64,000 bases of DNA from an uncultured Candidatus Poseidoniales archaeon (GTDB lineage: Archaea > Thermoplasmatota > Poseidoniia > Poseidoniales > Thalassarchaeaceae): positions 53,864 through 117,863 of the forward strand of contig CACJKA010000003.1 in the NCBI GenBank assembly GCA_902593945.1, in the 5' to 3' direction. Below, one piece after another: positions 1 to 64,000 of this stretch. The position numbers and the translations under genes were made by a program. Numbering within the stretch: position 1 is the stretch's first letter; each line of letters starts with the position of its first letter. The notes below the pieces were generated by a model. It searched no databases and was not told the DNA's origin. It saw only the letters and a list, made by a program, of their open reading frames with translations.

Positions 1-2637
1 AGTAAGAGATTCTACATTCAACTCTTCAGCTAATATTTCATGGAACTCAGAAATATCCGGCCCTCCTACAATCCAACCTGATTTACAAGGTAGTCTCTGT
101 CTTCTGCCTGCCTCAACCCTAACTCTTCTTCCAGTTTCGGCTAGCTTCCTTACTAGAGCCATTTCTTGTTCGAGAACCCAGTTCTGAGGGGGTAATGACC
201 TCTCTACCAAATTAGAACCAACAGGCCAATCTGCAAGATGAACTGAATGCCCAGTCAGATCTCTATGAATCTGATCGGGTATGAATGGAGAAACTGGTGC
301 CATCAATCTACAGACTGTAAGCAATACTTCGTGTAAAGTATGTTGACAAGATCTTTTATCGTTACTTTGATCTTCATTCCAGAGTCTTCTTCTAGATCTT
401 CTTACATACCAATTTGATAAGTCATTGATTACAAAATTTTCTAGTTCTCTACCTGCTTTATGAAAATCCCAGGAAACGAAGTTCTCATGATAATTTTCAG
501 CAACAGTTGTCATTCTTGAGAGAATCCATTTGTCTAAGTGACTTCTTTCTTTTATGTTCACAAAACTTTCTTTGTCTTCTGGATCAAAATTATCCAAAGA
601 AGCATAATCTGAATAGAACTTATGTACATTCCATAGAGTAAGGAACATTTTAGCATACGATTCCCTAACTCCATTTGGATCAAAGTTTGTTGGAGTCCAT
701 GGTGCACTCTGTGTCATCATATACCATCTGATAGAATCAGAACCCTCTTTGTTAAAATGATCCCACGGATTTACTACATTTCCTCTCGACTTACTCATTT
801 TTTTACCATCCTTGTCTAATATATGGCCTAAAGAAAGACATCTTTTGTAAGCTACATTATCGAAAACTGTTGTCGAAACAGCAAGTAATGAATAGAACCA
901 ACCTCGAGTTTGATCTACAGCTTCGCAAATATAATCTACTGGGAATACACTCTCGAACTTTTCTTTATTTTCGAATGGATAATGCCATTGAGCGAAAGAT
1001 GCACAACCTGAATCAAACCAACAATCCATTACGTAAGGCTCTCTAACCATTTCACCAGAACAATTTGGATCGCTACAATTTAGTTTCACATCATCGACAT
1101 AAGGTCGATGTAGTTCTGGAGGTGCCGGTGAATCTTCTGTTTTCATGGATATCATTTCTTCAACACTTCCAACACAATACTCACTATTACAATCATTGCA
1201 AATCCAAACAGGAATCGGTGTACCCCAATATCTTTCACGACTAATAGCCCAATCTTTGATATTGGATAGCCATTCACCCATTCTTTTTGTTCCAGTCCAT
1301 TCTGGTGCCCATTCAACTTCAGAATTATGTTGAATAATTTGATCTTTAACTGCAGTCATTTTTACGAACCAACTATCCATTGCATAATACAACAAAGGGT
1401 GATCAGTTCTCCAACAATGTGGGTAATCATGAGTGTAGATATGTTCACGGTATAGTTTTCCACCTGATTCTAGAAGGTCAATAATATCTGAGTCGCATTC
1501 TTTAACATATCTCCCATCTAATTTTTCGTGGGTCCCTTTGATAAATTTACCATCTATTCCAACAGTATGTTGCGCCGGAAAACCTTCTTTCATACCCAAA
1601 TTATAGTCATCTTCACCATACATTACTGCGGTGTGAACTACTCCTGTACCATCGCTTGTAGTTACAAAATCTGCTCCAACTACTGTCCATGCGTTAGAAT
1701 TACTGCCATCAACAGCACCAGGAAATAATGGTTCGTAAGACTTACCTATCAATTCGGATCCAGAAAATTCTTCTAAAACTTCCATTTTATGTCTAAGGAC
1801 ATTCCCTAGAAGATCTTTCGCTAGAATTAGTTCCTCACCTAATTCTGCTCCCCCTCTTCCCTCCCAAGAATTAGATGATTCAGCAGTTATTTTGACCCGA
1901 CAATATACTACATCAGGGCCTACGGCTAAGCCTACATTCCCCGGTAATGTCCAAGGTGTTGTGGTCCAAGCTAAAATAGATGAATTTGAATCACTTAGTT
2001 TAAATTTAATGAAGACCGCAGGTTCTGAAACTTCTTTGTAACCTTGAGCAACTTCATGACTAGAATAACTTGTTCCAGTTTGAGGGCAGTAAGGTAGAAC
2101 TTTATGCCCTCTAAAAAGAAGGCCTTTTTCGAACATTTGTTTCAAAGACCACCATGCCGATTCAATGTAATCATCATGCAAGGTTACATATGGATCATCC
2201 ATATCAACCCAGAAACCCATCCTTTCAGTCATTTCTCTCCAAGCCTGTTCATAAGTCCAAACACTCTCTTTACATTTCTGATTGAATGCTTCCATCCCAA
2301 AATTTTCTATTGCATCATTAGACATTAAGTCAAGTTGCTTTTGCACCTCAATTTCAACCGGTAGACCATGAGTATCCCAACCAGCTTTCCTTTCGACAAT
2401 ATGTCCTTCCATTGTTTTCCACCTACATACCATGTCCTTGTAAAGTCTGGAAATCACATGATGAATTCCAGGTTTTCCATTTGCGGTAGGGGGTCCTTCA
2501 AGAAATGTAAATGGTGATTGTTTTGATCTCCTGTTTTCAATCGAATGAACAAATGTTTTTTCTTCATTCCATAATTCAATCAATGAAGTCTCAAGAGCTA
2601 CTGGGTCTAGATTTCCAGCCGCCTTCGGTACGGTCAT
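1..2637 (-). CDS. ileS: Isoleucyl-tRNA synthetase, 3' end cut by window edge
   Basis: Charges tRNA-Ile with isoleucine in the cytoplasm; class I synthetase. It is absent from the ORF track because it runs off the window; I read it on the reverse strand as an open frame of 879 codons from the ATG at 2637. The N-terminus carries the HIGH-type motif as 'PTANGKPGIHHV' at about residues 42-53. The editing domain follows with 'TTTPWTLPGN', then a Cys zinc site ('ICNDCNSEYC', 'NCSDPNCSGE'), then 'DGKKMSKSRGN', the KMSKS loop. The family is about 1,000-1,080 residues, so roughly 150-200 C-terminal residues lie outside. It is divergent from the next gene, with about 100 bases between them. Family call is firm; Ile rather than Val rests on overall similarity recalled from the family. 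Confidence 0.95.
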   Translation of the reverse strand, partial: MTVPKAAGNLDPVALETSLIELWNEEKTFVHSIENRRSKQSPFTFLEGPPTANGKPGIHHVISRLYKDMVCRWKTMEGHIVERKAGWDTHGLPVEIEVQKQLDLMSNDAIENFGMEAFNQKCKESVWTYEQAWREMTERMGFWVDMDDPYVTLHDDYIESAWWSLKQMFEKGLLFRGHKVLPYCPQTGTSYSSHEVAQGYKEVSEPAVFIKFKLSDSNSSILAWTTTPWTLPGNVGLAVGPDVVYCRVKITAESSNSWEGRGGAELGEELILAKDLLGNVLRHKMEVLEEFSGSELIGKSYEPLFPGAVDGSNSNAWTVVGADFVTTSDGTGVVHTAVMYGEDDYNLGMKEGFPAQHTVGIDGKFIKGTHEKLDGRYVKECDSDIIDLLESGGKLYREHIYTHDYPHCWRTDHPLLYYAMDSWFVKMTAVKDQIIQHNSEVEWAPEWTGTKRMGEWLSNIKDWAISRERYWGTPIPVWICNDCNSEYCVGSVEEMISMKTEDSPAPPELHRPYVDDVKLNCSDPNCSGEMVREPYVMDCWFDSGCASFAQWHYPFENKEKFESVFPVDYICEAVDQTRGWFYSLLAVSTTVFDNVAYKRCLSLGHILDKDGKKMSKSRGNVVNPWDHFNKEGSDSIRWYMMTQSAPWTPTNFDPNGVRESYAKMFLTLWNVHKFYSDYASLDNFDPEDKESFVNIKERSHLDKWILSRMTTVAENYHENFVSWDFHKAGRELENFVINDLSNWYVRRSRRRLWNEDQSNDKRSCQHTLHEVLLTVCRLMAPVSPFIPDQIHRDLTGHSVHLADWPVGSNLVERSLPPQNWVLEQEMALVRKLAETGRRVRVEAGRRQRLPCKSGWIVGGPDISEFHEILAEELNVESLT

Positions 2638-2741
2638 ATCTACGCCGACAGTAGATGCTTTCTTGAACGTGACTAATCGGAAAAAAGTAGATTAGGAAAT
2701 AACCACGACTTCAAAAGGTATAACCTCGTGCGTTTAATTAT

Positions 2742-3392
2742 ATGTCAGAGTCGATATCAATAGATATTGGAGGAATGACCTGCGATGGTTGTTCAGGTAA
2801 AGTGAAAAAAGCTCTCGAAAGTATTACTGGAGTGATTTCTGCCGAAGTTTCTCATGAATCTGGAGTAGCAGTAATTGAACACAAAAAAGTATCAAAAGAA
2901 GTATTGATTTCCAGCATTAAATCAACTGGCTACACTGTTGATGGAAAGGGTGAAGATTTCCATTGGAGGGATGGAAGTGTTTGGAAACAATCTGCTCATA
3001 ATACCAAGTGGTGTTTGATAGGCTGTAGTATTGGTGATTTTGGTACAATTGCTGCATTCCAATCAATCGCTTATCTTGATGCTCTTGGCTGGTCTGCAAT
3101 GTCGATTATGATGCTTGCAATGTTCAATGGAATCATGACCTCAATCGCACTTGAGACCTTCATCTTAATCAAACAGATGGGGGGGATTAGAGAAGCATTC
3201 AGAGTAGCTATTGGAATGTCTCTTATTTCGATGATAGCGATGGAATCCTCGATGAATGCTACAGATATTCTAATCATGGGAGAGCCTACATTGACATGGT
3301 GGGTAATTCCGATTATGTTGTTCGTAGGATTCATTACTCCATGGCCATACAACTATTGGCGTCTAAAGAAGTATGGAGTTTCATGCCATTAA
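2742..3392 (+). CDS. Heavy-metal-associated (HMA) domain fused to DUF4396 membrane domain
   Basis: The first 70 residues are an HMA domain with the metal-binding 'GMTCDGC' loop at about residues 11-17, the CxxC form used by copper and mercury chaperones and P-type ATPase N-termini. The rest (about 85-216) is hydrophobic with four probable membrane helices and the 'SAHNTKWCLIGCSIGDFG' pattern that I recognise as DUF4396. The function of DUF4396 is not established; fusion to HMA suggests handling of a soft metal, probably copper, at the membrane (inference). The ATG follows an AT-rich leader. The downstream nadE start is 14 bases after the stop, so the two may be co-transcribed although the functions look unrelated. 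Confidence 0.75.
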   Translation: MSESISIDIGGMTCDGCSGKVKKALESITGVISAEVSHESGVAVIEHKKVSKEVLISSIKSTGYTVDGKGEDFHWRDGSVWKQSAHNTKWCLIGCSIGDFGTIAAFQSIAYLDALGWSAMSIMMLAMFNGIMTSIALETFILIKQMGGIREAFRVAIGMSLISMIAMESSMNATDILIMGEPTLTWWVIPIMLFVGFITPWPYNYWRLKKYGVSCH

Positions 3393-3406
3393 GTGAGAGG
3401 ATAATT

Positions 3407-4180
3407 ATGAGCGATTGGGATTACTTAGCTGAAGATATCTCAAATTGGATTTTGAAATATGCTGAACAAAATAATATTTCGACTCTAGTAGTTGGAGTTT
3501 CAGGAGGTATTGATTCAGCAGTAACATCAACTCTTTGCGCAAAAACTGGAATTAACACAATCGTAATTAATATGCCGATTAATCAAGCTGTGTCTCAATA
3601 TGATCTTTCAAATCAACATATTGAATGGTTGACTTCAAAGTGGAGTAATGTAGAAAGTCATATTATTGATTTAACAGAGACTTACGAAGTTTTCCATTCC
3701 AAATTAAACGATTTTAATGTTTCAGAGCTTTCAATGGCTAATACTAGAGCCAGACTTAGAATGGCAACTCTTTATGCTTTAGCAGGTTCAAATAATGGTA
3801 TCGTTGTAGGCACAGGAAATAAGGTTGAAGACTTTGGAGTAGGATTTTTCACCAAATATGGAGATGGCGGGGTAGATATCTCGCCTATAGCGGATCTTTA
3901 CAAATCAGAAGTATATTCATTAGCGGAATCCTTACAGATAATCCAATCTATTCAAGATGCTCCTCCGACGGATGGGCTTTGGAGTGATGGAAGAACTGAC
4001 GAAGATCAGATAGGTGCTACATATGAAGAATTAGAATGGGCGATGAATGAAATTGAAAACCCATTACCTGAGAAAATGCAGAACGAGAGGCTCGCAGAAG
4101 TAATGAGAATATATTTGAAATTTAATCGAACGAATTCCCATAAAATGAAACCCATTCCTATTTTCAAGTTCAATCGTTAG
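3407..4180 (+). CDS. nadE: NH3-dependent NAD+ synthetase
   Basis: Catalyses the last step of NAD synthesis, amidation of deamido-NAD with ATP and ammonia. The PP-loop 'GVSGGIDSAV' is near residues 29-38, and 'GTGNKVEDFGVGFFTKYGDGGVD' signature residues follow around 135-157. At about 257 residues it matches the short ammonia-dependent form and has no glutaminase domain. The track opens the frame at 3296 inside the previous gene; I prefer the ATG at 3407 because it starts with the typical 'DWDYLAEDISNWI' helix and has a 'gagagg' purine run just upstream. nadM, the adenylyltransferase before it in the pathway, is elsewhere in this window at 29738. Confidence 0.92.
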   Translation: MSDWDYLAEDISNWILKYAEQNNISTLVVGVSGGIDSAVTSTLCAKTGINTIVINMPINQAVSQYDLSNQHIEWLTSKWSNVESHIIDLTETYEVFHSKLNDFNVSELSMANTRARLRMATLYALAGSNNGIVVGTGNKVEDFGVGFFTKYGDGGVDISPIADLYKSEVYSLAESLQIIQSIQDAPPTDGLWSDGRTDEDQIGATYEELEWAMNEIENPLPEKMQNERLAEVMRIYLKFNRTNSHKMKPIPIFKFNR

Positions 4181-4211
4181 ATTAAAGAACAAATGATTCT
4201 ATCACTCTAAT

Positions 4212-4736
4212 ATGGAATCATCCATCGGATATGCTGATAGCGGCCATAAAATGGCAGTAGAGTTTGATAGAAAAATAATTATTTATTGGTGGATGACTAC
4301 TAACTTAACGCTCCTTTCAACATTAATTGGAATACCTTTGATGATATTCTGGCTACCATTTGGATGGATTATTCATCAAAAACAGTATGAACATATGTCG
4401 GCTGCTCTAACTGATCGTTCAGTAAATATGCGTATGGGATGGCTTTTCAAGAAACAGCAGAACATACCTCTAGACAAACTAACAGATGTTTCAATTCATG
4501 AGGGACCAATACTCAATGCATTTGGTGTTGTTAGAATGCAATTTGAAACTGCAGGAGCCGCTCCATTCATTTTGACAGGGGTAAAAAATTCTGAAAAATT
4601 CCGCGATTTGGTATTGGAGCAGAGAGATTCTTTAGTCTCTAACCCAATAGTCAATAATTCAAATCTAGGTTCCGAGGATGTCTTTGTTGAAATTAGAGAT
4701 TTATTGAAAAGTATTGATTCTAAACTTAGTGAATAA
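4212..4736 (+). CDS. Membrane protein with bacterial-type PH (bPH2/DUF304) domain
   Basis: About 174 residues. Two adjoining membrane helices near residues 25-57 are followed by a PH-like beta domain containing 'LTDRSVNMRMGWLFKKQQNIPLDK' and 'TDVSIHEGPILNAFGV', typical of the YdbS/YdbT DUF304 family. The C-terminal 30 residues look like a short helix or coiled coil ('EIRDLLKSIDSKLSE'). The role of these proteins is unknown; they are probably membrane-peripheral scaffolds. It lies 31 bases after nadE and converges on the following reverse-strand gene, ending one base before that gene's stop. A second PH-type membrane protein occurs at 16534. Confidence 0.7.
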   Translation: MESSIGYADSGHKMAVEFDRKIIIYWWMTTNLTLLSTLIGIPLMIFWLPFGWIIHQKQYEHMSAALTDRSVNMRMGWLFKKQQNIPLDKLTDVSIHEGPILNAFGVVRMQFETAGAAPFILTGVKNSEKFRDLVLEQRDSLVSNPIVNNSNLGSEDVFVEIRDLLKSIDSKLSE

Positions 4737-5288
4737 TTACCAAGGAAATTTCACAGACCAAATTATTAGGTCATTTAGTATACATTGTATAGAAATCATA
4801 AATGCACCTAATATCATTAACTCTGAGCTCTGAACTCCGTCAAGATATGCGCTATAAGCCAGTAATCCTAACATTATGTTTCCAATTGAAGTCAATAATA
4901 ATGTTCCAATTACTATTATTGGAGTCCATGAATATTCATTTGATAAATGAAATGATGTGCTTTCAAGCCACAAAGCTGAAGGTATCAAGAATAGAACGTA
5001 CGCAAGTAGTAATCTTTCCATTCCTGAGCCATCAGAATCTGACCAAGGCCATCTTAGATTTTCTAATTCTAATATCTCTAGTTGGAATAAGGCAATCCAC
5101 CAGTAAATCAGGTATCCTAGGGCTGCAACAAACATAAATGGCACAATATATCTCCGCCATGATTCTGGAATTCCCCCCCATAATTTCATCGGATCCGTTG
5201 ATTTTGAAACACCGTAAACATATGATAAAAGTACAATCAAACCACTAACAATTGTAAAAATCCGTATAAAGTCTCTCGATACGTCCAT
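4737..5288 (-). CDS. Hypothetical multi-pass membrane protein
   Basis: I do not recognise a family. The 183-residue product has about five hydrophobic segments: near residues 8-25, 45-65, 85-105, 118-140 and 145-170. One loop is acidic and aromatic ('LENLRWPWSDSDGSG'). The track begins at a TTG (5306), but the ATG at 5288 gives 'MDVSRDFIRIFTIV' leading directly into the first helix and is preferred. It is convergent with the PH-domain gene and has about 85 bases between its start and the SOUL gene, which is divergent. No function can be assigned. Confidence 0.6.
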   Translation of the reverse strand: MDVSRDFIRIFTIVSGLIVLLSYVYGVSKSTDPMKLWGGIPESWRRYIVPFMFVAALGYLIYWWIALFQLEILELENLRWPWSDSDGSGMERLLLAYVLFLIPSALWLESTSFHLSNEYSWTPIIVIGTLLLTSIGNIMLGLLAYSAYLDGVQSSELMILGAFMISIQCILNDLIIWSVKFPW

Positions 5289-5373
5289 GTTTATCCTAGA
5301 AGACAATCATTCATAATGAATTGTTCATCAATGTATTACAAAGTACCAATACCAAAGACTTCTCCCAAAGTTC

Positions 5374-5931
5374 ATGGTTGAAACTTTGGAGGAGCCAAAG
5401 TATCAATTAATTAGTGATTATGAAGATTTTGAGATTCGACTCTACAGCGAAGTTATTCAAGCCCAAGTTTCTAGAGAAATCGGGGAAAATTTTACCCCTT
5501 CAAATAACTTTAGAATTTTAGCCGGATATATTTTTGGAAACAATAAATCTAACGAAAAAATTGCTATGACCTCTCCGGTGGAAATGTGGGACAATAAATC
5601 AACTATGGATATGGCATTTACTATGCCTTCAGAATATAGTTTTACGAATTTACCCGAACCTAATGACTCAAAAGTTAAAATCGTTAAGATTCCTGAGAGA
5701 TTAGTTGCAGTAAAGAGATTTTCAGGTTTTTATGGTTCTAAGAAAGTAAGCAAACTAGTCAGAAAACTGAATAAATCATTAATAGAAAGAAGTTTCAAAC
5801 CTAATGGAAGTTATATTCTAGCAGTTTATGATCCACCCACTAGGTTACCATTTCTCAGAAGGAACGAGATTTTAATCCCAGTTAAAGAAATAAGTTATTC
5901 AGAAGAAATAGGTTCAGGGGAGTTATTATGA
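5374..5931 (+). CDS. SOUL family heme-binding protein
   Basis: 185 residues covering a complete SOUL domain: 'YEDFEIRLYSEVIQAQV' at the N-terminus, 'GYIFGNNKSNEKIAMTSPV' at about 51-69, 'MAFTMPSEYS' near 83-92, and 'VAVKRFSGFYG' about 110-120. SOUL/HBP proteins of animals and plants bind tetrapyrroles; prokaryotic members are poorly studied, so heme binding is family inference. The stop overlaps the start of the TrmH-like gene in an ATGA arrangement, implying translational coupling. The coupling of a heme-type protein to an RNA methyltransferase has no obvious functional logic. Confidence 0.85.
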   Translation: MVETLEEPKYQLISDYEDFEIRLYSEVIQAQVSREIGENFTPSNNFRILAGYIFGNNKSNEKIAMTSPVEMWDNKSTMDMAFTMPSEYSFTNLPEPNDSKVKIVKIPERLVAVKRFSGFYGSKKVSKLVRKLNKSLIERSFKPNGSYILAVYDPPTRLPFLRRNEILIPVKEISYSEEIGSGELL

Positions 5932-6644
5932 GCATGCAGAGATGTGGTGAGTATGAAGTCTTGACATCTATTGAAGATGGTGACGATGTTAGTTTAATTT
6001 TAATAAAAAGAGATGCTGAGTCACCACTAATTAGTAAGATATTGAATTATGCTGATGAATTAGCGATTAAAGTTATTTATGGTTCAGAAAACGATTTATG
6101 GCGTATGTCCAGATCTACTTCAAATGGTATCCCTGACGTTCTATGTTTAGTTGGCCGCGACCCTGAATCCTCATTGAAGGAGGTACTATCCAAAGGGGGT
6201 TTAGTCTGGTTGCTTGCAGGTGCATCTTACCCAGTTAATATTGGCTTTTGCATAAGAACTGCTGAAGTCTCGGGTGCTGATGCCGTAATCATCGATGCTG
6301 AATTAAATAATCAAGAAAGAAGTGCAGCAAAACGAGCATCAATGAAGGCTCACAGATTCTTACCTGTTTTTTGGACTTCCGGCCTAGAGTCGATATTAAT
6401 GGCTAAGGGTTATGGATTTAGAATAATCTCGGTAGAAGACGTTGGCGATTCTGCTCCATGGGATATTGATATGACCGGAGATATTGTTTTAGTTGTGGGT
6501 GGAGAGAGAAACGGCATCTCTGAAAAAATTTTAGAACAGTCGGATGAAATTATTAGAATTCCAATGTCTGGTTTTGTTCCTTCGTTTAATTTACAGGCTC
6601 CATTAAGTTATGTGGCTATAGAAGCCCAGAGGCAGAGAAGTTGA
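5928..6644 (+). CDS. SpoU/TrmH family (SPOUT) RNA 2'-O-methyltransferase
   Basis: 238 residues. The catalytic SPOUT domain occupies about residues 88-238. Motif 1 is 'PVNIGFCIRTAEVSGAD', motif 2 'VLVVGGERNGIS', and motif 3 'IRIPMSGFVPSFNLQAPLSY', where the usual NVS triplet is replaced by FNL. The N-terminal 85 residues form a small substrate-binding domain. Members methylate ribose in tRNA or rRNA; the exact target cannot be read from sequence. The ATG overlaps the TGA of the SOUL gene and is preceded by 'ggggag'. About 55 bases separate it from the aconitase-X gene. Confidence 0.85.
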   Translation: MSMQRCGEYEVLTSIEDGDDVSLILIKRDAESPLISKILNYADELAIKVIYGSENDLWRMSRSTSNGIPDVLCLVGRDPESSLKEVLSKGGLVWLLAGASYPVNIGFCIRTAEVSGADAVIIDAELNNQERSAAKRASMKAHRFLPVFWTSGLESILMAKGYGFRIISVEDVGDSAPWDIDMTGDIVLVVGGERNGISEKILEQSDEIIRIPMSGFVPSFNLQAPLSYVAIEAQRQRS

Positions 6645-6700
6645 TTATTTTCTTAATTTTACCTTTATGATTTATTGAGTCTCTGTACTACCCAGTGATT

Positions 6701-8446
6701 ATGAATGTGCCAAGCGAGCTAATTTCGATGCTCGTCGGCGAACATGGTACAACTAAACAGAAAGCGGCCAGACTTGTCATAGACCTTGCATCTAGTGCGG
6801 GAGCAACTGACTTTGTCCGTTGTGAGCATTCCCACGTTTCGGGAGTAAGTGTAATTACTGGCGGGCATGGCCTTCGTCGCTTTCTTTCAGATTTAGCTGG
6901 AGACGATAGAGGAACTGTTTCAATACCTACTACTCTTAATTCAGCCGGCTGCGATAGAGAAAAAATGGAAGAGATGGAAATAGATTATCCAGACTTTTTG
7001 AAATATCAATTTGAAATAATTGATGCTTATAATAATCTCGGAATTGATGCAACCTTATCCTGCACACCTTACGACAGAGGAATTGATTTAGCAGAAGGGA
7101 TTGGTTCTTGGGCAGAGTCCAATGCAGTTTGTTTCTCTAATTCCTATACTTCTTTGATTACAAATAGAGAATCTGGGTTATCTGCGTTAGCAACAGCATT
7201 GACCGGGTGGGCCCCTCTTTGGGGGCTCCATATTGAAAAAAATCGAGTTCCTAATATTCATGTCGTAGTTGAATGTTCAATGGAGAATATTTCTGATTGG
7301 AGTGTATTAGGAGATTGGATTGGAAAGCAGATAAGACCTGAATGGAGAATGCCATGGGGGATGATGCCTCACATTTCTGGACTTCCTAAACACGCGAGTT
7401 TTGAAATGAGAAAAGCGTTGACTGCAGCAGCAGCAAATTATGGTTGTCCAATGCTTTGGGCCGATGGCCATACTGTTAAACCACCAATTATTGATAATTA
7501 TGAAGGAGAATTAGTATTTACAGAAAATGATTTACAACTCCGGTATCATGAATTATCTCCGAAAGGTATTGTTGATCTTGTAGTAATTGGTTGCCCACAA
7601 GCTAGCGTTGGAGAAGTCAGGACAACAGCATCTTATGTCCGTTCTAAGATGGAAAACGGCGAAACAATTCCCGACAAGCGCTTATGGATATTTACTAGTG
7701 GCCATAATTATGACATTCTAGAGTCTGATGGGACCATAGACTTACTAGAAGAAGCAGGTGCATTAGTATTGAAAGATACATGTCCAGAAGTAACACCGTA
7801 TAACAGAAATAAGTTTAATCATATTCTTACCAATTCTCTAAAAGCCGAACATTATTTGACTTCTGGATTGAATAAAATGCCAACGAGTGTTTCAACAATC
7901 TCTGAATGTGTAAATCATGCATTTAATCCCAATTTAATTAACAGTCCGAGGCCAACGTTAGAATCAATTAAAGTCAAACCAATGTTTTCTAATAAGGAGC
8001 ACAGAACTGGTTCCTTGGAGATAAATGGTAAGAGTATCCCCAGCCAAAAAGGATGGTCCATAGAGGGGCGTGCCCTAGTAACTGATGTCCCAATAACATA
8101 TCTTGGATACGTAAATAGGGATACTGGAGTAATTGAAGAGAGAGGGCATCCATTAGATGGTATAGCAATTGAAGATACTATTTTGATATATCCAAAAGGT
8201 TCTGGGTCAACCGTTGCTCCGTTTGTATTAATGGGGTTGATATACACCGGTAAAGGCCCTAAGGCAATAATAAATTGCGATGTTTGCCCACTAACTTTAC
8301 CTGCTGCTTCCTTGCTAAATGTCCCTTATGCTCATGGATTTGAACTAAATCCTACATTGGAAGTAAATACAGGAGACCAAGTCTCAATCAGACTTAATGA
8401 AGAAGTTGTTAGTCTTTCAGTTATATCTCGTGTAAGCGAGGATTGA
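6701..8446 (+). CDS. Fused aconitase X (large + small domains), probable phosphomevalonate dehydratase
   Basis: Residues 1 to about 430 are the AcnX large-subunit domain (old DUF521): 'SAGCDREKM', 'LSCTPYDRG', 'NAVCFSNSY', 'GCPQASVGE' and 'KDTCPEVTPY'. Residues about 450-581 are the AcnX small swivel domain (old DUF126): 'GRALVTDVPITYLGYVNRD', 'KGSGSTVAPFVL' and 'INCDVCPLTLP'. In archaea this iron-sulfur enzyme dehydrates mevalonate 5-phosphate to anhydromevalonate phosphate in the modified mevalonate pathway. Archaeal versions I know are two separate genes, so the fusion is notable. The bacterial and fungal fused forms include hydroxyproline dehydratases, so substrate is inferred from archaeal context. 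GTG 6695 is an alternative start. Confidence 0.82.
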   Translation: MNVPSELISMLVGEHGTTKQKAARLVIDLASSAGATDFVRCEHSHVSGVSVITGGHGLRRFLSDLAGDDRGTVSIPTTLNSAGCDREKMEEMEIDYPDFLKYQFEIIDAYNNLGIDATLSCTPYDRGIDLAEGIGSWAESNAVCFSNSYTSLITNRESGLSALATALTGWAPLWGLHIEKNRVPNIHVVVECSMENISDWSVLGDWIGKQIRPEWRMPWGMMPHISGLPKHASFEMRKALTAAAANYGCPMLWADGHTVKPPIIDNYEGELVFTENDLQLRYHELSPKGIVDLVVIGCPQASVGEVRTTASYVRSKMENGETIPDKRLWIFTSGHNYDILESDGTIDLLEEAGALVLKDTCPEVTPYNRNKFNHILTNSLKAEHYLTSGLNKMPTSVSTISECVNHAFNPNLINSPRPTLESIKVKPMFSNKEHRTGSLEINGKSIPSQKGWSIEGRALVTDVPITYLGYVNRDTGVIEERGHPLDGIAIEDTILIYPKGSGSTVAPFVLMGLIYTGKGPKAIINCDVCPLTLPAASLLNVPYAHGFELNPTLEVNTGDQVSIRLNEEVVSLSVISRVSED

Positions 8447-10614
8447 TGACTGATAGTTGCTCCAGTCATGTTGTGAATACACGACCCAATCCTGCTCCCT
8501 GTCGCCCTCAAGACAGAGGTAAGTTTGAAATTTTACAAAAAGATGGTTCAGCTAGAATTGGACGTTTACATACAAATCATGGCATGCTCAACACTCCGAT
8601 GTTACTACCTGTTGTCAATCCTAATATTAGGACTATTGAACCTAGGGAAATGTGGGAAAAATATCGAGTTGATGGATTAATTACAAATTCTTATGTGATT
8701 TGGAAACATGATGATTTAAGTAAATCTGCATTAGAGAATGGGGTACATGAACTAATCAACTTCCCTGGAGTTATAGTTACTGATTCCGGAACCTTTCAGT
8801 CATATGTTTATGGCGATGTAGAAGTTGGCGTAGAGGAGATTATCAATTTTCAAAGAGATATTGGCGTAGATATTGGAACTATGCTCGATGTTTTCGGTAG
8901 ACCAGAAATGAGTCGAGAAGAAATAGAGTCTGCTGTAGAAATTACTGCAGATAGAGCCCCAATTTCATTAGATTTAGCTGGAGATGATTTACTCTTGAAC
9001 GGGCCTATTCAAGGAGGACTTCATGATGATTTAAGGGCGTTAGCTGGCAAATTAATGGGTGAAGTAAATAGCACCAATGGAGGATTTACTATTCATCCAA
9101 TAGGGGGGATAGTTCCTTTAATGGAAAATCAGAGGTATAAGGATCTATTTCGAATACTTCTATCTGCCAAATCCACTCTCCCTCCAGATAGGCCAATTCA
9201 TTTGTTTGGATGTGGTCATCCATTACTATTCCCAATGTCAATAGCATTAGGAGTAGATATTTTTGACTCTGCTGCTTACGCACTTTTTGCTCGAGGAAAC
9301 CGTTTACTAACACCTACTGGGACAGTTCGCTTGGATGAGATTACTGAATGGCCCTGTAACTCTTCTGAATTGTTTAATTGGACTCCAGAGGAAGTCAGAT
9401 CATTGGATAGTAAGGAACGTGAGAAAGTTCTAGCTAGACATAATCTAGAAGTCACTCAATCAGAGTTGGCTCGCTGCCGTGAATCAATTAGAAACGGTAA
9501 GATTTGGCAGTTAGCAGAAGAAAGAAGCCATTCTTCGGCTCAATTGAGGGAGGCATTCCTTTGGGTTCTTGATCAATTAGAAGATCCTGATGATGGCCCT
9601 GTTGGAGTTTCATCATTAAGGATGATTTCTTCTACTAATCCTGTTAGAAAGGGCGGTGAAAACCTAGTAGAAGATATTGATGATAGGCCGCATATTCTTC
9701 ACTTTAAATCCCTACTTGCATTAAGGTGGAGAATACCTGGTTCTTGGTGGAATGGTTCTCTAAGTGATCCTAAGAGAATAATCATAATTGAAGGAGCATG
9801 CCCTCCATGGCGAGATAGTTCACTACATACAGTGGTTTCTTTGTTAGAGGAAATTCCTGAGTCGATAATATTTATTTCTACTCCTATAGGGCTAATTCCT
9901 TACAGTTTAGAAGATGTATCACCCTGGTCTCATATTGATGGTTCAGATGAGATATGGGATTCTCCCCTAGATGAAGATGACATTCTTGATGAACTAATTG
10001 AATTTGATTTATCCGATATTCCATTTATTAGGGTCACACCAGGCCCTGTTTCTGAAGTAGAAGAAAGGAGAATAGGGAGTATTTATGACTGGATTGATAG
10101 ATGTTCTATAGTCGATAAATTATCAGTTCTAAATGGCTTGTCTCCATCATTAGGTTGTAAGTTGACATCAGGAATGACCTCTCGCAAGTCTAAGACAAGA
10201 AGGATGGTGAATGTTTATTCAGATGGTTCACACATTTTTTCTCCCAGATTAAATGATGGAGGAATTTCTCTAACTCTAAACGGCGCTAAAATCATTAATG
10301 AGTTATCTCCTGGTAAACCAATTCATTTTGGAGTAGATTACGATGGTGATGAATTAGATCATCCAGGAATTGCTAAGGTTATGATAGTAGATGATGCGAT
10401 TCCATTTGTTGGTCAAGGTAAGAATGTGATGCAAGGATATGTGCTTGGTGCCGATCCACATTTAATTCCCGGTCAACCCTGTCTAGTTGTAGATTCGAAT
10501 GGAGAATTAGTAGCTCACGGCATTCCTATGACAACTGCTCGAGAAATGGCATTTTTGACAAAAGGAATTGCGGTAAGAGTACGAGATGGAGCATTAAAAA
10601 ATAAAAACAATTAA
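8446..10614 (+). CDS. tgtA: Archaeosine tRNA-guanine transglycosylase with C-terminal PUA domain
   Basis: Exchanges guanine 15 in the tRNA D-loop for preQ0, the first committed step to archaeosine. The TGT barrel spans about residues 25-340 with 'VTDSGTFQSYVYGDVE' (catalytic Asp in 'TDSGTF') and 'LDVFGRPEMSREE'. The archaeal accessory domains follow, ending in a PUA domain at about 640-715 ('NVMQGYVLGADPHLIPGQPCLVV'). At 722 residues it is a little longer than usual. The zinc site normally written CxCxxC...H is 'CNSSEL...ARHN' here, so two of the three Cys are missing. The ATG overlaps the preceding stop (TGATG); a TTG directly before it is the track start. Confidence 0.93.
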   Translation: MTDSCSSHVVNTRPNPAPCRPQDRGKFEILQKDGSARIGRLHTNHGMLNTPMLLPVVNPNIRTIEPREMWEKYRVDGLITNSYVIWKHDDLSKSALENGVHELINFPGVIVTDSGTFQSYVYGDVEVGVEEIINFQRDIGVDIGTMLDVFGRPEMSREEIESAVEITADRAPISLDLAGDDLLLNGPIQGGLHDDLRALAGKLMGEVNSTNGGFTIHPIGGIVPLMENQRYKDLFRILLSAKSTLPPDRPIHLFGCGHPLLFPMSIALGVDIFDSAAYALFARGNRLLTPTGTVRLDEITEWPCNSSELFNWTPEEVRSLDSKEREKVLARHNLEVTQSELARCRESIRNGKIWQLAEERSHSSAQLREAFLWVLDQLEDPDDGPVGVSSLRMISSTNPVRKGGENLVEDIDDRPHILHFKSLLALRWRIPGSWWNGSLSDPKRIIIIEGACPPWRDSSLHTVVSLLEEIPESIIFISTPIGLIPYSLEDVSPWSHIDGSDEIWDSPLDEDDILDELIEFDLSDIPFIRVTPGPVSEVEERRIGSIYDWIDRCSIVDKLSVLNGLSPSLGCKLTSGMTSRKSKTRRMVNVYSDGSHIFSPRLNDGGISLTLNGAKIINELSPGKPIHFGVDYDGDELDHPGIAKVMIVDDAIPFVGQGKNVMQGYVLGADPHLIPGQPCLVVDSNGELVAHGIPMTTAREMAFLTKGIAVRVRDGALKNKNN

Positions 10615-10690
10615 TCAGGTCTTGTAGGGGATTAATTCAAGAGCGTGATTTATAACGAAGTTATGAAACTCCCAGTGCGAAGGCGATTTT

Positions 10691-11689
10691 ATGAATGAGA
10701 TTTCTTCTAATAATTTGGTCATTGAAACTGTAGACCTAGTGAAGATGTATGGCCCTCATGTTGCCTTAGAAGGCCTTAATCTGAAATTAGAATCAGGTGC
10801 TATTGGTATTTTAGGGCCTAATGGTGCCGGTAAATCTACATTCTTCAAATGTATTCTAGGTCTTATTACAACTACATCAGGGCAAGGCAAGGTTCTAGGT
10901 TATGATATTAAAACACAGGGCGATATTATTCGTTCTAGAATAGGATATATGCCTGAATATGACTCATTAGATCCAGAATTAGCAGCCCTCGATCAAGTAC
11001 GTTATTCGGGAGAATTAATTGGCATGAACCCAGCACATGCTACACAAAGAGCGCATGAAGTATTGGAATATGTAGGGCTTAAAGATCAGAGATATAGAAA
11101 AATAGGCACATTTAGTACTGGGATGAAACAAGCTGCTAAATTAGCATGTGCTTTAATTCATGATCCCGAGATATTGATTTGTGATGAACCAACTAATGGG
11201 CTTGATCAACGTTCAAGAGAGTTCATGTTACAAACATTAAGAAATACTGTCCAACAAGGAAACAGGACTGTATTAATGAGTGGTCACGTAATGGACGATA
11301 TTCAGGAAGTTTGCGACAGTATTGTGATGATACATAAGGGCAAAATAGTGGTCCATAGTCGAATTGAGGAGTTGGCAAGTCAAGTTGATGAAGAGATAGA
11401 AATTTCTGTTTGGGGCGGTTCATCTAGAATGCAAGAATCATTGGAGTCTCGAGGCTTATCTGTTCGTCGTTTAGGTAGGTTAATTAGAGTAAAAGTCGAG
11501 TCAGAAGATACAATTTCAGTCATCTTAAAATGTGCAGTTGAGAGCGGAGTACAGGTTCGTAAAATGGGTGAGTATGAACCGGATTTAGAAGATATTTTCT
11601 TATTAATAATGGACAAGTTAGGGGCCGAAGTAAAGACGACCTCTGATTTGATGACTTCGGAACATACAGGAGGTGCGAACAATGAGTGA
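10691..11689 (+). CDS. ABC transporter ATP-binding protein (ABC-2 type)
   Basis: 332 residues. Walker A 'GILGPNGAGKST' lies at about 38-49; the signature is the degenerate 'TFSTGMKQAAKLA' around 143-155; Walker B is 'LICDEPTNGLDQ'; the switch His is in 'VLMSGHVMDD'. After residue 225 comes a C-terminal extension of the kind found in ABC-2 exporters. It energises export or membrane remodelling through the permease that overlaps its 3' end. Four consecutive genes alternate ATPase, permease, ATPase, permease, so two half-systems or one mixed complex are possible. Substrate is unknown. Confidence 0.9.
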   Translation: MNEISSNNLVIETVDLVKMYGPHVALEGLNLKLESGAIGILGPNGAGKSTFFKCILGLITTTSGQGKVLGYDIKTQGDIIRSRIGYMPEYDSLDPELAALDQVRYSGELIGMNPAHATQRAHEVLEYVGLKDQRYRKIGTFSTGMKQAAKLACALIHDPEILICDEPTNGLDQRSREFMLQTLRNTVQQGNRTVLMSGHVMDDIQEVCDSIVMIHKGKIVVHSRIEELASQVDEEIEISVWGGSSRMQESLESRGLSVRRLGRLIRVKVESEDTISVILKCAVESGVQVRKMGEYEPDLEDIFLLIMDKLGAEVKTTSDLMTSEHTGGANNE

Positions 11690-12695
11690 GGATTTGATTG
11701 ACCTAGATGGTGGTCAAACTCGAATGGAAGCTGCTTATGGTTCAGATGATGGCGATGAAGATCTTTTTGCTATTACTGCCAAGAGAGAGGCATCAGTAGG
11801 TGCGATATTTGAACAGAATTATCGACCATGGGATGGAGATTTTGGACCTCGCTGGGTCAGAAATTATGCAATTTTTAGACATCATGTATTTGGTTTATTT
11901 AGTTCAAAAGGTCATCGTAATTATAATCCATTTATCCGACTTACAATTTTAGTAATCTTCATTGGTGCAATCTCTCCCATTGCGATGTTATTCTTCTCAT
12001 CTCTTTTTGGCGCCGAACCTGATGGTTTTATCGATAAAATGTGGGGTGTTAATAGGAGTAATCTTTGGGGTCAGGTATTGGGTTATTTCCCGAGAAATCT
12101 ATGTTATTGGCCACTTTTAACAGCACTTGTTGTAGGTGGAATGATTTCTGATGATAGAAGGAATGGAACCAGTGCTATATATTTCTCCAGACCTGTTACT
12201 AGAGTAGATTATACAATGATGAAATATCTCAGTGTGGCGGTAGTTTTAGGGTTTGTAATCATATTTTCATATATGTTATACTATACTTTAGCTATAGTTT
12301 TCAAAGGCGAAGGTTGGGGATTTTTAATTGATACTCTACCTATGTTCTTAGCTGGTTTATTATGTAGTATATTACTAGTAATCACATACACTTCGATAGG
12401 TCTAGCATTGTCTAGTATCAGTCAAAGTCGTTTTTTCTCAGCTATTGCCTTTTTGAGTATAATATATGGTACAAAACTAGTCGCTTTATTGATTGATCTT
12501 CAGTTTGAAACATCGATATTGTATATCTTAAGTCCATATGATTGTCTTGCTCATTTTGGACAGTGGATGTTGGGATTAGAACTAAATTATTCTCACTCTT
12601 TATCACTATCTGTCGTCTCTTTAATTTTAATGAATCTAGTATCAATTTTAGTATTAGTTTCTAGAGTTAGTTCACTGGAGGTTACAAGAGAATGA
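11682..12695 (+). CDS. ABC-2 type permease
   Basis: 337 residues starting at the ATG (11682), which has a clear 'ggaggt' Shine-Dalgarno seven bases upstream; the track's GTG at 11673 lies within that site. A 75-residue acidic then basic cytoplasmic lead ('DDGDEDLFAI') precedes about six membrane helices from residue 90 onward, with the ABC-2 style 'YFSRPVTRVDYTMMKY' coupling region around 165-180. The start overlaps the ATPase stop by eight bases and the end overlaps the next ATPase start, so the operon is tightly coupled. Confidence 0.8.
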   Translation: MSEDLIDLDGGQTRMEAAYGSDDGDEDLFAITAKREASVGAIFEQNYRPWDGDFGPRWVRNYAIFRHHVFGLFSSKGHRNYNPFIRLTILVIFIGAISPIAMLFFSSLFGAEPDGFIDKMWGVNRSNLWGQVLGYFPRNLCYWPLLTALVVGGMISDDRRNGTSAIYFSRPVTRVDYTMMKYLSVAVVLGFVIIFSYMLYYTLAIVFKGEGWGFLIDTLPMFLAGLLCSILLVITYTSIGLALSSISQSRFFSAIAFLSIIYGTKLVALLIDLQFETSILYILSPYDCLAHFGQWMLGLELNYSHSLSLSVVSLILMNLVSILVLVSRVSSLEVTRE

Positions 12696-13630
12696 GTGAT
12701 GATATCAAAGTACCTTCAGTATTAGTTGAGAATGCATCTAAATGGTACGGGCAAGTGATCGGAATTAATGACGTGTCTCTAGCTATTGAAGGAGGAGTTA
12801 CTGGAATATTAGGACCCAATGGAGCAGGTAAGTCTACTTTATTTAAGTTATTAATGGGTAGAATTAAGCCCAATCAAGGTAGTGTGAAATTATTTGGAAT
12901 TGATCCTTGGGAAGACACATCTCCTTATCGAAGAATAGGTTATGTTAGTGAATCTGAGAGACTTTATGATTGGATGACTGGTCAAGATTTTGTTTCTACT
13001 TTGGCTAGATTACATGGAATGACTCGTAATGAAGCGGACTCTAGAGCAGAACATGTTTTAGAATTCGTTGGCCTTTATGATGTTCGTCATAAAGAAATCG
13101 GCAAGTATAGTAAAGGGATGAGGCAGAGAGTTAAGATTGCACATGCCTTAGTCCACGATCCTGATTTAATAATTTTAGATGAGCCGCTACATGGGTGTGA
13201 CCCTATTGCAAGAACCAGTATTATGAATGTGATAAAAGAACTCGGAAATCAAGGTAAAACAGTTTTAGTTTCTAGTCATATTTTGGAAGAGATTGAAAGA
13301 ATTACTGAACAAATAGTAATATTACACAATGGAAGATTGTTGGCTCTAGGGAATATTTATGCTATCCGAGATCTACTGGATAAACATCCACATAGAATTA
13401 TGATTACGACCGAAGAGCCTAGGAAATTAGCTAACGCATTTATCGGTGAAGAACCCATTTACGGTGTGAGATTCCCAGAAGAGGGTAAGTTAGAGATTCA
13501 AACTAATGATTTATCTGCCGCCCATTCAGTTTTACCTAGAGTCATTGTTGAATCGGAAGTAAAAGTATCAAGAATTGATAATCCCGATGACAATTTAGAA
13601 TCTTTACTTGAATATTTGATTGGAGGCTAA
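12692..13630 (+). CDS. ABC transporter ATP-binding protein (second of operon)
   Basis: 312 residues. Walker A 'GILGPNGAGKST' near 38-49, signature 'KYSKGMRQRVKIA' near 141-153, Walker B 'LIILDEPLHGCDP' and H-loop 'VLVSSHILEE'. The Q-loop sits in 'RIGYVSESERLYDWMTG'. The C-terminal 90 residues form an extension rich in charged residues. It is paralogous to the first ATPase (same length class and motifs) but has a closer-to-canonical signature. The ATG overlaps the previous stop (ATGA) and follows 'ggagg'. It pairs most plausibly with the permease that begins four bases downstream. Confidence 0.9.
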   Translation: MSDDIKVPSVLVENASKWYGQVIGINDVSLAIEGGVTGILGPNGAGKSTLFKLLMGRIKPNQGSVKLFGIDPWEDTSPYRRIGYVSESERLYDWMTGQDFVSTLARLHGMTRNEADSRAEHVLEFVGLYDVRHKEIGKYSKGMRQRVKIAHALVHDPDLIILDEPLHGCDPIARTSIMNVIKELGNQGKTVLVSSHILEEIERITEQIVILHNGRLLALGNIYAIRDLLDKHPHRIMITTEEPRKLANAFIGEEPIYGVRFPEEGKLEIQTNDLSAAHSVLPRVIVESEVKVSRIDNPDDNLESLLEYLIGG

Positions 13631-13633
13631 TAA

Positions 13634-15316
13634 ATGACAGAAATAGATAAACAAGGTAGAAACCTTTCAACTACTGTTTGGACTCAACTTGATAGGAAGG
13701 CCGGAGCCATTACAGAACTAACTATCAGACAACTCCGTAACCGAATTTCTACTTGGGTTGTTTTGGGAGTAGGTGTGCTATTAATTTCCCTCTTACTCGT
13801 ATTTTATATTGATTCAATCAGGGATGAGTTCGAACCTTATGATAATGATGGAGATAGTGAAGATTGGGATAATGATGGATATCCATTAGGACAAGAAAAC
13901 ATCTATGGAACCAGTGACTATGATGAATTCAACTTCCCAGGTTCATCAGAGTATATCTATCAGGGCGATGTAGATTGGAATGATCAACCTCGAACTCATG
14001 AGGGGAATCATACCTGGTATTATGCATGGGGTTATTTTAATCCAATATGGATTGATGTAAACGCCTCTAATCCTTTTATCTATAATTATGATTGGATAGA
14101 TTGGAGTTTAGGAGATTATTTCTGTGAGGAAGAAGGTTTAGGTAGCGACCCATTTGAAATTGGTCCAAACGGTTATTATGGATTTGAAAATATAGATAGA
14201 AATTATTGTCAATTCGAAAATGGAACTTACATAATGTTTGGAGCCGCATTTAGTGGAGAAGGAGAATTTTTTGTAGAGCCGGGATGGAATACTGAATGGG
14301 GTTATGTAACTGAATCATTTTTTGTCGAAAAGCATCCTAAATCAATGTATATCGATGAAGATGATATTGATTGGGATGGGACAAGTGTATCTAGTTCTCA
14401 AGGATTCGATGATGATGGTGACTGTCTTAAGGATGATTATCTAGTTGAAAGCACTCCTAGCGATAGTAATAGGAATGGAATATACTGTGATGTACAGTGG
14501 ACATATGATCAATATGGGAATCTTATTAGTATCAGAGCAGATTCTAATGTTGATGAAGATCCTGACGACTCTAGACATATTGGCGAATCAAGTCATCGAA
14601 CATTCATAATTGGAACCGGGAAAATAGCATTTGTAATGTTGCTCGGGCTATTCTTACCTCTATTTTTAGCACTGGGTCTGGTAAGAGATGAATCTGAGAA
14701 TGGAACTTTACATTATCTTCTTTCCAAACCAATTCATCGAGGTGAATTTATTCTATACCGATTATTAGGTTATCTAGCGATTGTTGTTTCTTATACTGTG
14801 ATATTAACTTTTATAATTGCATTTATCACTTCAATTATCGGACCAGGGGAATCAATAATCCGCCTCTCTGATTATCCTGTATGGATGGGTATTTCACTTT
14901 CTACGATACTAGTTTTGATAGCATATGGGTCAGTATTCAATACTGTCGGCTTAGTTTTACCTCGATATGGAGTTTATCTTTGTATCTTATTTGGAGTATG
15001 GGAATTTTTAATGGGGCTTTTCACTATCACTATTCCTAGTTCTGATATAACTATGTTATCTATTTCTCATTGGGCAATACAGATTATTGATGCTACTGTA
15101 ATGATTGCTTGGAGCGATACTCCACTAATGCAGCAACAAGCTGACGCATTTGGTTTGGAAACTGGAATTTCCTTTTTCTGGCATCCTCCCGTTCATACTT
15201 TGGGTACTGGAAGCCCCTTCGTTGCATTGATAATTAGTGTGGTTTTCATACTAATTTTTAGTTTGGGAATGATTTTGATAGGGCAACTAATTTTCAGGAA
15301 AAAGGAAATAATGTGA
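13634..15316 (+). CDS. ABC-2 type permease with large acidic extracytoplasmic domain
   Basis: 560 residues. One helix at about residues 41-61 is followed by a roughly 265-residue soluble region rich in Asp, aromatic residues and DxDxDG-type loops ('DNDGDSEDWDNDGYP', 'DDDGDCLKDD'), suggestive of calcium binding. From residue 330 the five or six helices of an ABC-2 permease follow, with the coupling motif 'GTLHYLLSKPIHRGEF' near 355-370. Calcium binding and extracellular placement are inferences from composition and topology. The ATG has 'ggagg' seven bases upstream. This inserted domain is absent from the first permease of the operon. Confidence 0.8.
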   Translation: MTEIDKQGRNLSTTVWTQLDRKAGAITELTIRQLRNRISTWVVLGVGVLLISLLLVFYIDSIRDEFEPYDNDGDSEDWDNDGYPLGQENIYGTSDYDEFNFPGSSEYIYQGDVDWNDQPRTHEGNHTWYYAWGYFNPIWIDVNASNPFIYNYDWIDWSLGDYFCEEEGLGSDPFEIGPNGYYGFENIDRNYCQFENGTYIMFGAAFSGEGEFFVEPGWNTEWGYVTESFFVEKHPKSMYIDEDDIDWDGTSVSSSQGFDDDGDCLKDDYLVESTPSDSNRNGIYCDVQWTYDQYGNLISIRADSNVDEDPDDSRHIGESSHRTFIIGTGKIAFVMLLGLFLPLFLALGLVRDESENGTLHYLLSKPIHRGEFILYRLLGYLAIVVSYTVILTFIIAFITSIIGPGESIIRLSDYPVWMGISLSTILVLIAYGSVFNTVGLVLPRYGVYLCILFGVWEFLMGLFTITIPSSDITMLSISHWAIQIIDATVMIAWSDTPLMQQQADAFGLETGISFFWHPPVHTLGTGSPFVALIISVVFILIFSLGMILIGQLIFRKKEIM

Positions 15317-16521
15317 TTCTTATGAAAGATGAATTAACTAGATTTTCTGGAGATTATTCATCATTATGGCGTTTAGACATCATGCCTTCTTTACCGCGCC
15401 TTTCATGGTGGTGGTGGTGGGTGATATTATTCGTCCCTGACCCTGATAATCCTTCACGTTCAAGACAATTGATGGTCCTATGGTCTTCGAAAGAAACACC
15501 AGCAATACGTGTTAATGATCATTGGTGGAAACCGGGTTCAAGGATGAGGGTTGATGAACATGGGGGTCATGTAGTCCCTGGGATGGTATGCTCATGGTGG
15601 TATGATGGTAAAGATATGCACGAGCCTCTAATTATGAAGGAATGTAAGATGGTTTCTATAGATGACAAACATCCATTATGGCCATCTGAGGGTTCTGGAG
15701 AAGGTTCTGGCGCAGTAGTTCCATTAGTTGATGAAGATTTATCGCTCGGACTGACTGAAGGGAACAAGAAATTTTGGCTTAATTTAACTAGTGATGAAGG
15801 TGCCCAGAAAAATGGTGCACCTAAGTCAATTAAGGCAGAACTAACTCCTTGGTGGGGTCCACCAAGTAAATTGACGTACAAGAATAATGTATTTCTCTCT
15901 AATATGGGATATGATATATTGAGGATACAGGGAACTAAAGCTTCTGTAATAATTGATGGCGAAAATTTTGAAGGAACCGGATATTTCCAGAAAGTTAGCG
16001 TTCAGGCACCAACAGTTCCTTGGTTTTGGGGTATGTTACATTTTGATGATGGTTCTTATCTCGATTGGTTTATGCCACATATTTCGTTTTCTTGTCTGAA
16101 CATGGACGATAAACCCTGGAAATTAAGAGATATTTTTAGAAGAAAAATGAGTGGTTCAGGAATCTTTCATGACGCTAAAAGAGACGCAACTCACGAATTT
16201 AAAAATTGTGAGGTTGAATTAGTTGAGCCAAATGGAGATGAAGAAATTTTATTTGATAATCATGGCAATAAATTACCTAAATTCAGAGTCCGTTTATGGA
16301 ATGAGAAGACCAAAGTCTCCTTAGAAGTTAGAGCCGCCTCTCGAGCCAGATGGACCTTTGATCAACCAACTCGTGCAGGGATGGTTAGCCATCTTACATA
16401 CAACGAATATCCTCTTGAATTGTTGAGAATATCAATTTTAGACGAGAAAGGACTTCGCACAAAGAATGATTACTCTTGGATACACGGTAATGCTGAGCAT
16501 TCATGGGGATTATTACATTAG
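15313..16521 (+). CDS. Uncharacterised protein, possibly lipocalin-like (CrtC/AttH type)
   Basis: 402 residues, no membrane helices and very rich in Trp and Gly, including a run of five Trp ('SWWWWWVILF') near residue 36. The segment 'GTGYFQKVSVQAPTVPWFWG' with 'MLHFDDGSYLDWFMPH' after it resembles the core of the CrtC/AttH lipocalin-like beta-barrel domain, but I hold that loosely. AttH-like proteins are often encoded next to ABC exporters, which fits this location. The GTG at 15313 overlaps the permease stop and has 'aagga' upstream; the ATG at 15322 is an alternative. Substrate and role unknown. Confidence 0.5.
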   Translation: MILMKDELTRFSGDYSSLWRLDIMPSLPRLSWWWWWVILFVPDPDNPSRSRQLMVLWSSKETPAIRVNDHWWKPGSRMRVDEHGGHVVPGMVCSWWYDGKDMHEPLIMKECKMVSIDDKHPLWPSEGSGEGSGAVVPLVDEDLSLGLTEGNKKFWLNLTSDEGAQKNGAPKSIKAELTPWWGPPSKLTYKNNVFLSNMGYDILRIQGTKASVIIDGENFEGTGYFQKVSVQAPTVPWFWGMLHFDDGSYLDWFMPHISFSCLNMDDKPWKLRDIFRRKMSGSGIFHDAKRDATHEFKNCEVELVEPNGDEEILFDNHGNKLPKFRVRLWNEKTKVSLEVRAASRARWTFDQPTRAGMVSHLTYNEYPLELLRISILDEKGLRTKNDYSWIHGNAEHSWGLLH

Positions 16522-16533
16522 GAGGTGCCTTGA

Positions 16534-17448
16534 TTGAATGAAATTGTTTCTGAATCAAGAGATTCTATTGATGAAGATTTAGTAAGAAAAAAGTTCCCTC
16601 AATTAGAGGTTAATGAGACTCCTATATGGATGGGTGCTCCAACATTTCTTTCATATTCACCAAGATATTTGCTTGCTGTAATAATTTTTTCTATTCATTT
16701 TATTTTCTACCGTGTAGCGGTGACAGTATATGCCGAAGGAATGGAGGGATTCTTCTACACCTTTTTACGCATAATAGATCAACTATTTGACTTAATTGAC
16801 GTCTTTGCTTTCGTTATCGTGATGCTTCTTATTGCGAGAATTAATCATTTTCTAAATATCTCTACATCAAATCTAAGAACTACTCTTTTCTTGTTAGTTA
16901 TTGGTTTCATTCCCTCAACTTGGTACGTAATAAATATAATTGATTGGATATTATTATTGCTAGGCAAAGAAGGGCTAAATGTCCCTGAGTGGTTTGATAC
17001 TTGGTTTCTAGCATTGGGAATAATAAACACCATAATGTTCCTAATTTATACAGTTACTTCTCAATTCTCTTATTCATATTTAATTACAGACAAGAATATT
17101 TACATAAGGAGAAAAATTTTATTCTTTTATAATTCAATTACAATTTTTAGCCTAGATGAACTAGTGAATCTCAAAACACATATGTCATACTTTGGTAAAA
17201 TAATGGGTTATGGCAACATATTACCTATTGTTGAGGAAAATTTAGAAATGCAATCAAAAGTCAAGATTCAAAGAGTGGGATTTCAAAAGGTAATTCATAT
17301 AATCAAGCTACTTATTTCTTATAAGATAGTAAAAAAAGAGTTAATGAAGCCTCCTTCTGAATGTATTTTTGGAGTTAAAAAACCAATGAGAGTATACGAA
17401 TTAGCAAGTGAATTGATGGATGAAAATAATACTGAATCAGAAATTTAA
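16534..17448 (+). CDS. Membrane protein with C-terminal PH-like domain, TTG start
   Basis: 304 residues. A soluble N-terminus of 40 residues is followed by four probable helices (about 42-62, 80-110, 113-140 and 155-175) and then a PH-like domain ('YSYLITDKNIYIRRKILFFYNS', then 'SLDELVNLKTHMSYFGKIMGYG') of the DUF304 kind. There is no ATG in frame near the beginning; the TTG at 16534 has a perfect 'ggagg' eight bases upstream, which decides the start. It lies 12 bases after the lipocalin-like gene and probably belongs to the ABC operon. Function unknown. Confidence 0.65.
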   Translation: MNEIVSESRDSIDEDLVRKKFPQLEVNETPIWMGAPTFLSYSPRYLLAVIIFSIHFIFYRVAVTVYAEGMEGFFYTFLRIIDQLFDLIDVFAFVIVMLLIARINHFLNISTSNLRTTLFLLVIGFIPSTWYVINIIDWILLLLGKEGLNVPEWFDTWFLALGIINTIMFLIYTVTSQFSYSYLITDKNIYIRRKILFFYNSITIFSLDELVNLKTHMSYFGKIMGYGNILPIVEENLEMQSKVKIQRVGFQKVIHIIKLLISYKIVKKELMKPPSECIFGVKKPMRVYELASELMDENNTESEI

Positions 17449-17502
17449 GTTTCCGCATCATTATTAATGAAAAGGTATCGAGAGAACATTAGAGGGATTC
17501 AC

Positions 17503-18048
17503 ATGTCCGAAGAAGATATCATCACAATAGCAGCACAACACATTACCAAAGGAGATTTCATGGGGGCCATGGAAATATTTGAGAATCACGTTAATGACAA
17601 TCCCAAAGATCCTGCCGGATATCACGGATGGGCGGAGGCAGCAATGTTCGAAATTCAAGAAAATGGGAATTTCGATGAAAAAGGAAATGACAGAATAAAT
17701 GAGGGAAAGGTACAATCATATCTTCGAAAAGCTGCCGGTTTAGAACCAGATAATGCCGAATATCAGGCTGCGTTTGCAAATGCTCTAGTTGAGTTCGACC
17801 GTGTTCCTATGGCTGTCCGTGAATTTAAGAAACTAATTGAGCTTGGTAAGAAAATAGAAGATGTTGATGTTTCTTTCCATCTTTATGAAGCGGCTAAACA
17901 ATTAATTGACTCTATTGATGTTAAAGTTGGTTATGATCGTAGCGAGCAGTTTGCAAGGCAATTTATTCCTGTTGCAATAGAATTCGCTATCCTAGGATTA
18001 GGCTTCTCTTCTGTTGAAGAAGCAATGGAATACCTTTCTGAGGAATAA
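17503..18048 (+). CDS. TPR-like helical repeat protein
   Basis: About 181 residues, all helical in character. Three or so tetratricopeptide-like units can be seen: 'FMGAMEIFENHVNDNPKDPAGYHGWAEA', 'YLRKAAGLEPDNAEYQAAFANALVE' and 'AVREFKKLIELGKK'. TPR proteins are interaction scaffolds; no partner is obvious. I moved the start from 17467 to the ATG at 17503, preceded by 'gaggg', because the earlier 12 residues are basic and unlike the rest. The stop abuts the truA start, so the two genes are probably co-translated. Confidence 0.7.
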   Translation: MSEEDIITIAAQHITKGDFMGAMEIFENHVNDNPKDPAGYHGWAEAAMFEIQENGNFDEKGNDRINEGKVQSYLRKAAGLEPDNAEYQAAFANALVEFDRVPMAVREFKKLIELGKKIEDVDVSFHLYEAAKQLIDSIDVKVGYDRSEQFARQFIPVAIEFAILGLGFSSVEEAMEYLSEE

Positions 18049-18945
18049 TTGGGGGTTTTCCGATTGACTAGCGGCCGCATAATGGTCGCATTTGGTTACC
18101 ACGGTAGTCATTTTCATGGATCACAGATTCAGCCAGATGTCCCTACAGTACAAAAAGCGATAGAAAATGCGTTAAGGAAAGTTAGTTGGTGGACTGATGG
18201 ATGTTTAGAAATGTCCAGCCGTACTGATGCTGGTGTCAGTGTTAGGATGAATCTAGCTTGTATTGATATACCAATTACAGTTTGGAAAGAGGTAGAGAAA
18301 AAAACTATTCTTAAAGTTCTGAATAATCGATTCCCTGAGGGTTTATGTGCATGGGATTTAGTCAAAGTAAGTTCTGATGTAAGGAGTAGGGCAGCAAAAA
18401 ATCGAACTTATCTTTATCGAACAGAATTAATTGAAGAATGGTCGTCAGGAATTAATGAGAATTTATTTATTGATGCCTGTGAGTTTATTATTGGTACACA
18501 TAATTTTACAAATTTTTGTAAACTAGAAGAAGACAAAAATCCAATCCGTACAATTGATTTTTGTAAACCTTGGTATTCTTCCGACGGAAGAATTATAGGA
18601 ATATGTCTTAGTTCTGAGGCATTTTTATGGAATCAGGTTAGAAGACTTGCAGCGGCAATTACTGGTGTCGCAACTGGAAGAATTAATTTCGATATATTCA
18701 AATCAGCCTTAGAAAATCCTGAATCTTCAGTTGACCTAGGGAGAGCTCCTTCTAATGGCCTAATACTTTGGTCTATTGAACATCAATATTCTGAAAGAAT
18801 GGGATTGGATTGTGAACCAGATACTAATGGTTTTTCAACCCCTCCAGAAAAAAGACATCGATTTAAGAGATGGTTATCTATGGCCAAGTTAGAGATGGGA
18901 ATGCTAATTGAAAGAGATTGGGAAAATTCTCTCAATCTAGCTTGA
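18049..18945 (+). CDS. truA: tRNA pseudouridine synthase A
   Basis: Isomerises uridines 38-40 in the tRNA anticodon arm. The catalytic Asp is in 'SSRTDAGVSV' at about residues 57-66. Other family marks are 'VAFGYHGSHFHGSQIQPDVPTVQ' at the N-terminus, 'HNFTNFC' near 158-164 and 'FLWNQVRRLAAAITGVATG' near 193-211. Length (about 298) is slightly above the bacterial norm because of a C-terminal extension. Start choice is uncertain: TTG 18049 follows 'gagg', TTG 18064 follows a G run, and ATG 18082 would clip the first beta strand. The 3' end overlaps convergent ribK by 14 bases. Confidence 0.9.
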   Translation: MGVFRLTSGRIMVAFGYHGSHFHGSQIQPDVPTVQKAIENALRKVSWWTDGCLEMSSRTDAGVSVRMNLACIDIPITVWKEVEKKTILKVLNNRFPEGLCAWDLVKVSSDVRSRAAKNRTYLYRTELIEEWSSGINENLFIDACEFIIGTHNFTNFCKLEEDKNPIRTIDFCKPWYSSDGRIIGICLSSEAFLWNQVRRLAAAITGVATGRINFDIFKSALENPESSVDLGRAPSNGLILWSIEHQYSERMGLDCEPDTNGFSTPPEKRHRFKRWLSMAKLEMGMLIERDWENSLNLA

Positions 18946-19366
18946 TTTCTAATATGTCACCATCTTTACATGGCATCAATTCTCTTAGGAACGAACCTGA
19001 AATTATTTCCGCCGTTTCGGTATGCCTTGTTAAGTCTGGAATTAATATTGCACAGCCTATCCAGTTTTCTTTATCTGATGATATTTTTCCAAGAAATGCC
19101 GTTGCCCCTCCAAAAGACCTTCCATCTCTTTCGAAACCTTTGATTCTGAATGGCTTAGACTTTATTGTAACATCCCCTTCTTCAAGACCTGATAGAATTC
19201 TTAGATTCTGATAGTCTTTTAGACTATTATTGTCCATATCAAGATTCAAAGTTCCAGGCCACGCACTAACTTCAAGAACTTTCTTGAATTGTTCTTGGTA
19301 ATGAGGTTGAGCCATGAATACATGTGCTCTTCCGAGGCCACTGGTCACTTTACCCGATAGGCGCAT
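18932..19366 (-). CDS. ribK: CTP-dependent riboflavin kinase (archaeal type)
   Basis: Phosphorylates riboflavin to FMN using CTP, the archaeal solution (DUF120 family). The domain is complete in 144 residues: 'GKVTSGLGRAHVFM' at 5-18 for the CTP site, 'WPGTLNLDMDNN' at about 36-47, and 'GGATAFLGKI' near 85-94. FMN supply is relevant to this genome because two FMN-binding flavodoxin domains are encoded at 60710. The gene converges on truA and is followed upstream, on the same strand, by the PqqB-like hydrolase with about 47 bases between them. Confidence 0.92.
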   Translation of the reverse strand: MRLSGKVTSGLGRAHVFMAQPHYQEQFKKVLEVSAWPGTLNLDMDNNSLKDYQNLRILSGLEEGDVTIKSKPFRIKGFERDGRSFGGATAFLGKISSDKENWIGCAILIPDLTRHTETAEIISGSFLRELMPCKDGDILEIKLD

Positions 19367-19413
19367 GATTGTTCGCCCTATTGTTTATTCAAGAGGGTTG
19401 CCACTAGAACATA

Positions 19414-20301
19414 CTATAATTTTAGTACATCTCCGATTTCAGAAATTTTCCATCCATTTACTTCAACAAGTTTTCTTTGCTTTGACCCTATATCATTAAC
19501 TGGATTTGAATGATTTAAATGTAAAAAGGAAATTCTAGGATCATCTTCCATTTTTCTACCAAGAAGTTGGAGACTTTTCTGTATTGTAGGGTGCGGTATT
19601 TCCGATATATTTCTTCCAGGTAATTCTTCCATGCTCCAAAATGTCCCATCAATTAATGCTTCATTGATATCAAACATTTTCAAAAAGTCTCTAATATTTT
19701 CTTTCGAATAATGTTCCAATGTTTCTTCCCAAGAATCTTGATCCGGCATAAATAGAATATTTTTTTCATTTCCTTTGATAATTATTGCAGCAGTATCTCC
19801 TAATTCACTCCTGTGAGGTATTGGGATAAACTGTAGGGAAAAACCACAGCCTTCTTTTGGCTCAAATGATTGATAAAAATCCTTTGAATGGGTCTTAATA
19901 TTATTTTCCTTAATCATTAATTCAATATCACTTCTTCCATCAAAAATATTTTTATTATCTCGACTGAGGAAAATATCAACTTCTTTTAATGCCATAACTG
20001 GTTTTCCAAATTGTCCGATGCCTTCGACATGCCCTAGGTGTAGGTGTGTAATGGATACTGTTTCAGGAATAAATAACTCATTTGCATCAGGAGTCCAAAT
20101 CATTAATTGTTCGCACAGATTTTTTGTAACCTCTACAATATGCTTTGACCCATCTGCTCCCAGAATTCCTAGAGATACTGGATATTTTCTTAGTTCCAAA
20201 TCTTTGTGTGCTTCCTTACACCTTTCACATGAGCAACCAGCTTGTGGTATTCCTCCGTCTTGGGCAGTTCCTAATATTGTTACACTAACTCCTGCCGCCA
20301 T
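19414..20301 (-). CDS. PqqB-like metallo-beta-lactamase fold hydrolase
   Basis: About 295 residues. The N-terminus reads 'VTILGTAQDGGIPQAGCSC', then 'ERC', the zinc-knuckle signature of PqqB and its relatives. The metal motif is 'SITHLHLGHVEG' near 80-91, where the usual HxHxDH is 'HLHLGH', so the first Asp is replaced by Gly as in PqqB. Later His ligands appear in 'PIPHRSELGDTAA' and 'LHLNHSNP'. I see no other PQQ biosynthesis gene here, so the substrate is unlikely to be a PQQ precursor. ATG 20301 is chosen over the TTG the track uses. It is divergent from the Kbl-type gene. Confidence 0.8.
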   Translation of the reverse strand: MAAGVSVTILGTAQDGGIPQAGCSCERCKEAHKDLELRKYPVSLGILGADGSKHIVEVTKNLCEQLMIWTPDANELFIPETVSITHLHLGHVEGIGQFGKPVMALKEVDIFLSRDNKNIFDGRSDIELMIKENNIKTHSKDFYQSFEPKEGCGFSLQFIPIPHRSELGDTAAIIIKGNEKNILFMPDQDSWEETLEHYSKENIRDFLKMFDINEALIDGTFWSMEELPGRNISEIPHPTIQKSLQLLGRKMEDDPRISFLHLNHSNPVNDIGSKQRKLVEVNGWKISEIGDVLKL

Positions 20302-20400
20302 CAAGATATCCGTATGGGTTCCAATCTTTAACTCGTCGATTTACTAAATTAGTAATCATTTCATAGAAGCACCAATGAACTCTGTCCTCTTGGATAGTTC

Positions 20401-21582
20401 ATGGCTGCAGATACGTCATGGATGTCATTGCGTTATAGCGAGATAAGAAAACAAGGTTTAGATTGGAATCCACCTACTTTGGAAACCTCCAATGATGCGA
20501 GGTGTATTATTGATGGTAAAGAGACAATTATGCTTTCCGCAAACAATTATCTTAATCTTACAAATCATCCCAAAGTTATCGATGCTATGATATCTGCAAC
20601 TCGTAAGTATGGAGCAGGAAGTGGTTCAGTTAGGGCAATAGCCGGAACTATGGACATTCATCTTGAGGCCGAGAAAAAAGTTGCCGAATTCAAGAAAGTA
20701 GAATCCTCTTTAATTTACTCAGCAGGTTATACTGTTAATGTGGGATTAATACCGACGTTAGTTAGAGGTTCAGAAGATATAATAATCAGTGATGAATTAA
20801 ATCATGGTTCAATAATTGATGGCGTGAGACTTACAAAAGCACGTAGAGGAGTTTACTCGCACAACGATATGGGTGAATTAGAGGCAGTTTTGAAGGCAAA
20901 TTCGGATGCCGAAAGAAAATTAATAATCACTGACGGAGTATTTTCAATGGATGGAGACATCGCTCCTTTGGATGAAATTAGTAAGTTAGCAGACGAATAT
21001 GATTCGATGGTTTTTGTTGATGATTGTCATGGAGAGGGTGTATTGGGGAAGAAAGGTGCGGGTATAGTTGATCATTTTAATTTACAAGGAAAAGTTGATT
21101 TTGAAGTTGGTTCATTTTCCAAAGCATTAGGTGTCCAGGGTGGAATTCTTGCAGGCTCTGAAGAGGTTAGAAATCATGCTTTGAATCATTCTAGGTCTTG
21201 GCTTTTGTCCGGTAGCCAACCACCTGGTGTTGCAGCAGCGCAAAAAGCTGCAATCCAGGTTCTTATGAGTGAACCTCAACATCATTCTCGTTTATGGGAT
21301 AATACAGATTATTTCCGTAAAGAACTACAGTCATTAGGTTTCGATACAGGTTCTTCTGAGACTCCAATTATACCTATAATGTGTGGGGAATCTCTCGTAG
21401 CTAAACAATTATCTGAAGAACTTGGTAAGAACAATATAATGGCCGGAGCTATTGTATTTCCGATGGTTGCTAGAGATAAAGCAAGAGTAAGAACTCAGAT
21501 GTCTGCAGGGTTAAGTCGTGAAGATTTAGATAATGTACTTAGAGTTCTGGAAAAAATAGGCCCCGAACTCAAATTAATATGA
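20401..21582 (+). CDS. Alpha-oxoamine synthase, probably glycine C-acetyltransferase (Kbl-like)
   Basis: PLP enzyme of 393 residues. 'YGAGSGSVRAIAGT' lies near 76-89 and the PLP Lys is in 'VGSFSKALGVQGG' near residue 240; 'DDCHGEGVLG' holds the PLP-contacting Asp and His. The family covers 2-amino-3-ketobutyrate CoA ligase (threonine breakdown to glycine and acetyl-CoA), 8-amino-7-oxononanoate synthase and others. I favour Kbl from the overall pattern and from the absence of biotin genes nearby, but threonine dehydrogenase is not in the window either. It is 9 bases upstream of the thioesterase gene. Confidence 0.82.
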   Translation: MAADTSWMSLRYSEIRKQGLDWNPPTLETSNDARCIIDGKETIMLSANNYLNLTNHPKVIDAMISATRKYGAGSGSVRAIAGTMDIHLEAEKKVAEFKKVESSLIYSAGYTVNVGLIPTLVRGSEDIIISDELNHGSIIDGVRLTKARRGVYSHNDMGELEAVLKANSDAERKLIITDGVFSMDGDIAPLDEISKLADEYDSMVFVDDCHGEGVLGKKGAGIVDHFNLQGKVDFEVGSFSKALGVQGGILAGSEEVRNHALNHSRSWLLSGSQPPGVAAAQKAAIQVLMSEPQHHSRLWDNTDYFRKELQSLGFDTGSSETPIIPIMCGESLVAKQLSEELGKNNIMAGAIVFPMVARDKARVRTQMSAGLSREDLDNVLRVLEKIGPELKLI

Positions 21583-21591
21583 GGTTTTATT

Positions 21592-22017
21592 ATGACGAAG
21601 ACATCAACTTTAGATGACAGAGAAATTAATTCAATGTTGGAAAGAATTAATTCGGTTCCAATTACTGAGACTTTGAAAATGCAAATTTTGAGGCTCGATA
21701 GAGGAGAATGTGAGGCTTTTATTCCTAGAGATACCATGTGGGACGGTATTTTTCAAACATTCCACGGAGGCATTCTTGCAACAATTGCTGACAGCATTAC
21801 TTGTTGGGCTATTTTGACAAAAATTGGGTCTGAACGAAAAGTAGCAACTACTGATTTTAATATTAGATTCTTACGTCCTTGCAATACGGACGTCAGATGT
21901 TTAGCTAAAGTAATCAAGGCAGGGCGGACATTAAGTTTAGCCGAGGCGGAAATCTATGATATGGATGATAAATTAGTTGCAGTTTCACAAGTAAATTATA
22001 TTTCATTAGATTCATGA
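21592..22017 (+). CDS. PaaI-like hotdog-fold thioesterase
   Basis: 141 residues forming one hotdog domain. The motif 'FHGGILATIADSITCWAI' at about 62-79 is the HGGxxAxxxD pattern of acyl-CoA thioesterases of the PaaI group, followed by 'TTDFNIRFLRPC'. It would cleave a CoA thioester; the acyl group is unknown. Its start follows the Kbl-type gene with a 'gagg' site overlapping the preceding stop, so the two are likely one transcript. The last six bases overlap the convergent membrane-protein gene. Confidence 0.82.
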   Translation: MTKTSTLDDREINSMLERINSVPITETLKMQILRLDRGECEAFIPRDTMWDGIFQTFHGGILATIADSITCWAILTKIGSERKVATTDFNIRFLRPCNTDVRCLAKVIKAGRTLSLAEAEIYDMDDKLVAVSQVNYISLDS

Positions 22018-22635
22018 ATCTAACTCTTCGATAGCATTCTCAAGGTCATTAAAATTTCTTTCCATCAAATCCTCATTATTTTTTTCAAGGTATATCGTCT
22101 TCTTCATTCCTTCAAATGGATCTAAGTCTCTGTCTATTCTTTCAATCATCCTCCATCTTGGAGCATAAGATATCAGAATGTATAGTGGTCCTGGTGCAAT
22201 CAATATGAAATAACCCAATATTCGTAGTTCTTCAGAAGTAGAAAAAATGATTGCAATTGTAGTTATTAAGAACCCAATGAATGGTAATGGATAGAGATAT
22301 CTTCTTCTTTTTTCTAGTCTTACAGGTGGTCTTTTAATTAAAGAAGAAATAATAGTCGATATAGCTCCTAGGGATGCACATAATAGTAAGATGATTATAC
22401 TTTGACTAATCCATTTTTGTAAAATGTCCGAATTACTCTCTGAATTAGCATTTCCCTCATAAAATATAGGCAATAGAAGGGTCATATTTATCATCAATCC
22501 ATAAACAATACCTACAAAAACTGGATTGGAGAACGATAGCGAATAACCCAAGAATAGTTGGCTAATTGACCCTCCTTCTAGCATATGCCTATGCTCGTCA
22601 TCATATTCATTGAGACGTTCGCGCCATTTAGACAT
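22012..22635 (-). CDS. Hypothetical membrane protein
   Basis: No family recognised. The 207 residues begin with a charged stretch ('SKWRERLNEYDDEHRHML') and contain about five hydrophobic segments near 28-55, 72-97, 112-128, 133-150 and 140-156 (the last two may be one hairpin). An acidic cytoplasmic tail follows ('NDLENAIEELDS'). It is divergent from citrate synthase, separated by about 150 bases containing an AT-rich tract likely to hold both promoters. No function can be suggested. Confidence 0.55.
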   Translation of the reverse strand: MSKWRERLNEYDDEHRHMLEGGSISQLFLGYSLSFSNPVFVGIVYGLMINMTLLLPIFYEGNANSESNSDILQKWISQSIIILLLCASLGAISTIISSLIKRPPVRLEKRRRYLYPLPFIGFLITTIAIIFSTSEELRILGYFILIAPGPLYILISYAPRWRMIERIDRDLDPFEGMKKTIYLEKNNEDLMERNFNDLENAIEELDS

Positions 22636-22787
22636 AATTTGTTCTCACGATAGCTCCTCTTTCACTATTGCGGGGTTTTTAATTAAAAAAACTACAATAA
22701 TAATCTAAAGGAAGAGCGCCATATTCTAAACTTAAAATCGGAGATATTATGACTTAACCATATTGGGACAGTATTTTGTGGTACTAG

Positions 22788-23957
22788 ATGACTGATGAAG
22801 ATGTATTGTTTTCGATTACTGATAAGAACCTCGATTCAGGGCTAAGAGGTGTTCCAGTTGGAACTTGTCAGACATCTTTTGTTGATCCTTATGAAGGAGT
22901 ACACTATGTGGGGTATCCAGTTGAAGATTTAGTTAATATGGAAGAAGAAGATGTAATCTTTCTACTTTTTAATAAGCGTTTACCAACAGAAGAAGAATCA
23001 GAAGAGTTTCGTGCGGAATTAACACAGAGAGGAGAAAATATTCCTACAGGCGCACTTAGAGTTTTGGAATCTCTAACTCCTGGAAGTGGCCATCCTATGG
23101 AATGGCTTTCTATTGGCATCATGGCTCTAGGGACTGCAGAAAAAACTGGAGATACAAGGGCTGATGCGATGAATCTCATTGCCAGGATGCCTGAACTAAT
23201 GGCTAGAATTTTCCGTTTAAGAGGCGGAGAGAAAGAGAAATTAAAACCACGAAGCCCTGGCCTAGGTTTAGTCGAAAATTTCGTTCATATGATGGGTTTT
23301 GAAGATGAACAGGCACGTGATATCGAAAGAGTACTTCGTTTCTTTTTCATTCTTCACATGGATCATGGAGGGGGTAATCTTTCAACATTCTCAGGTAAAG
23401 CAGTAGCTTCCGGTTGGGCATCCATTTATTCTTCTATTTCTAGTGCAATGAACGCTCTTTCTGGGCCTCTTCATGGACAAGCCAATCAAGCATGTTTAGA
23501 ATTCGTCAAAAGAATTGGAACATCTGATCATAAGGAAATTGAAAATTTTGTCCGTACAGAATTATCTAATCGCAGAAAAATTTATGGTTTTGGGCACGGA
23601 GTTTTGAGAGCTGAAGACCCCCGTGCTCGCTTGTTGTTTGAATTAGGTGATGAAATATGCCCCGACCACGAATATTTCAAAATCGCAAGAGCATTGAGGG
23701 AAGTAATTCCTCCTATTCTAAGTGAGATTCCAAAAATAAGTAATCCATATCCCAATGTAGATATTGCAAGTGGAAGTTTACTTCATTCAGTTGGTTTCCG
23801 AATGCCTGAATATTATACTACATTTTTCGGTTGGGCAAGAGTTGCAGGAATTAGTGCTCAGATACTTGATGAGAGGAATGCTAGGGATGGCCGAGGAACT
23901 CCTATTTACCGACCTAAATATATCCCTAAGAATCAACCATTAAGAAGAATTGAATAA
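22788..23957 (+). CDS. gltA: Citrate synthase
   Basis: Condenses oxaloacetate and acetyl-CoA to citrate in the cytoplasm. Residues near the active site are all present: 'HMDHGGGN' about 187-194, 'SGPLHGQANQ' about 224-233 (first catalytic His), 'YGFGHGVLRAEDPRA' about 265-279 (second His) and 'NVDIASG' about 323 (catalytic Asp). Length 389 is typical of the short archaeal/Gram-positive type. 2-Methylcitrate synthase activity cannot be excluded by sequence. With sucCD at 37-39 kb it supplies two TCA steps in this window. An AT-rich region upstream probably holds its promoter. Confidence 0.92.
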   Translation: MTDEDVLFSITDKNLDSGLRGVPVGTCQTSFVDPYEGVHYVGYPVEDLVNMEEEDVIFLLFNKRLPTEEESEEFRAELTQRGENIPTGALRVLESLTPGSGHPMEWLSIGIMALGTAEKTGDTRADAMNLIARMPELMARIFRLRGGEKEKLKPRSPGLGLVENFVHMMGFEDEQARDIERVLRFFFILHMDHGGGNLSTFSGKAVASGWASIYSSISSAMNALSGPLHGQANQACLEFVKRIGTSDHKEIENFVRTELSNRRKIYGFGHGVLRAEDPRARLLFELGDEICPDHEYFKIARALREVIPPILSEIPKISNPYPNVDIASGSLLHSVGFRMPEYYTTFFGWARVAGISAQILDERNARDGRGTPIYRPKYIPKNQPLRRIE

Positions 23958-23958
23958 A

Positions 23959-25098
23959 TCATGAAGATCCATTTCTATGTGATTTACCAGTACCCCTATG
24001 CCCGATTATTCTTGGAGCTTCCCAAGGTAAACTTGATGAAGAAGTTTCTTTAATTAATGAATCAATTTCTCTTTCCCATGACCATCTTTTCTTCCAATTA
24101 GAGATGAAATCAAACCTTTCATTATCGGAAAGTTCATGCCAAGGGGTGACATCTTTCTTCATTTCATTAACTTTTGAAACATGTTGTTCGATTGGAGTAT
24201 CATCTAATTCTTTTCGTTGTTCCTTAGTTAGTGGTTGCGTAGCAGGTTTTGTCCATCTTGCTTGACCTGACTCCAAAGTTACTGAGGTTGGAGCAAGATC
24301 ATCAGTAAGTCCCGTTAAACCAGCATCTAGTAGCATTCTTTCAGAATTCGATTTCGATGGCCAAACATAAACTGGGTATCCTTTCCTACATTTTGTTAAA
24401 CGTTCTAATTTTTTCCCTTCTAGACCCACCGTTCTTCCTAAACTTAGGTTGCTTTCAAACCCTCTAAGATATTGTAGAGAACAAGGTAGCATTGGAGAGT
24501 TTTCTTTCCTCTGCTTTTCCATCAATCGAGGCAGAGAATTTAGAATAAATGAAGGGGTAGCAACAATTCTCTGTGATGTCCAATTCCCCCATGGGCGTAT
24601 ATGTGGCCTTAATCTACTAAATTTCAAATTAGTTTTCACTTTTTTAGATGCGGAAATAATCTTTGGCTCAAATGAATAAATTACAGTACTACTTTCGGAG
24701 AAATCAATTGGTTCTAAGATTTCATTTAATTCTTCAATCATTTTCGCCATATGTTTTTCCCTTTCTTTACCATTAAACCAACCTCCAGCTTTGCCACTAC
24801 TTGGGTGAGGGGATTTAAATTCAAAACATGTGAATGCTCCTTCTTCAGTCCATCTTCTAATGAAATCTTTTTTGTTTAATAAATCCTCTATTGGCTCTAC
24901 ATAATCTGGCAATTCATCTAATGTCAAACATTCAGGATAATCACCCAACTCGGTTTTAGAGTCATGATGAAGGACAAGTCTATTGTCTTCAGATAATCTC
25001 AAATCTAATTCAACACCATCACATTCATTCATTCCGTAAACTAATGCTTCAACCGTATTTTCTCTTGGACGAATCCATTGACCACTCTCTTCATCCAT
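23959..25098 (-). CDS. Glycerophosphodiester phosphodiesterase-like protein, apparently circularly permuted
   Basis: The GDPD family normally begins with 'IGHRG...PENT...ELDxxxxxD...HD'. Here the protein opens with 'RPRENTVEAL' at 10-19, then 'GVELDLRLSEDNRLVLHHD' (metal ligands E30, D32 and H45 in this numbering), while the strand with the first catalytic His, 'RIIGHRGTGKSHRNGSS', forms the last 17 residues (His about 367). The barrel's later part ('GLTGLTDDL') lies near 266-274, and a charged 85-residue helical linker connects it to the C-terminal strand. The in-frame sequence upstream of the ATG reaches a stop within seven codons and has no HRG. One base separates its stop from gltA's. Activity is inferred only. 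Confidence 0.75.
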   Translation of the reverse strand: MDEESGQWIRPRENTVEALVYGMNECDGVELDLRLSEDNRLVLHHDSKTELGDYPECLTLDELPDYVEPIEDLLNKKDFIRRWTEEGAFTCFEFKSPHPSSGKAGGWFNGKEREKHMAKMIEELNEILEPIDFSESSTVIYSFEPKIISASKKVKTNLKFSRLRPHIRPWGNWTSQRIVATPSFILNSLPRLMEKQRKENSPMLPCSLQYLRGFESNLSLGRTVGLEGKKLERLTKCRKGYPVYVWPSKSNSERMLLDAGLTGLTDDLAPTSVTLESGQARWTKPATQPLTKEQRKELDDTPIEQHVSKVNEMKKDVTPWHELSDNERFDFISNWKKRWSWEREIDSLIKETSSSSLPWEAPRIIGHRGTGKSHRNGSS

Positions 25099-25195
25099 GA
25101 GTCTTGCGAGATATATCTAATAATTAATTAAGCGTTTTTTTCAAGACTAATCCGCCCCAACGCTAAATAGACAAAAAGTCAACGCGAGACTAGGT

Positions 25196-27013
25196 ATGAG
25201 CATGTCAGATACAATAGAACTTGACCGAGAATCAAATCCAATAGAAGTTAGAGGTTACGCGTTTTACGATTGGGCTAAATCTGCTTTTGAAACCTCAGTG
25301 ACTGTTGCAGTATTGCCTGCATGGTATGCTTATCTATTCCTGAAGGCTAACGGATTAACAACTACTATCGGTTCTATAGAGATGCAAGGAGATGCTGTTT
25401 GGTCATTTGCAGTAGCAATAGGTACCTTATTTATTGCAATAATTAGCCCTTCCTTGGGTGTAATTGCAGATAGAAGAAGAATCAAGATGTGGTGGTTAAG
25501 AATACTTACATATGTCGGTGCTGGTTCAACTTTCCTTCTAGCATTCGCTCCTCTTTTACCAATTGAAACTCAGTGGTTATGGCTAATGGTATTCTTTATG
25601 CTGGCCAATGTAGGTCTCAATGGAGCAGGTGTGTTTTACAATGCTCTCCTTCCTCATATGGGTAAAGATGATGAGATGGATAGAATATCCAATCTAGCAT
25701 TTGCATACGGTTATCTCGGTGGAGGAATCTTACTTCTCGTTCATCTTGTTATGGTAATGTCATTAACTGGAGATTGGGTTATTCCCTTCGTAATGGCGTC
25801 ATCAGGTATTTGGTGGTATGGTTTCGCTTTATTGACTTTCAAATGGGTTCCTGAACCCCCTATTGAGAATGAGATGGAATCTTTAGATTTCGTTTCATCA
25901 GCAAAATTAGCCATTTCCGAAATTAGAAAAACTCTCAGTGAAATTGAGAAATTTAGGACACTATTCATTTACATGCTAGCATATTTCTTCTTCATCGATG
26001 GAATAAATAGTGTGACTGCTCTTGGAGGCGTATTTGGATCAACTGTACTTGGAATAACTACTGTTGACCTAATTGTAACAATTCTTGCAATTCAATTTGT
26101 TGCTTATCCTTCGGCATTAATGTTCACCAGGCTTGCAAAAAAATTAGGCACTAAATCTGCATTAAATATTTCACTAGTCGGATGGGTTGTGCTTTGTTTC
26201 GCTGCTCTTTCTTTTGCCCCCCTAGAGTACTCTCAACATAGTGATTACCAAGTTCAGCTGGATGAAGATGCAGAAGCAGGAGTATGGCATTATACACCCA
26301 ATGCAAATCTCCTTGATTTCCCTATAGCGCAGGTTGAAAATGGAGAAGAACAAGAGTGGGCGTTCACCAGTCTTCTTTCTGCAGGAATTGTTGAAATTGA
26401 TGAGGACTATTCCGATTCAGAAATTTACAAATGGGCTGGATTCGATGATGACAATGAACCTATTGCTATAAGTTTAGGTGTTCAGACAAGTGAAAATATA
26501 AATGAATTAATAAATTCATTTGAGGATACTAGATTTTCTGTAAGTGTTGCTTATTCAGATGGTAGCGAATCAACCAAGGTAGGGGTTGATCATCCAACTA
26601 GTCTAGGTGATGGTGTGATTGACGTCATTCCAAGTACAGTTCGTGACAAAGTTTGGCAACCTCTTGGCCTTACAGTTGGTCTACAATTCCTAATCCTTGG
26701 TTGTGCAATGGGGACATTGCTTGGGGGCTCTCAAGGTCTAGCAAGAAGTATGTTTGGTCAAATGGTTCCAGAAACCAGAAGTGCAGAGTTCTTCGGATTC
26801 TTCGGATTCTTCGGTAAAGTTGCAGCATTTATTGGACCATTATTATATGGTTTAATGACAGTAATGTTCGATAGTAGAGTTGGAATCTTATCCATTGCTA
26901 TGCTTATTCTGATTGGTGCTGTAATGATGAGAATGGTTGATCTTGATCAAGGACGTATGGACGCACAAGCAGAAGATGCTAAGAATAGAGGCATTCATTT
27001 CGGAGAAGATTGA
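25196..27013 (+). CDS. MFS transporter, UMF1/Atg22-like, with a large extramembrane insertion
   Basis: 605 residues. The beginning 'GYAFYDWAKSAFETSVTV' is the UMF1/Atg22-type first helix, and 'GVIADRRRIKMWWLR' is the MFS loop 2-3 motif. About 8 helices cover residues 20-370 and about 4 more cover 485-590. Between them lies an acidic soluble domain of about 140 residues ('YQVQLDEDAEAGVWHY'...'VIDVIPSTVRDKVWQ') that normal family members lack. A short tandem repeat encodes 'FFGFFGFFG'. Vacuolar Atg22 effluxes amino acids; substrate here is unknown. The 3' end overlaps convergent tatC by 19 bases. Confidence 0.8.
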   Translation: MSMSDTIELDRESNPIEVRGYAFYDWAKSAFETSVTVAVLPAWYAYLFLKANGLTTTIGSIEMQGDAVWSFAVAIGTLFIAIISPSLGVIADRRRIKMWWLRILTYVGAGSTFLLAFAPLLPIETQWLWLMVFFMLANVGLNGAGVFYNALLPHMGKDDEMDRISNLAFAYGYLGGGILLLVHLVMVMSLTGDWVIPFVMASSGIWWYGFALLTFKWVPEPPIENEMESLDFVSSAKLAISEIRKTLSEIEKFRTLFIYMLAYFFFIDGINSVTALGGVFGSTVLGITTVDLIVTILAIQFVAYPSALMFTRLAKKLGTKSALNISLVGWVVLCFAALSFAPLEYSQHSDYQVQLDEDAEAGVWHYTPNANLLDFPIAQVENGEEQEWAFTSLLSAGIVEIDEDYSDSEIYKWAGFDDDNEPIAISLGVQTSENINELINSFEDTRFSVSVAYSDGSESTKVGVDHPTSLGDGVIDVIPSTVRDKVWQPLGLTVGLQFLILGCAMGTLLGGSQGLARSMFGQMVPETRSAEFFGFFGFFGKVAAFIGPLLYGLMTVMFDSRVGILSIAMLILIGAVMMRMVDLDQGRMDAQAEDAKNRGIHFGED

Positions 27014-27807
27014 GATTTTGTAAATAATTTATCAATCAATAATGCAACTTCTAATAACAATACAATCGGACCTCCTACTAAGAACATAGATATTGGGTCT
27101 GGGGGAGATAGTACTGCTCCCAACAATAGTGCAAAGAACCAAATTATTCCTCTGTTTTCTATCAAACTCGATCTACTAATTATTTTAGTCCTTAATAGCA
27201 ACAATGTCACTAAAGGTGTTTGAAAACTCATTATTGATCCAAAGAAAAGACCAATTACAAATCCTAACCATGATTGTAATTGCCAGGTGTTAGTCAAACC
27301 AACACTGCTTGCATCATTTGCTAGAAAATCAAGAAGCATGGGAATTAGTATATTGTGAGCATAAATAGCCCCTATTATTCCAAGTCCAATTGAGGATAAG
27401 AATACTAAGAATAAACTGGTAAGTTTGGAACTATTTTGTTTAATCTTATTTTTATTCGATTTACTAATAATTTTACTTCCATTCCAAGACATATCTATCA
27501 TTATCATTGTAAATGCCATTGCGATTCCAATCTGAGTTGCAATTCTTAGTCGAAGTAAGATCACTTCCATTGGTTGAATAATAATTATTAATACTTCATC
27601 GGGAAGGTATCCATTAGCTTGTAATAGCCAACTAATTATATCACCTGAAAGTGGATAACCCAATACTAGACCAAAAATGAAGACGCCGATTAATAGAGTA
27701 ATTCTACCTCTCAGGTATCTAACTAAGTTTACAAATTCGGCCATAGGGATAATGTCCCTCTGCCTGTCATCCATGTAACTGCGTAGGCGTTCACTTACTG
27801 AATACAT
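26995..27807 (-). CDS. tatC: Sec-independent (twin-arginine) translocase subunit TatC
   Basis: Receptor core of the Tat export system in the cytoplasmic membrane. Six helices can be traced in 270 residues. The N-terminal cytoplasmic 'FVNLVRYLRGRI' corresponds to the TatC HLxELRxR motif, and the C-terminal 'LSPPDPISMFLVGGPIVLLLE' matches the highly conserved TPPDxxSQ...P..LLYE region with its Glu. It is more divergent than bacterial TatC; no TatA is visible nearby. It shares a reverse-strand run with the DRG GTPase, 15 bases downstream of that gene's stop. Confidence 0.8.
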   Translation of the reverse strand: MYSVSERLRSYMDDRQRDIIPMAEFVNLVRYLRGRITLLIGVFIFGLVLGYPLSGDIISWLLQANGYLPDEVLIIIIQPMEVILLRLRIATQIGIAMAFTMIMIDMSWNGSKIISKSNKNKIKQNSSKLTSLFLVFLSSIGLGIIGAIYAHNILIPMLLDFLANDASSVGLTNTWQLQSWLGFVIGLFFGSIMSFQTPLVTLLLLRTKIISRSSLIENRGIIWFFALLLGAVLSPPDPISMFLVGGPIVLLLEVALLIDKLFTKSQSSPK

Positions 27808-27822
27808 CGCTTGATAGATTTT

Positions 27823-28938
27823 CTATCTTCTCAGTATTATTGAAAGAATATCGCCATCTTTGAGGAGATGATCTAGGCCAACCCTTTGCCAATCGAATTT
27901 ACCGCTTGGCCCTTTAACTCTGGCATATCTAAATTTCCTTACAAAATCTCTATGTAATTTTACACAAACATCTCTAACTGTAGATGTGTCCTTGATAATT
28001 AGAGGTTCAACTAAATCTGCTTCCTGGCCCTGAGGCTTCAAGAAAACAGACATGAAATGTAGATTTTCGAATACAAAGTCTTTCATATTCTCAATACCTT
28101 TTCCTGTTTTCGCAGATACTTCTAGTACTGGCCAATTAAGTGGAATCATTTCCATAGTTCTTTGAATATCTTTTTCATTTGCTAAATCAACTTTATTTAT
28201 CACAACTACTGCATTACTGTAAACTCTATTACCGGCCAATGTGTCAACAATATGGTCATCAGTTACATTAGTTCTCAAAGTGACTGTTGCAGAAACTATC
28301 CCGAAACTCCTGACTATTTCTTGAATCTCTTCATGAGTCAGATTTGTTTGTTTAACAGTCGATCTAACAACGATTCCACCTTTATTTGATCTTGTGATGA
28401 ATACCTGCGGTTTCTTTTGATTTAGTCTCATTCCTGATCTCCATAATTCTAGATCTAATATGTCGAAATGAGATTCTTGAAATGGATCTAATACGTATAA
28501 TACCATATCAGAACCTCTAATTACATTAAGAATTTCTTTCCCTCTTCCTTTTCCTTCCGCTGCTCCCTTGATTAATCCTGGTAAGTCGAGAATTTGTATC
28601 TTAGCACCTTTATGCTCCATCAAACCGGGTATACAAGTCAGTGTAGTGAATGCAAAATTTCCAACTTCTGATTCCACTTCTGTCAACTGGGAGATAAGAC
28701 TTGATTTACCAACACTTGGGAAACCCACCAAGGCCACAGAAGCATCACCTGATTTCTTAACTTCGAAACCAGGCCCTCCCCCACTAGATTTAGCATGTGC
28801 CTGTGCTTTTTCTTTTCTTGCTTTCAATGCCGCAATTTTAGCCTTCAGTTTTCCAATGTGTGCATTTGTAGCTTTATTCTTCTGTGTTTTCCCAATTTCT
28901 TCTTCGAGAGATTTGATTTGTTCATCGATTGTTGCCAT
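27823..28938 (-). CDS. DRG-family GTPase with TGS domain
   Basis: Translation-associated GTPase of the Obg/DRG group conserved in archaea and eukaryotes. An N-terminal basic coiled coil (1-60) is followed by G1 'GFPSVGKSS' at about 72-80, the 'TTLTCIPG' switch, G3 'LDLPGLIKGAAEGKGRGKE' and G4 'VVINKVDLA' around 246. The C-terminal 80 residues are a TGS domain ('STVRDVCVKLHRDF'). Length 371 equals that of eukaryotic DRG1/2. Archaeal members probably act on ribosomes; partner proteins are not encoded nearby. Its start faces the next forward gene across a region with a perfect palindrome. Confidence 0.93.
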   Translation of the reverse strand: MATIDEQIKSLEEEIGKTQKNKATNAHIGKLKAKIAALKARKEKAQAHAKSSGGGPGFEVKKSGDASVALVGFPSVGKSSLISQLTEVESEVGNFAFTTLTCIPGLMEHKGAKIQILDLPGLIKGAAEGKGRGKEILNVIRGSDMVLYVLDPFQESHFDILDLELWRSGMRLNQKKPQVFITRSNKGGIVVRSTVKQTNLTHEEIQEIVRSFGIVSATVTLRTNVTDDHIVDTLAGNRVYSNAVVVINKVDLANEKDIQRTMEMIPLNWPVLEVSAKTGKGIENMKDFVFENLHFMSVFLKPQGQEADLVEPLIIKDTSTVRDVCVKLHRDFVRKFRYARVKGPSGKFDWQRVGLDHLLKDGDILSIILRR

Positions 28939-28970
28939 GACTATACCCCCTATCGCAACCGATGCTCATG

Positions 28971-28985
28971 TGACTGGCCCAGTCA
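28971..28985. repeat. Perfect 15-base palindrome between divergent genes
   Basis: The bases read TGACTGG-C-CCAGTCA, a perfect inverted repeat with a one-base centre. It lies in the 119-base gap between the divergent DRG GTPase and the hypothetical gene at 29058, 33 bases from the DRG start. A dimeric regulator site is possible; a short hairpin is the alternative. Confidence 0.5.
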
Positions 28986-29057
28986 TCTATTATTCAATTG
29001 AATGCCTAACCGATAGTTCATTGTGTACTTCTCTCTGGCTAGGCCCGAGGTACGAAC

Positions 29058-29741
29058 ATGGCAGATGTGATTCTAAATCTTGTTCATCATTCTAATTTTC
29101 AAAAATTAGTGTCAATGACTCTTCAAGAATTATTTGAAAAAGTAGAAGATAGTTCATTGAGAAATTATAGACCAGAATTAGATAGCCGATTTCATAGAGA
29201 TTTTGATGTTGATTTAGAAGGAGATATAATGGAATGGTCGGATAAAATTTCAGACTTAGTTATATCTGAGACAATATATTCTCAGCCAATAAAAGAATCT
29301 GAAATAGCAGAATTAACAATTTTACTGGCGAAATGGTGCTCATTTTCTGAATGGCGTTGCTGGGATGCCCGGCTCTTCTTATACGTGGAACCTATGTTGG
29401 AATACAATATTCCTAACTCTAATGACTTCCTTAAATTCTCCTTATGGGAGGATTTCATGTCTTCTTTATCCAAGACCGATAAAAAATCTTATTCAGAATC
29501 TGTAGTTCTTGATTGGATGAGTAGAAGAGAGGAATTAGGTGAAACAATGGAGCCATCCGAAGACCCTAGAATCTTACCAACAATGAGTTCCCATAGTACT
29601 TCTAGTGAATTATTACATATTTTTCTTGATAGTTTCGACTCAAAAAATATTAGTTTACTAATCGGCCGCGAATATTTAGAATATGAGTCTTGGAGTCTGA
29701 ATGGCAGTTATTTATATGATTTAGAGGAGATAGTTAAATGA
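29058..29741 (+). CDS. Hypothetical protein upstream of nadM
   Basis: 227 residues, acidic, soluble and probably all alpha-helical; no family recognised. Trp-rich stretches ('LLAKWCSFSEWRCWDARLF' near 90-108, 'VVLDWMSRREELGE' near 148-161) may be conserved cores. The ATG has 'gaggt' just upstream; a second ATG at 29115 would remove 19 residues. Its stop overlaps the nadM ATG in an ATGA arrangement, so the two proteins are probably made together. A link to NAD metabolism is only positional. Confidence 0.6.
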   Translation: MADVILNLVHHSNFQKLVSMTLQELFEKVEDSSLRNYRPELDSRFHRDFDVDLEGDIMEWSDKISDLVISETIYSQPIKESEIAELTILLAKWCSFSEWRCWDARLFLYVEPMLEYNIPNSNDFLKFSLWEDFMSSLSKTDKKSYSESVVLDWMSRREELGETMEPSEDPRILPTMSSHSTSSELLHIFLDSFDSKNISLLIGREYLEYESWSLNGSYLYDLEEIVK

Positions 29742-30349
29742 CAAAATTACCTTTGATACCGCCACCTCCTCAAGATATTCCCGAACCAGGTTTTGTAGTT
29801 CTGGGGCGTTTTCAACCATTTCATAATGGGCATGCCGCGATGATAACAGCAGCTGAAAAATATCGCGTTAATAATTGCCCCGAATTAAAACTAATTATTG
29901 CAGTAGGTTCTTCAAATAGGCCACAAACACTGACAAATCCTTGGTCAGATAAAGAAAGAATTGACATGATATCTTCATGGCTCAACAAAGTAAATATTGA
30001 AGCAAATATTGTTTCCATCCCAGATATTGAAGATCCTCCAAATTGGGTCAGTCATGCTGAGAAGTATCATGGTAAGTCTGGTATTTTCTTTAGTAGCGAC
30101 ATTCACTCATCTGAATTATATGAAATTTCCTTATGGCCAGTTATTTCTACATCACTTATAGAAAGAGACAGGTTTGAAGGATGGAGGGTCCGTGAGACCG
30201 CTAGAATGCTTTCTACAATTAATGATGAAAATGCAATTAAGATGATTCTAGGCCAGTCAGTTCCTGAAACAATTATTGATTTCTTGATATCAAATGATTG
30301 CCTCAAGAGACTCGCATTCTTGGGTGAAGGTGGAGAACCTGTTGGTTAA
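29738..30349 (+). CDS. nadM: Nicotinamide-nucleotide adenylyltransferase, archaeal type
   Basis: Transfers AMP to nicotinamide (or nicotinate) mononucleotide, one step before NadE. The nucleotidyltransferase motif 'GRFQPFHNGH' occupies residues 23-32, containing the (H/T)xGH signature. 'VGSSNRPQTLTNPWSDKERIDM' around 56-77 matches the archaeal NadM pattern, as does 'PVISTSLIERDRFEGW' near 132-147. The 17-residue proline-rich N-terminus ('PLIPPPPQDIPEPG') is an addition to the usual about 170-residue enzyme. The last four bases overlap the convergent lipoprotein gene. Confidence 0.9.
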   Translation: MTKLPLIPPPPQDIPEPGFVVLGRFQPFHNGHAAMITAAEKYRVNNCPELKLIIAVGSSNRPQTLTNPWSDKERIDMISSWLNKVNIEANIVSIPDIEDPPNWVSHAEKYHGKSGIFFSSDIHSSELYEISLWPVISTSLIERDRFEGWRVRETARMLSTINDENAIKMILGQSVPETIIDFLISNDCLKRLAFLGEGGEPVG

Positions 30350-32397
30350 CTCCAACTCAGGTCATCCGAAGAAAATGAGCAATCACCGTTACAAGTATCT
30401 ACAATATCTTCCAATTGAAGATATTTAAATGCCATATCTCTAGCTGAAAATAGACCCCCAATCGCATTATGGGCAGGGTGAGGTTCTTCACCATATTCGT
30501 TTCCATCAGGTGCGAGAATATATCCTCCATCAAAGAAAACTCCAACAGATCCGACATGAGTCTCATTCACTATATCAATGCCATAAGGGATGATGGTTGA
30601 TGAATCAAGAATTGGTATATTGGCTGTCCTCATCATTCTTGCGGACGAAATATTTGAAATTTGTAAATCACCTATTGAGAATAGGGTCATCAAATCATAA
30701 GGTTCAACTTCATTTAGGTATCCTTCCTCTCTAAGTGATAGGAATGTATCAGATTCAACTGAATCCCATAGAGTCTGCATAATAGAAATAGCGACTGCCC
30801 TATCTAGTTGACTTTCGTATCCCCATTCACTGGCAAATATGAAATGGAATCTATCGTATTGTGTACAGCGTTCTATGATATGAGAAAAGGAAGATCCTCC
30901 TGCCCAAAGAACTCCTCTATTCAGATCTGGTGAAAGACCGATTATCGATGGTCCCCGCAACCCTCCATTTGAATACCCTGTGTAAACTGGGTCAGAAACA
31001 TCTACTAAACTATTATTATTCATGTGTAATTCAGGTAATTCAGAACAAATCCCCATAAATGATTTTATCATTACTACCTGATTAATCATTGATTGTTCAA
31101 GTCTTTCTGCTTGGTGTTGGAAATAATTCATATCAAGAACAGCATATTCTATGCTAGTGATATCGTCACTTGCCCATCCATAAAAACTAGTTCCTAACAT
31201 TGCTGCATTATTTTCATTAGCCCATCCATGCAACCCTGAAGTATCTCCTGTTCCAAGGAATCCATGCCCCCATATTGTCAAATCAGCAGGTTCATTGACA
31301 GCAGTACCCGGAATTAATAACCAGAAAGGAATCTCTCTATTTTCTACAAAAACTGGTGTCCGATCTGTCTCTGAAGTCCTTCTGATTAAAGTTGGTGGAT
31401 AAAATGATTCAGTATATTGTGGAGCAGTATAAGTTCCTGAGATAAGCCAATGACTTGTATTCGTAGTCCCTTCAATAAATGATTCTTCTACGGTGACATC
31501 GTTACAGCCTATGCCGTCTTCACCAATTCTTTGCAAAGCATCATTTCTCATCTCAATAATTGGACCGATTATCGATTCAGTAGATGCTGTATGAAAGCTC
31601 CATGCAGTTTGTAAATGTTGGATCTGAATATCAGTATTTGATTCAATAAATGAGAACAAATTTTGAAAAGAACTCCTTCTATTTTCAATATCAATTGATG
31701 AAGTAATTACTTGATCTCTTAGCGCCGCAAAACCTTCTGGAGCGGGTACTAATTCTCCTGATTCGTCTATTAGACCCGATATTATCACGGCATAAGGTGT
31801 GTTATGTTCCAATGCTTCTATTGTTCTAATGTGAAGTATAGTCGGTTGATCAATCTCAGATCTAATATCAAGTTCAACCCAGTGTGCAACTAATTCGCCA
31901 GTTAATTTATTCATTAAAATTGTAGAGTGACCATCTTCTAAACTTTTTGAAATACTATATTGCCCTGCTAATTCTGACACATCAGGTTCAATTTCAAAAG
32001 CAGTCATAATCTGAGTATTAGGGCTTGCTCCATCAATTTGATTGATTATAGGGATATTGATTTGACTAGATGTTCCCGACCCAGGTATTGTATTTGGTGC
32101 ATAATTTATCCTTTTACCAGTAACGGTACTCGAGTCATCAACTAGGAACGCGTCGGAAGGAAAAGGTAGCATACAATGTATTGAGTTCGTATTGTCGCAC
32201 CCATCAATATGTGGTATTTCTAGAACTTCTTCAACATCTTCATAAAAACAACTTCCATCATCTATTGTAGCTTCTTCATTGTAATTTAATGAATCTGAAT
32301 CAGTACAACCGAGAGTTTCTAGAACTTCCTCCTTTACTCCAGTACATCCAGAGAGAATCATAGAGGTGCATAACAAAATTACGAGAAACTTATTCAT
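30346..32397 (-). CDS. Secreted lipoprotein with alpha/beta-hydrolase-like domain
   Basis: 683 residues. A lipoprotein signal peptide ends in 'SMILSGC' (Cys 18), so the protein is probably lipid-anchored outside the cell. Directly after comes one copy of the 'GCTDSDSLNYNEEATIDDGS' type motif, common in secreted proteins of marine bacteria. The body resembles large extracellular lipase/hydrolase proteins: 'CMLPFPSDAFLVDD' near 80-93, 'IWGHGFLGTGDTSG' near 370, and a nucleophile-elbow-like 'GYSNGGLRG' near 475. Catalytic function is inference. It ends four bases inside nadM on the opposite strand, and grpE lies upstream on the same strand. Confidence 0.7.
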   Translation of the reverse strand: MNKFLVILLCTSMILSGCTGVKEEVLETLGCTDSDSLNYNEEATIDDGSCFYEDVEEVLEIPHIDGCDNTNSIHCMLPFPSDAFLVDDSSTVTGKRINYAPNTIPGSGTSSQINIPIINQIDGASPNTQIMTAFEIEPDVSELAGQYSISKSLEDGHSTILMNKLTGELVAHWVELDIRSEIDQPTILHIRTIEALEHNTPYAVIISGLIDESGELVPAPEGFAALRDQVITSSIDIENRRSSFQNLFSFIESNTDIQIQHLQTAWSFHTASTESIIGPIIEMRNDALQRIGEDGIGCNDVTVEESFIEGTTNTSHWLISGTYTAPQYTESFYPPTLIRRTSETDRTPVFVENREIPFWLLIPGTAVNEPADLTIWGHGFLGTGDTSGLHGWANENNAAMLGTSFYGWASDDITSIEYAVLDMNYFQHQAERLEQSMINQVVMIKSFMGICSELPELHMNNNSLVDVSDPVYTGYSNGGLRGPSIIGLSPDLNRGVLWAGGSSFSHIIERCTQYDRFHFIFASEWGYESQLDRAVAISIMQTLWDSVESDTFLSLREEGYLNEVEPYDLMTLFSIGDLQISNISSARMMRTANIPILDSSTIIPYGIDIVNETHVGSVGVFFDGGYILAPDGNEYGEEPHPAHNAIGGLFSARDMAFKYLQLEDIVDTCNGDCSFSSDDLSWS

Positions 32398-32428
32398 ACT
32401 GTGTGCAGCAGCACCTCAGTTATCAATT

Positions 32429-32947
32429 TTATTTTTCTGAAACAATAACTTTCACTGGCCTTAATACACGTTCATGGAACAAATATCCTTCTTCAATTAC
32501 TTCAACTACCGTGCCTGGTTCCTTACCTTCAGGAACAGGAATTACTGCAATTGCCTCCATAAATGATGGATTAAATGCCTGGTCTAGGGCCTCTATTTTC
32601 TCTACTCCCTCATTTTCCAAAACAGTCTTCAACGTCTTCATAGTCATATTGACACCTTCAAGGAACTTTTCAGATTCACTATTCTCTATTGATATTGCTT
32701 TCTCTAAATAATCCAGTACAGGGAGAATTTTTGATGCTAGATTCATGCTAGAGAATTTCAATAAGGTATTTCTTTCTCTAGCATATCGTTGCCTTAGATT
32801 AACCATTTCTGCAGTAGAGTATTGTTTCTCTTTCTCTAACTCCTCAATTTTATCTTCAAGAACTTTAATTCGGTCGACATTTTCAATTTCCTCTGAATTA
32901 TTTTCATCAGATAACTCCTCAGTAGGCTCGTCACCCTCGTCTGCCAT
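32429..32947 (-). CDS. grpE: GrpE nucleotide exchange factor
   Basis: Releases ADP from DnaK. An acidic N-terminus is followed by the long coiled coil ('VLEDKIEELEKEKQYSTAEM', residues about 25-60), then the GrpE head with 'LPVLDYLEKAIS' and the C-terminal 'GTVVEVIEEGYLFHERVLRPVKVIV'. 172 residues from the ATG at 32947; the track's TTG five codons earlier is less likely. DnaK and DnaJ are not in the window. In archaea this system is thought to have come from bacteria; here it coexists with the thermosome at 59 kb. It lies 42 bases downstream of abce1. Confidence 0.92.
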   Translation of the reverse strand: MADEGDEPTEELSDENNSEEIENVDRIKVLEDKIEELEKEKQYSTAEMVNLRQRYARERNTLLKFSSMNLASKILPVLDYLEKAISIENSESEKFLEGVNMTMKTLKTVLENEGVEKIEALDQAFNPSFMEAIAVIPVPEGKEPGTVVEVIEEGYLFHERVLRPVKVIVSEK

Positions 32948-32989
32948 GCTGCTTGGTTTCAACCATCCTTCAAGAATCCAATGGTTATA

Positions 32990-34759
32990 TTACTCAATGT
33001 AGAAGTATTCTCCAGCGATTTTTTGTTCTCTGTCCTTTCTACTATTTGGTTTGTTAATACGTGGCCTATATGATTCATGGTCTCTTCGAAATGTCATATC
33101 AATATCTTTCAAGAATTTATTCATTCCTTTTCTGAGGGTTAACGGACCTACTGCGTTTCCATTTTTCCCTCCTTCCCCATCAAAAACTAGTAATGAATCA
33201 CTTACAATATCAATGAAATAGATATCATGATCTATTACCATTGCTGCTTTCTCATTACTTTCCATCGTCCTTCTTATGGCTTTTGCCGCTTCCATTCTTG
33301 CATTAGCATCAAGATGTGCACTTGGTTCGTCAAGAAGGTACAAATCAGCTTCTTTTCCTAGACAAATAGTAATACTAACTGCTTGCAATTCTCCACCGGA
33401 TAGCTTTTTTGCTTGCAAATCAACTAATTGATCAACTTGTAATGGTCTGACAACTTGTGTATGAAACTCGCCGCTCCTCCATTTATTGCCCAATTCTGAA
33501 TTCAGCCAATCTTCGACAGTTCCTTCGAATTCGGTGTGAACATGTTGAGATTTATAGGATATTTTTGCATCCATTGTACACCATCCTTGATCCGGCTCGA
33601 TTTCTCCTGCAATCATCTTGACCATGGTCGTTTTACCAGTTGCATTAGGTCCAACGACACCAACTACCTCTGCACTTCTAACCATGCCTTCTCCTGTTTT
33701 TAGATTGAAGTCACCTAGAGTTTTTTCCATATCTCCCCATTTCAAGATAGGAAGTCCAACTCCCTCTCCTCTGATCCTTCCTCGTAAAAACTCAATTTTT
33801 TTGTCTCTAATTCTCACATTTTCTTCGGGTAAATAACCCTCAAGATACATATTTATTGCACTTCTTGTAGATCTAGCGGGAGTAAAAATTCCGTACGCCG
33901 CTCTTTCTCCATAAACAATGTGAACTTGATCACAGAGTACATCTAGAATTGCTAAATCGTGCTCAACAACAATTACTCTCTTACCTCTTTCGGCAAGTTC
34001 TTGCAAAATTCTCACCATTCTCATTCTTTCGTAAATATCTAGATATGATGAAGGCTCATCAAAAAAGTATACATCTGCTTCTTTAAGAATTGTAGCACAA
34101 ATTGCAACTCTTTGTAATTCACCTCCTGAAAGACTCGATAGCCCTCTATCTAGCAAATGTGCAACTCCAACTAGGCTGGAATATTTTTCTAATTCTCCTC
34201 TTTCATCGACACGAGATAACAATCCTCTAACTTCTCCATCCCATAATTTTGGTAATTTGTCAATATTTTGTGGTTTCACAGCGATACTGATTCCTTCTTC
34301 TGCAACCAATCCAAGATAATCTCTAAGTTCTCCTCTAGGGAATGTAGAGATTATTTCTTCCCATTCTGGAGATGGATTTTTCCAATCGCCTAAATTTGGT
34401 TTTATTGCTCCCGATAAAATATTGATAGCAGTTGATTTGCCTACTCCATTCGGTCCAAGTATGCCAACAACCTGTTTTACTTTAGGAGCAGGTAATCTGA
34501 ATATTCTGAATGCATTTAGGCCATAACAATGAGTCATATCAGTTTCAAGTTCTTTTGGAAGATTAATGACAATTACGGCGTTACCTGGGCATAATCTTGC
34601 TCGATAAAAACAGGGTGGGCATGCTGTTTCTAGTATCTTGCATTTATTGTCCTCAACTTGTATACATTCTGCACCACACATGCCTGCATATTTCTCTAGA
34701 TATCTGAAAGCTTCACTCTTCGGTTTACACCTATCTTGAAGTAGTACCGCGACTTTCAC
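32990..34759 (-). CDS. ABCE1/Rli1 ribosome-recycling ATPase with altered Fe-S domain
   Basis: Splits ribosomes after termination. Two ABC domains are intact: Walker A 'GPNGVGKST' near 103 and 'GPNATGKTT' near 367, with 'LSGGELQRV' and 'LSGGELQAV' signatures and 'DEPSSYLD'/'DEPSAHLD'. The N-terminal 70 residues replace the canonical double [4Fe-4S] domain. 'DRCKPK' is kept, but the following CxxxCxxxCP is lost, and the second motif CxxCxxCxxxCP reads 'CPPCFYRARLCP', with Arg for the third Cys. Seven Cys remain (11, 28, 32, 40, 47, 50, 57). A GTG start is used, with 'ggaggag' upstream. 589 residues is normal. Confidence 0.93.
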   Translation of the reverse strand: MKVAVLLQDRCKPKSEAFRYLEKYAGMCGAECIQVEDNKCKILETACPPCFYRARLCPGNAVIVINLPKELETDMTHCYGLNAFRIFRLPAPKVKQVVGILGPNGVGKSTAINILSGAIKPNLGDWKNPSPEWEEIISTFPRGELRDYLGLVAEEGISIAVKPQNIDKLPKLWDGEVRGLLSRVDERGELEKYSSLVGVAHLLDRGLSSLSGGELQRVAICATILKEADVYFFDEPSSYLDIYERMRMVRILQELAERGKRVIVVEHDLAILDVLCDQVHIVYGERAAYGIFTPARSTRSAINMYLEGYLPEENVRIRDKKIEFLRGRIRGEGVGLPILKWGDMEKTLGDFNLKTGEGMVRSAEVVGVVGPNATGKTTMVKMIAGEIEPDQGWCTMDAKISYKSQHVHTEFEGTVEDWLNSELGNKWRSGEFHTQVVRPLQVDQLVDLQAKKLSGGELQAVSITICLGKEADLYLLDEPSAHLDANARMEAAKAIRRTMESNEKAAMVIDHDIYFIDIVSDSLLVFDGEGGKNGNAVGPLTLRKGMNKFLKDIDMTFRRDHESYRPRINKPNSRKDREQKIAGEYFYIE

Positions 34760-34825
34760 ACCCTCTCCTCCATAATCATATTCAATATGTCTTCTATAGT
34801 ATAACCTTATTCAGGTTGATTTTAA

Positions 34826-36076
34826 TTATAATGCAAAGAAACGAAATCTAACATAGATGTAAGCTGCTAGACCTATCTTCTCGGTTTTCGATAATTGTGT
34901 TCTTTGAGAAAAAACGTCTCCATCATTTTTCTCTATTTTCTTCATAATAGAATGATAAAATGTAGTCATAGCAGCAGGGGAATATCTACTAGATTTATCA
35001 AGAAGAGGGAACAATTTCATTCCTCTTTCTCTATACTTATCTGCTCTTTTAATGTATTCTTTAACAAACGGTTTCCACCCAGGATGTTTCAAAATATCTT
35101 TACCATTTTTCAAGTCCTTTTCTGAAATTCCAAATCTATTAAGGTCCTCGATTGGGAGATATATTCTATCTCTTTCGATATCTTCCGCAACGTCTCTTAG
35201 AATATTTGTTAGTTGCATATAAATTCCCCAAGATTCAGCATATTCTTTCGCTCTTTTATCATCATATCCGTATATTTCGATACATACGAGCCCGACGGTT
35301 GAAGCTACTTTGTAACAGTATGAATACAGGTCTTCAAAAGTTTCATACCTATTCCTATGAAAATCTTCTTCCATCCCGCTAATCATATCATCTAATAATT
35401 GTCTAGAAATTCCATATTTATTCACTGTATCTTTCAATGCTATAAATATTGGATCGGTAGACGTCATTTTACCATATGCAGTCGATAATTTCTTTCTGTA
35501 ATAGAATAATTGTGACATTTTATCATTGTAAGAAGATCTATCTAGGACAGGTACCCCATCTATTAATCTCTCAATTTTCGTCCTGTAGTCAATTGACTCC
35601 TGATCTTCTTCGGAACCTCCCGGAAAATAATCTATATAATCGCCATCAGCAATATCATCTGCTCTTCTACAAAATGCATAATAGGCCATGATTGATCTTC
35701 TTTCATTTTCTGGTAGATACTTAAATGAATGATAAAAATTTCCTGCTTCTCTACGAGTCAATTCTTCACAATAGTCATAAGCAGACTCTATGAGGTCATC
35801 GGGTAGTCTATTTTCTGCCCATAAAGCAGCATCAATATGGGAAAAAGGATTTACTAGTTCTCCCCTGGAGCCAATTACTCCCATGAAGAATGCACCTTCT
35901 CTCAGAGTTTCTAAGGCAGTAATGCTAATTGCATGAACTGCTTCTTTAGTCACGTTTACTGCTTTGCGAACTTTCTCAATTGGGACGGAATTATTTTCCT
36001 CTGTAACTAGAGATATAGATCTACCTTGGTCATACATGACCTCTGGTTCGGAATCAATAATCTGTCTCCCAGGCAT
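34826..36076 (-). CDS. Phytoene/squalene synthase family protein (CrtB-like)
   Basis: Head-to-head prenyl transferase of 416 residues. The two Asp-rich sites are visible: 'CRRADDIADGDY' at about 137-148 and 'LTNILRDVAEDIERDRIYLP' at about 287-306. The motif around 'SRQLLDDMISGMEEDF' also fits CrtB. About 95 residues precede the usual start of the fold ('YDYCEELTRREAGNFY'), an unusual N-terminal extension of unknown role. Products could be phytoene, for retinal or carotenoids, or squalene. Its paralogue lies 73 bases upstream on the same strand, and no desaturase or cyclase is in the window. Confidence 0.85.
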   Translation of the reverse strand: MPGRQIIDSEPEVMYDQGRSISLVTEENNSVPIEKVRKAVNVTKEAVHAISITALETLREGAFFMGVIGSRGELVNPFSHIDAALWAENRLPDDLIESAYDYCEELTRREAGNFYHSFKYLPENERRSIMAYYAFCRRADDIADGDYIDYFPGGSEEDQESIDYRTKIERLIDGVPVLDRSSYNDKMSQLFYYRKKLSTAYGKMTSTDPIFIALKDTVNKYGISRQLLDDMISGMEEDFHRNRYETFEDLYSYCYKVASTVGLVCIEIYGYDDKRAKEYAESWGIYMQLTNILRDVAEDIERDRIYLPIEDLNRFGISEKDLKNGKDILKHPGWKPFVKEYIKRADKYRERGMKLFPLLDKSSRYSPAAMTTFYHSIMKKIEKNDGDVFSQRTQLSKTEKIGLAAYIYVRFRFFAL

Positions 36077-36149
36077 ACTACTTTCATATTGAGCCCAATA
36101 GATTCACTCTTGAACTTCACGCTGAGTTGTACAACCCATGAATCATCAT

Positions 36150-37172
36150 TTAACTCATCTTTTTGGGGCTAATTCCAGTTATTGATAGCCACATTGACTT
36201 CCTCATTATTTTTTTAATCTCGGGCCTTAATACCTTAATCCTATTTTGAAAATCTAGAATATTCCCTTCTCGCAGTAGTTGTAATGTTCTTTGTCCGATT
36301 AGTATAGGCAATAAGCATGAAAGTCGAAGTCTAAACTGACTTCTTGGTAGCATTTTGACATAATCTACAGCCTCGTCAAGATAATTTTCAGCCCTATCGA
36401 GATAAGAATTATACAATGGTCTAAATTTTTCAATATTATTCATATCAAGAAGTTCTTGAGCAGTCATTTCAATTCCATTAAGGGACTCCTTTGGAATGTA
36501 GCATCTCCCCATTCGTAAGTCTTCAGGAATATCTCTCAGAATATTGATTAATTGTAATGATTTACCGAATTTCACTGCCTTTTCAAATAAAATTTCCCTT
36601 TTATCATCACTAATAGTAAATAGATGACTCAATGAAATATGGGTCCAAAACTCACCGACACTACCCGCGACTCTATATGTGTAGTCGTCTAAATCATTCT
36701 CATTTGCCAATGAGATAATTTTACCTCCCGACGCATCAGCAAATCTTTCTAAATCAAGTATTTGCCCACTTATTATGATGTCAAGTAATTTTCTTATTTC
36801 TTTTCTATCTGCACTTGTTATTTTTTCTGATTTTTCTAAATAACTAATTGGTATCATTGCTTCATTGAGTAATCTTGCTTCTGCTACATCTTCTTGTATT
36901 TCTGCCAATTCGGAAAAATCAGGTAGTGGATATTTTTCATCTTGTATTCTTCGATTATATTCTTGGAGTAATTTGAGCAAAATCTTCTTTTCGCCTACCT
37001 TAGAATCTGCAATTGTATCAGACAAACGTGGAAGAAGATAACCTAAACCAATCTGTTTCCGTATTTTTTTGGGCAGAACTTTCAAGGTTAAATAAAATGA
37101 TCTCGAAGTTCCTTCTAAGAGGTCATCCATTATTTCTTCAGACTCGCCAACAGTTGACTCGCCCTTTGCCAT
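36150..37172 (-). CDS. Squalene synthase-like prenyl transferase
   Basis: About 340 residues. 'GTSRSFYLTLKVLPKKIRKQ' opens the fold; the first Asp-rich motif is 'LSDTIADS' and the second 'LINILRDIPEDLRMGRCYIP', close to eukaryotic-type squalene synthases ('NILRDIxED'). The last 60 residues include 'RLRLSCLLPILIGQRTLQLL', resembling the membrane-proximal helix. It is only distantly similar to the neighbouring CrtB-like protein, suggesting two distinct condensations (C30 and C40) rather than a recent duplication. I chose ATG 37172; the track's TTG at 37214 adds 14 residues and starts three bases from the sucD stop. Confidence 0.8.
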   Translation of the reverse strand: MAKGESTVGESEEIMDDLLEGTSRSFYLTLKVLPKKIRKQIGLGYLLPRLSDTIADSKVGEKKILLKLLQEYNRRIQDEKYPLPDFSELAEIQEDVAEARLLNEAMIPISYLEKSEKITSADRKEIRKLLDIIISGQILDLERFADASGGKIISLANENDLDDYTYRVAGSVGEFWTHISLSHLFTISDDKREILFEKAVKFGKSLQLINILRDIPEDLRMGRCYIPKESLNGIEMTAQELLDMNNIEKFRPLYNSYLDRAENYLDEAVDYVKMLPRSQFRLRLSCLLPILIGQRTLQLLREGNILDFQNRIKVLRPEIKKIMRKSMWLSITGISPKKMS

Positions 37173-37216
37173 GGATATGTGAATACGTCTTACATCTAAG
37201 ACTCTCGCATCCAAGT

Positions 37217-38137
37217 TTATCTTAATCCGCTATCTTCCAAAGCCTTAACTAATACATTTCCAATTTCAGAGGGGTCTCTTGCAACATAAATTCCTGCTGC
37301 TTCAAATGCCTTAAATTTCTCTGCTGCAGTACCTTTTCCTCCCGAAATTATTGCGCCGGCGTGCCCCATTCTCTTTCCTGGAGGTGCAGTTGATCCTGCT
37401 ACGAAACCAACTATGGGTTTTGTCATATTCTTTGATGCCCATTCCGCTGCTTCTTCTTCAGCTGAACCTCCGATTTCTCCAATCATTACTACTGCTACAG
37501 TTTGATCGTCTTTTTCAAAAGCATCCAAGCAATCGATAAAACCTGTTCCATTGACTGGGTCTCCACCGATTCCAACACAAGTTGATTGCCCTTCACCAAC
37601 ACTCATAGTTTGCGCAACTGCCTCATAGGTCAGAGTACCTGATTTCGATACAATCCCTATTCTTCCCTTAGCATGGATAAATCCGGGCATTATTCCGGCT
37701 TTACTGCCACCAATATCCCCTGGAGTGATTATTCCAGGGCAATTTGGTCCGATTAACCTAACTTCTGGATATTGATTTACTCTAGCAACTGCTTTAACCA
37801 TATCCAAGATAGGAATGCCTTCAGTAATACAGACAATCAACCCTCCTCCCTTTTCATGAAATGCATCAGCGGCTTCAACAATGGCAGCAGCAGCAAATCT
37901 AGCAGGAACATAAATCAAACTAACATCTGCTTTGGTATCTTCTAAACCTTCAGCAACTGTATTGAAAACAGGAACTTTCTTACTCGGTAATTCAACAAAT
38001 TGTCCACCTTTACCCGGAGTGACACCACCTACTACATTAGTATTATATTCATCCATTTTTGTCCCATGGAAAGTGCCCTGCTTCCCCGTAATCCCCTGAA
38101 TCAAAACTTTACTTTTTTCGTGAATCCAAATTGACAT
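37217..38137 (-). CDS. sucD: Succinate-CoA ligase (ADP-forming) alpha subunit
   Basis: Works with SucC to convert succinyl-CoA to succinate with nucleotide phosphorylation. The CoA-binding Rossmann fold starts with '[15 protein letters not shown]'. The phosphohistidine loop is '[15 protein letters not shown]' near 256-270, with the active His in 'GHAGAI'. '[13 protein letters not shown]' is near 128-140. 306 residues is slightly longer than the about 290-residue norm. Its ATG overlaps the sucC stop by one base (TAATG), so the subunits are coupled. The terpenoid synthase genes follow on the same strand. Confidence 0.95.
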
Positions 38138-39345
38138 TATTCCACTCTCCTTGTAAGATTCACTATTTTTTCCGCACCTTCAGCGAGAGTACTTGCTGTG
38201 TGTACATCTAAGTCACAGGAATCTAGTACCTCTTTTCCTTCTACATGATTAGTTCCTGAAAATCTAACGACTAAAGGAACTTTCAGTCCAAGTTCATTTG
38301 AGGCTTCAATTACACTTCTAGCAACCATGTCGCATTGAATAATGCCTCCAAAGATATTCACCAATATCCCTTCAACATTATCATCCTCAAGAATAATTCC
38401 GAATGCAGTGGTAATTGAATCCCTAGTTGCTCCCCCGCCTATGTCAAGGAAATTTGCCGGCTCACCGCCATATAATTTTATGACATCCATGGAAGCCATA
38501 GCAAGACCAGCACCATTTACTAGGCAACCAATATTCCCATCTAGTTTCACATATGATAGGCCGTGGTCATGAGCTCTAGTTTCTACTTCTTCTTCCTCAG
38601 AATGGTCACGCATTTCTTCCATCCATGGATGTCTAAATGAGGCATTTTCATCGAAACTAATCTTTGCATCTAAAGCTATCATTTCTCCTGATTCTGATCT
38701 CACTAGAGGATTAATTTCTATCATAGAACAGTCCTTTTCAACGAACATTTTAGATAACGAATTTAACATTGAAACTAATTCTTGCTTCGATATCCCCTCT
38801 AGATTGAGATTATCTGCCATTTCTACAGCATCATTTTCATTTAGTCCATCTACTGGATGAGTCCATATTTTATGAATTGCTTCAGGAGTTTTTTCTGCAA
38901 CTTCTTCAATATCCATACCCCCTTCAGTAGATGCCATGATTAGTATCGATTTTGCCTCTCTATCAACTAATAGAGCTAAGTAATATTCATGCGCAATTGA
39001 GCAACCTGCTTCTATGTACAAATTATTTACTATTTTTCCACTTGCACCTGTTTGCTTAGTCACAAGTTTCCTTCCAATAATATTTTGTGCATATTTCTCG
39101 ACATCTTCTCTAGAAAAAGCAATTTTCACGCCGCCTTCCATTACTAAATCATTAGTTTCTTGGTCATAAAGAGTTCCTTTCCCTCTCCCTCCTGCATGAA
39201 TTTGTGATTTTACAGCCACAACTTTTGAGCCCAATGAATCATATGCATTAAGAGCATCATTTACTGTTTTACAGTGTATTCCATCTTGTACTTTAACTCC
39301 CGCTTCTTTAAACAGAATTTTTCCTTGATACTCGTGAATATTCAT
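38137..39345 (-). CDS. sucC: Succinate-CoA ligase (ADP-forming) beta subunit
   Basis: ATP-grasp subunit. The start '[19 protein letters not shown]' is the family N-terminus and fixes the ATG at 39345 rather than the track's TTG. '[14 protein letters not shown]' near 46-59 lines the nucleotide site; '[21 protein letters not shown]' near 212-232 holds Mg ligands; '[13 protein letters not shown]' and '[10 protein letters not shown]' form the phosphate-accepting loop. At 402 residues it is a little longer than E. coli SucC. The upstream gap to the nucleotidyltransferase gene holds the divergent promoters. Confidence 0.95.
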
Positions 39346-39449
39346 ATCTCTCAACCGTCCGAGTGGAAGTCGCTCTTTGAACGATGCGCCTATCGATGTT
39401 CAAATCTTAAGCACGAAGTGCTGAAATCCATTGTCATTTTCGACAAGGT

Positions 39450-40418
39450 ATGGATGTAGTCGTTCTAGCCGGTGGATTTGGGACTAGACTAAGGCCATGG
39501 ACTGAAGGAAGAGCCAAGCCTTTACTGCCTGTTTTAGACAAGACTCTCTTAGAAAGAGTGGTTGAATGTGTTCCGACTAAAATGATTGACAGGGTAATAA
39601 TTGCTGCAGGTTACAGTGTGGATGAAATGCAGAGTTTCTTTGACTCATCCGCACTACCTTTTGATGTAGTAATTTCAGTTGAAGATGAGCCTTTGGGCAC
39701 TGGCGGTGCAATTTCTAAGGCCTTTTCCCATCTTACAGGTGAGGGGCCAGTCTTGATTTTGAACGGAGATCTCGTTTCAAGTGTCAATGTTAATGATTTA
39801 TTGAAGCATCATAGAGAAAAGAATGCTTTAGTGACTTTATCCCTTTGGCATGTGGAAGACCCTAGTAGGTTTGGGGTGTGTGGTTTAGAAGACTCAGGTA
39901 TGATTACTAAATTTCAAGAAAAACCTGAACCTGGAACTGAATTTTCTAATCTAATAAATGCAGGATGTTATTTGGTAGAGAGGGAGGTATTGGCATCACT
40001 TTCTTCGAAGAGACATAGTATGGAAAGAGAGGTATTTCCTGAAATAGCCAAAACTGGAAAAATGGCAGGATTGGAATTTAAAGGATACTTCGTAGATGCT
40101 GGAACTCCAACTTCGTTTATTGAAGCCACAAAAGTTTGTGTCTCTAACCGTAAATTCACACTCGGAGCTATAGATGAGAACAACAATTGGTACCTCGACC
40201 AATCATTAATTGATGACTCATACAAGATAACAGGTTCATCAGTTTCAAATGATGTATCAATCGGTAATGGTTGTGAAATTACAGATTGTGTAATTTTATC
40301 CGGGGCTATCATTGGAGAAGACTGTAAATTAACTAGGTGCTTGATAGGCGAATCATCTAGGATAAATAATAATTCAGAGATTTCGGATAAGGTTGTAGGT
40401 CATGGCGAAATTGTATAA
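39450..40418 (+). CDS. Sugar-phosphate nucleotidyltransferase
   Basis: 322 residues. The pyrophosphorylase signature 'LAGGFGTRLRPWTEGRAKPLLPV' runs from residue 6, with 'VLILNGDLVS' near 104-113 and 'NAGCYLVEREVL' near 170. The last 70 residues have the isoleucine-patch character of a left-handed beta helix ('DVSIGNGCEITDCVILSGA'). It would make an NDP-sugar (mannose or glucose type) for glycans or lipids; the sugar is not decidable from sequence. It starts 104 bases from divergent sucC and is 27 bases before tpiA. Confidence 0.88.
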   Translation: MDVVVLAGGFGTRLRPWTEGRAKPLLPVLDKTLLERVVECVPTKMIDRVIIAAGYSVDEMQSFFDSSALPFDVVISVEDEPLGTGGAISKAFSHLTGEGPVLILNGDLVSSVNVNDLLKHHREKNALVTLSLWHVEDPSRFGVCGLEDSGMITKFQEKPEPGTEFSNLINAGCYLVEREVLASLSSKRHSMEREVFPEIAKTGKMAGLEFKGYFVDAGTPTSFIEATKVCVSNRKFTLGAIDENNNWYLDQSLIDDSYKITGSSVSNDVSIGNGCEITDCVILSGAIIGEDCKLTRCLIGESSRINNNSEISDKVVGHGEIV

Positions 40419-40445
40419 TTTATCCGTCACCATCATATCGGTATT

Positions 40446-41123
40446 ATGCCTCGCAGTTCTATGATGGACACACTAATCGTTGTTAATTTCAAAACTTATC
40501 AAGAGGCGCACGGTGTTGCTGCTGAAGAATTAGCAATGATTATGCAAGATATAGAGACTGATGCTAGAATGATTGCAGTAGTGTCTGCTTTTGATTTATC
40601 TTCAGTTGTTTCTGCCGCCCCCAATTTAGAAGTTTGGACTCAACATTTAGATCCGATTAACTTTGGATCCAATACTGGTTGGTTACATCCTGAAACAGCC
40701 ATTTGCAGGGGGGCTAAAGGAACTTTGATTAATCATGCAGAACACAAAGTTTCTATCGAACATATTGCGATGCTTCTAGACAGTGTCCCAGAGGATTTCA
40801 CTGTCTGTGCATGTGCTGCGGATATTGATGAAGCAAGAGCGTTGTCGGCATTAGAGCCTAATTATGTAGCTGTGGAACCTCCTGAATTAATTGGAGGAGA
40901 AATTTCCGTAACTACTGCTGATCCGGATATTGTTAGTGGGACTGCCGCAGCTATACGTGAAATTAGTGAAGAAGTAGGAATTCTATGCGGTGCTGGTGTG
41001 AAAAATGGAGAAGATGTCGCCACAGCAATTAATTTAGGCACTTCAGGAGTTCTTTTGGCTAGCGGAGTCACTAAAGTTGACGACCCAAGAATGTCTCTGA
41101 ATGATTTGATTTCTAAAATCTAG
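40446..41123 (+). CDS. tpiA: Triosephosphate isomerase, archaeal short form
   Basis: Interconverts dihydroxyacetone phosphate and glyceraldehyde 3-phosphate. The catalytic residues are visible: Lys in 'VVNFKTY' (about 13-19), His in 'LINHAEH' (about 96-102) and Glu in 'VAVEPPELIGG' (about 140-150). The phosphate loop is 'CGAGVKNGEDV'. At about 225 residues it is the truncated archaeal form. The first ATG gives 'PRSSMMDTLIVV'; ATG 40461 or 40464 is an equally plausible start. A T-rich terminator follows the stop. Confidence 0.93.
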   Translation: MPRSSMMDTLIVVNFKTYQEAHGVAAEELAMIMQDIETDARMIAVVSAFDLSSVVSAAPNLEVWTQHLDPINFGSNTGWLHPETAICRGAKGTLINHAEHKVSIEHIAMLLDSVPEDFTVCACAADIDEARALSALEPNYVAVEPPELIGGEISVTTADPDIVSGTAAAIREISEEVGILCGAGVKNGEDVATAINLGTSGVLLASGVTKVDDPRMSLNDLISKI

Positions 41124-41127
41124 AAGA

Positions 41128-41140
41128 TTTTTATTTTTTT
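41128..41140 (+). terminator. T-rich transcription terminator after tpiA
   Basis: A run of five T, one A and seven T begins five bases after the tpiA stop. Archaeal RNA polymerase terminates at such T-tracts without needing a hairpin. Inferred from composition and position only. Confidence 0.5.
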
Positions 41141-41169
41141 ATTATTCAAAGAAATAATTTGAGAAAGAC

Positions 41170-41176
41170 AAAAAAA
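41170..41176 (-). terminator. T-run terminator after eL41 gene
   Basis: Seven A on the forward strand form a T-run 9 bases beyond the eL41 stop on the reverse strand. It faces the tpiA terminator, as expected for two convergent units. Confidence 0.45.
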
Positions 41177-41185
41177 TCAGTAAAA

Positions 41186-41293
41186 TCACTGTTTCGCTCT
41201 CTTTCTAGATGCTTTTCGGCGACGAAGTTTCTTCTTACGCCATTTCCAGCGTTGGTTTCCTTGCTTCTTCCAGGCACGTGAACCTCGCTTCAT
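41186..41293 (-). CDS. Ribosomal protein eL41-like, 35 residues
   Basis: The track shows a longer frame (41186-41407) that runs through a tRNA; the genuine gene is probably the 35-residue part from the ATG at 41293: 'MKRGSRAWKKQGNQRWKWRK', then 'KKLRRRKASRKRAKQ'. Nineteen of 35 residues are Lys or Arg. The C-terminal segment 'WKWRKKKLRRRKASRKRAK' resembles eukaryotic and archaeal eL41 ('AKWRKKRxRRLKRKRRK'), a 25-residue helix at the ribosomal subunit interface; the first ten residues are an extension. 'aggtcgg' upstream may serve as ribosome site. It sits 81 bases downstream of tRNA-Arg and is separated from it by a T-run. Confidence 0.7.
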   Translation of the reverse strand: MKRGSRAWKKQGNQRWKWRKKKLRRRKASRKRAKQ

Positions 41294-41359
41294 GCAGCCC
41301 GCCGACCTACTGCCCCTATATGAGCGATTTGCATTACGATAGATAATTCTAGAGTATAG

Positions 41360-41367
41360 AAAAAAAA
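41360..41367 (-). terminator. T-run terminator after tRNA-Arg
   Basis: Eight A on the forward strand (eight T on the reverse) lie seven bases after the encoded CCA of tRNA-Arg. It likely ends the tRNA transcript, so eL41 may have its own promoter in the 66 bases that follow. Confidence 0.5.
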
Positions 41368-41374
41368 TCTTTAG

Positions 41375-41451
41375 TGGTGGGCGATACAGGATTCGAACCC
41401 ATGTCATCGGCTTAGAAGGCCGATATGATATCCAGACTACACCAATCGCCC
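41375..41451 (-). tRNA. tRNA-Arg (anticodon UCU), CCA encoded
   Basis: Read on the reverse strand: acceptor GGGCGAT pairs perfectly with ATCGCCC, discriminator A, then an encoded CCA. The anticodon stem TCGGC/GCCGA encloses the loop CTTCTAA, so positions 34-36 are TCT, decoding AGA. The T-loop is TTCGAAT. No intron. AGA is a frequent Arg codon in this AT-rich segment. Confidence 0.93.
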
Positions 41452-41492
41452 TTGGGCTGACGCGGCAGTATCTCTTTGATGAACCCTACACC

Positions 41493-42269
41493 TCAAACAT
41501 TTTCCTGAAGAAGCCCATCTACAGCGTCTTCTAACACCTCTTGCATCTGGTCTACATCGTCCCCAGCACTGTAATTTAACTCTCCGTCGTCTAATATATC
41601 AGTTCGAATATCTTTGACAGTTCTACCAGTTTTTTTCGCAATCTCTTTCTTTTGATGGAGATTCTTTCTTCTCAAAGAGAATATATTTATCATTGCGGAT
41701 AAACTTCTAAGAATACTTTCCAATACTGCAATCAAGAAGAGGCTACTTGCGAAAGATGTAGCGATTTCATTCAAACCATTGAATAATTCTTCAATCTCCG
41801 AAATTTGAACCTGTGCATCTCCTACTAAGAATACACCGAGTACACCAAAAGGCAACATTTTCGCTACATCTCTAGATAAATCCTCGGTCCAATAAGAAAG
41901 AATTCTTACTGCACCAACTACTGATGTTGCAATCAGTGCATTTCTTGAATGATCGGCATCTGGTGATAATAATGTCAGAATTATTGCCAGAACTAAAGTC
42001 CAGAATGTAATCAATACTGGCACGAATACAATGTATTGTAAAACAAAAATCAGGGTCCTCGTATATTTTTTTACTCTCCCCGAAAGATTGTCAGAGTAAT
42101 GATTTAGATTTAGTGTAATCAAGTCTCTTTTTGCCAATGCTCTATAAAAAATAAATACGAAAACAGAGTAAACGGAAATTGCAACTATTGCTCCCAAAGT
42201 AGGATAAGATTCTTCAACTACTAATTGGAAAAAATCCTCAATCTCGGACCTATTGCTTGGTATTTCCAT
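41493..42269 (-). CDS. Hypothetical membrane protein with cytoplasmic C-terminal tail
   Basis: 258 residues, family not recognised. About five hydrophobic segments (near 22-45, 72-102, 110-125, 137-152 and 165-190) are followed by a 60-residue basic then acidic soluble tail ('RRKNLHQKKEIAKKTGRTVK', 'DDVDQMQEVLEDAVDGLLQE'). The layout loosely recalls small ion-channel-like proteins but no signature was found. It lies 39 bases after the SprT-like gene on the same strand and 41 bases before the tRNA-Arg gene. Confidence 0.55.
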   Translation of the reverse strand: MEIPSNRSEIEDFFQLVVEESYPTLGAIVAISVYSVFVFIFYRALAKRDLITLNLNHYSDNLSGRVKKYTRTLIFVLQYIVFVPVLITFWTLVLAIILTLLSPDADHSRNALIATSVVGAVRILSYWTEDLSRDVAKMLPFGVLGVFLVGDAQVQISEIEELFNGLNEIATSFASSLFLIAVLESILRSLSAMINIFSLRRKNLHQKKEIAKKTGRTVKDIRTDILDDGELNYSAGDDVDQMQEVLEDAVDGLLQENV

Positions 42270-42308
42270 ATGCGACCGTATACGTTTTCCATATTATGAT
42301 TATGCGTT

Positions 42309-42863
42309 TCATGACTTGAATGGTTTGGCACATTTCGGGCATCTGGTCGGCATAGTAACTCTCTTCCTTTCCCAAGTGTAGCCACAATCGCCACATATCC
42401 ATTGTCTTTCAGGTAATTTTTCAAGTACTCTTTCTCTCATTTCCTGTAACACTAAAGAATCGGATAACTTTGGCGGAGGGGCAATCTCTGTTACTAAGTT
42501 AGCATGTATTTCTCCATGATCTAATAAACCAGATGCGTGTAAAAGTTCGTGAGCCAGGGTGTTTCTATAAAGGGCTTCATCCTCGTTCAAAATAGGATTA
42601 AGGCCTATAGTCACAGGACCACAGGACAATCTTAATTTTCTTCTCCGAAATAACTCATTCGCATTATATTCGAAACGAGTCATCCCTAATCTCGAATCAT
42701 CCTTATCGATCCAAATCATATTCAATTTTTTATCCAAATATTTGAGAAAGGGCGCCTCTTTTTTATCCAATCGACCTTTCAAAACTTTAATCAAATCCTT
42801 AGGGAAATCCGGCTGAGTTGGTAATTCATCACCTTGACCCCCGTCTCCCGTTGCATTACTCAT
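42309..42863 (-). CDS. SprT-like zinc metalloprotease
   Basis: 184 residues. The zincin motif is 'HELLHASGLLDH' near residues 104-115 (HExxH plus a later His), and a C-terminal zinc ribbon reads 'CGDCGYTWERKRVTMPTRCP', with four Cys in two CxxC pairs. SprT/Spartan-type proteins cleave DNA-protein crosslinks in eukaryotes; archaeal members are probable counterparts, a family-level inference. The N-terminal 25 residues are low-complexity ('GDGGQGDELPTQP'). It is divergent from the tRNA-Ala gene with about 53 bases between. Confidence 0.82.
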   Translation of the reverse strand: MSNATGDGGQGDELPTQPDFPKDLIKVLKGRLDKKEAPFLKYLDKKLNMIWIDKDDSRLGMTRFEYNANELFRRRKLRLSCGPVTIGLNPILNEDEALYRNTLAHELLHASGLLDHGEIHANLVTEIAPPPKLSDSLVLQEMRERVLEKLPERQWICGDCGYTWERKRVTMPTRCPKCAKPFKS

Positions 42864-42916
42864 ACCCCTGCCTACTCCATTTCCCTTAAATGGCCGTCGT
42901 CGGTCCGATGTTTAAT

Positions 42917-42993
42917 GGGCGTGTGGCGCAGCTTGGAAGCGCGCTTCTTTGGCTAAGAAGAGGCCCCGAGTTCAAATCTCGGCTCGTCCACCA
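42917..42993 (+). tRNA. tRNA-Ala (anticodon GGC), CCA encoded
   Basis: Acceptor GGGCGTG against CTCGTCC gives a G3:U70 wobble, the alanine identity element, but also a U6-U67 mismatch. D-stem GCGC/GCGC and T-stem CCGAG/CTCGG are perfect. The anticodon stem CTTCT/AGAAG encloses TTGGCTA, so positions 34-36 are GGC. Position 37 is U, where a purine is usual. Discriminator A and CCA are encoded. Isotype is supported by anticodon and G3:U70. Confidence 0.8.
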
Positions 42994-43255
42994 TCTGATG
43001 TTTCCTCTAACTTTTATTTTATAGAAAATATTCTCTTCTATCATTCCAAAAAGATATTTTCACATTTTTTGAAATATTCATTTGTTCCAATTCATTATAA
43101 GTAGATTCCGAATCGTAAATACAAAATATCAATATTATAGGATAATAATGTTCATTTGTATAATATTATTTATTTATTCTACGATTTAAGATATTATCTA
43201 GTTTAATATTTCTTCAAACGAACAAATAATAAACCTAATGCTTAGGCGGTGACTT
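42994..43255 (+). promoter_or_regulatory. AT-rich leader of the glutamine synthetase gene with repeated motifs
   Basis: This 262-base region is the longest gene-free stretch in the window and is strongly AT-rich. 'TTCATTTGT' occurs near 43077 and 43151, and an inverted form, 'GAACAAAT', near 43220. A second inverted pair is AATCGTA (43111) and TACGATT (43180). These spaced half-sites suggest binding by a nitrogen-responsive or general regulator plus a TATA-type promoter, by inference only. A T-rich run just after tRNA-Ala probably terminates that transcript. Confidence 0.4.
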
Positions 43256-44263
43256 ATGGTAGATAAAGCAAAACTCGAATACATTTGGCTAGATGGATAT
43301 GAACCGACTCAGAGCATGAGAAGTAAGACAATGGTCGTTTCAGATTTCTCAGGTAATATTGAAGATTGTAAACAATGGTCATTTGATGGCAGTTCTACTA
43401 AGCAGGCAGAGGGTAACTCATCAGATTGCTTGTTAAAGCCTGTAGCAATATATCCAGATCCAGATAGAATCAATGGTTATTTGGTGATGTGCGAAGTTTA
43501 CAATGCTGATGGCACTCCTCATGTTACAAATGGTAGGTCAACTATCAATGAAGATGATGATGATTTTTGGTTTGGGTACGAACAAGAATATTTCTTGTGG
43601 GACCCAGAAACAAATCTTCCATATGGGTTCCCTAAAGATGCAACTGGGCAGGGCCAGTTTTATTGCTCTGTTGGGGCCTCAAATACCTTTGGCAGAGATA
43701 TAATCGAGGCACATCTTGACATGTGTCTTGATGCGGGATTGAATGTTGAAGGAATCAATGCAGAAGTAGCAGTTGGGCAGTGGGAGTATCAAATATTCGC
43801 TAAGGGTGCTAAGAATGCAGGGGATGAGATTTGGGTATCTCGATATTTAGCAGAGAGAAATGCAGAGAAGTATGGTTTAGAGATCAATTGGCACCCTAAA
43901 CCTCTAGGAGCTACTGATTGGAATGGTTCTGGAATGCACGTAAACTTCTCTGATACAACATTGAGAACTTGTGGTGATGAGAAAGTTTTCAACAAAGTTT
44001 GTGAAGCGTTCGGAAAGAATATTAAGAAACATATGGATGTTTATGGTGCACATAATGAGCAGAGATTAACAGGTCTTCATGAAACTCAATCGATTCATGA
44101 GTTCTCTTATGGAGTCTCAGACAGAGGCGCTTCTATTAGAATTCCAATTGGTACGGTTGAAGATGGTTGGGTAGGGCGATTAGAAGATAGAAGACCCTCT
44201 TCTAATGGAGATCCCTACAAAATTGGTGCGGTTGTAATTAGCACTACTAAGTCAGCATATTGA
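43256..44263 (+). CDS. Glutamine synthetase type II (GSII, eukaryote-like)
   Basis: ATP-dependent ammonia assimilation into glutamine. 335 residues, against about 440-470 for the GSI enzymes typical of archaea. GSII hallmarks are present: 'LEYIWLDGY' at the N-terminus, 'WSFDGSSTKQAEGNSSD' near 41-57, 'FGYEQEYFLWD', 'VEGINAEVAVGQWEYQI' and 'ATDWNGSGMHVNFS', 'GAHNEQRLTGLHET', and 'RGASIRIP' at the end of the active site. The type is normal in eukaryotes and some bacteria; its presence in this archaeon suggests old transfer. 'aggcgg' precedes the ATG. It overlaps the convergent oxidase gene by 17 bases. Confidence 0.92.
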   Translation: MVDKAKLEYIWLDGYEPTQSMRSKTMVVSDFSGNIEDCKQWSFDGSSTKQAEGNSSDCLLKPVAIYPDPDRINGYLVMCEVYNADGTPHVTNGRSTINEDDDDFWFGYEQEYFLWDPETNLPYGFPKDATGQGQFYCSVGASNTFGRDIIEAHLDMCLDAGLNVEGINAEVAVGQWEYQIFAKGAKNAGDEIWVSRYLAERNAEKYGLEINWHPKPLGATDWNGSGMHVNFSDTTLRTCGDEKVFNKVCEAFGKNIKKHMDVYGAHNEQRLTGLHETQSIHEFSYGVSDRGASIRIPIGTVEDGWVGRLEDRRPSSNGDPYKIGAVVISTTKSAY

Positions 44264-45188
44264 TTTTTATTAGCTTGACTACCTCATCAGCACAACCCCA
44301 TGAGAGAGTAACTCCTGCTCCTCCATGTCCATAATTATGAATTATTTTCTTATCCTTTATCGATTCTTCTTCCAATCTTATCTCATACCTAGAAGGCCTT
44401 AGGCCAACTGCTGTACCAACAATTTTTGTCCTATCTAGTTCAGGCCATAATTCCTCACATTTCGAAAGAATATATTCATTATCTTCTAACCTAATATTTT
44501 CTTCCCAATCATCTTTTTGCGCGGTTCCTCCTAGAACAGTAACATCTCTCCTAGGGATAGTGTAAGTCAGTGTTTCAGGTTTCTGATCGAATCTTCCAAA
44601 TCCTGGGTCTTGTTCGATATAGATTACTTGTCCTCTAACGGGCCTTAGTTCATCATCATCGCATAAATCTCTCCCTCCTAGTCCACAACAATTGACTATT
44701 ATTTCCCCCGGTACTTCTTGTAATGTAGAGAATTCCTTTAATTCATACAAACCACCTAATTTTTCGAATCTAGAAAGTAGCCAGGGCATATAATGATTCA
44801 TTTCGATAACAGGAGCTTCAATTTCCCAGCCAAAATTATACCCACTCATAACTTCATTTTCTTCCAGAACTCTAAAATGAGGTATTTCTGAACTCCACCC
44901 TGGTAATTCACATTTTTCTTTCAAATATTCTCTTCCTAAACGCATTGTTATACATTCGACATTTTCTTCATCTCTCAGCCTAATTAATTCATAGAATGTT
45001 TCTGAGGACCATTTATTTGTTTTCTCTACTGGTTCTGCAAGAAATGGATACCACCATGCTGCAGCAACATCTGAAACAGTATTTGGGCTCATATTTTTTG
45101 CAAAGATTGTAACTTTAAATCCCGACTCTAGAAGTCTAATTGCGGTGGTTAACCCTGAAACTCCCGCGCCTAGTACGGTAATTTCCAT
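44247..45188 (-). CDS. D-amino-acid oxidase-like FAD-dependent oxidoreductase
   Basis: 313 residues. FAD-binding begins with 'ITVLGAGVSGLTTAIRLL' and continues with 'AAAWWYPFLAEP' near 43-54. 'VNCCGLGGRDLCDDDELRPV', then 'RGQ', around 165-187, and the C-terminal 'GTAVGLRPSRYEIRLE' (substrate Arg) plus 'HNYGHGGAGVTLSWGCA' are typical of DAAO/DASPO. It would oxidise D-amino acids, freeing ammonia and H2O2 and consuming O2, which implies an aerobic cell. D-amino acids are abundant in marine organic matter. Released ammonia could be captured by the adjacent glutamine synthetase, though the genes are convergent. Confidence 0.9.
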   Translation of the reverse strand: MEITVLGAGVSGLTTAIRLLESGFKVTIFAKNMSPNTVSDVAAAWWYPFLAEPVEKTNKWSSETFYELIRLRDEENVECITMRLGREYLKEKCELPGWSSEIPHFRVLEENEVMSGYNFGWEIEAPVIEMNHYMPWLLSRFEKLGGLYELKEFSTLQEVPGEIIVNCCGLGGRDLCDDDELRPVRGQVIYIEQDPGFGRFDQKPETLTYTIPRRDVTVLGGTAQKDDWEENIRLEDNEYILSKCEELWPELDRTKIVGTAVGLRPSRYEIRLEEESIKDKKIIHNYGHGGAGVTLSWGCADEVVKLIKINMLT

Positions 45189-45273
45189 GAGTTGGAATAG
45201 AGGTATAGTAAATCATCTAGTCGGTATGATAACAGTCTTAATGATTGAACATTTAGAGAGTACAGTTGATTGT

Positions 45274-45459
45274 ATGCCCAAAGTCAGAAAGCCGAAAAAA
45301 GGTTGGTTTCGACCTTCAAAAAAGAAACCTCGCCGTGGCCCTTTAGTCTCTCCGAGTGAGAGGGGTCTTCCTCCATGTCCTGCATGTGGGGAATGGAGTA
45401 TGCAAAAAGATAATACTCGAAAAGAGATTTATTGTGGTGCATGCGGGGCTATCGCTTGA
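45274..45459 (+). CDS. Small basic zinc-ribbon protein
   Basis: 61 residues from the ATG at 45274. The first half is very basic ('KVRKPKKGWFRPSKKKPRRG') and the second holds a zinc ribbon with two pairs, 'CPACGEW' and 'CGACGAIA'. Nucleic-acid or ribosome binding is a reasonable guess by composition; no named family is recognised. The track's longer frame from 45145 overlaps the start of the divergent oxidase gene and adds a non-basic lead, so I use the internal ATG; ATG 45241 is the next alternative. Confidence 0.6.
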   Translation: MPKVRKPKKGWFRPSKKKPRRGPLVSPSERGLPPCPACGEWSMQKDNTRKEIYCGACGAIA

Positions 45460-45574
45460 TTTTATCGTAAATCCAATATGTTACAATCTCTCCGCTATCA
45501 TTGTCGCAGTGATGAGGAACCGCACCGGATACCTTGGGTATCGCGAGTGATGGGCGATCTGAGCGGCTTCTAAG

Positions 45575-47182
45575 GTGAACATATTGGATAGAATAGTAAC
45601 TGATAATCATGGTAGAGAATTGCGTTTAATAGAACCAACTTCTTTGACCGCTGCTCCTGATGATTTTCAATTATCTAGAGCTAGTAGACCTTTTAGAAGA
45701 TATTTTTCTTTAGTTGCTAATTCATTAATTATGGTATTTCTCGTCCAAGCATTTTCGGCTCAACTAATTGGTATTCTTGATGGAGAGCCACTGTATGTTA
45801 TTGGATGTAGTTTCGTAACTTTTCCCTGTATTGGTTTCCTGATTTTCCTTCATCGACCCAAACTAATTGAAGTTAGGTTATTGACATCTCATGAGAATGG
45901 TATGTATGCTCATCCAATTCCCGAGGGTGGTTCAATTCAGACACCTAATCCTACGAAAATGAGTCGATTTCTTGTTAGAGATGATTCTATAATTGATACG
46001 CCACCTTCATTTTGGATATGGGTTATTTTTGCAATCTGCCTTTGCATTTCTTTTGTGATAGCAATAATTGAGATAATAGGTGGAGATTTGGGTTTGATTC
46101 TTTCCTTGGTTATGGCCTTGCCGATGACTCTAATTTTATTTTCAATTCCAGTTTATGCTTGGTGGGCATCATCAACTTCTTGGATTGGCCTCCCTACTCG
46201 TTTGAGAGATGCAGAGTCATGGTTAATAGCCGGAATGGCAGCAGGAATTCCTGCAATTTTAATTAATAGTTGGTTGACTCCAAACTTAGTCCCTTCCTCT
46301 TGGTCAATAGGGACTGAAGAATTTATAATTTATACTTTAAGTGCCCCTATAGGTGAAGAGATTTTCAAGTTCTTAGCAGTGTTATGCTTTATTTCTTCAA
46401 TAAAAGGTCCTAAAACCGGTTTCCAAGTTGGTTTCACTGTTGGATTAGGATTTGCTATATCTGAAAATTTCGGTTATCTTTTTTCCTCCTATATAGGTGG
46501 AGGATTCACAGGCTTATTCATCACATCATTAATCAGAGGAATTGGTTCTATTCCTGGGCATGCAGTTTGGACCTCATTTAGCGGTGCTGCTTTAGGATGG
46601 TGGGTCAGTGATCCTAATAATAAAGCCAAAATTATTTTCTTAATTCAGAGTTTTTCATCTAAATCAATGGATCTAATTGAGAGTATGGGTATTGATGTCG
46701 ATATGGATGGTGATGTATCAGGATTTGATGGTCCAGAGTATACTATGTTGACAGCTCTTGAAGAGGCGAAAAAACCTTCTGATGAGGTTAGTTGGACCGT
46801 TTCTGCCGATAAATCTGAAAAGATTTCTACTTCCTTAATTGGCGATAATAATCCAATGTGGTGGATATTACCAGAACAAATTTATAGTAATGGCCGTATT
46901 ATGGTTTCCGGAAAAGATGGTAAAGAATCTAATTCTGAGCCCAAATTGAAAATAATCCCCCCCAAATCAATTATTCTAGGCCTCCTAATTGCGATTGCTG
47001 GGCATTCACTATGGAATGGTTCAGGAATAATCCTAGGAGAAATCGGCATAATAATCGGACTAAGTGAGGACGCGATTATTTTACTCACACTACTTTGGAT
47101 TATTTTCCTAGTAATTATTGTTCTTTTTGTATCTTCTTTGCTTATGAGAGGAATTAGTACAATCTCAGACATTAGTAACTAA
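45575..47182 (+). CDS. PrsW-like intramembrane metalloprotease family protein
   Basis: 535 residues with about 10 membrane helices. The PrsW-type motifs are visible: 'APIGEEIFKFLAVLCF' (EExxK) near 262-277, 'GLGFAISENFGYLF' near 293-306 and 'SIPGHAVWTSFSGAALGWW' near 330-348, which supplies the conserved His. Bacterial PrsW cleaves an anti-sigma factor; the archaeal substrate is unknown. An acidic soluble segment of about 100 residues ('GIDVDMDGDVSGFDGPEY'...) interrupts the helices after residue 365, and the last two or three helices follow. The start is a GTG at 45575; no ATG lies nearby in frame. Confidence 0.75.
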   Translation: MNILDRIVTDNHGRELRLIEPTSLTAAPDDFQLSRASRPFRRYFSLVANSLIMVFLVQAFSAQLIGILDGEPLYVIGCSFVTFPCIGFLIFLHRPKLIEVRLLTSHENGMYAHPIPEGGSIQTPNPTKMSRFLVRDDSIIDTPPSFWIWVIFAICLCISFVIAIIEIIGGDLGLILSLVMALPMTLILFSIPVYAWWASSTSWIGLPTRLRDAESWLIAGMAAGIPAILINSWLTPNLVPSSWSIGTEEFIIYTLSAPIGEEIFKFLAVLCFISSIKGPKTGFQVGFTVGLGFAISENFGYLFSSYIGGGFTGLFITSLIRGIGSIPGHAVWTSFSGAALGWWVSDPNNKAKIIFLIQSFSSKSMDLIESMGIDVDMDGDVSGFDGPEYTMLTALEEAKKPSDEVSWTVSADKSEKISTSLIGDNNPMWWILPEQIYSNGRIMVSGKDGKESNSEPKLKIIPPKSIILGLLIAIAGHSLWNGSGIILGEIGIIIGLSEDAIILLTLLWIIFLVIIVLFVSSLLMRGISTISDISN

Positions 47183-47250
47183 CAATTATCTTATATGTTC
47201 ATCCGAATCTTTGATGACCCCCCCCTTGACGCAGGAAGATTGGAATAACC

Positions 47251-47985
47251 ATGGACATAGGCGACGACCAACTTATTTCTATTGGCCTTGTTTTGGCTCT
47301 ATTGGTACTTTCAAAAGTAAGAGATCTCTTAGATAATGGTGGATTAGTTGCAGCCACATTCACAGGTTTAACAGTATCGTTAATGGGGCATTGGACTTGG
47401 TTAATTGCTCTACTCACATTCCTTGTAATAGGGTCATCTGCTACAAAATGGAAGTTAGATGAGAAGAAATTACTTTCTTTAGAAGAGGCAAATGAAGGAC
47501 TTCGAGGTTGGAAAAATGTTCTTGCTAATGGTGGTGCAGTTTCAATAGTGGCGATATACAACTTTTTTTATCCGGGAGAAGAATGGATTTATTTTGCAGC
47601 CATAGCAAGTATTTCTGTAGCCTTATCTGATACCTTGGCTTCCGAAATCGGTTCACTAGATATTAGGACTAGAAGCATCACTACTTTGCAATCTGTACCC
47701 GCAGGGACTAATGGAGGAATGTCTCCAACAGGTACTGTGGCAGCATTATTCGGTGCAATTATCATTTCAATTGTCGGAGTAATTTTTTCTCCTGAAGATT
47801 CGAAAATTTCTGAAATACAACTATTATTATTCTTGTCAATAATTGGGTGGCTCGGATGCCAAGTTGATTCGCTATTAGGAGCGGTGTTAGAGAATCGAGG
47901 TTATCTTGGAAAACACAGTGTAAATTTCCTTGCAACATTTTCTGGTTCACTTATGGCGATTATTTTTTATTATCAATTCCTATGA
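47251..47985 (+). CDS. DUF92/TMEM19 family membrane protein
   Basis: 244 residues, about six helices. The family pattern is clear: 'LDNGGLVAATFTGLTVS' near 28-44, 'ATKWKLDEKK' near 70, 'RGWKNVLANGGAVS' near 87-100, 'ALSDTLASEIGSL' near 125-137 and 'VPAGTNGGMSPTGTVAALFG' near 150-169. Plant VTE6, in the same family, phosphorylates phytyl phosphate; a polyprenyl phosphate kinase role in isoprenoid salvage is possible here but unproven. It starts 68 bases after the PrsW-like gene. Confidence 0.8.
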   Translation: MDIGDDQLISIGLVLALLVLSKVRDLLDNGGLVAATFTGLTVSLMGHWTWLIALLTFLVIGSSATKWKLDEKKLLSLEEANEGLRGWKNVLANGGAVSIVAIYNFFYPGEEWIYFAAIASISVALSDTLASEIGSLDIRTRSITTLQSVPAGTNGGMSPTGTVAALFGAIIISIVGVIFSPEDSKISEIQLLLFLSIIGWLGCQVDSLLGAVLENRGYLGKHSVNFLATFSGSLMAIIFYYQFL

Positions 47986-48024
47986 ACTAATTAGCGTTGA
48001 CTTTGAGTAATAATAGGTGCTGGC

Positions 48025-50358
48025 ATGGGCATGAGTGGCAGAAAGTCAAGTAAGACATTTCTATCATTATCTATTATTTCATTATTTTTCATATCTCTAA
48101 TTAGTATCTCTTCGGCGCAGATCATAGCTCCTGATGGCCCAGGGATAGAATGGGAAAAACCCGAAAGCCATCGGCTTTTCCTAAAAGGCGAGGCAAACTC
48201 TCCATATTTAGATAATAATTGGAGTTCTTTGACTGGTCAGCCTATTGGTTCAATAGATTTCCAGAAAACAGTTGGTTCAACAAATTTGATTGATATTCAA
48301 TCAGCACCGATAATGGAAGATTTAGAGTTTAATGGCAATATTACTGTTCATCTTTTTGCATCTTTAGATGTTGCAAATGATGGATGTAAGTTTACAAATG
48401 TCCTCCCAGGTTCTCCTTTGGGTTCCGAAACAAAATTCTCTGTTTCGCTCACATTAGGGAATAATCAAATTCTTTCAGACGCTCAAACTAATTCTATAGT
48501 GATGGAAGAATCTTTCACATTAGCTCATGAATTTTTAATTGATGCTAATAACATCAATGTAAGTCTTCAGAAGGGCGATCTAATTGGATTACGGATTGAT
48601 GTAATACATGACTGTGCACAGACCGGTGTTTTGTGGTGGGATACTTATGATGCGACTACAGGAATAGAATTTAAAGGTGAATTAATTTTTCCTGAATTAG
48701 ATCAAACAGTTGACCCTAATGGAATAATAAGAGTAGAATTTACACCAAATTCGCCCTGGGGGAATGATCTTTATCTATCTCAAGTTTTAGAGGTAATTGG
48801 ACCTGTTGAATGGCAAGATATGATTCACGGCAATGCCGATGAAGACACTAGATTAGATCATTTTGAGTCTCCACATGGAATAAGAGTTGATGAATTTAAT
48901 CGTACTGTTTTAACTTGGTCATCTCAAAATAGATTATCTCCTGGAAAGTATATGGTTGATAGTTGTTACAAATTGTCAGATCAAGATCCGGGGGAAACCT
49001 GTGACTTAATCGGAGTTCTTAGGTTTCAAGTCTTAGAACCAGAACCCTCTCTATTAAATGGGACCTGGGCTGCTATTTTGATTCCTCTAAGTATTATCTT
49101 TTGGATTGGAATATCTATGAAAGAAGCACTACTACCTTTACCTGCATATGGTGTTATTTTGTTATTAGCATTAACAACCCTAGGTCCTGCAATGGATTTA
49201 CCAGACATTGATGCTGAAGAACCGAGGTTTGAGGGAGCATCTCCCTTCTTCTCATTGTATGAACATAGCGAGTCACAAAATTTAGTAGAATTTAGTGATT
49301 TATTATCCAATCATGATGCCATAGTAATTGGTCTCTTCACTCCGAGTTCTCCAAATGCTGAAATTCAGAGAGTTGATTTCGAAATTGCTCAGAAAGTAAT
49401 TGATGATGATGTTGCGTTTATTCAAATTGCAACAGGAGAAGGAGTCAATAGTCTAGATTTAGATAAATTAGTAGATCAGATTAATGGAAGTTGGCCAGTT
49501 CTTATTGACAATCCTGATTCATCTGTAGGTAAATCATTTCCTAGCAGAGCTTCGGACTCAGTTTTTGTGATTGACTCTGCAGGATTCATATCATCTTGGA
49601 GGCCTGGAACTATGTCTTCTCAATCAATAGAAGATGCAGTCGAGGCTTCCTATCTTGGTTCAGGAAATCTGCCTCTAGATTTGATAGGTCTGATTTTTGG
49701 AACTACCTTCCTCCCTCTTGTAGTCTTAGCGATGCCCAGAGGTGGAAAATATGAGATTCCGGATTCTCCACTTATACCTGGAGCCGGTTTAGCTCTTACA
49801 TTATATTCTTCAAGTGTGGGTTTTGCTTTGTGGGCATTACCTGTATCGATATTGTCAATATTAGGATTAGGTTCGTTTTGGATTTATATTGAAATTATAA
49901 TAAGTCTGATACTTATTTATCATGGTCTTTCGATGTTATTTAGAGGGGGTATTAAAGAAATAGAAATTATTGGAGGAGTATTTTATTCTAAATTGCCCGA
50001 ACCGTATCGATTATGGTGGAAAGAAAATAAATTCTTAGATGATATGTATTTAGGTCTCTGGGTTGCATGGCTATTGTGGCTTAGAGCACCAAGTACAATA
50101 CCCCAAGCTATAGGTGCAGTTGCAAGGTCAGGATTAATTGGAATATTAATCTGTATTATATTCTTCTTAGGTTACATGTTTATGGCTGGATTGGTGGTAG
50201 TGATTTTCAGAACAAGTTTATCTTTAGTCGGAGATTTCACACGAATTTTGGGCTCACTGAGTGTTGGTCTAAGGCCACGTGCATGGGGCTTAACATGTAC
50301 CATTCTTGGAACATGGGTTTTATTCAGTATAATTGCTGGGCCTTTGATGATAATGTAA
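48025..50358 (+). CDS. Large membrane protein with extracellular domain and thioredoxin-like domain
   Basis: 777 residues. A signal peptide ('SLSIISLFFISLISISSAQI', about 13-32) leads into a beta-rich extracellular region to about 340. Two helices follow (about 345-385). Residues about 405-540 then look like a thioredoxin/peroxiredoxin-fold domain ('DAIVIGLFTPSSPNAEIQ', 'VAFIQIATGEGVNS', 'FPSRASDSVFVIDSAG'), lacking a CxxC pair. Six or so C-terminal helices complete it. The thioredoxin-like reading is structural impression rather than a motif match. No pathway can be assigned. Confidence 0.55.
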   Translation: MGMSGRKSSKTFLSLSIISLFFISLISISSAQIIAPDGPGIEWEKPESHRLFLKGEANSPYLDNNWSSLTGQPIGSIDFQKTVGSTNLIDIQSAPIMEDLEFNGNITVHLFASLDVANDGCKFTNVLPGSPLGSETKFSVSLTLGNNQILSDAQTNSIVMEESFTLAHEFLIDANNINVSLQKGDLIGLRIDVIHDCAQTGVLWWDTYDATTGIEFKGELIFPELDQTVDPNGIIRVEFTPNSPWGNDLYLSQVLEVIGPVEWQDMIHGNADEDTRLDHFESPHGIRVDEFNRTVLTWSSQNRLSPGKYMVDSCYKLSDQDPGETCDLIGVLRFQVLEPEPSLLNGTWAAILIPLSIIFWIGISMKEALLPLPAYGVILLLALTTLGPAMDLPDIDAEEPRFEGASPFFSLYEHSESQNLVEFSDLLSNHDAIVIGLFTPSSPNAEIQRVDFEIAQKVIDDDVAFIQIATGEGVNSLDLDKLVDQINGSWPVLIDNPDSSVGKSFPSRASDSVFVIDSAGFISSWRPGTMSSQSIEDAVEASYLGSGNLPLDLIGLIFGTTFLPLVVLAMPRGGKYEIPDSPLIPGAGLALTLYSSSVGFALWALPVSILSILGLGSFWIYIEIIISLILIYHGLSMLFRGGIKEIEIIGGVFYSKLPEPYRLWWKENKFLDDMYLGLWVAWLLWLRAPSTIPQAIGAVARSGLIGILICIIFFLGYMFMAGLVVVIFRTSLSLVGDFTRILGSLSVGLRPRAWGLTCTILGTWVLFSIIAGPLMIM

Positions 50359-50472
50359 AATTAATTCTTATTTTTGAAGACAGCGCACCGAGAGCATCAT
50401 AAGAGCAATGTCTTTCGTAGGATTACCCTTGGGGGTATAGTATAACTTGGTAGTACAGCGGGCTCCAGTTGC

Positions 50473-50534
50473 ACGGGAATGACGACGAATAAGTGATCTG
50501 ATGGTATTGATGACCAACTGGAGCACTGACCCGT
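50473..50534 (+). ncRNA. C/D box guide RNA inside the tRNA-Trp intron
   Basis: Box C ATGACGA (one mismatch to RTGATGA, 50479), D' CTGA (50498), C' TTGATGA (50507) and D CTGA (50526) are closed by a 5-bp terminal stem ACGGG/CCCGT. The 12-base D guide CCAACTGGAGCA pairs over 10 bases with GCTCCAGTTG at 50462-50471, spanning the anticodon and the exon-intron junction. The fifth base upstream of box D pairs with C34, so it should direct 2'-O-methylation of C34. Haloferax tRNA-Trp introns are known to do this. The D' guide has no match I can see in this tRNA. Confidence 0.82.
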
Positions 50535-50545
50535 CGCAACCCGAG

Positions 50546-50570
50546 AGCGTGCAATTGCCAAGTGCACGCT
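50546..50570 (+). repeat. Perfect 8-bp hairpin in the 3' half of the tRNA-Trp intron
   Basis: AGCGTGCA pairs with TGCACGCT around a nine-base loop. It lies between the C/D unit and the 3' splice site and probably holds the intron in the splicing-competent shape. Confidence 0.75.
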
Positions 50571-50697
50571 AAGCGGAAGATACCCGCTGATCTGGGTTCA
50601 AATCCCAGTGCCCCCACCACTTAATTTCAAAATCATAGTTCCAATTGCGATACGATAAGGGGTAGGTTTGAAGGACAAATTACACTTGCCCTAACTC

Positions 50698-52800
50698 ATG
50701 GAAAGGGGAGTCATCGCAATTTTACTCATATTGTTACTGTTAACACCTTTAACTGGAAGTATTGCTGAAGGAGATGATTACAATAACTATTATGATGGCT
50801 TTCAAATAATTAATTCCGGCCAAACAACTGATATTCCAATACAAGAAACAATTCCCTGGGATGATTCAGTTCCTTGGTGGGAGACTACTATGTTAGACAC
50901 AGATAGAGATGGAGTTCACGATTCTCTTGTTGACGAAACGGGAATAGTAAATCTTGGTTTATCATATTCTCGAGATGTAATGAAATCTGATATCGAATCT
51001 CTCTCATTATTGGGCATAAATGTCAATCTAGAGTTACCATCTGTTGATGCATTATTAATTGGAGGAGTTTCTGTGGAGAAAATAGAAGAAATTTCCAATC
51101 TTGATGGAATTGTAATGATTGAAAGATATGGTTCAGTTGTCTTTTATGGTGATATACAGACACCTTCAGTCAAAGCAAAGAATTCTTCTGAGTACCCTCT
51201 AGGTGCCTGGAATTTAGGCGTTAGTGGTAATGGTATGAATATCGCACTAGTTGATACTGGAGTAGATAATGAACACCCCGGTCTTAGCGATAAATTTATT
51301 GCAGGTTATGATGCAGTTTGTTATGTCCACACCGATCCAACCTGCCTTCTTTCAAATCCACTTAGAGAAGATGATGGTTCTTTCGACCCAGATGACGGTA
51401 ATCAGCATGGTACTGCATGTATGGGGATGGCTAGTGCAACTGGTATAGAGGCTGATGGCAGTCAATCGGAATTTTATGGAGCAGCTCCCAATGCAACTTT
51501 GGTAGACATAAGAATTGGAACCGATGTAGGTGCGGGACCTTTTGAGAATTATCTTCTAGAGCAGGAGTTTTATGAATCTGCAATGAATGGCCTCCAATGG
51601 GTGATTGATCATCATGATGATGCATGGCCTGGCGTTTCAGAAGAATATCATGGAATCGATATAATTTCGTTATCATGGGGTATAACAAGTCATGAAAATG
51701 GTGGTTCAGATGGTTCTGATATGCATAGTCGTATTCTAGATGAAGCTATGATTGAAGGAATTATTGTTTCTGTAGCGGCAGGAAATGATGGTCCAAATAA
51801 TGATGGCCTTTCAGGAATGGGTTCTTCGGATTTATCTGTTACTGTCGGAGCTACTGATGACCTGAATACTGTAAATCGTGAGGATGATACGATTGCAGGT
51901 TATTCTTCTCGCGGTCCAAGAAAGGATAATGGTGATGGGAATCCTCTTAATGAGCTAAAACCAGAGATTAGTGCCCCTGGTTCTAATATAATTCAAGCTG
52001 AAGGTTGTGTCACTAGTGGTGGCTGTTCAAATTTATTCAATGATGCATCAGATAATTCATACACTGGTCGAGGTTCAGGAACTTCTTATGCAACACCTTC
52101 TGTTTCAGGAGTAATGGCACTTGTATGGGAAGCAAACGAGAATCTGACCACAATGCAACTTAAAGAAATCTTGAAACAAACTTCGGAGAGGAGAGGTGAA
52201 CCAAGTCTTCCAGATGTCGACCCATATTGGAATAGAGATTTTGGTTTTGGTATGGTTGATGCATATGCTGCAACTTTGATGGCCATTCATATTAAAGAAT
52301 CAGGCACTACTGAATTAATAGATCCAGGTATCCAAAATCATTTAATTTCATTTAATGATACTGATACTGTAAAATTAACAGGCCATTCTTGGAGTACATC
52401 AGGTTCAGTAGAATCAGTTAATTTCAGAATAGATGGAGGAGATTGGATAATGGCCAATTTTAATTCCTCAATAATTGAAGTAGGTCCGATAACTCCTTTT
52501 GAATGGTACGTTGAAATTGATGCAAATAAATTTTCTGTGGGCACTCACACATTAGAAGTGGTCGCATTTTCATCACTTGAACAATCTCTTCCAGTAGTTG
52601 TTCAATTTGAAAGTGAAGGCGATAATTCCTCTTCGTATGATTTTTCAGGTATGATATATATTTTAGTCGCAATTATTGGCATTGTTTGGTTATCTATATT
52701 TTTATCAATTAGATTGGGCTATGTTACAAAATTTTCTGATTTATTGTTCTTTTCAAGCACTGAGAATAATAATCCTATAGATGCAGAAATTATAGAATAA
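50698..52800 (+). CDS. Secreted subtilisin-like serine protease (S8), membrane-anchored
   Basis: 700 residues. A signal peptide occupies the first 24 residues, followed by a propeptide-like region to about 155. The catalytic triad is visible: Asp in 'ALVDTGVDNEHPG' near 184, His in 'GNQHGTACMGMA' near 237, and Ser in 'GTSYATPSVSG' near 462, with the oxyanion Asn in 'VAAGNDGPNN'. A C-terminal beta domain precedes a membrane helix ('MIYILVAIIGIVWLSIFLSI', about 653-672) and a short cytoplasmic tail. Extracellular peptidases fit the protein-degrading heterotrophy attributed to Marine Group II archaea. It begins 78 bases after tRNA-Trp. Confidence 0.93.
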   Translation: MERGVIAILLILLLLTPLTGSIAEGDDYNNYYDGFQIINSGQTTDIPIQETIPWDDSVPWWETTMLDTDRDGVHDSLVDETGIVNLGLSYSRDVMKSDIESLSLLGINVNLELPSVDALLIGGVSVEKIEEISNLDGIVMIERYGSVVFYGDIQTPSVKAKNSSEYPLGAWNLGVSGNGMNIALVDTGVDNEHPGLSDKFIAGYDAVCYVHTDPTCLLSNPLREDDGSFDPDDGNQHGTACMGMASATGIEADGSQSEFYGAAPNATLVDIRIGTDVGAGPFENYLLEQEFYESAMNGLQWVIDHHDDAWPGVSEEYHGIDIISLSWGITSHENGGSDGSDMHSRILDEAMIEGIIVSVAAGNDGPNNDGLSGMGSSDLSVTVGATDDLNTVNREDDTIAGYSSRGPRKDNGDGNPLNELKPEISAPGSNIIQAEGCVTSGGCSNLFNDASDNSYTGRGSGTSYATPSVSGVMALVWEANENLTTMQLKEILKQTSERRGEPSLPDVDPYWNRDFGFGMVDAYAATLMAIHIKESGTTELIDPGIQNHLISFNDTDTVKLTGHSWSTSGSVESVNFRIDGGDWIMANFNSSIIEVGPITPFEWYVEIDANKFSVGTHTLEVVAFSSLEQSLPVVVQFESEGDNSSSYDFSGMIYILVAIIGIVWLSIFLSIRLGYVTKFSDLLFFSSTENNNPIDAEIIE

Positions 52801-52852
52801 TGGAAGTCTACAATACACTCCTTTCATATCTCGGTGCATATGTCCGGAGGTC

Positions 52853-53995
52853 ATGGTGCGCTTCTCAGATAGAGCAAATAGCATCCGTCCGACAGGTGTT
52901 AGACGGATGTTTGATCTTGCTGGAGATGATTCTATACAGTTTGGTTTAGGGGAGCCTGACTTTCAACCTCCCCAATTAGCAATAAAGGCATTTTCGAAGG
53001 CAATGGAAGATGGTAGAAACAAATATACTACTACAGCAGGTCTTCCTGAGTTAAGGAAAAAGGTGGCTCAAACATGGCATCATAGAGATTCAACATTGGA
53101 CGAGAGAAATGTATGTATCACTATGAGTGGAACGAATGCATTATTGGACATTTTCCTCGCATTAGTTAATCCTGGAGATAATGTATTGATACCAGAACCG
53201 TACTTTCCCTTATATCCGACAGATGTAGTCCTTTGTGGAGGGGAGGCAAATATGTATCCCTGTCATTTTGAAAATGGCTTCGTGCCTACAATTGAAGATT
53301 TAAAATCACGTGTTAATGAAAACACGATTGCAATTCTTTACAATTTCCCTAGCAATCCAACAGGAGGGAATGTTACTGAAGAACAAAGGGATAATCTTGT
53401 TCAATTCGCTAAAGAAAATGATTTATGGCTAATTACAGATGAGGTTTATGATAAAATAGTCTATGACTCTGAACACGTCTCATTTCTAGGTGCAGGTTAT
53501 GAGAAAGTGATTATGATTAACTCTTTTTCTAAGACCTTTGCAATGACTGGATGGAGAATTGGTTATTTGTTATCTCCCGATTTGGAAGCAATGGGGCAGC
53601 TGATTAAAATGCAGTATTATGTTACTGCTTGTAGCAATGATGCTATGCAATATGCTGTACTAGAAGCTCTGGAAAAAGCTAGTGATTACCCTGCAGAGAT
53701 GTGTGCAGAGTTCAAAAAGAGAAGAGATTTGATTTGTGATAGATTAAATTCAATGCCGAATGTTTCTTGTAATATCCCAACTGGTGCATTTTATGTATTT
53801 CCAAAGTTTGATATTCCAGGTTATACAAGTGAAGAACTGGCTATGAAGATGTTAGAAGGAGGTGTCCTATGCTCACCAGGGACTGCTTTCGGAGATGCAG
53901 GAGAAGGTCATCTCAGATTTGCTTACACTATTTGTCAAGAAGAAATTTCTAGAGGAATGGATAGAGTCGAAAAAATTATTTCTAAACTAATTTAG
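52853..53995 (+). CDS. Class I/II aminotransferase (aspartate/aromatic type)
   Basis: 380 residues, fold type I PLP enzyme. 'IQFGLGEPDFQPP' is near 29-41, 'YNFPSNPTGG' near 163-172, 'ITDEVYDKIVY' near 193-203, the PLP Lys in 'NSFSKTFAMTGWRIGY' near 226, and the substrate-binding Arg in 'HLRFAYT' near 360. It belongs with archaeal AspC-like aminotransferases of broad amino-acid specificity; the exact substrate is not decidable. A strong ribosome site 'ccggagg' lies just before the ATG. The small membrane protein gene follows after 8 bases. Confidence 0.88.
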   Translation: MVRFSDRANSIRPTGVRRMFDLAGDDSIQFGLGEPDFQPPQLAIKAFSKAMEDGRNKYTTTAGLPELRKKVAQTWHHRDSTLDERNVCITMSGTNALLDIFLALVNPGDNVLIPEPYFPLYPTDVVLCGGEANMYPCHFENGFVPTIEDLKSRVNENTIAILYNFPSNPTGGNVTEEQRDNLVQFAKENDLWLITDEVYDKIVYDSEHVSFLGAGYEKVIMINSFSKTFAMTGWRIGYLLSPDLEAMGQLIKMQYYVTACSNDAMQYAVLEALEKASDYPAEMCAEFKKRRDLICDRLNSMPNVSCNIPTGAFYVFPKFDIPGYTSEELAMKMLEGGVLCSPGTAFGDAGEGHLRFAYTICQEEISRGMDRVEKIISKLI

Positions 53996-54003
53996 GCGTT
54001 AAT

Positions 54004-54222
54004 ATGAGTATTTTTCTTTCTTATGGCTCTGGAATAGTAACCTTAATTCTCTCTTGGTTTTTACTTAAGGATGTACTTTACGCTAGTATCGCAGCATTCA
54101 TCTTTTCTTCATTATTTTTGTATCTACAAGGTCCCAATGCTATTGCCTTCTCTCTTTGTTTATCGAATGGCTGGATAATTCTAAATGTAATTATTGAGAA
54201 ATTTTTTCCAGTAAATAATTAA
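54004..54222 (+). CDS. Small hypothetical membrane protein
   Basis: 72 residues with two to three hydrophobic helices ('GSGIVTLILSWFLLKDVLY', 'IAAFIFSSLFLYL', 'AFSLCLSNGWIILNVIIE'). No family recognised. It begins 8 bases after the aminotransferase stop and overlaps the convergent gene by four bases, and its regular start and codon pattern support a real gene. No function can be proposed. Confidence 0.5.
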   Translation: MSIFLSYGSGIVTLILSWFLLKDVLYASIAAFIFSSLFLYLQGPNAIAFSLCLSNGWIILNVIIEKFFPVNN

Positions 54223-55310
54223 TTAAATAAATCGAACGGAACATCAATCAATCTTCCATCTTGTTCATCTTTTTGTTCATTAGAATTAAGATCATTTTCT
54301 GTTTCCTCTACATCATTTCTCCTTTCATATTGTGACTTTTCTTCATCATCTTGTCTAGGTTCGGGGAGACTCTGTTGAGATAGGTTTTCTAAATCATCTT
54401 CTTTATTCTTCATCCAAGGTGAAAGGCCATTTGAGCCACCTAATACGCTGATAGTAGTGAATGCTGCCATCGGTAATACAGATATTGCCACTAAGAAATC
54501 AATAATTGCAGTTTCTGGGACCTTTGCTTCTGGCGCTACAAAATTTAAGATCACGCCTTCCAATTGAACATCATGCCATTGTGAAATATCAATTCCTAAT
54601 GATGTTAATGAGAACTGAAGAATCGCTCTGGCGCACGCCCATAAGATAATTACAGGTAGAATCCAAGAAATTTTTGTTATTCTCCATAGGATTTTTCTAA
54701 ACATTGCAGCGAATCCAACAAATTGTGAAGAAATAATTGGTTGTACTCTAAATGAAATCCATAAACCGATAATATATCCGAGCATGCCTAACTCGAATGC
54801 ACTGTCTTTTCTAATCAGATTTTCAGGAATGCCTTCCATGATTATTAGTGGGATTGCAATTAGTAGCACTTGTGATGGCACTGCAAGTAATTGTAATCCT
54901 CCATGCACTGCAAACAATTCAGATTGATCACTTTTTATTCTGTTTGCAACTAATCTACTCATTTTTCCATAAGGGCTAGAATAAGCAGCCATTTTGGCTC
55001 TATCGATAAGTTCTGGGTCATACCTCCTTCTACTAAGTCCAACAGCAACTATCCAACCACCTCTTTCAACAACAGGTGAAGGTCGGTAACCTCCAATGAT
55101 TAGTGCCAATGCGAGACATATAATTCCATAAGTCAATCCCGAGACTATAATCCAGTAGAATAATTCTGCTCTTATAGAAATGCCAAAATTTTCTCTATCG
55201 ATGTCTATTAGATATGTGAGGGAGAAACCAATTATCGGAATAATTGTAATTTGGATAAGCAAAATTAGTGCTAATCCTAATCTATGAGAAAGACTGGCTC
55301 TACCTTCCAT
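54219..55310 (-). CDS. Hypothetical membrane protein with long acidic cytoplasmic tail
   Basis: About 363 residues, family not recognised. Six to seven helices are spread over residues 10-300. A loop near 85-125 is amphipathic ('LSRRRYDPELIDRAKMAAYSS'). The last 60 residues are strongly charged and low-complexity ('DEEKSQYERRNDVEETENDL', 'SNEQKDEQDGRL') and probably cytoplasmic. I take the ATG at 55310 instead of the track's TTG at 55328; neither has a clear ribosome site. It is divergent from the giant surface protein gene. Confidence 0.5.
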   Translation of the reverse strand: MEGRASLSHRLGLALILLIQITIIPIIGFSLTYLIDIDRENFGISIRAELFYWIIVSGLTYGIICLALALIIGGYRPSPVVERGGWIVAVGLSRRRYDPELIDRAKMAAYSSPYGKMSRLVANRIKSDQSELFAVHGGLQLLAVPSQVLLIAIPLIIMEGIPENLIRKDSAFELGMLGYIIGLWISFRVQPIISSQFVGFAAMFRKILWRITKISWILPVIILWACARAILQFSLTSLGIDISQWHDVQLEGVILNFVAPEAKVPETAIIDFLVAISVLPMAAFTTISVLGGSNGLSPWMKNKEDDLENLSQQSLPEPRQDDEEKSQYERRNDVEETENDLNSNEQKDEQDGRLIDVPFDLFN

Positions 55311-55464
55311 GGTCTGCACGCAACTCAATTAATGCATAAGTCCTTCATTGGTAATTTACCAGTAGGTATGGTTTTCAACGGGATTTTCTTTTTTCCATTA
55401 CTGCTATCAGTTGAATCGGCCACAAACTTTTACCCCCAACCTTCTTACACGATTTCTGTACCGA

Positions 55465-58400
55465 ATGGACTTGTTAATCATGCGTATGCTAACTCCAATC
55501 TTTGTGTTGTCAATTTTGATTATGATGAGTTTATCTCCTTTATTTGTTGATTCAGAATTAAAGGAAAATGAAAATAGTGGTGATATAGGGCCTAAATCCT
55601 TGATTGATTTTGAGATAACATCAATAGAAATTGGAAATCAAACAAGAGACGCTAAGGAGTGGACCCAGCCTGATGGCTCAATAGTTGAATATATCATGAG
55701 AGATGAAACTATTCAAATTAATGTAACTTATACACAAGCAGGCTCTTCTGGTCAACCAGCAGCTGCTGAGGGTTATCTTCAGATTTGGCACCCTGTTGGC
55801 TTTATGATAGCGGAATATAATGTAAGTATGCTTCTTTCAGGTTTCCAGTCTTTGAAAGCAAGTTTTGTTTGGACTCCAAGTTCTGCTCACAGTGCATTAG
55901 ATGAGAACGGATATCTAGTAGGTGGAATTATCTTAAGAGGTATAGTTGATGGTGGATTGGCTGACGATACAGAATCAAATAATGAATTAGATCGTTATAT
56001 CCCTGTCGCAATGTGGAATGATCCTATGGAAAATGGTTTCTGTGGTGACGTTGATGGAGACAGTGTTATTGACTGCACAAATCAACTTCAAGCAAATGTG
56101 CCTACTTGGGTAGGTGCAGGATACGATTCTTCAGGTCAATTATCTTCAGATCCTGATAGTTTTGGTCATTGGCGAATGGAAAATTCATCCAGTGAGGAAG
56201 GAGAGAATCATTGGCGAGTTTCTCGTCCAGGAGCTAATTATGCTAGTAACCGCCATGATAGACTTTGGTGGGGATGGTTTACTCCATTCGATAATTGTAA
56301 CGAACCAGGTCATGGGCTAGGTCTCGGAACTCTTGATTCTGCAGTAAGTTCTAATTATGGGAATAATTTCTGTAAGATTCGCCTCAAAGGTTTTGATTTC
56401 TTAACTATCCAATTAGTGACAAATGCATGGGGGGAAATGGCTGCAGGTGATGAAATGAGAATTGAAGCCGACTCAGGTGGAATTAAAGAATTCTACAATT
56501 TTTCTTCCCAATCTCTTCCAACCACTGGCGAATGGACTCAGTTAGTTTGGAATATGACTGAAGTTCATTCATCTGCTGAGTATACTTTAGCCTTCAAATT
56601 CGATTCAAATAGTTCTTTTGCGAGTCAAGGGATACAAATTGATTCATTCATTATTTTTGCTATTGAGAAGGTACCTCAATATACTTTAGATTTTGATTGC
56701 AATGATCCACTACCTAACTCTTACTTGGTAGTTCCATCTGATCCAAATCCCCCTTCTTTATACTGTAACATCAAGAATAATGGATATGTAGATATTACTT
56801 TGAGGCTCTATACTGAAGTTACAAATCGTTCATGGATGTATGATTTCCCATTAAGAATTGATTCTAATAACCCTGTAGATCATGATAATTATGTAATCAC
56901 GAAGGTAATCCCCGCACTGAGTTATATGGATACTTGGTTTAACCTTACAATACCTGATGCCTCTGGTGTTCAAGACTTATATTGGGATGTTTGGGTAAAT
57001 GATGGAATTACTAATATTACTAAAGAATATGTCAGCCTACCTGTTTCCGTTATGCCTGCCTACTCAAGTAAATTGAGACAGGTTTCGTTACAGAATCCTG
57101 CTGCAACTTTAGAGCCCGGAGCAAGCGGTGTAATCCCAATGTCTTTCAAGAATACGGGCAATCAAATAGCAACATGGAGTTTTGATGCAGCATTCCCTGA
57201 TATTAACTGGATTGACAATGCTGACATCAAATGGTATTACAATGGTTCAGAGGTTTCGACACTAGAACTAGCGTTAAGTGATGATATTGTAATCGATGCT
57301 GTAATCACAGCGCCTCTTCAAGTATCTCCTGGCACATATCCTGTAACATTGCTTGCCTCTGGTGTATCTCCTGCTCAATATCTTGCAGAATGGCAGGTGA
57401 ATGTAGTTGTTCCTGTTTATTCTGATTTAGTGATAGAACCAGAGGTTTCTAATCTAGTGGCTCCTGCTGATAATTCTTTGAGACTGATAGAGATTAGACT
57501 GGTGAATAATGGTAATTCTCCAGAATCCTTTGATTTGAGCATTCAAGCAGATTGGAAATTAGGTTTGGAAATGAATACTGAACAGACTTTTGAGATTGAT
57601 CCATTCGGTGGTGATGCAACAGTGACCATGCTTCTTCCAATGCCTTATGGGATTGTGAATGAAACTTATTCAATAATTTTCACAGCCACGAGTAAATTAA
57701 ATTCTGATTATCAAATGTCCTCTCAGATTTTATTGACGGTTCCGCAAACAAATTTAGTTGAAGTTGAAGATTTAGATATGTTAGACGAGGTCTTCCGTGG
57801 TGGAGACGACCCTAGAACTGTCAATTGGCGTATTTGGAATAGAGGGAATGTTGCAGATTCTTTCGAAATATCTTTTGACCATTTTTCTGATGTTTCCGCA
57901 TCTGCTGTAGGGCTTAATGATGGTAAGACTCCATATATTCTTCCTGGTGATTCGCATAATCTAACTGTAAGATATTCTTTTAGTTCTATAACCTTTGGTG
58001 ATAGAACAATTTCGATGACAGCTACTAGTGTTCTCTCTCAGACATCCGGCTCTCCTGTATCGGGGACAGGTCATGCTGATTTCCAAGTAGGTGCTCAAGG
58101 TTGGATTACTCTAACTCCTCCGGGTATAATTGAAATCAGAGAAGGAGGGAATGATATCGAGATCACTTTCAATGTAAGGAATGAGCATCCAACAGATGCT
58201 CAGTTGTTAAGAGCAGATATTGATCGAAACTCCAATATTTTCTACAATATAGTTGACGCTAGAGTTGATACAGGTGATCAAAACTTCGTCTTAGAAGCTC
58301 AATCAACGAGAGAAATTACTGTATTCTTAACTGCTACTGATGAAAATCTAAGGAACCTGAATAATAACTCTGAGGTGTTCAAGTTACCTCTAAATGTTGA

Positions 58401-58911
58401 TGGAGATATTGACAAAGTTTCTATGTCTGCTAGTATTCAGATGTTTAAAATAGATCCAGTAGAAACTGGAAATAATGCAGGAGAATATGCTGGTTTAGTG
58501 GGCAATATTATTTTCATATTAATTGGTCTGGTAGTTTTAGCTGCTGTTTTAGTAGCAACTTTCAGAATAATGCGCAGTGCATCTTCTCCTTTAGAAGAAG
58601 TTTCAACCTTTGATGATTATGAATACACTCAAGGAAATAATTTCAATCCAACTACTTTACCAACTGCTCCTGAATTACCTTCGGAGGATAAAGTTGCAAA
58701 TTCAATGTATGGTGGTTCTGAAGAAATATTCAAACAACCTCCGCCCCCTCTACCTTCGACAGAATCTTCTATGGAAGAATCACAGCCAGAAGAAGAAAAA
58801 TTACCGCCAGGGGTGCCTGAGATACCAGAGACAGGTCTACCCGAGGGATGGACTATGGAACAATGGATACATTATGGCCAAGCATGGATTGATCAGCAGA
58901 ATGAATCTTAA
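55465..58911 (+). CDS. Giant secreted surface protein with Ig-like repeats and C-terminal anchor
   Basis: About 1,148 residues. A signal peptide ('MLTPIFVLSILIMMSLSPLF') is near the N-terminus. The long outer region is beta-rich, with recurrent CARDB/NEW3-like modules marked by phrases such as 'KNTGNQIATWSF', 'VNNGNSPESFDLS', 'WNRGNVADSFEIS' and 'GTYPVTLLASG'. A carbohydrate-binding-like jelly roll may sit near 230-420. A single helix ('IIFILIGLVVLAAVLVATFR') near 1018 precedes a Pro-rich cytoplasmic tail ending in 'GLPEGWTMEQWIHYGQAWID'. Start is uncertain: the track's TTG 55411, ATG 55465 or ATG 55480. Confidence 0.75.
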   Translation: MDLLIMRMLTPIFVLSILIMMSLSPLFVDSELKENENSGDIGPKSLIDFEITSIEIGNQTRDAKEWTQPDGSIVEYIMRDETIQINVTYTQAGSSGQPAAAEGYLQIWHPVGFMIAEYNVSMLLSGFQSLKASFVWTPSSAHSALDENGYLVGGIILRGIVDGGLADDTESNNELDRYIPVAMWNDPMENGFCGDVDGDSVIDCTNQLQANVPTWVGAGYDSSGQLSSDPDSFGHWRMENSSSEEGENHWRVSRPGANYASNRHDRLWWGWFTPFDNCNEPGHGLGLGTLDSAVSSNYGNNFCKIRLKGFDFLTIQLVTNAWGEMAAGDEMRIEADSGGIKEFYNFSSQSLPTTGEWTQLVWNMTEVHSSAEYTLAFKFDSNSSFASQGIQIDSFIIFAIEKVPQYTLDFDCNDPLPNSYLVVPSDPNPPSLYCNIKNNGYVDITLRLYTEVTNRSWMYDFPLRIDSNNPVDHDNYVITKVIPALSYMDTWFNLTIPDASGVQDLYWDVWVNDGITNITKEYVSLPVSVMPAYSSKLRQVSLQNPAATLEPGASGVIPMSFKNTGNQIATWSFDAAFPDINWIDNADIKWYYNGSEVSTLELALSDDIVIDAVITAPLQVSPGTYPVTLLASGVSPAQYLAEWQVNVVVPVYSDLVIEPEVSNLVAPADNSLRLIEIRLVNNGNSPESFDLSIQADWKLGLEMNTEQTFEIDPFGGDATVTMLLPMPYGIVNETYSIIFTATSKLNSDYQMSSQILLTVPQTNLVEVEDLDMLDEVFRGGDDPRTVNWRIWNRGNVADSFEISFDHFSDVSASAVGLNDGKTPYILPGDSHNLTVRYSFSSITFGDRTISMTATSVLSQTSGSPVSGTGHADFQVGAQGWITLTPPGIIEIREGGNDIEITFNVRNEHPTDAQLLRADIDRNSNIFYNIVDARVDTGDQNFVLEAQSTREITVFLTATDENLRNLNNNSEVFKLPLNVDGDIDKVSMSASIQMFKIDPVETGNNAGEYAGLVGNIIFILIGLVVLAAVLVATFRIMRSASSPLEEVSTFDDYEYTQGNNFNPTTLPTAPELPSEDKVANSMYGGSEEIFKQPPPPLPSTESSMEESQPEEEKLPPGVPEIPETGLPEGWTMEQWIHYGQAWIDQQNES

Positions 58912-58918
58912 ATCTTAG

Positions 58919-58924
58919 TTTTTT
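58919..58924 (+). terminator. T-run after the surface protein gene
   Basis: Six consecutive T lie eight bases after the stop codon, a plausible archaeal terminator ahead of the thermosome promoter region. Position and composition only. Confidence 0.35.
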
Positions 58925-59000
58925 GATTTCAACTTGTTGTGGGAGGCCTTATGAGGGTCTCTTAAGTGGCCCGAATCCCGATACAGGTGGCTGATTTCTA

Positions 59001-60611
59001 ATGTACAATGGACAACAACCAATATTTATTCTAAAAGAAGGCACTGAAAGAACCAGCGGACGTTCCGCTCAGAGCAATAACATTGCCGCGGCTAAGGCAG
59101 TAGCAGATTCTGTTCGTTCTACACTAGGCCCTAAAGGAATGGACAAAATGTTGGTTGATGGAATGGGCGATGTAGTAATAACAAACGACGGGGCTACAAT
59201 ATTAAAGCAAATGGATATTACAAATCCTGCCGCAAAAATGATAATTGAAGTTGCTAAAACACAGGAGCAGCATTGTTTTGATGGCACCACAAGTGCTGTT
59301 GTAATTGCTGGAGAATTATTGAAAAGAAGTGAAGACTTAATTGATCAGAATGTACATCCTACAGTGATTTGTGAGGGATTCCGCTTAGCTGCAGAAAAAG
59401 CCGCAGAGTTAATTGAGAGTCATTCTCTTGAGATAAACGAGCAAATGTTAACTGAAGTTGCTAAGACTGCATTGACTGGTAAGAGTGCTGGAGCAGTAAA
59501 AGAATTCTTAGCGGATATCTGTGTTAGAGCAGTTCAATCCGTTGCTCAGGAAGTTGACGGCGATACAGTTGTAGATCTTGACGATGTTAAAGTCGAAAAG
59601 AAACAAGGCGGTTCAATTGGTAGTAGTACATTGGTTGATGGTATTATTTTAGATAAAGAAAGAGTACATTCAGGTATGCCCAAGGTAGTTAATGATGCTA
59701 ATATAGCACTAATAAATTCTGCAATAGAAGTAAAGAAGACAGAAGTAGATGCTAAGATTCAGATTACAGATCCAAATATGTTGTCTCAATTTTTAGACGA
59801 AGAAGAATCCTATCTCAAATCTTTAGTTGAAACCATTAAATCATCTGGTGCAAATGTAGTAATTTGTCAAAAAGGAATTGATGACTTAGCTCAACACTAC
59901 ATGTCAAAATCAGGTTTAATGGCAATAAGAAGGGCAAAGAAAAGTGATATGGAGGCACTTTCCAAAGCAACAGGTGGGAAAATAATTACTAATATTGACG
60001 ACTTATCTTCTGATGATTTAGGTTATGCATCTAAAGTCGACGAGCGTAAAATAGGTGAGTCAGATATGATTTTTATTACTGGATGCAAAGATGCAAAGAG
60101 CGTTTCGGTTCTTTTAAGAGGAGGCACTGAACACGTTATTGATGAAATTAATCGTGCATTCGATGATGCAATTGGTGTAGTAGCAGTAGCCTATGAAGAC
60201 GGATCAGTTTTGACAGGTGGAGGTTCTGTATTAGCAGCGATTAGTAGATCATTAAGGTCATATGCTGAAGGTATTGGAGGCAGAGAACAGATGGCTATTG
60301 AAGCCTTTTCTGGCGCTTTAGAAGTGATACCAAGGACATTAGCTGAGAACGCAGGACTAGATCCTGTTAATACTATAATAGATCTGAGGAAAGCACATTC
60401 TGAAGGGAAATCAGAGTTTGGAGTAAATGTTTACGAAGGTGGTGTAGCTAACATGGCCAGTAGCAAGGTATTCGAGCCTAGCCGAGTAGTCGACCAAGCA
60501 ATCCAATCTGCTACCGAAACTGCGGTCATGATTCTTAGAATTGATGATGTAATTTCCAGTAGAGCTTCCAGTCCAATGGATGGCGGAGAATTCGATGGAA
60601 TGGGGATGTAA
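59001..60611 (+). CDS. Thermosome subunit (group II chaperonin)
   Basis: ATP-driven protein-folding cage in the cytoplasm. 536 residues with the group II markers '[15 protein letters not shown]' near 38-52, '[15 protein letters not shown]' near 55-69, '[14 protein letters not shown]' near 86-99 with the nucleotide-binding Asp in 'DGTTS', and '[13 protein letters not shown]' near 411. The C-terminal tail 'GEFDGMGM' is the usual Gly/Met end. Only one subunit gene is in view, so the ring may be homomeric or use others elsewhere. A purine-rich site 'aggtgg' precedes the ATG. Confidence 0.96.
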
Positions 60612-60709
60612 GTAATACTACTCACTGACTTAATTCTATCTCTCCAACACGCTACATTCAATAATCGTCGATTGGTCGAAGTATTGCCCCGAGTGGTATA
60701 GGTGTACTC

Positions 60710-62887
60710 ATGTCGACCGTTCGTTCTCTACTAGTGCTGTTTGGCTCTCAATCTGGTAACGCAGAGGATGTTGCTTCTAAAGTTGGAAAAGCGGCATCTA
60801 AATACGGACTTGAAGCAACAGTAAGGGGAATGGATGAAATCCAAATTAGCGATATGGCTGGGCAAAAAAGAATAATGATTTGTTGTAGTACTTGGGGAGA
60901 AGGAGAACAACCAGATAATGCCGAGGACCTATGGGTCTCAGCAAATGCTGAGGCCTCTCCTTCGATGGAAGGCGTGAATTTCTCAGTACTAGCATTGGGT
61001 GATTCTTCATACGATTTATTCTGCGAGTCAGGTAAAGAATGGGATTCTTGGTTAGAGTCTAAGGGTGGCTTCAGGATCAATCAACGTGTAGATTGTGATG
61101 TTGATTACGAAGATCCTGCTAAAGAGTGGATGGATGAAACTCTTGCAAGGATGGGTGCAGTAGATGATTCAGGAGTATTTCAAGAAAGTTTAGTTGAAGA
61201 AGTAAAAAGCAATGCCTCTGGAAATGCATCGAATAAGGCAGAACCAGAGTCGAAAAGTTCAGACTCGTCGATTGAAATTTCTACAGACGGCGACCGTTCA
61301 ATGACAATTCTCTTCGGCTCTCAATCAGGGAACGCGGAAGGCCTAGCAGCAAAATTTGCAAAACAGGCTACTAATTATGGTTTAGATGCTGTAGTTGCAG
61401 ATATGGATGGCTTTGATCTTTCATCATTATCTTCTAAGAAGCGAGTCTTGATTATCTGTTCTACGTGGGGCGAAGGTGAGCAACCTGATAATGCTGAGGA
61501 ATTGTGGAAGACAGCAGTATCTGCATCTCCAGGTTTACTAAATGGAGTTTATTTCTCAGTTCTGGCACTTGGAGATACATCGTATGAGTTGTTCTGTGAA
61601 TCAGGTAAAGAATGGGACAAAAGATTTGAAGAATTAGGGGCCAAAAGACTGGTCGATAGAGTAGATTGTGACGTAGACTATGACAAGATTTCTCAAGAAT
61701 GGGCCGAAGAAGCTCTTGCTTCAATGGCAGCAGTGGATGGGGACGGTCTATTCCATGAAGAAATGGTTCAAGCAATAAAAGATTCAATTTCATCTGACTC
61801 AGCAGGTGCTTCCGGAGAAGATGGTTTTACAGTTCCGAATCTCAAGTCTGAATCGATAAGGGCGGAAATTAGTATTTTCAGATATGATCCTTCATCCTCG
61901 ACAACTGGCAAAGACACCTGGATTTGTGCATTACCTGGTCATATGTCTATTCTAGAAGTTCTCAGAATCCTGAAGAGTACTCAAGAAGGTTCCTTAACTT
62001 TCAGAGATGGCGCGGTAGATGATCCAACTACTGCCATTACAGTAAATGGTAGGCATGTACTACCCGGTAATCTTAGGTTGGATTTAGCTGCTCCAATTCG
62101 TGATGGTGGAATTAGTATCAGAATAGAACCGCTCAGTGGTTTTGAAGTAATTAGAGATTTAGTTGTTGATTATTGGGCGCTTGAGACGAAAAGAGAGGCA
62201 AGTAAGCCTTGGATGGTATCTGTAACTAGAAAGGGATTGAGTACACCTCAAGGGGCTCTCGGTTCGATGCTGCCACTTGTCGCTTCTGAACTTCATTCAA
62301 TTACTGATATCCACAGTTATCCAATTCTTCATTCTTCATCCGATGCAACTTCTCATTCAGAAGAATATTTCGGCCCTTCAATCATTTCTCATTCTTGGGC
62401 GAGAAGAAATGACCCTCGTATTTCACCTATTAAGAAGAAGGAAATAGAGAAACTCCTCGATTCTCCAAACGGAATCAAGGCAGAAACAGATTTGTCCTCA
62501 ATCAGGAGGCAAGGTAAAGGTTCGATAATCCATGACGCTCTGTTAAATTGTAAAACTTCAACCTTAGCAAGAACAGGGTATAATGGACGTCATGGAAAAC
62601 ATGTTTGGTGGTATGCAGTTACTGTCAAAAGTAGCGGTAAAGTAAATGATACGGTATTGTACAGGCAGGTTTTAGGGCCAGTTGGTTTAATTGGAAATCT
62701 ATTTTCAGGAGTTACAGCTAGAATGGTACTTGGTTTTACTAGAACTGGCGGTAAGATGATTAACGATATTTTAGCACTGGTAGCACCTCCAGCAGGACTC
62801 GGAAAGATGCCTCGGCAGTTTAATTCATCAGTGAAAAATCATCATGAAGTGGTAGCAATATTCAATGAGATGGATGGTCGATTTTAA
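60710..62887 (+). CDS. Tandem flavodoxin domains fused to a cluster-less SdhB-like domain
   Basis: 725 residues. Residues about 6-155 and 195-345 are CysJ/P450-reductase-type flavodoxins: 'LFGSQSGNAED' and 'LFGSQSGNAEG' FMN phosphate loops, 'CSTWGEGEQPDNAE' in both, and 'LALGDSSYDLFCESGKEWD' and 'LALGDTSYELFCESGKEWD'. From about 380 the protein follows SdhB: 'EISIFRYDP', 'SLTFRDGA', 'ITVNGRHVL', 'RIEPLSGFEVIRDLVVD', 'KPWM', 'YFGPSIISHSWARRNDPR'. The cysteines that bind the 2Fe-2S, 4Fe-4S and 3Fe-4S clusters are gone except one ('LLNC'). Probable flavin electron carrier that has replaced Fe-S relays (inference). Its stop overlaps the next start. Confidence 0.85.
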   Translation: MSTVRSLLVLFGSQSGNAEDVASKVGKAASKYGLEATVRGMDEIQISDMAGQKRIMICCSTWGEGEQPDNAEDLWVSANAEASPSMEGVNFSVLALGDSSYDLFCESGKEWDSWLESKGGFRINQRVDCDVDYEDPAKEWMDETLARMGAVDDSGVFQESLVEEVKSNASGNASNKAEPESKSSDSSIEISTDGDRSMTILFGSQSGNAEGLAAKFAKQATNYGLDAVVADMDGFDLSSLSSKKRVLIICSTWGEGEQPDNAEELWKTAVSASPGLLNGVYFSVLALGDTSYELFCESGKEWDKRFEELGAKRLVDRVDCDVDYDKISQEWAEEALASMAAVDGDGLFHEEMVQAIKDSISSDSAGASGEDGFTVPNLKSESIRAEISIFRYDPSSSTTGKDTWICALPGHMSILEVLRILKSTQEGSLTFRDGAVDDPTTAITVNGRHVLPGNLRLDLAAPIRDGGISIRIEPLSGFEVIRDLVVDYWALETKREASKPWMVSVTRKGLSTPQGALGSMLPLVASELHSITDIHSYPILHSSSDATSHSEEYFGPSIISHSWARRNDPRISPIKKKEIEKLLDSPNGIKAETDLSSIRRQGKGSIIHDALLNCKTSTLARTGYNGRHGKHVWWYAVTVKSSGKVNDTVLYRQVLGPVGLIGNLFSGVTARMVLGFTRTGGKMINDILALVAPPAGLGKMPRQFNSSVKNHHEVVAIFNEMDGRF

Positions 62888-63747
62888 TGGCGTTAAATTA
62901 TGCATACCATCCAGGCAATGTTGCCCATTCTGGTTCTCCTGAAGTTTCAGATTCTATGGTTCCTCTGGCCAAATCATTGGGAATTAAGCTTACAAATCTT
63001 GAAGGTGCAACAAGTTGTGGTGCTGGAATAATTAGACAAGCAAATAGAAAGTTACAATTAACACTAAATGCTCGAATTTTTGCACAGGCTGAAACTCTCG
63101 GTCTCGAAATAATAACTCCCTGTGCATCAACAGCGGGTAATCTTTCAGAAGATTTGTCCGAATTAAAGGCAGATCCAATATTATTAGCAGAAATTAACGA
63201 TGTTCTGAATAAGACATGTGGTATGGAGTTTACAGGAGATACCTCGGTCAATCATCTATTACACGTTATTGTAGACGAAATAGGTCTCGATAAGGTCAAA
63301 TCTATGGTAGTAAATCCCATTGATTTCAGAGTTGCATCATATTACGGACCTAATATGCAACAAGACGGATTTTGCGGAGGCGATGATGTCTATGATCCAG
63401 ATTATATGGAACAGTTGATGAAAGTTTTAGGAGGGGAATCCGTTGACTGGGATTCAAGAATGCAAAGTGTAGGCGCTCCTAGCTTGTTATCCGAGGAACC
63501 TACTGTTCTCAAATTGTCTGCCTCAGTACTTAATGATGCTAAATCAGAAGGGGCTCAATTAATAGTTAGTGCCTGTAATTTATCTCATTCAGTAATGGAT
63601 ATATATCAAGGAAAAGCATCGCAGAGAACAGGTTTGAGGACAAATATTCCAGTCGTCCATCTTTGTGAAATATTGACTTTTGCATTGGGTCACTATAATA
63701 CTAGATTTGCCCAATTAAGGACAAGAGTAATGGTAATAGGCGATTAA
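62887..63747 (+). CDS. HdrB-like CCG-domain protein lacking most cluster cysteines
   Basis: 286 residues, the length of heterodisulfide reductase subunit B. Two CCG-type halves can be aligned, but cluster ligands are mostly lost. First half: 'YHPGN' for the usual PGC, 'TSCGAG' for CCGA, 'ITPCASTAGNL' for CxxC. Second half: 'SYYGPN' for YYGC, 'QSVGAPSLLSEEP' for CCGA, 'SACNLSHSVMDIYQ' for CPLC. The start overlaps the upstream stop (TAATG), so the protein is co-translated with the flavodoxin-SdhB fusion. The pair equals the SdhB-plus-HdrB composition of methanogen TfrB. Partner catalytic subunit is not in the window. Confidence 0.8.
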   Translation: MALNYAYHPGNVAHSGSPEVSDSMVPLAKSLGIKLTNLEGATSCGAGIIRQANRKLQLTLNARIFAQAETLGLEIITPCASTAGNLSEDLSELKADPILLAEINDVLNKTCGMEFTGDTSVNHLLHVIVDEIGLDKVKSMVVNPIDFRVASYYGPNMQQDGFCGGDDVYDPDYMEQLMKVLGGESVDWDSRMQSVGAPSLLSEEPTVLKLSASVLNDAKSEGAQLIVSACNLSHSVMDIYQGKASQRTGLRTNIPVVHLCEILTFALGHYNTRFAQLRTRVMVIGD

Positions 63748-63749
63748 TC

Positions 63750-64000
63750 CTACTCATCAATACTGAAATCTTCCAACCCTTTTTGCCCCCTAGGTCTAAA
63801 TTTTGAAGGCTCTATTTCACCTATGTCTTCGTTTTCTATAATTAAGACCTCATTAACGTCTATTTCTTTCATTTTAGGACGATAATTTTCCCTCTCTAGT
63901 TTAACAAAATCTGATGCCGAAGTCAGTTTATCTCCATCCGTTATAACAAAATTTTGGATATTAGATAAGTCTTGGTGCGTTTTTCTTGGCAATTTACTTC
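63750..64000 (-). CDS. C-terminal part of an unidentified protein, cut by window edge
   Basis: The frame is open to the right window edge; the track's TTG start at 63992 is not necessarily real because coding continues upstream ('SKLPRKTHQD'). The 82 visible residues are charged, with an acidic centre ('VLIIENEDIGEIEPSKF') and no recognisable domain. It converges on the HdrB-like gene with two bases between the stops. No function can be assigned from this fragment. Confidence 0.5.
   Translation of the reverse strand, partial: SKLPRKTHQDLSNIQNFVITDGDKLTSASDFVKLERENYRPKMKEIDVNEVLIIENEDIGEIEPSKFRPRGQKGLEDFSIDE

Follow-up and report, generated by a model that had tools for sequence, protein, structure and literature searches.

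A probable single-guide box C/D RNA for C34 in the tRNA-Trp intron of a Thalassarchaeaceae archaeon

The window, a 64,000-nucleotide stretch of a contig from an uncultured Poseidoniales archaeon of the family Thalassarchaeaceae (genus probably Ca. Thalassarchaeum), carries a tRNA-Trp(CCA) gene on the forward strand at positions 50431–50616, which scored 47.3 bits against the Rfam tRNA model. ARAGORN reported it as tRNA-Trp(cca) when introns were allowed; a default ARAGORN run misses the gene. The splice position between nucleotides 37 and 38 agrees with intron coordinates 50469–50581 in an alignment of 146 tRNA-Trp genes that spans Poseidoniia and other Euryarchaeota. The gene and its intron contain the following features.

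50431–50468, + strand: 5' exon of tRNA-Trp(CCA), nucleotides 1–37 (Rfam tRNA, ARAGORN with introns, 146-gene alignment)
50465, + strand: C34, within the 5' exon; the anticodon is 50465–50467
50469–50581, + strand: intron, 113 nt, between nucleotides 37 and 38 (splice position conserved across Euryarchaeota)
50473–50477, + strand: terminal stem, 5' strand ACGGG, pairing with 50530–50534
50479–50485, + strand: box C, ATGACGA (read from the sequence; aligns with box C of Rfam sR3)
50486–50497, + strand: D' guide region CGAATAAGTGAT, 12 nt, in which the ancestral guide for nucleotide 39 is read as lost (3 pairs only in the window)
50498–50501, + strand: box D', CTGA (read from the sequence; conserved in the class)
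50507–50513, + strand: box C', TTGATGA (read from the sequence; conserved)
50514–50525, + strand: D guide CCAACTGGAGCA, 12 nt, 10 bp with 50462–50471, C34 at N+5 (pairing, shuffling, covariation)
50526–50529, + strand: box D, CTGA (read from the sequence; CTGA or CCGA in the relatives parsed)
50530–50534, + strand: terminal stem, 3' strand CCCGT, pairing with 50473–50477
50546–50570, + strand: 8-bp hairpin AGCGTGCA/TGCACGCT in the 3' part of the intron (in most family members)
50582–50616, + strand: 3' exon, nucleotides 38–73, with A38 at 50582 and C39 at 50583 (Rfam tRNA, alignment)

The C, D', C', and D boxes and the closing stem ACGGG/CCCGT, which an earlier sequence-only reading had placed in the intron, are all present, with an imperfect box C that departs from RTGATGA at one base. 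Changes in the terminal stem are compensated in relatives (ACAGG/CCTGT and GCAGG/CCTGC). In the central helix of the bulge-helix-bulge (BHB) motif, nucleotides 32–35 lie opposite intron positions −3 to −6 (50463–50466 with 50576–50579) and form three of four pairs, the exception being a C34·A mismatch. Of 80 distinct Poseidoniia introns, 72 have this mismatch, compared with 8 of the 69 introns sampled from other archaea, and it would leave the predicted methylation target unpaired within the BHB helix. Elsewhere in the same genome, ARAGORN assigns a 76-nt intron to an elongator-type tRNA-Met(CAT) (L052, 11233–11384, − strand), in which no box C/D was seen by eye.

The D guide forms 10 Watson-Crick pairs with the unspliced transcript, from G31 to intron base +3, and C34 lies opposite the fifth guide base upstream of box D (N+5). 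Only 3 of 200,000 shuffled guides reached 10 bases at C34, and 10 bases anywhere in the pre-tRNA were reached by 3 of 20,000. These data confirm the pairing with the anticodon region, its register, and its extension across the 5' splice junction, as proposed in the sequence-only reading. Every C/D-bearing gene that we parsed (214/214) has a D guide with at least nine contiguous pairs (G-U allowed), and the pairing covers nucleotides 31–37 and extends into the intron. In the tRNA-Trp intron RNA of genus g24 (L307–L311; family f3, of another order), box D reads ATGA instead of CTGA and the C34 guide is kept.

A comparison of tRNA-Trp introns, which the same reading had suggested across Poseidoniia, revealed strong covariation in a set of 31 distinct guide/target pairs drawn from many euryarchaeal lineages. 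In this set, 84.4% of cells were paired, as opposed to 24–52% when the guide was slid, and double-sided changes were found in 44 cells compared with 15.3 in shuffles. Five of the pairs are fixed by data selection, because the scan pattern demanded CTCCA and TGGAG; the informative pairs are those of nucleotide 31, nucleotide 37, and intron bases +1 to +3. At the start of the intron, lineage-specific bases are matched by the guide as TTG/CAA, CGG/CCG, AGG/CCT, and TTA/TAA. Of all the evidence for the guide being real, we regard this covariation as the strongest.

Given the shortness of the C, D', and D boxes and the imperfect box C, they could in principle be chance motifs in an ordinary tRNA intron. 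That reading is at odds with the conservation of the arrangement over many lineages and with a match to an Rfam family, and the covariation already refutes it, so that we assign it practically no weight. The family in question, sR3 (RF01133), matches 50475–50531 with 29.7 bits (E 6.1e-06), which falls short of the 41-bit gathering threshold. The alignment spans the full C/D domain of the window, and sR3 has the same UGGAGC-N-CUGA guide for C34 at its end; judged from this guide, sR3 would itself be a tRNA-Trp intron RNA. The consensus D' guide of sR3, CGGGUCU, fits nucleotide 39, whereas that of the window does not.

All sampled Poseidoniaceae (family f2) carry GTGGGTTTG before box D', which pairs over 8–10 bases with the region of nucleotide 39 and places this nucleotide at N+5, whereas the D' guide of the window forms 3 pairs at the same place. 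The corresponding guide pairs over 8–9 bases with the U39 region in Halobacteria and over 7–9 bases with C39 in Methanomicrobiales, Archaeoglobus, and Aciduliprofundum, nucleotide 39 being C or U by lineage. Among the genera of the Thalassarchaeaceae (family f1), some have an intact D' guide, whereas in others it is eroded or displaced by a single base. None of the 13 genomes of the window's genus retains it: ten have AATAAGTGAT, two have AATTGTGAT, and one has a one-base deletion, and these three variants differ at guide positions 6–9. No D' guide in this genus places nucleotide 39 at N+5, and for this reason we classify the window's RNA as a C34 guide and not as a dual guide.

The observation that the D' guide has no visible target was borne out, as its best pairing in the pre-tRNA is 3 pairs. 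It had been set beside the presence of a C at position 39. This base is indeed C, but it does not explain the missing target, because many archaea with C39, sister lineages included, have a D' guide directed to it. We read the missing target as a lineage-specific guide loss in the window's genus, which would entail the loss of Nm39 there.

Alternatively, the D' guide of this genus might have been retargeted to another RNA and not lost, as could be suggested by the GTGAT next to box D', which is kept in all three variants. Two observations argue against this. Positions 6–9, which are needed for a guide duplex, vary among members of the genus, one of which has a base deleted, and a search of the organism's own 16S, 23S, and 28 tRNAs (65% of the genome being present) gave a best score of 15 against a shuffle mean of 15.8 (P = 0.76). 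The rRNA match envisaged in the sequence-only reading was thus not found above chance. We consider retargeting unlikely, and we likewise hold it improbable that the Thalassarchaeum D' half has gained a new RNA target; if it had, a tRNA intron would guide the methylation of a second RNA besides that of its own anticodon. In other Thalassarchaeaceae the D' guide reads GTGGGTTTT, and this sequence gives a candidate match to the 16S rRNA of the window's organism (L050, around 1232) over 12 positions, G-U pairs included.

Loss of the D' guide in the genus, together with relatives that have lost the guide domain or the intron outright, would also fit a relic intron, in which the boxes and the D guide are kept by descent and C34 is no longer methylated. 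Within this same genus, however, the difference between A37 and G37 is balanced by a compensatory guide change (L009/L199 CCAATTGGAG versus CCAACTGGAG), and every genome retains an intact D guide while the adjoining D' guide drifts. Together, these findings indicate that selection still acts on the D half, and the intron is in our view very probably not a relic. Nevertheless, relatives that lost the guide live, which means that it is dispensable and might simply persist passively.

The relatives concerned all belong to family f1, where the C/D domain or the whole intron is repeatedly absent (L227–L232, L260–L264, L272–L283, and L297), at the same locus where the neighbours could be checked. 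In genus g9, five genomes have a boxless intron of 40–41 nt, and the boxes are kept in G192; the 109-nt intron of G043 (g7) lacks a D guide; and intronless tRNA-Trp genes occur in five g5, four g3, and two g7 genomes. The intronless g3 and g5 genes have the downstream subtilase-like neighbour seen in the window, and in g3 the upstream neighbour is also the same. In a tree of the downstream neighbour, intronless g3 is nested among guide-bearing g3 (100/95), and g5 is joined with the short-intron g9 (98/94). Considered with G192 and g7, this tree suggests that there have probably been at least three separate losses in the family, a count that rests on a one-gene tree and genus labels. Import of the intronless g3 gene with its neighbourhood from g5 was rejected, as the neighbour tree nests it within g3. 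Despite their separation in this tree, the intronless tRNA-Trp genes of g5 and part of g3 (L275–L283) have an altered anticodon stem, ACCGG/CCGGT, in common, which could reflect either transfer of the tRNA gene only or convergence.

A search of the genomes with a guide-less tRNA-Trp for a relocated C34 guide, conducted with exact patterns that a divergent guide would escape, revealed no shared replacement. The few matches were not common to relatives except in the pair G024 and G066, and the one hit of this pair that was read, L268, looks protein-coding. An insertion of about 300 nt in G232, considered as a mobile element, turned out to be a stretch of N bases in the assembly.

Genes for guide function and splicing are present in the window's genome, which encodes fibrillarin (PF01269, E 2e-44) and a splicing endonuclease (PF01974, E 2.8e-13); fibrillarin was also found in 131 of 147 other genomes of the family. 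We conclude, with a probability of roughly 0.9, that the intron holds the window's orthologue of the known archaeal box C/D guide of tRNA-Trp introns, which would direct methylation of C34 and work as a single guide. In the mechanism that we propose, boxes C/D and C'/D' would serve as binding sites for L7Ae, Nop5, and fibrillarin, and the guide would act in the unspliced tRNA or, as an excised intron, on another precursor. The D guide, paired from G31 to intron base +3, would direct 2'-O-methylation of C34, which would precede splicing by the BHB endonuclease. Because the guide for nucleotide 39 has decayed in this genus, the copy in the window would work as a single guide.

As a guide RNA, the window's intron is mostly ordinary: its type is known, it lies in a lineage where it is expected, and its second guide has decayed. 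The modest new element is a natural series within one marine archaeal family, from dual guide to single guide, guide-less shortened intron, and no intron; wherever neighbouring genes could be checked, the locus is the same. The guide-less and intronless members are natural counterparts of the Haloferax tRNA-Trp intron deletion, which is viable according to work cited in PMC4090602 and PMC7714728. The series allows one to ask whether Cm34 and Nm39 vanish once the guide is gone or are then provided by other means.

The tRNA-Trp intron of Haloferax volcanii guides Cm34 and Um39, probably in trans and before splicing (PMC2584109, PMC4090602, PMC7714728; Clouet d'Orval 2001 and Singh 2004, as cited in PMC4090602 and PMC2584109). 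Methylation before splicing was already stated in the earlier literature (PMC2584109), and such guides have been reported from at least 29 archaea (PMC2584109), with Pyrococcus sR50 described as a tRNA-Trp intron guide (PMC7994747). In our pattern scan of genome contigs, the same architecture was found, among the matches listed, in Halobacteria, Methanomicrobiales, Methanobrevibacter, Archaeoglobus, Aciduliprofundum, Thalassarchaeaceae, and Poseidoniaceae. The restriction of such introns to Haloferax and its relatives, assumed in the sequence-only reading, is therefore too narrow. That reading also saw in the window an extension of the mechanism to a planktonic lineage; given the wide occurrence, presence in plankton is expected, and an orthologue of the Haloferax and Pyrococcus intron guide is to be expected in Poseidoniia.

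H. volcanii shares with the window the tRNA, the intron position, the boxes, and a D guide that places C34 at N+5 over the 5' junction. It differs in having an intron of 103 nt and U at position 39, whereas the window has 113 nt, C39, and no usable D' guide for this nucleotide. The Poseidoniaceae and other Thalassarchaeaceae introns (L005–L048, L201–L259) lie in orthologous genes with the same D guide, and with the same neighbours as in the window where flanking sequence was covered. Unlike the window, the Poseidoniaceae keep the D' guide for nucleotide 39, and some Thalassarchaeaceae are without guide or intron. Methanobrevibacter resembles the window in keeping the D guide for C34 next to a D' guide that does not match nucleotide 39, but its D' sequence is unrelated (CGCGTAA) and the spacing between D' and C' is usually longer. 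The guide for nucleotide 39 was presumably lost there independently of the window's genus.
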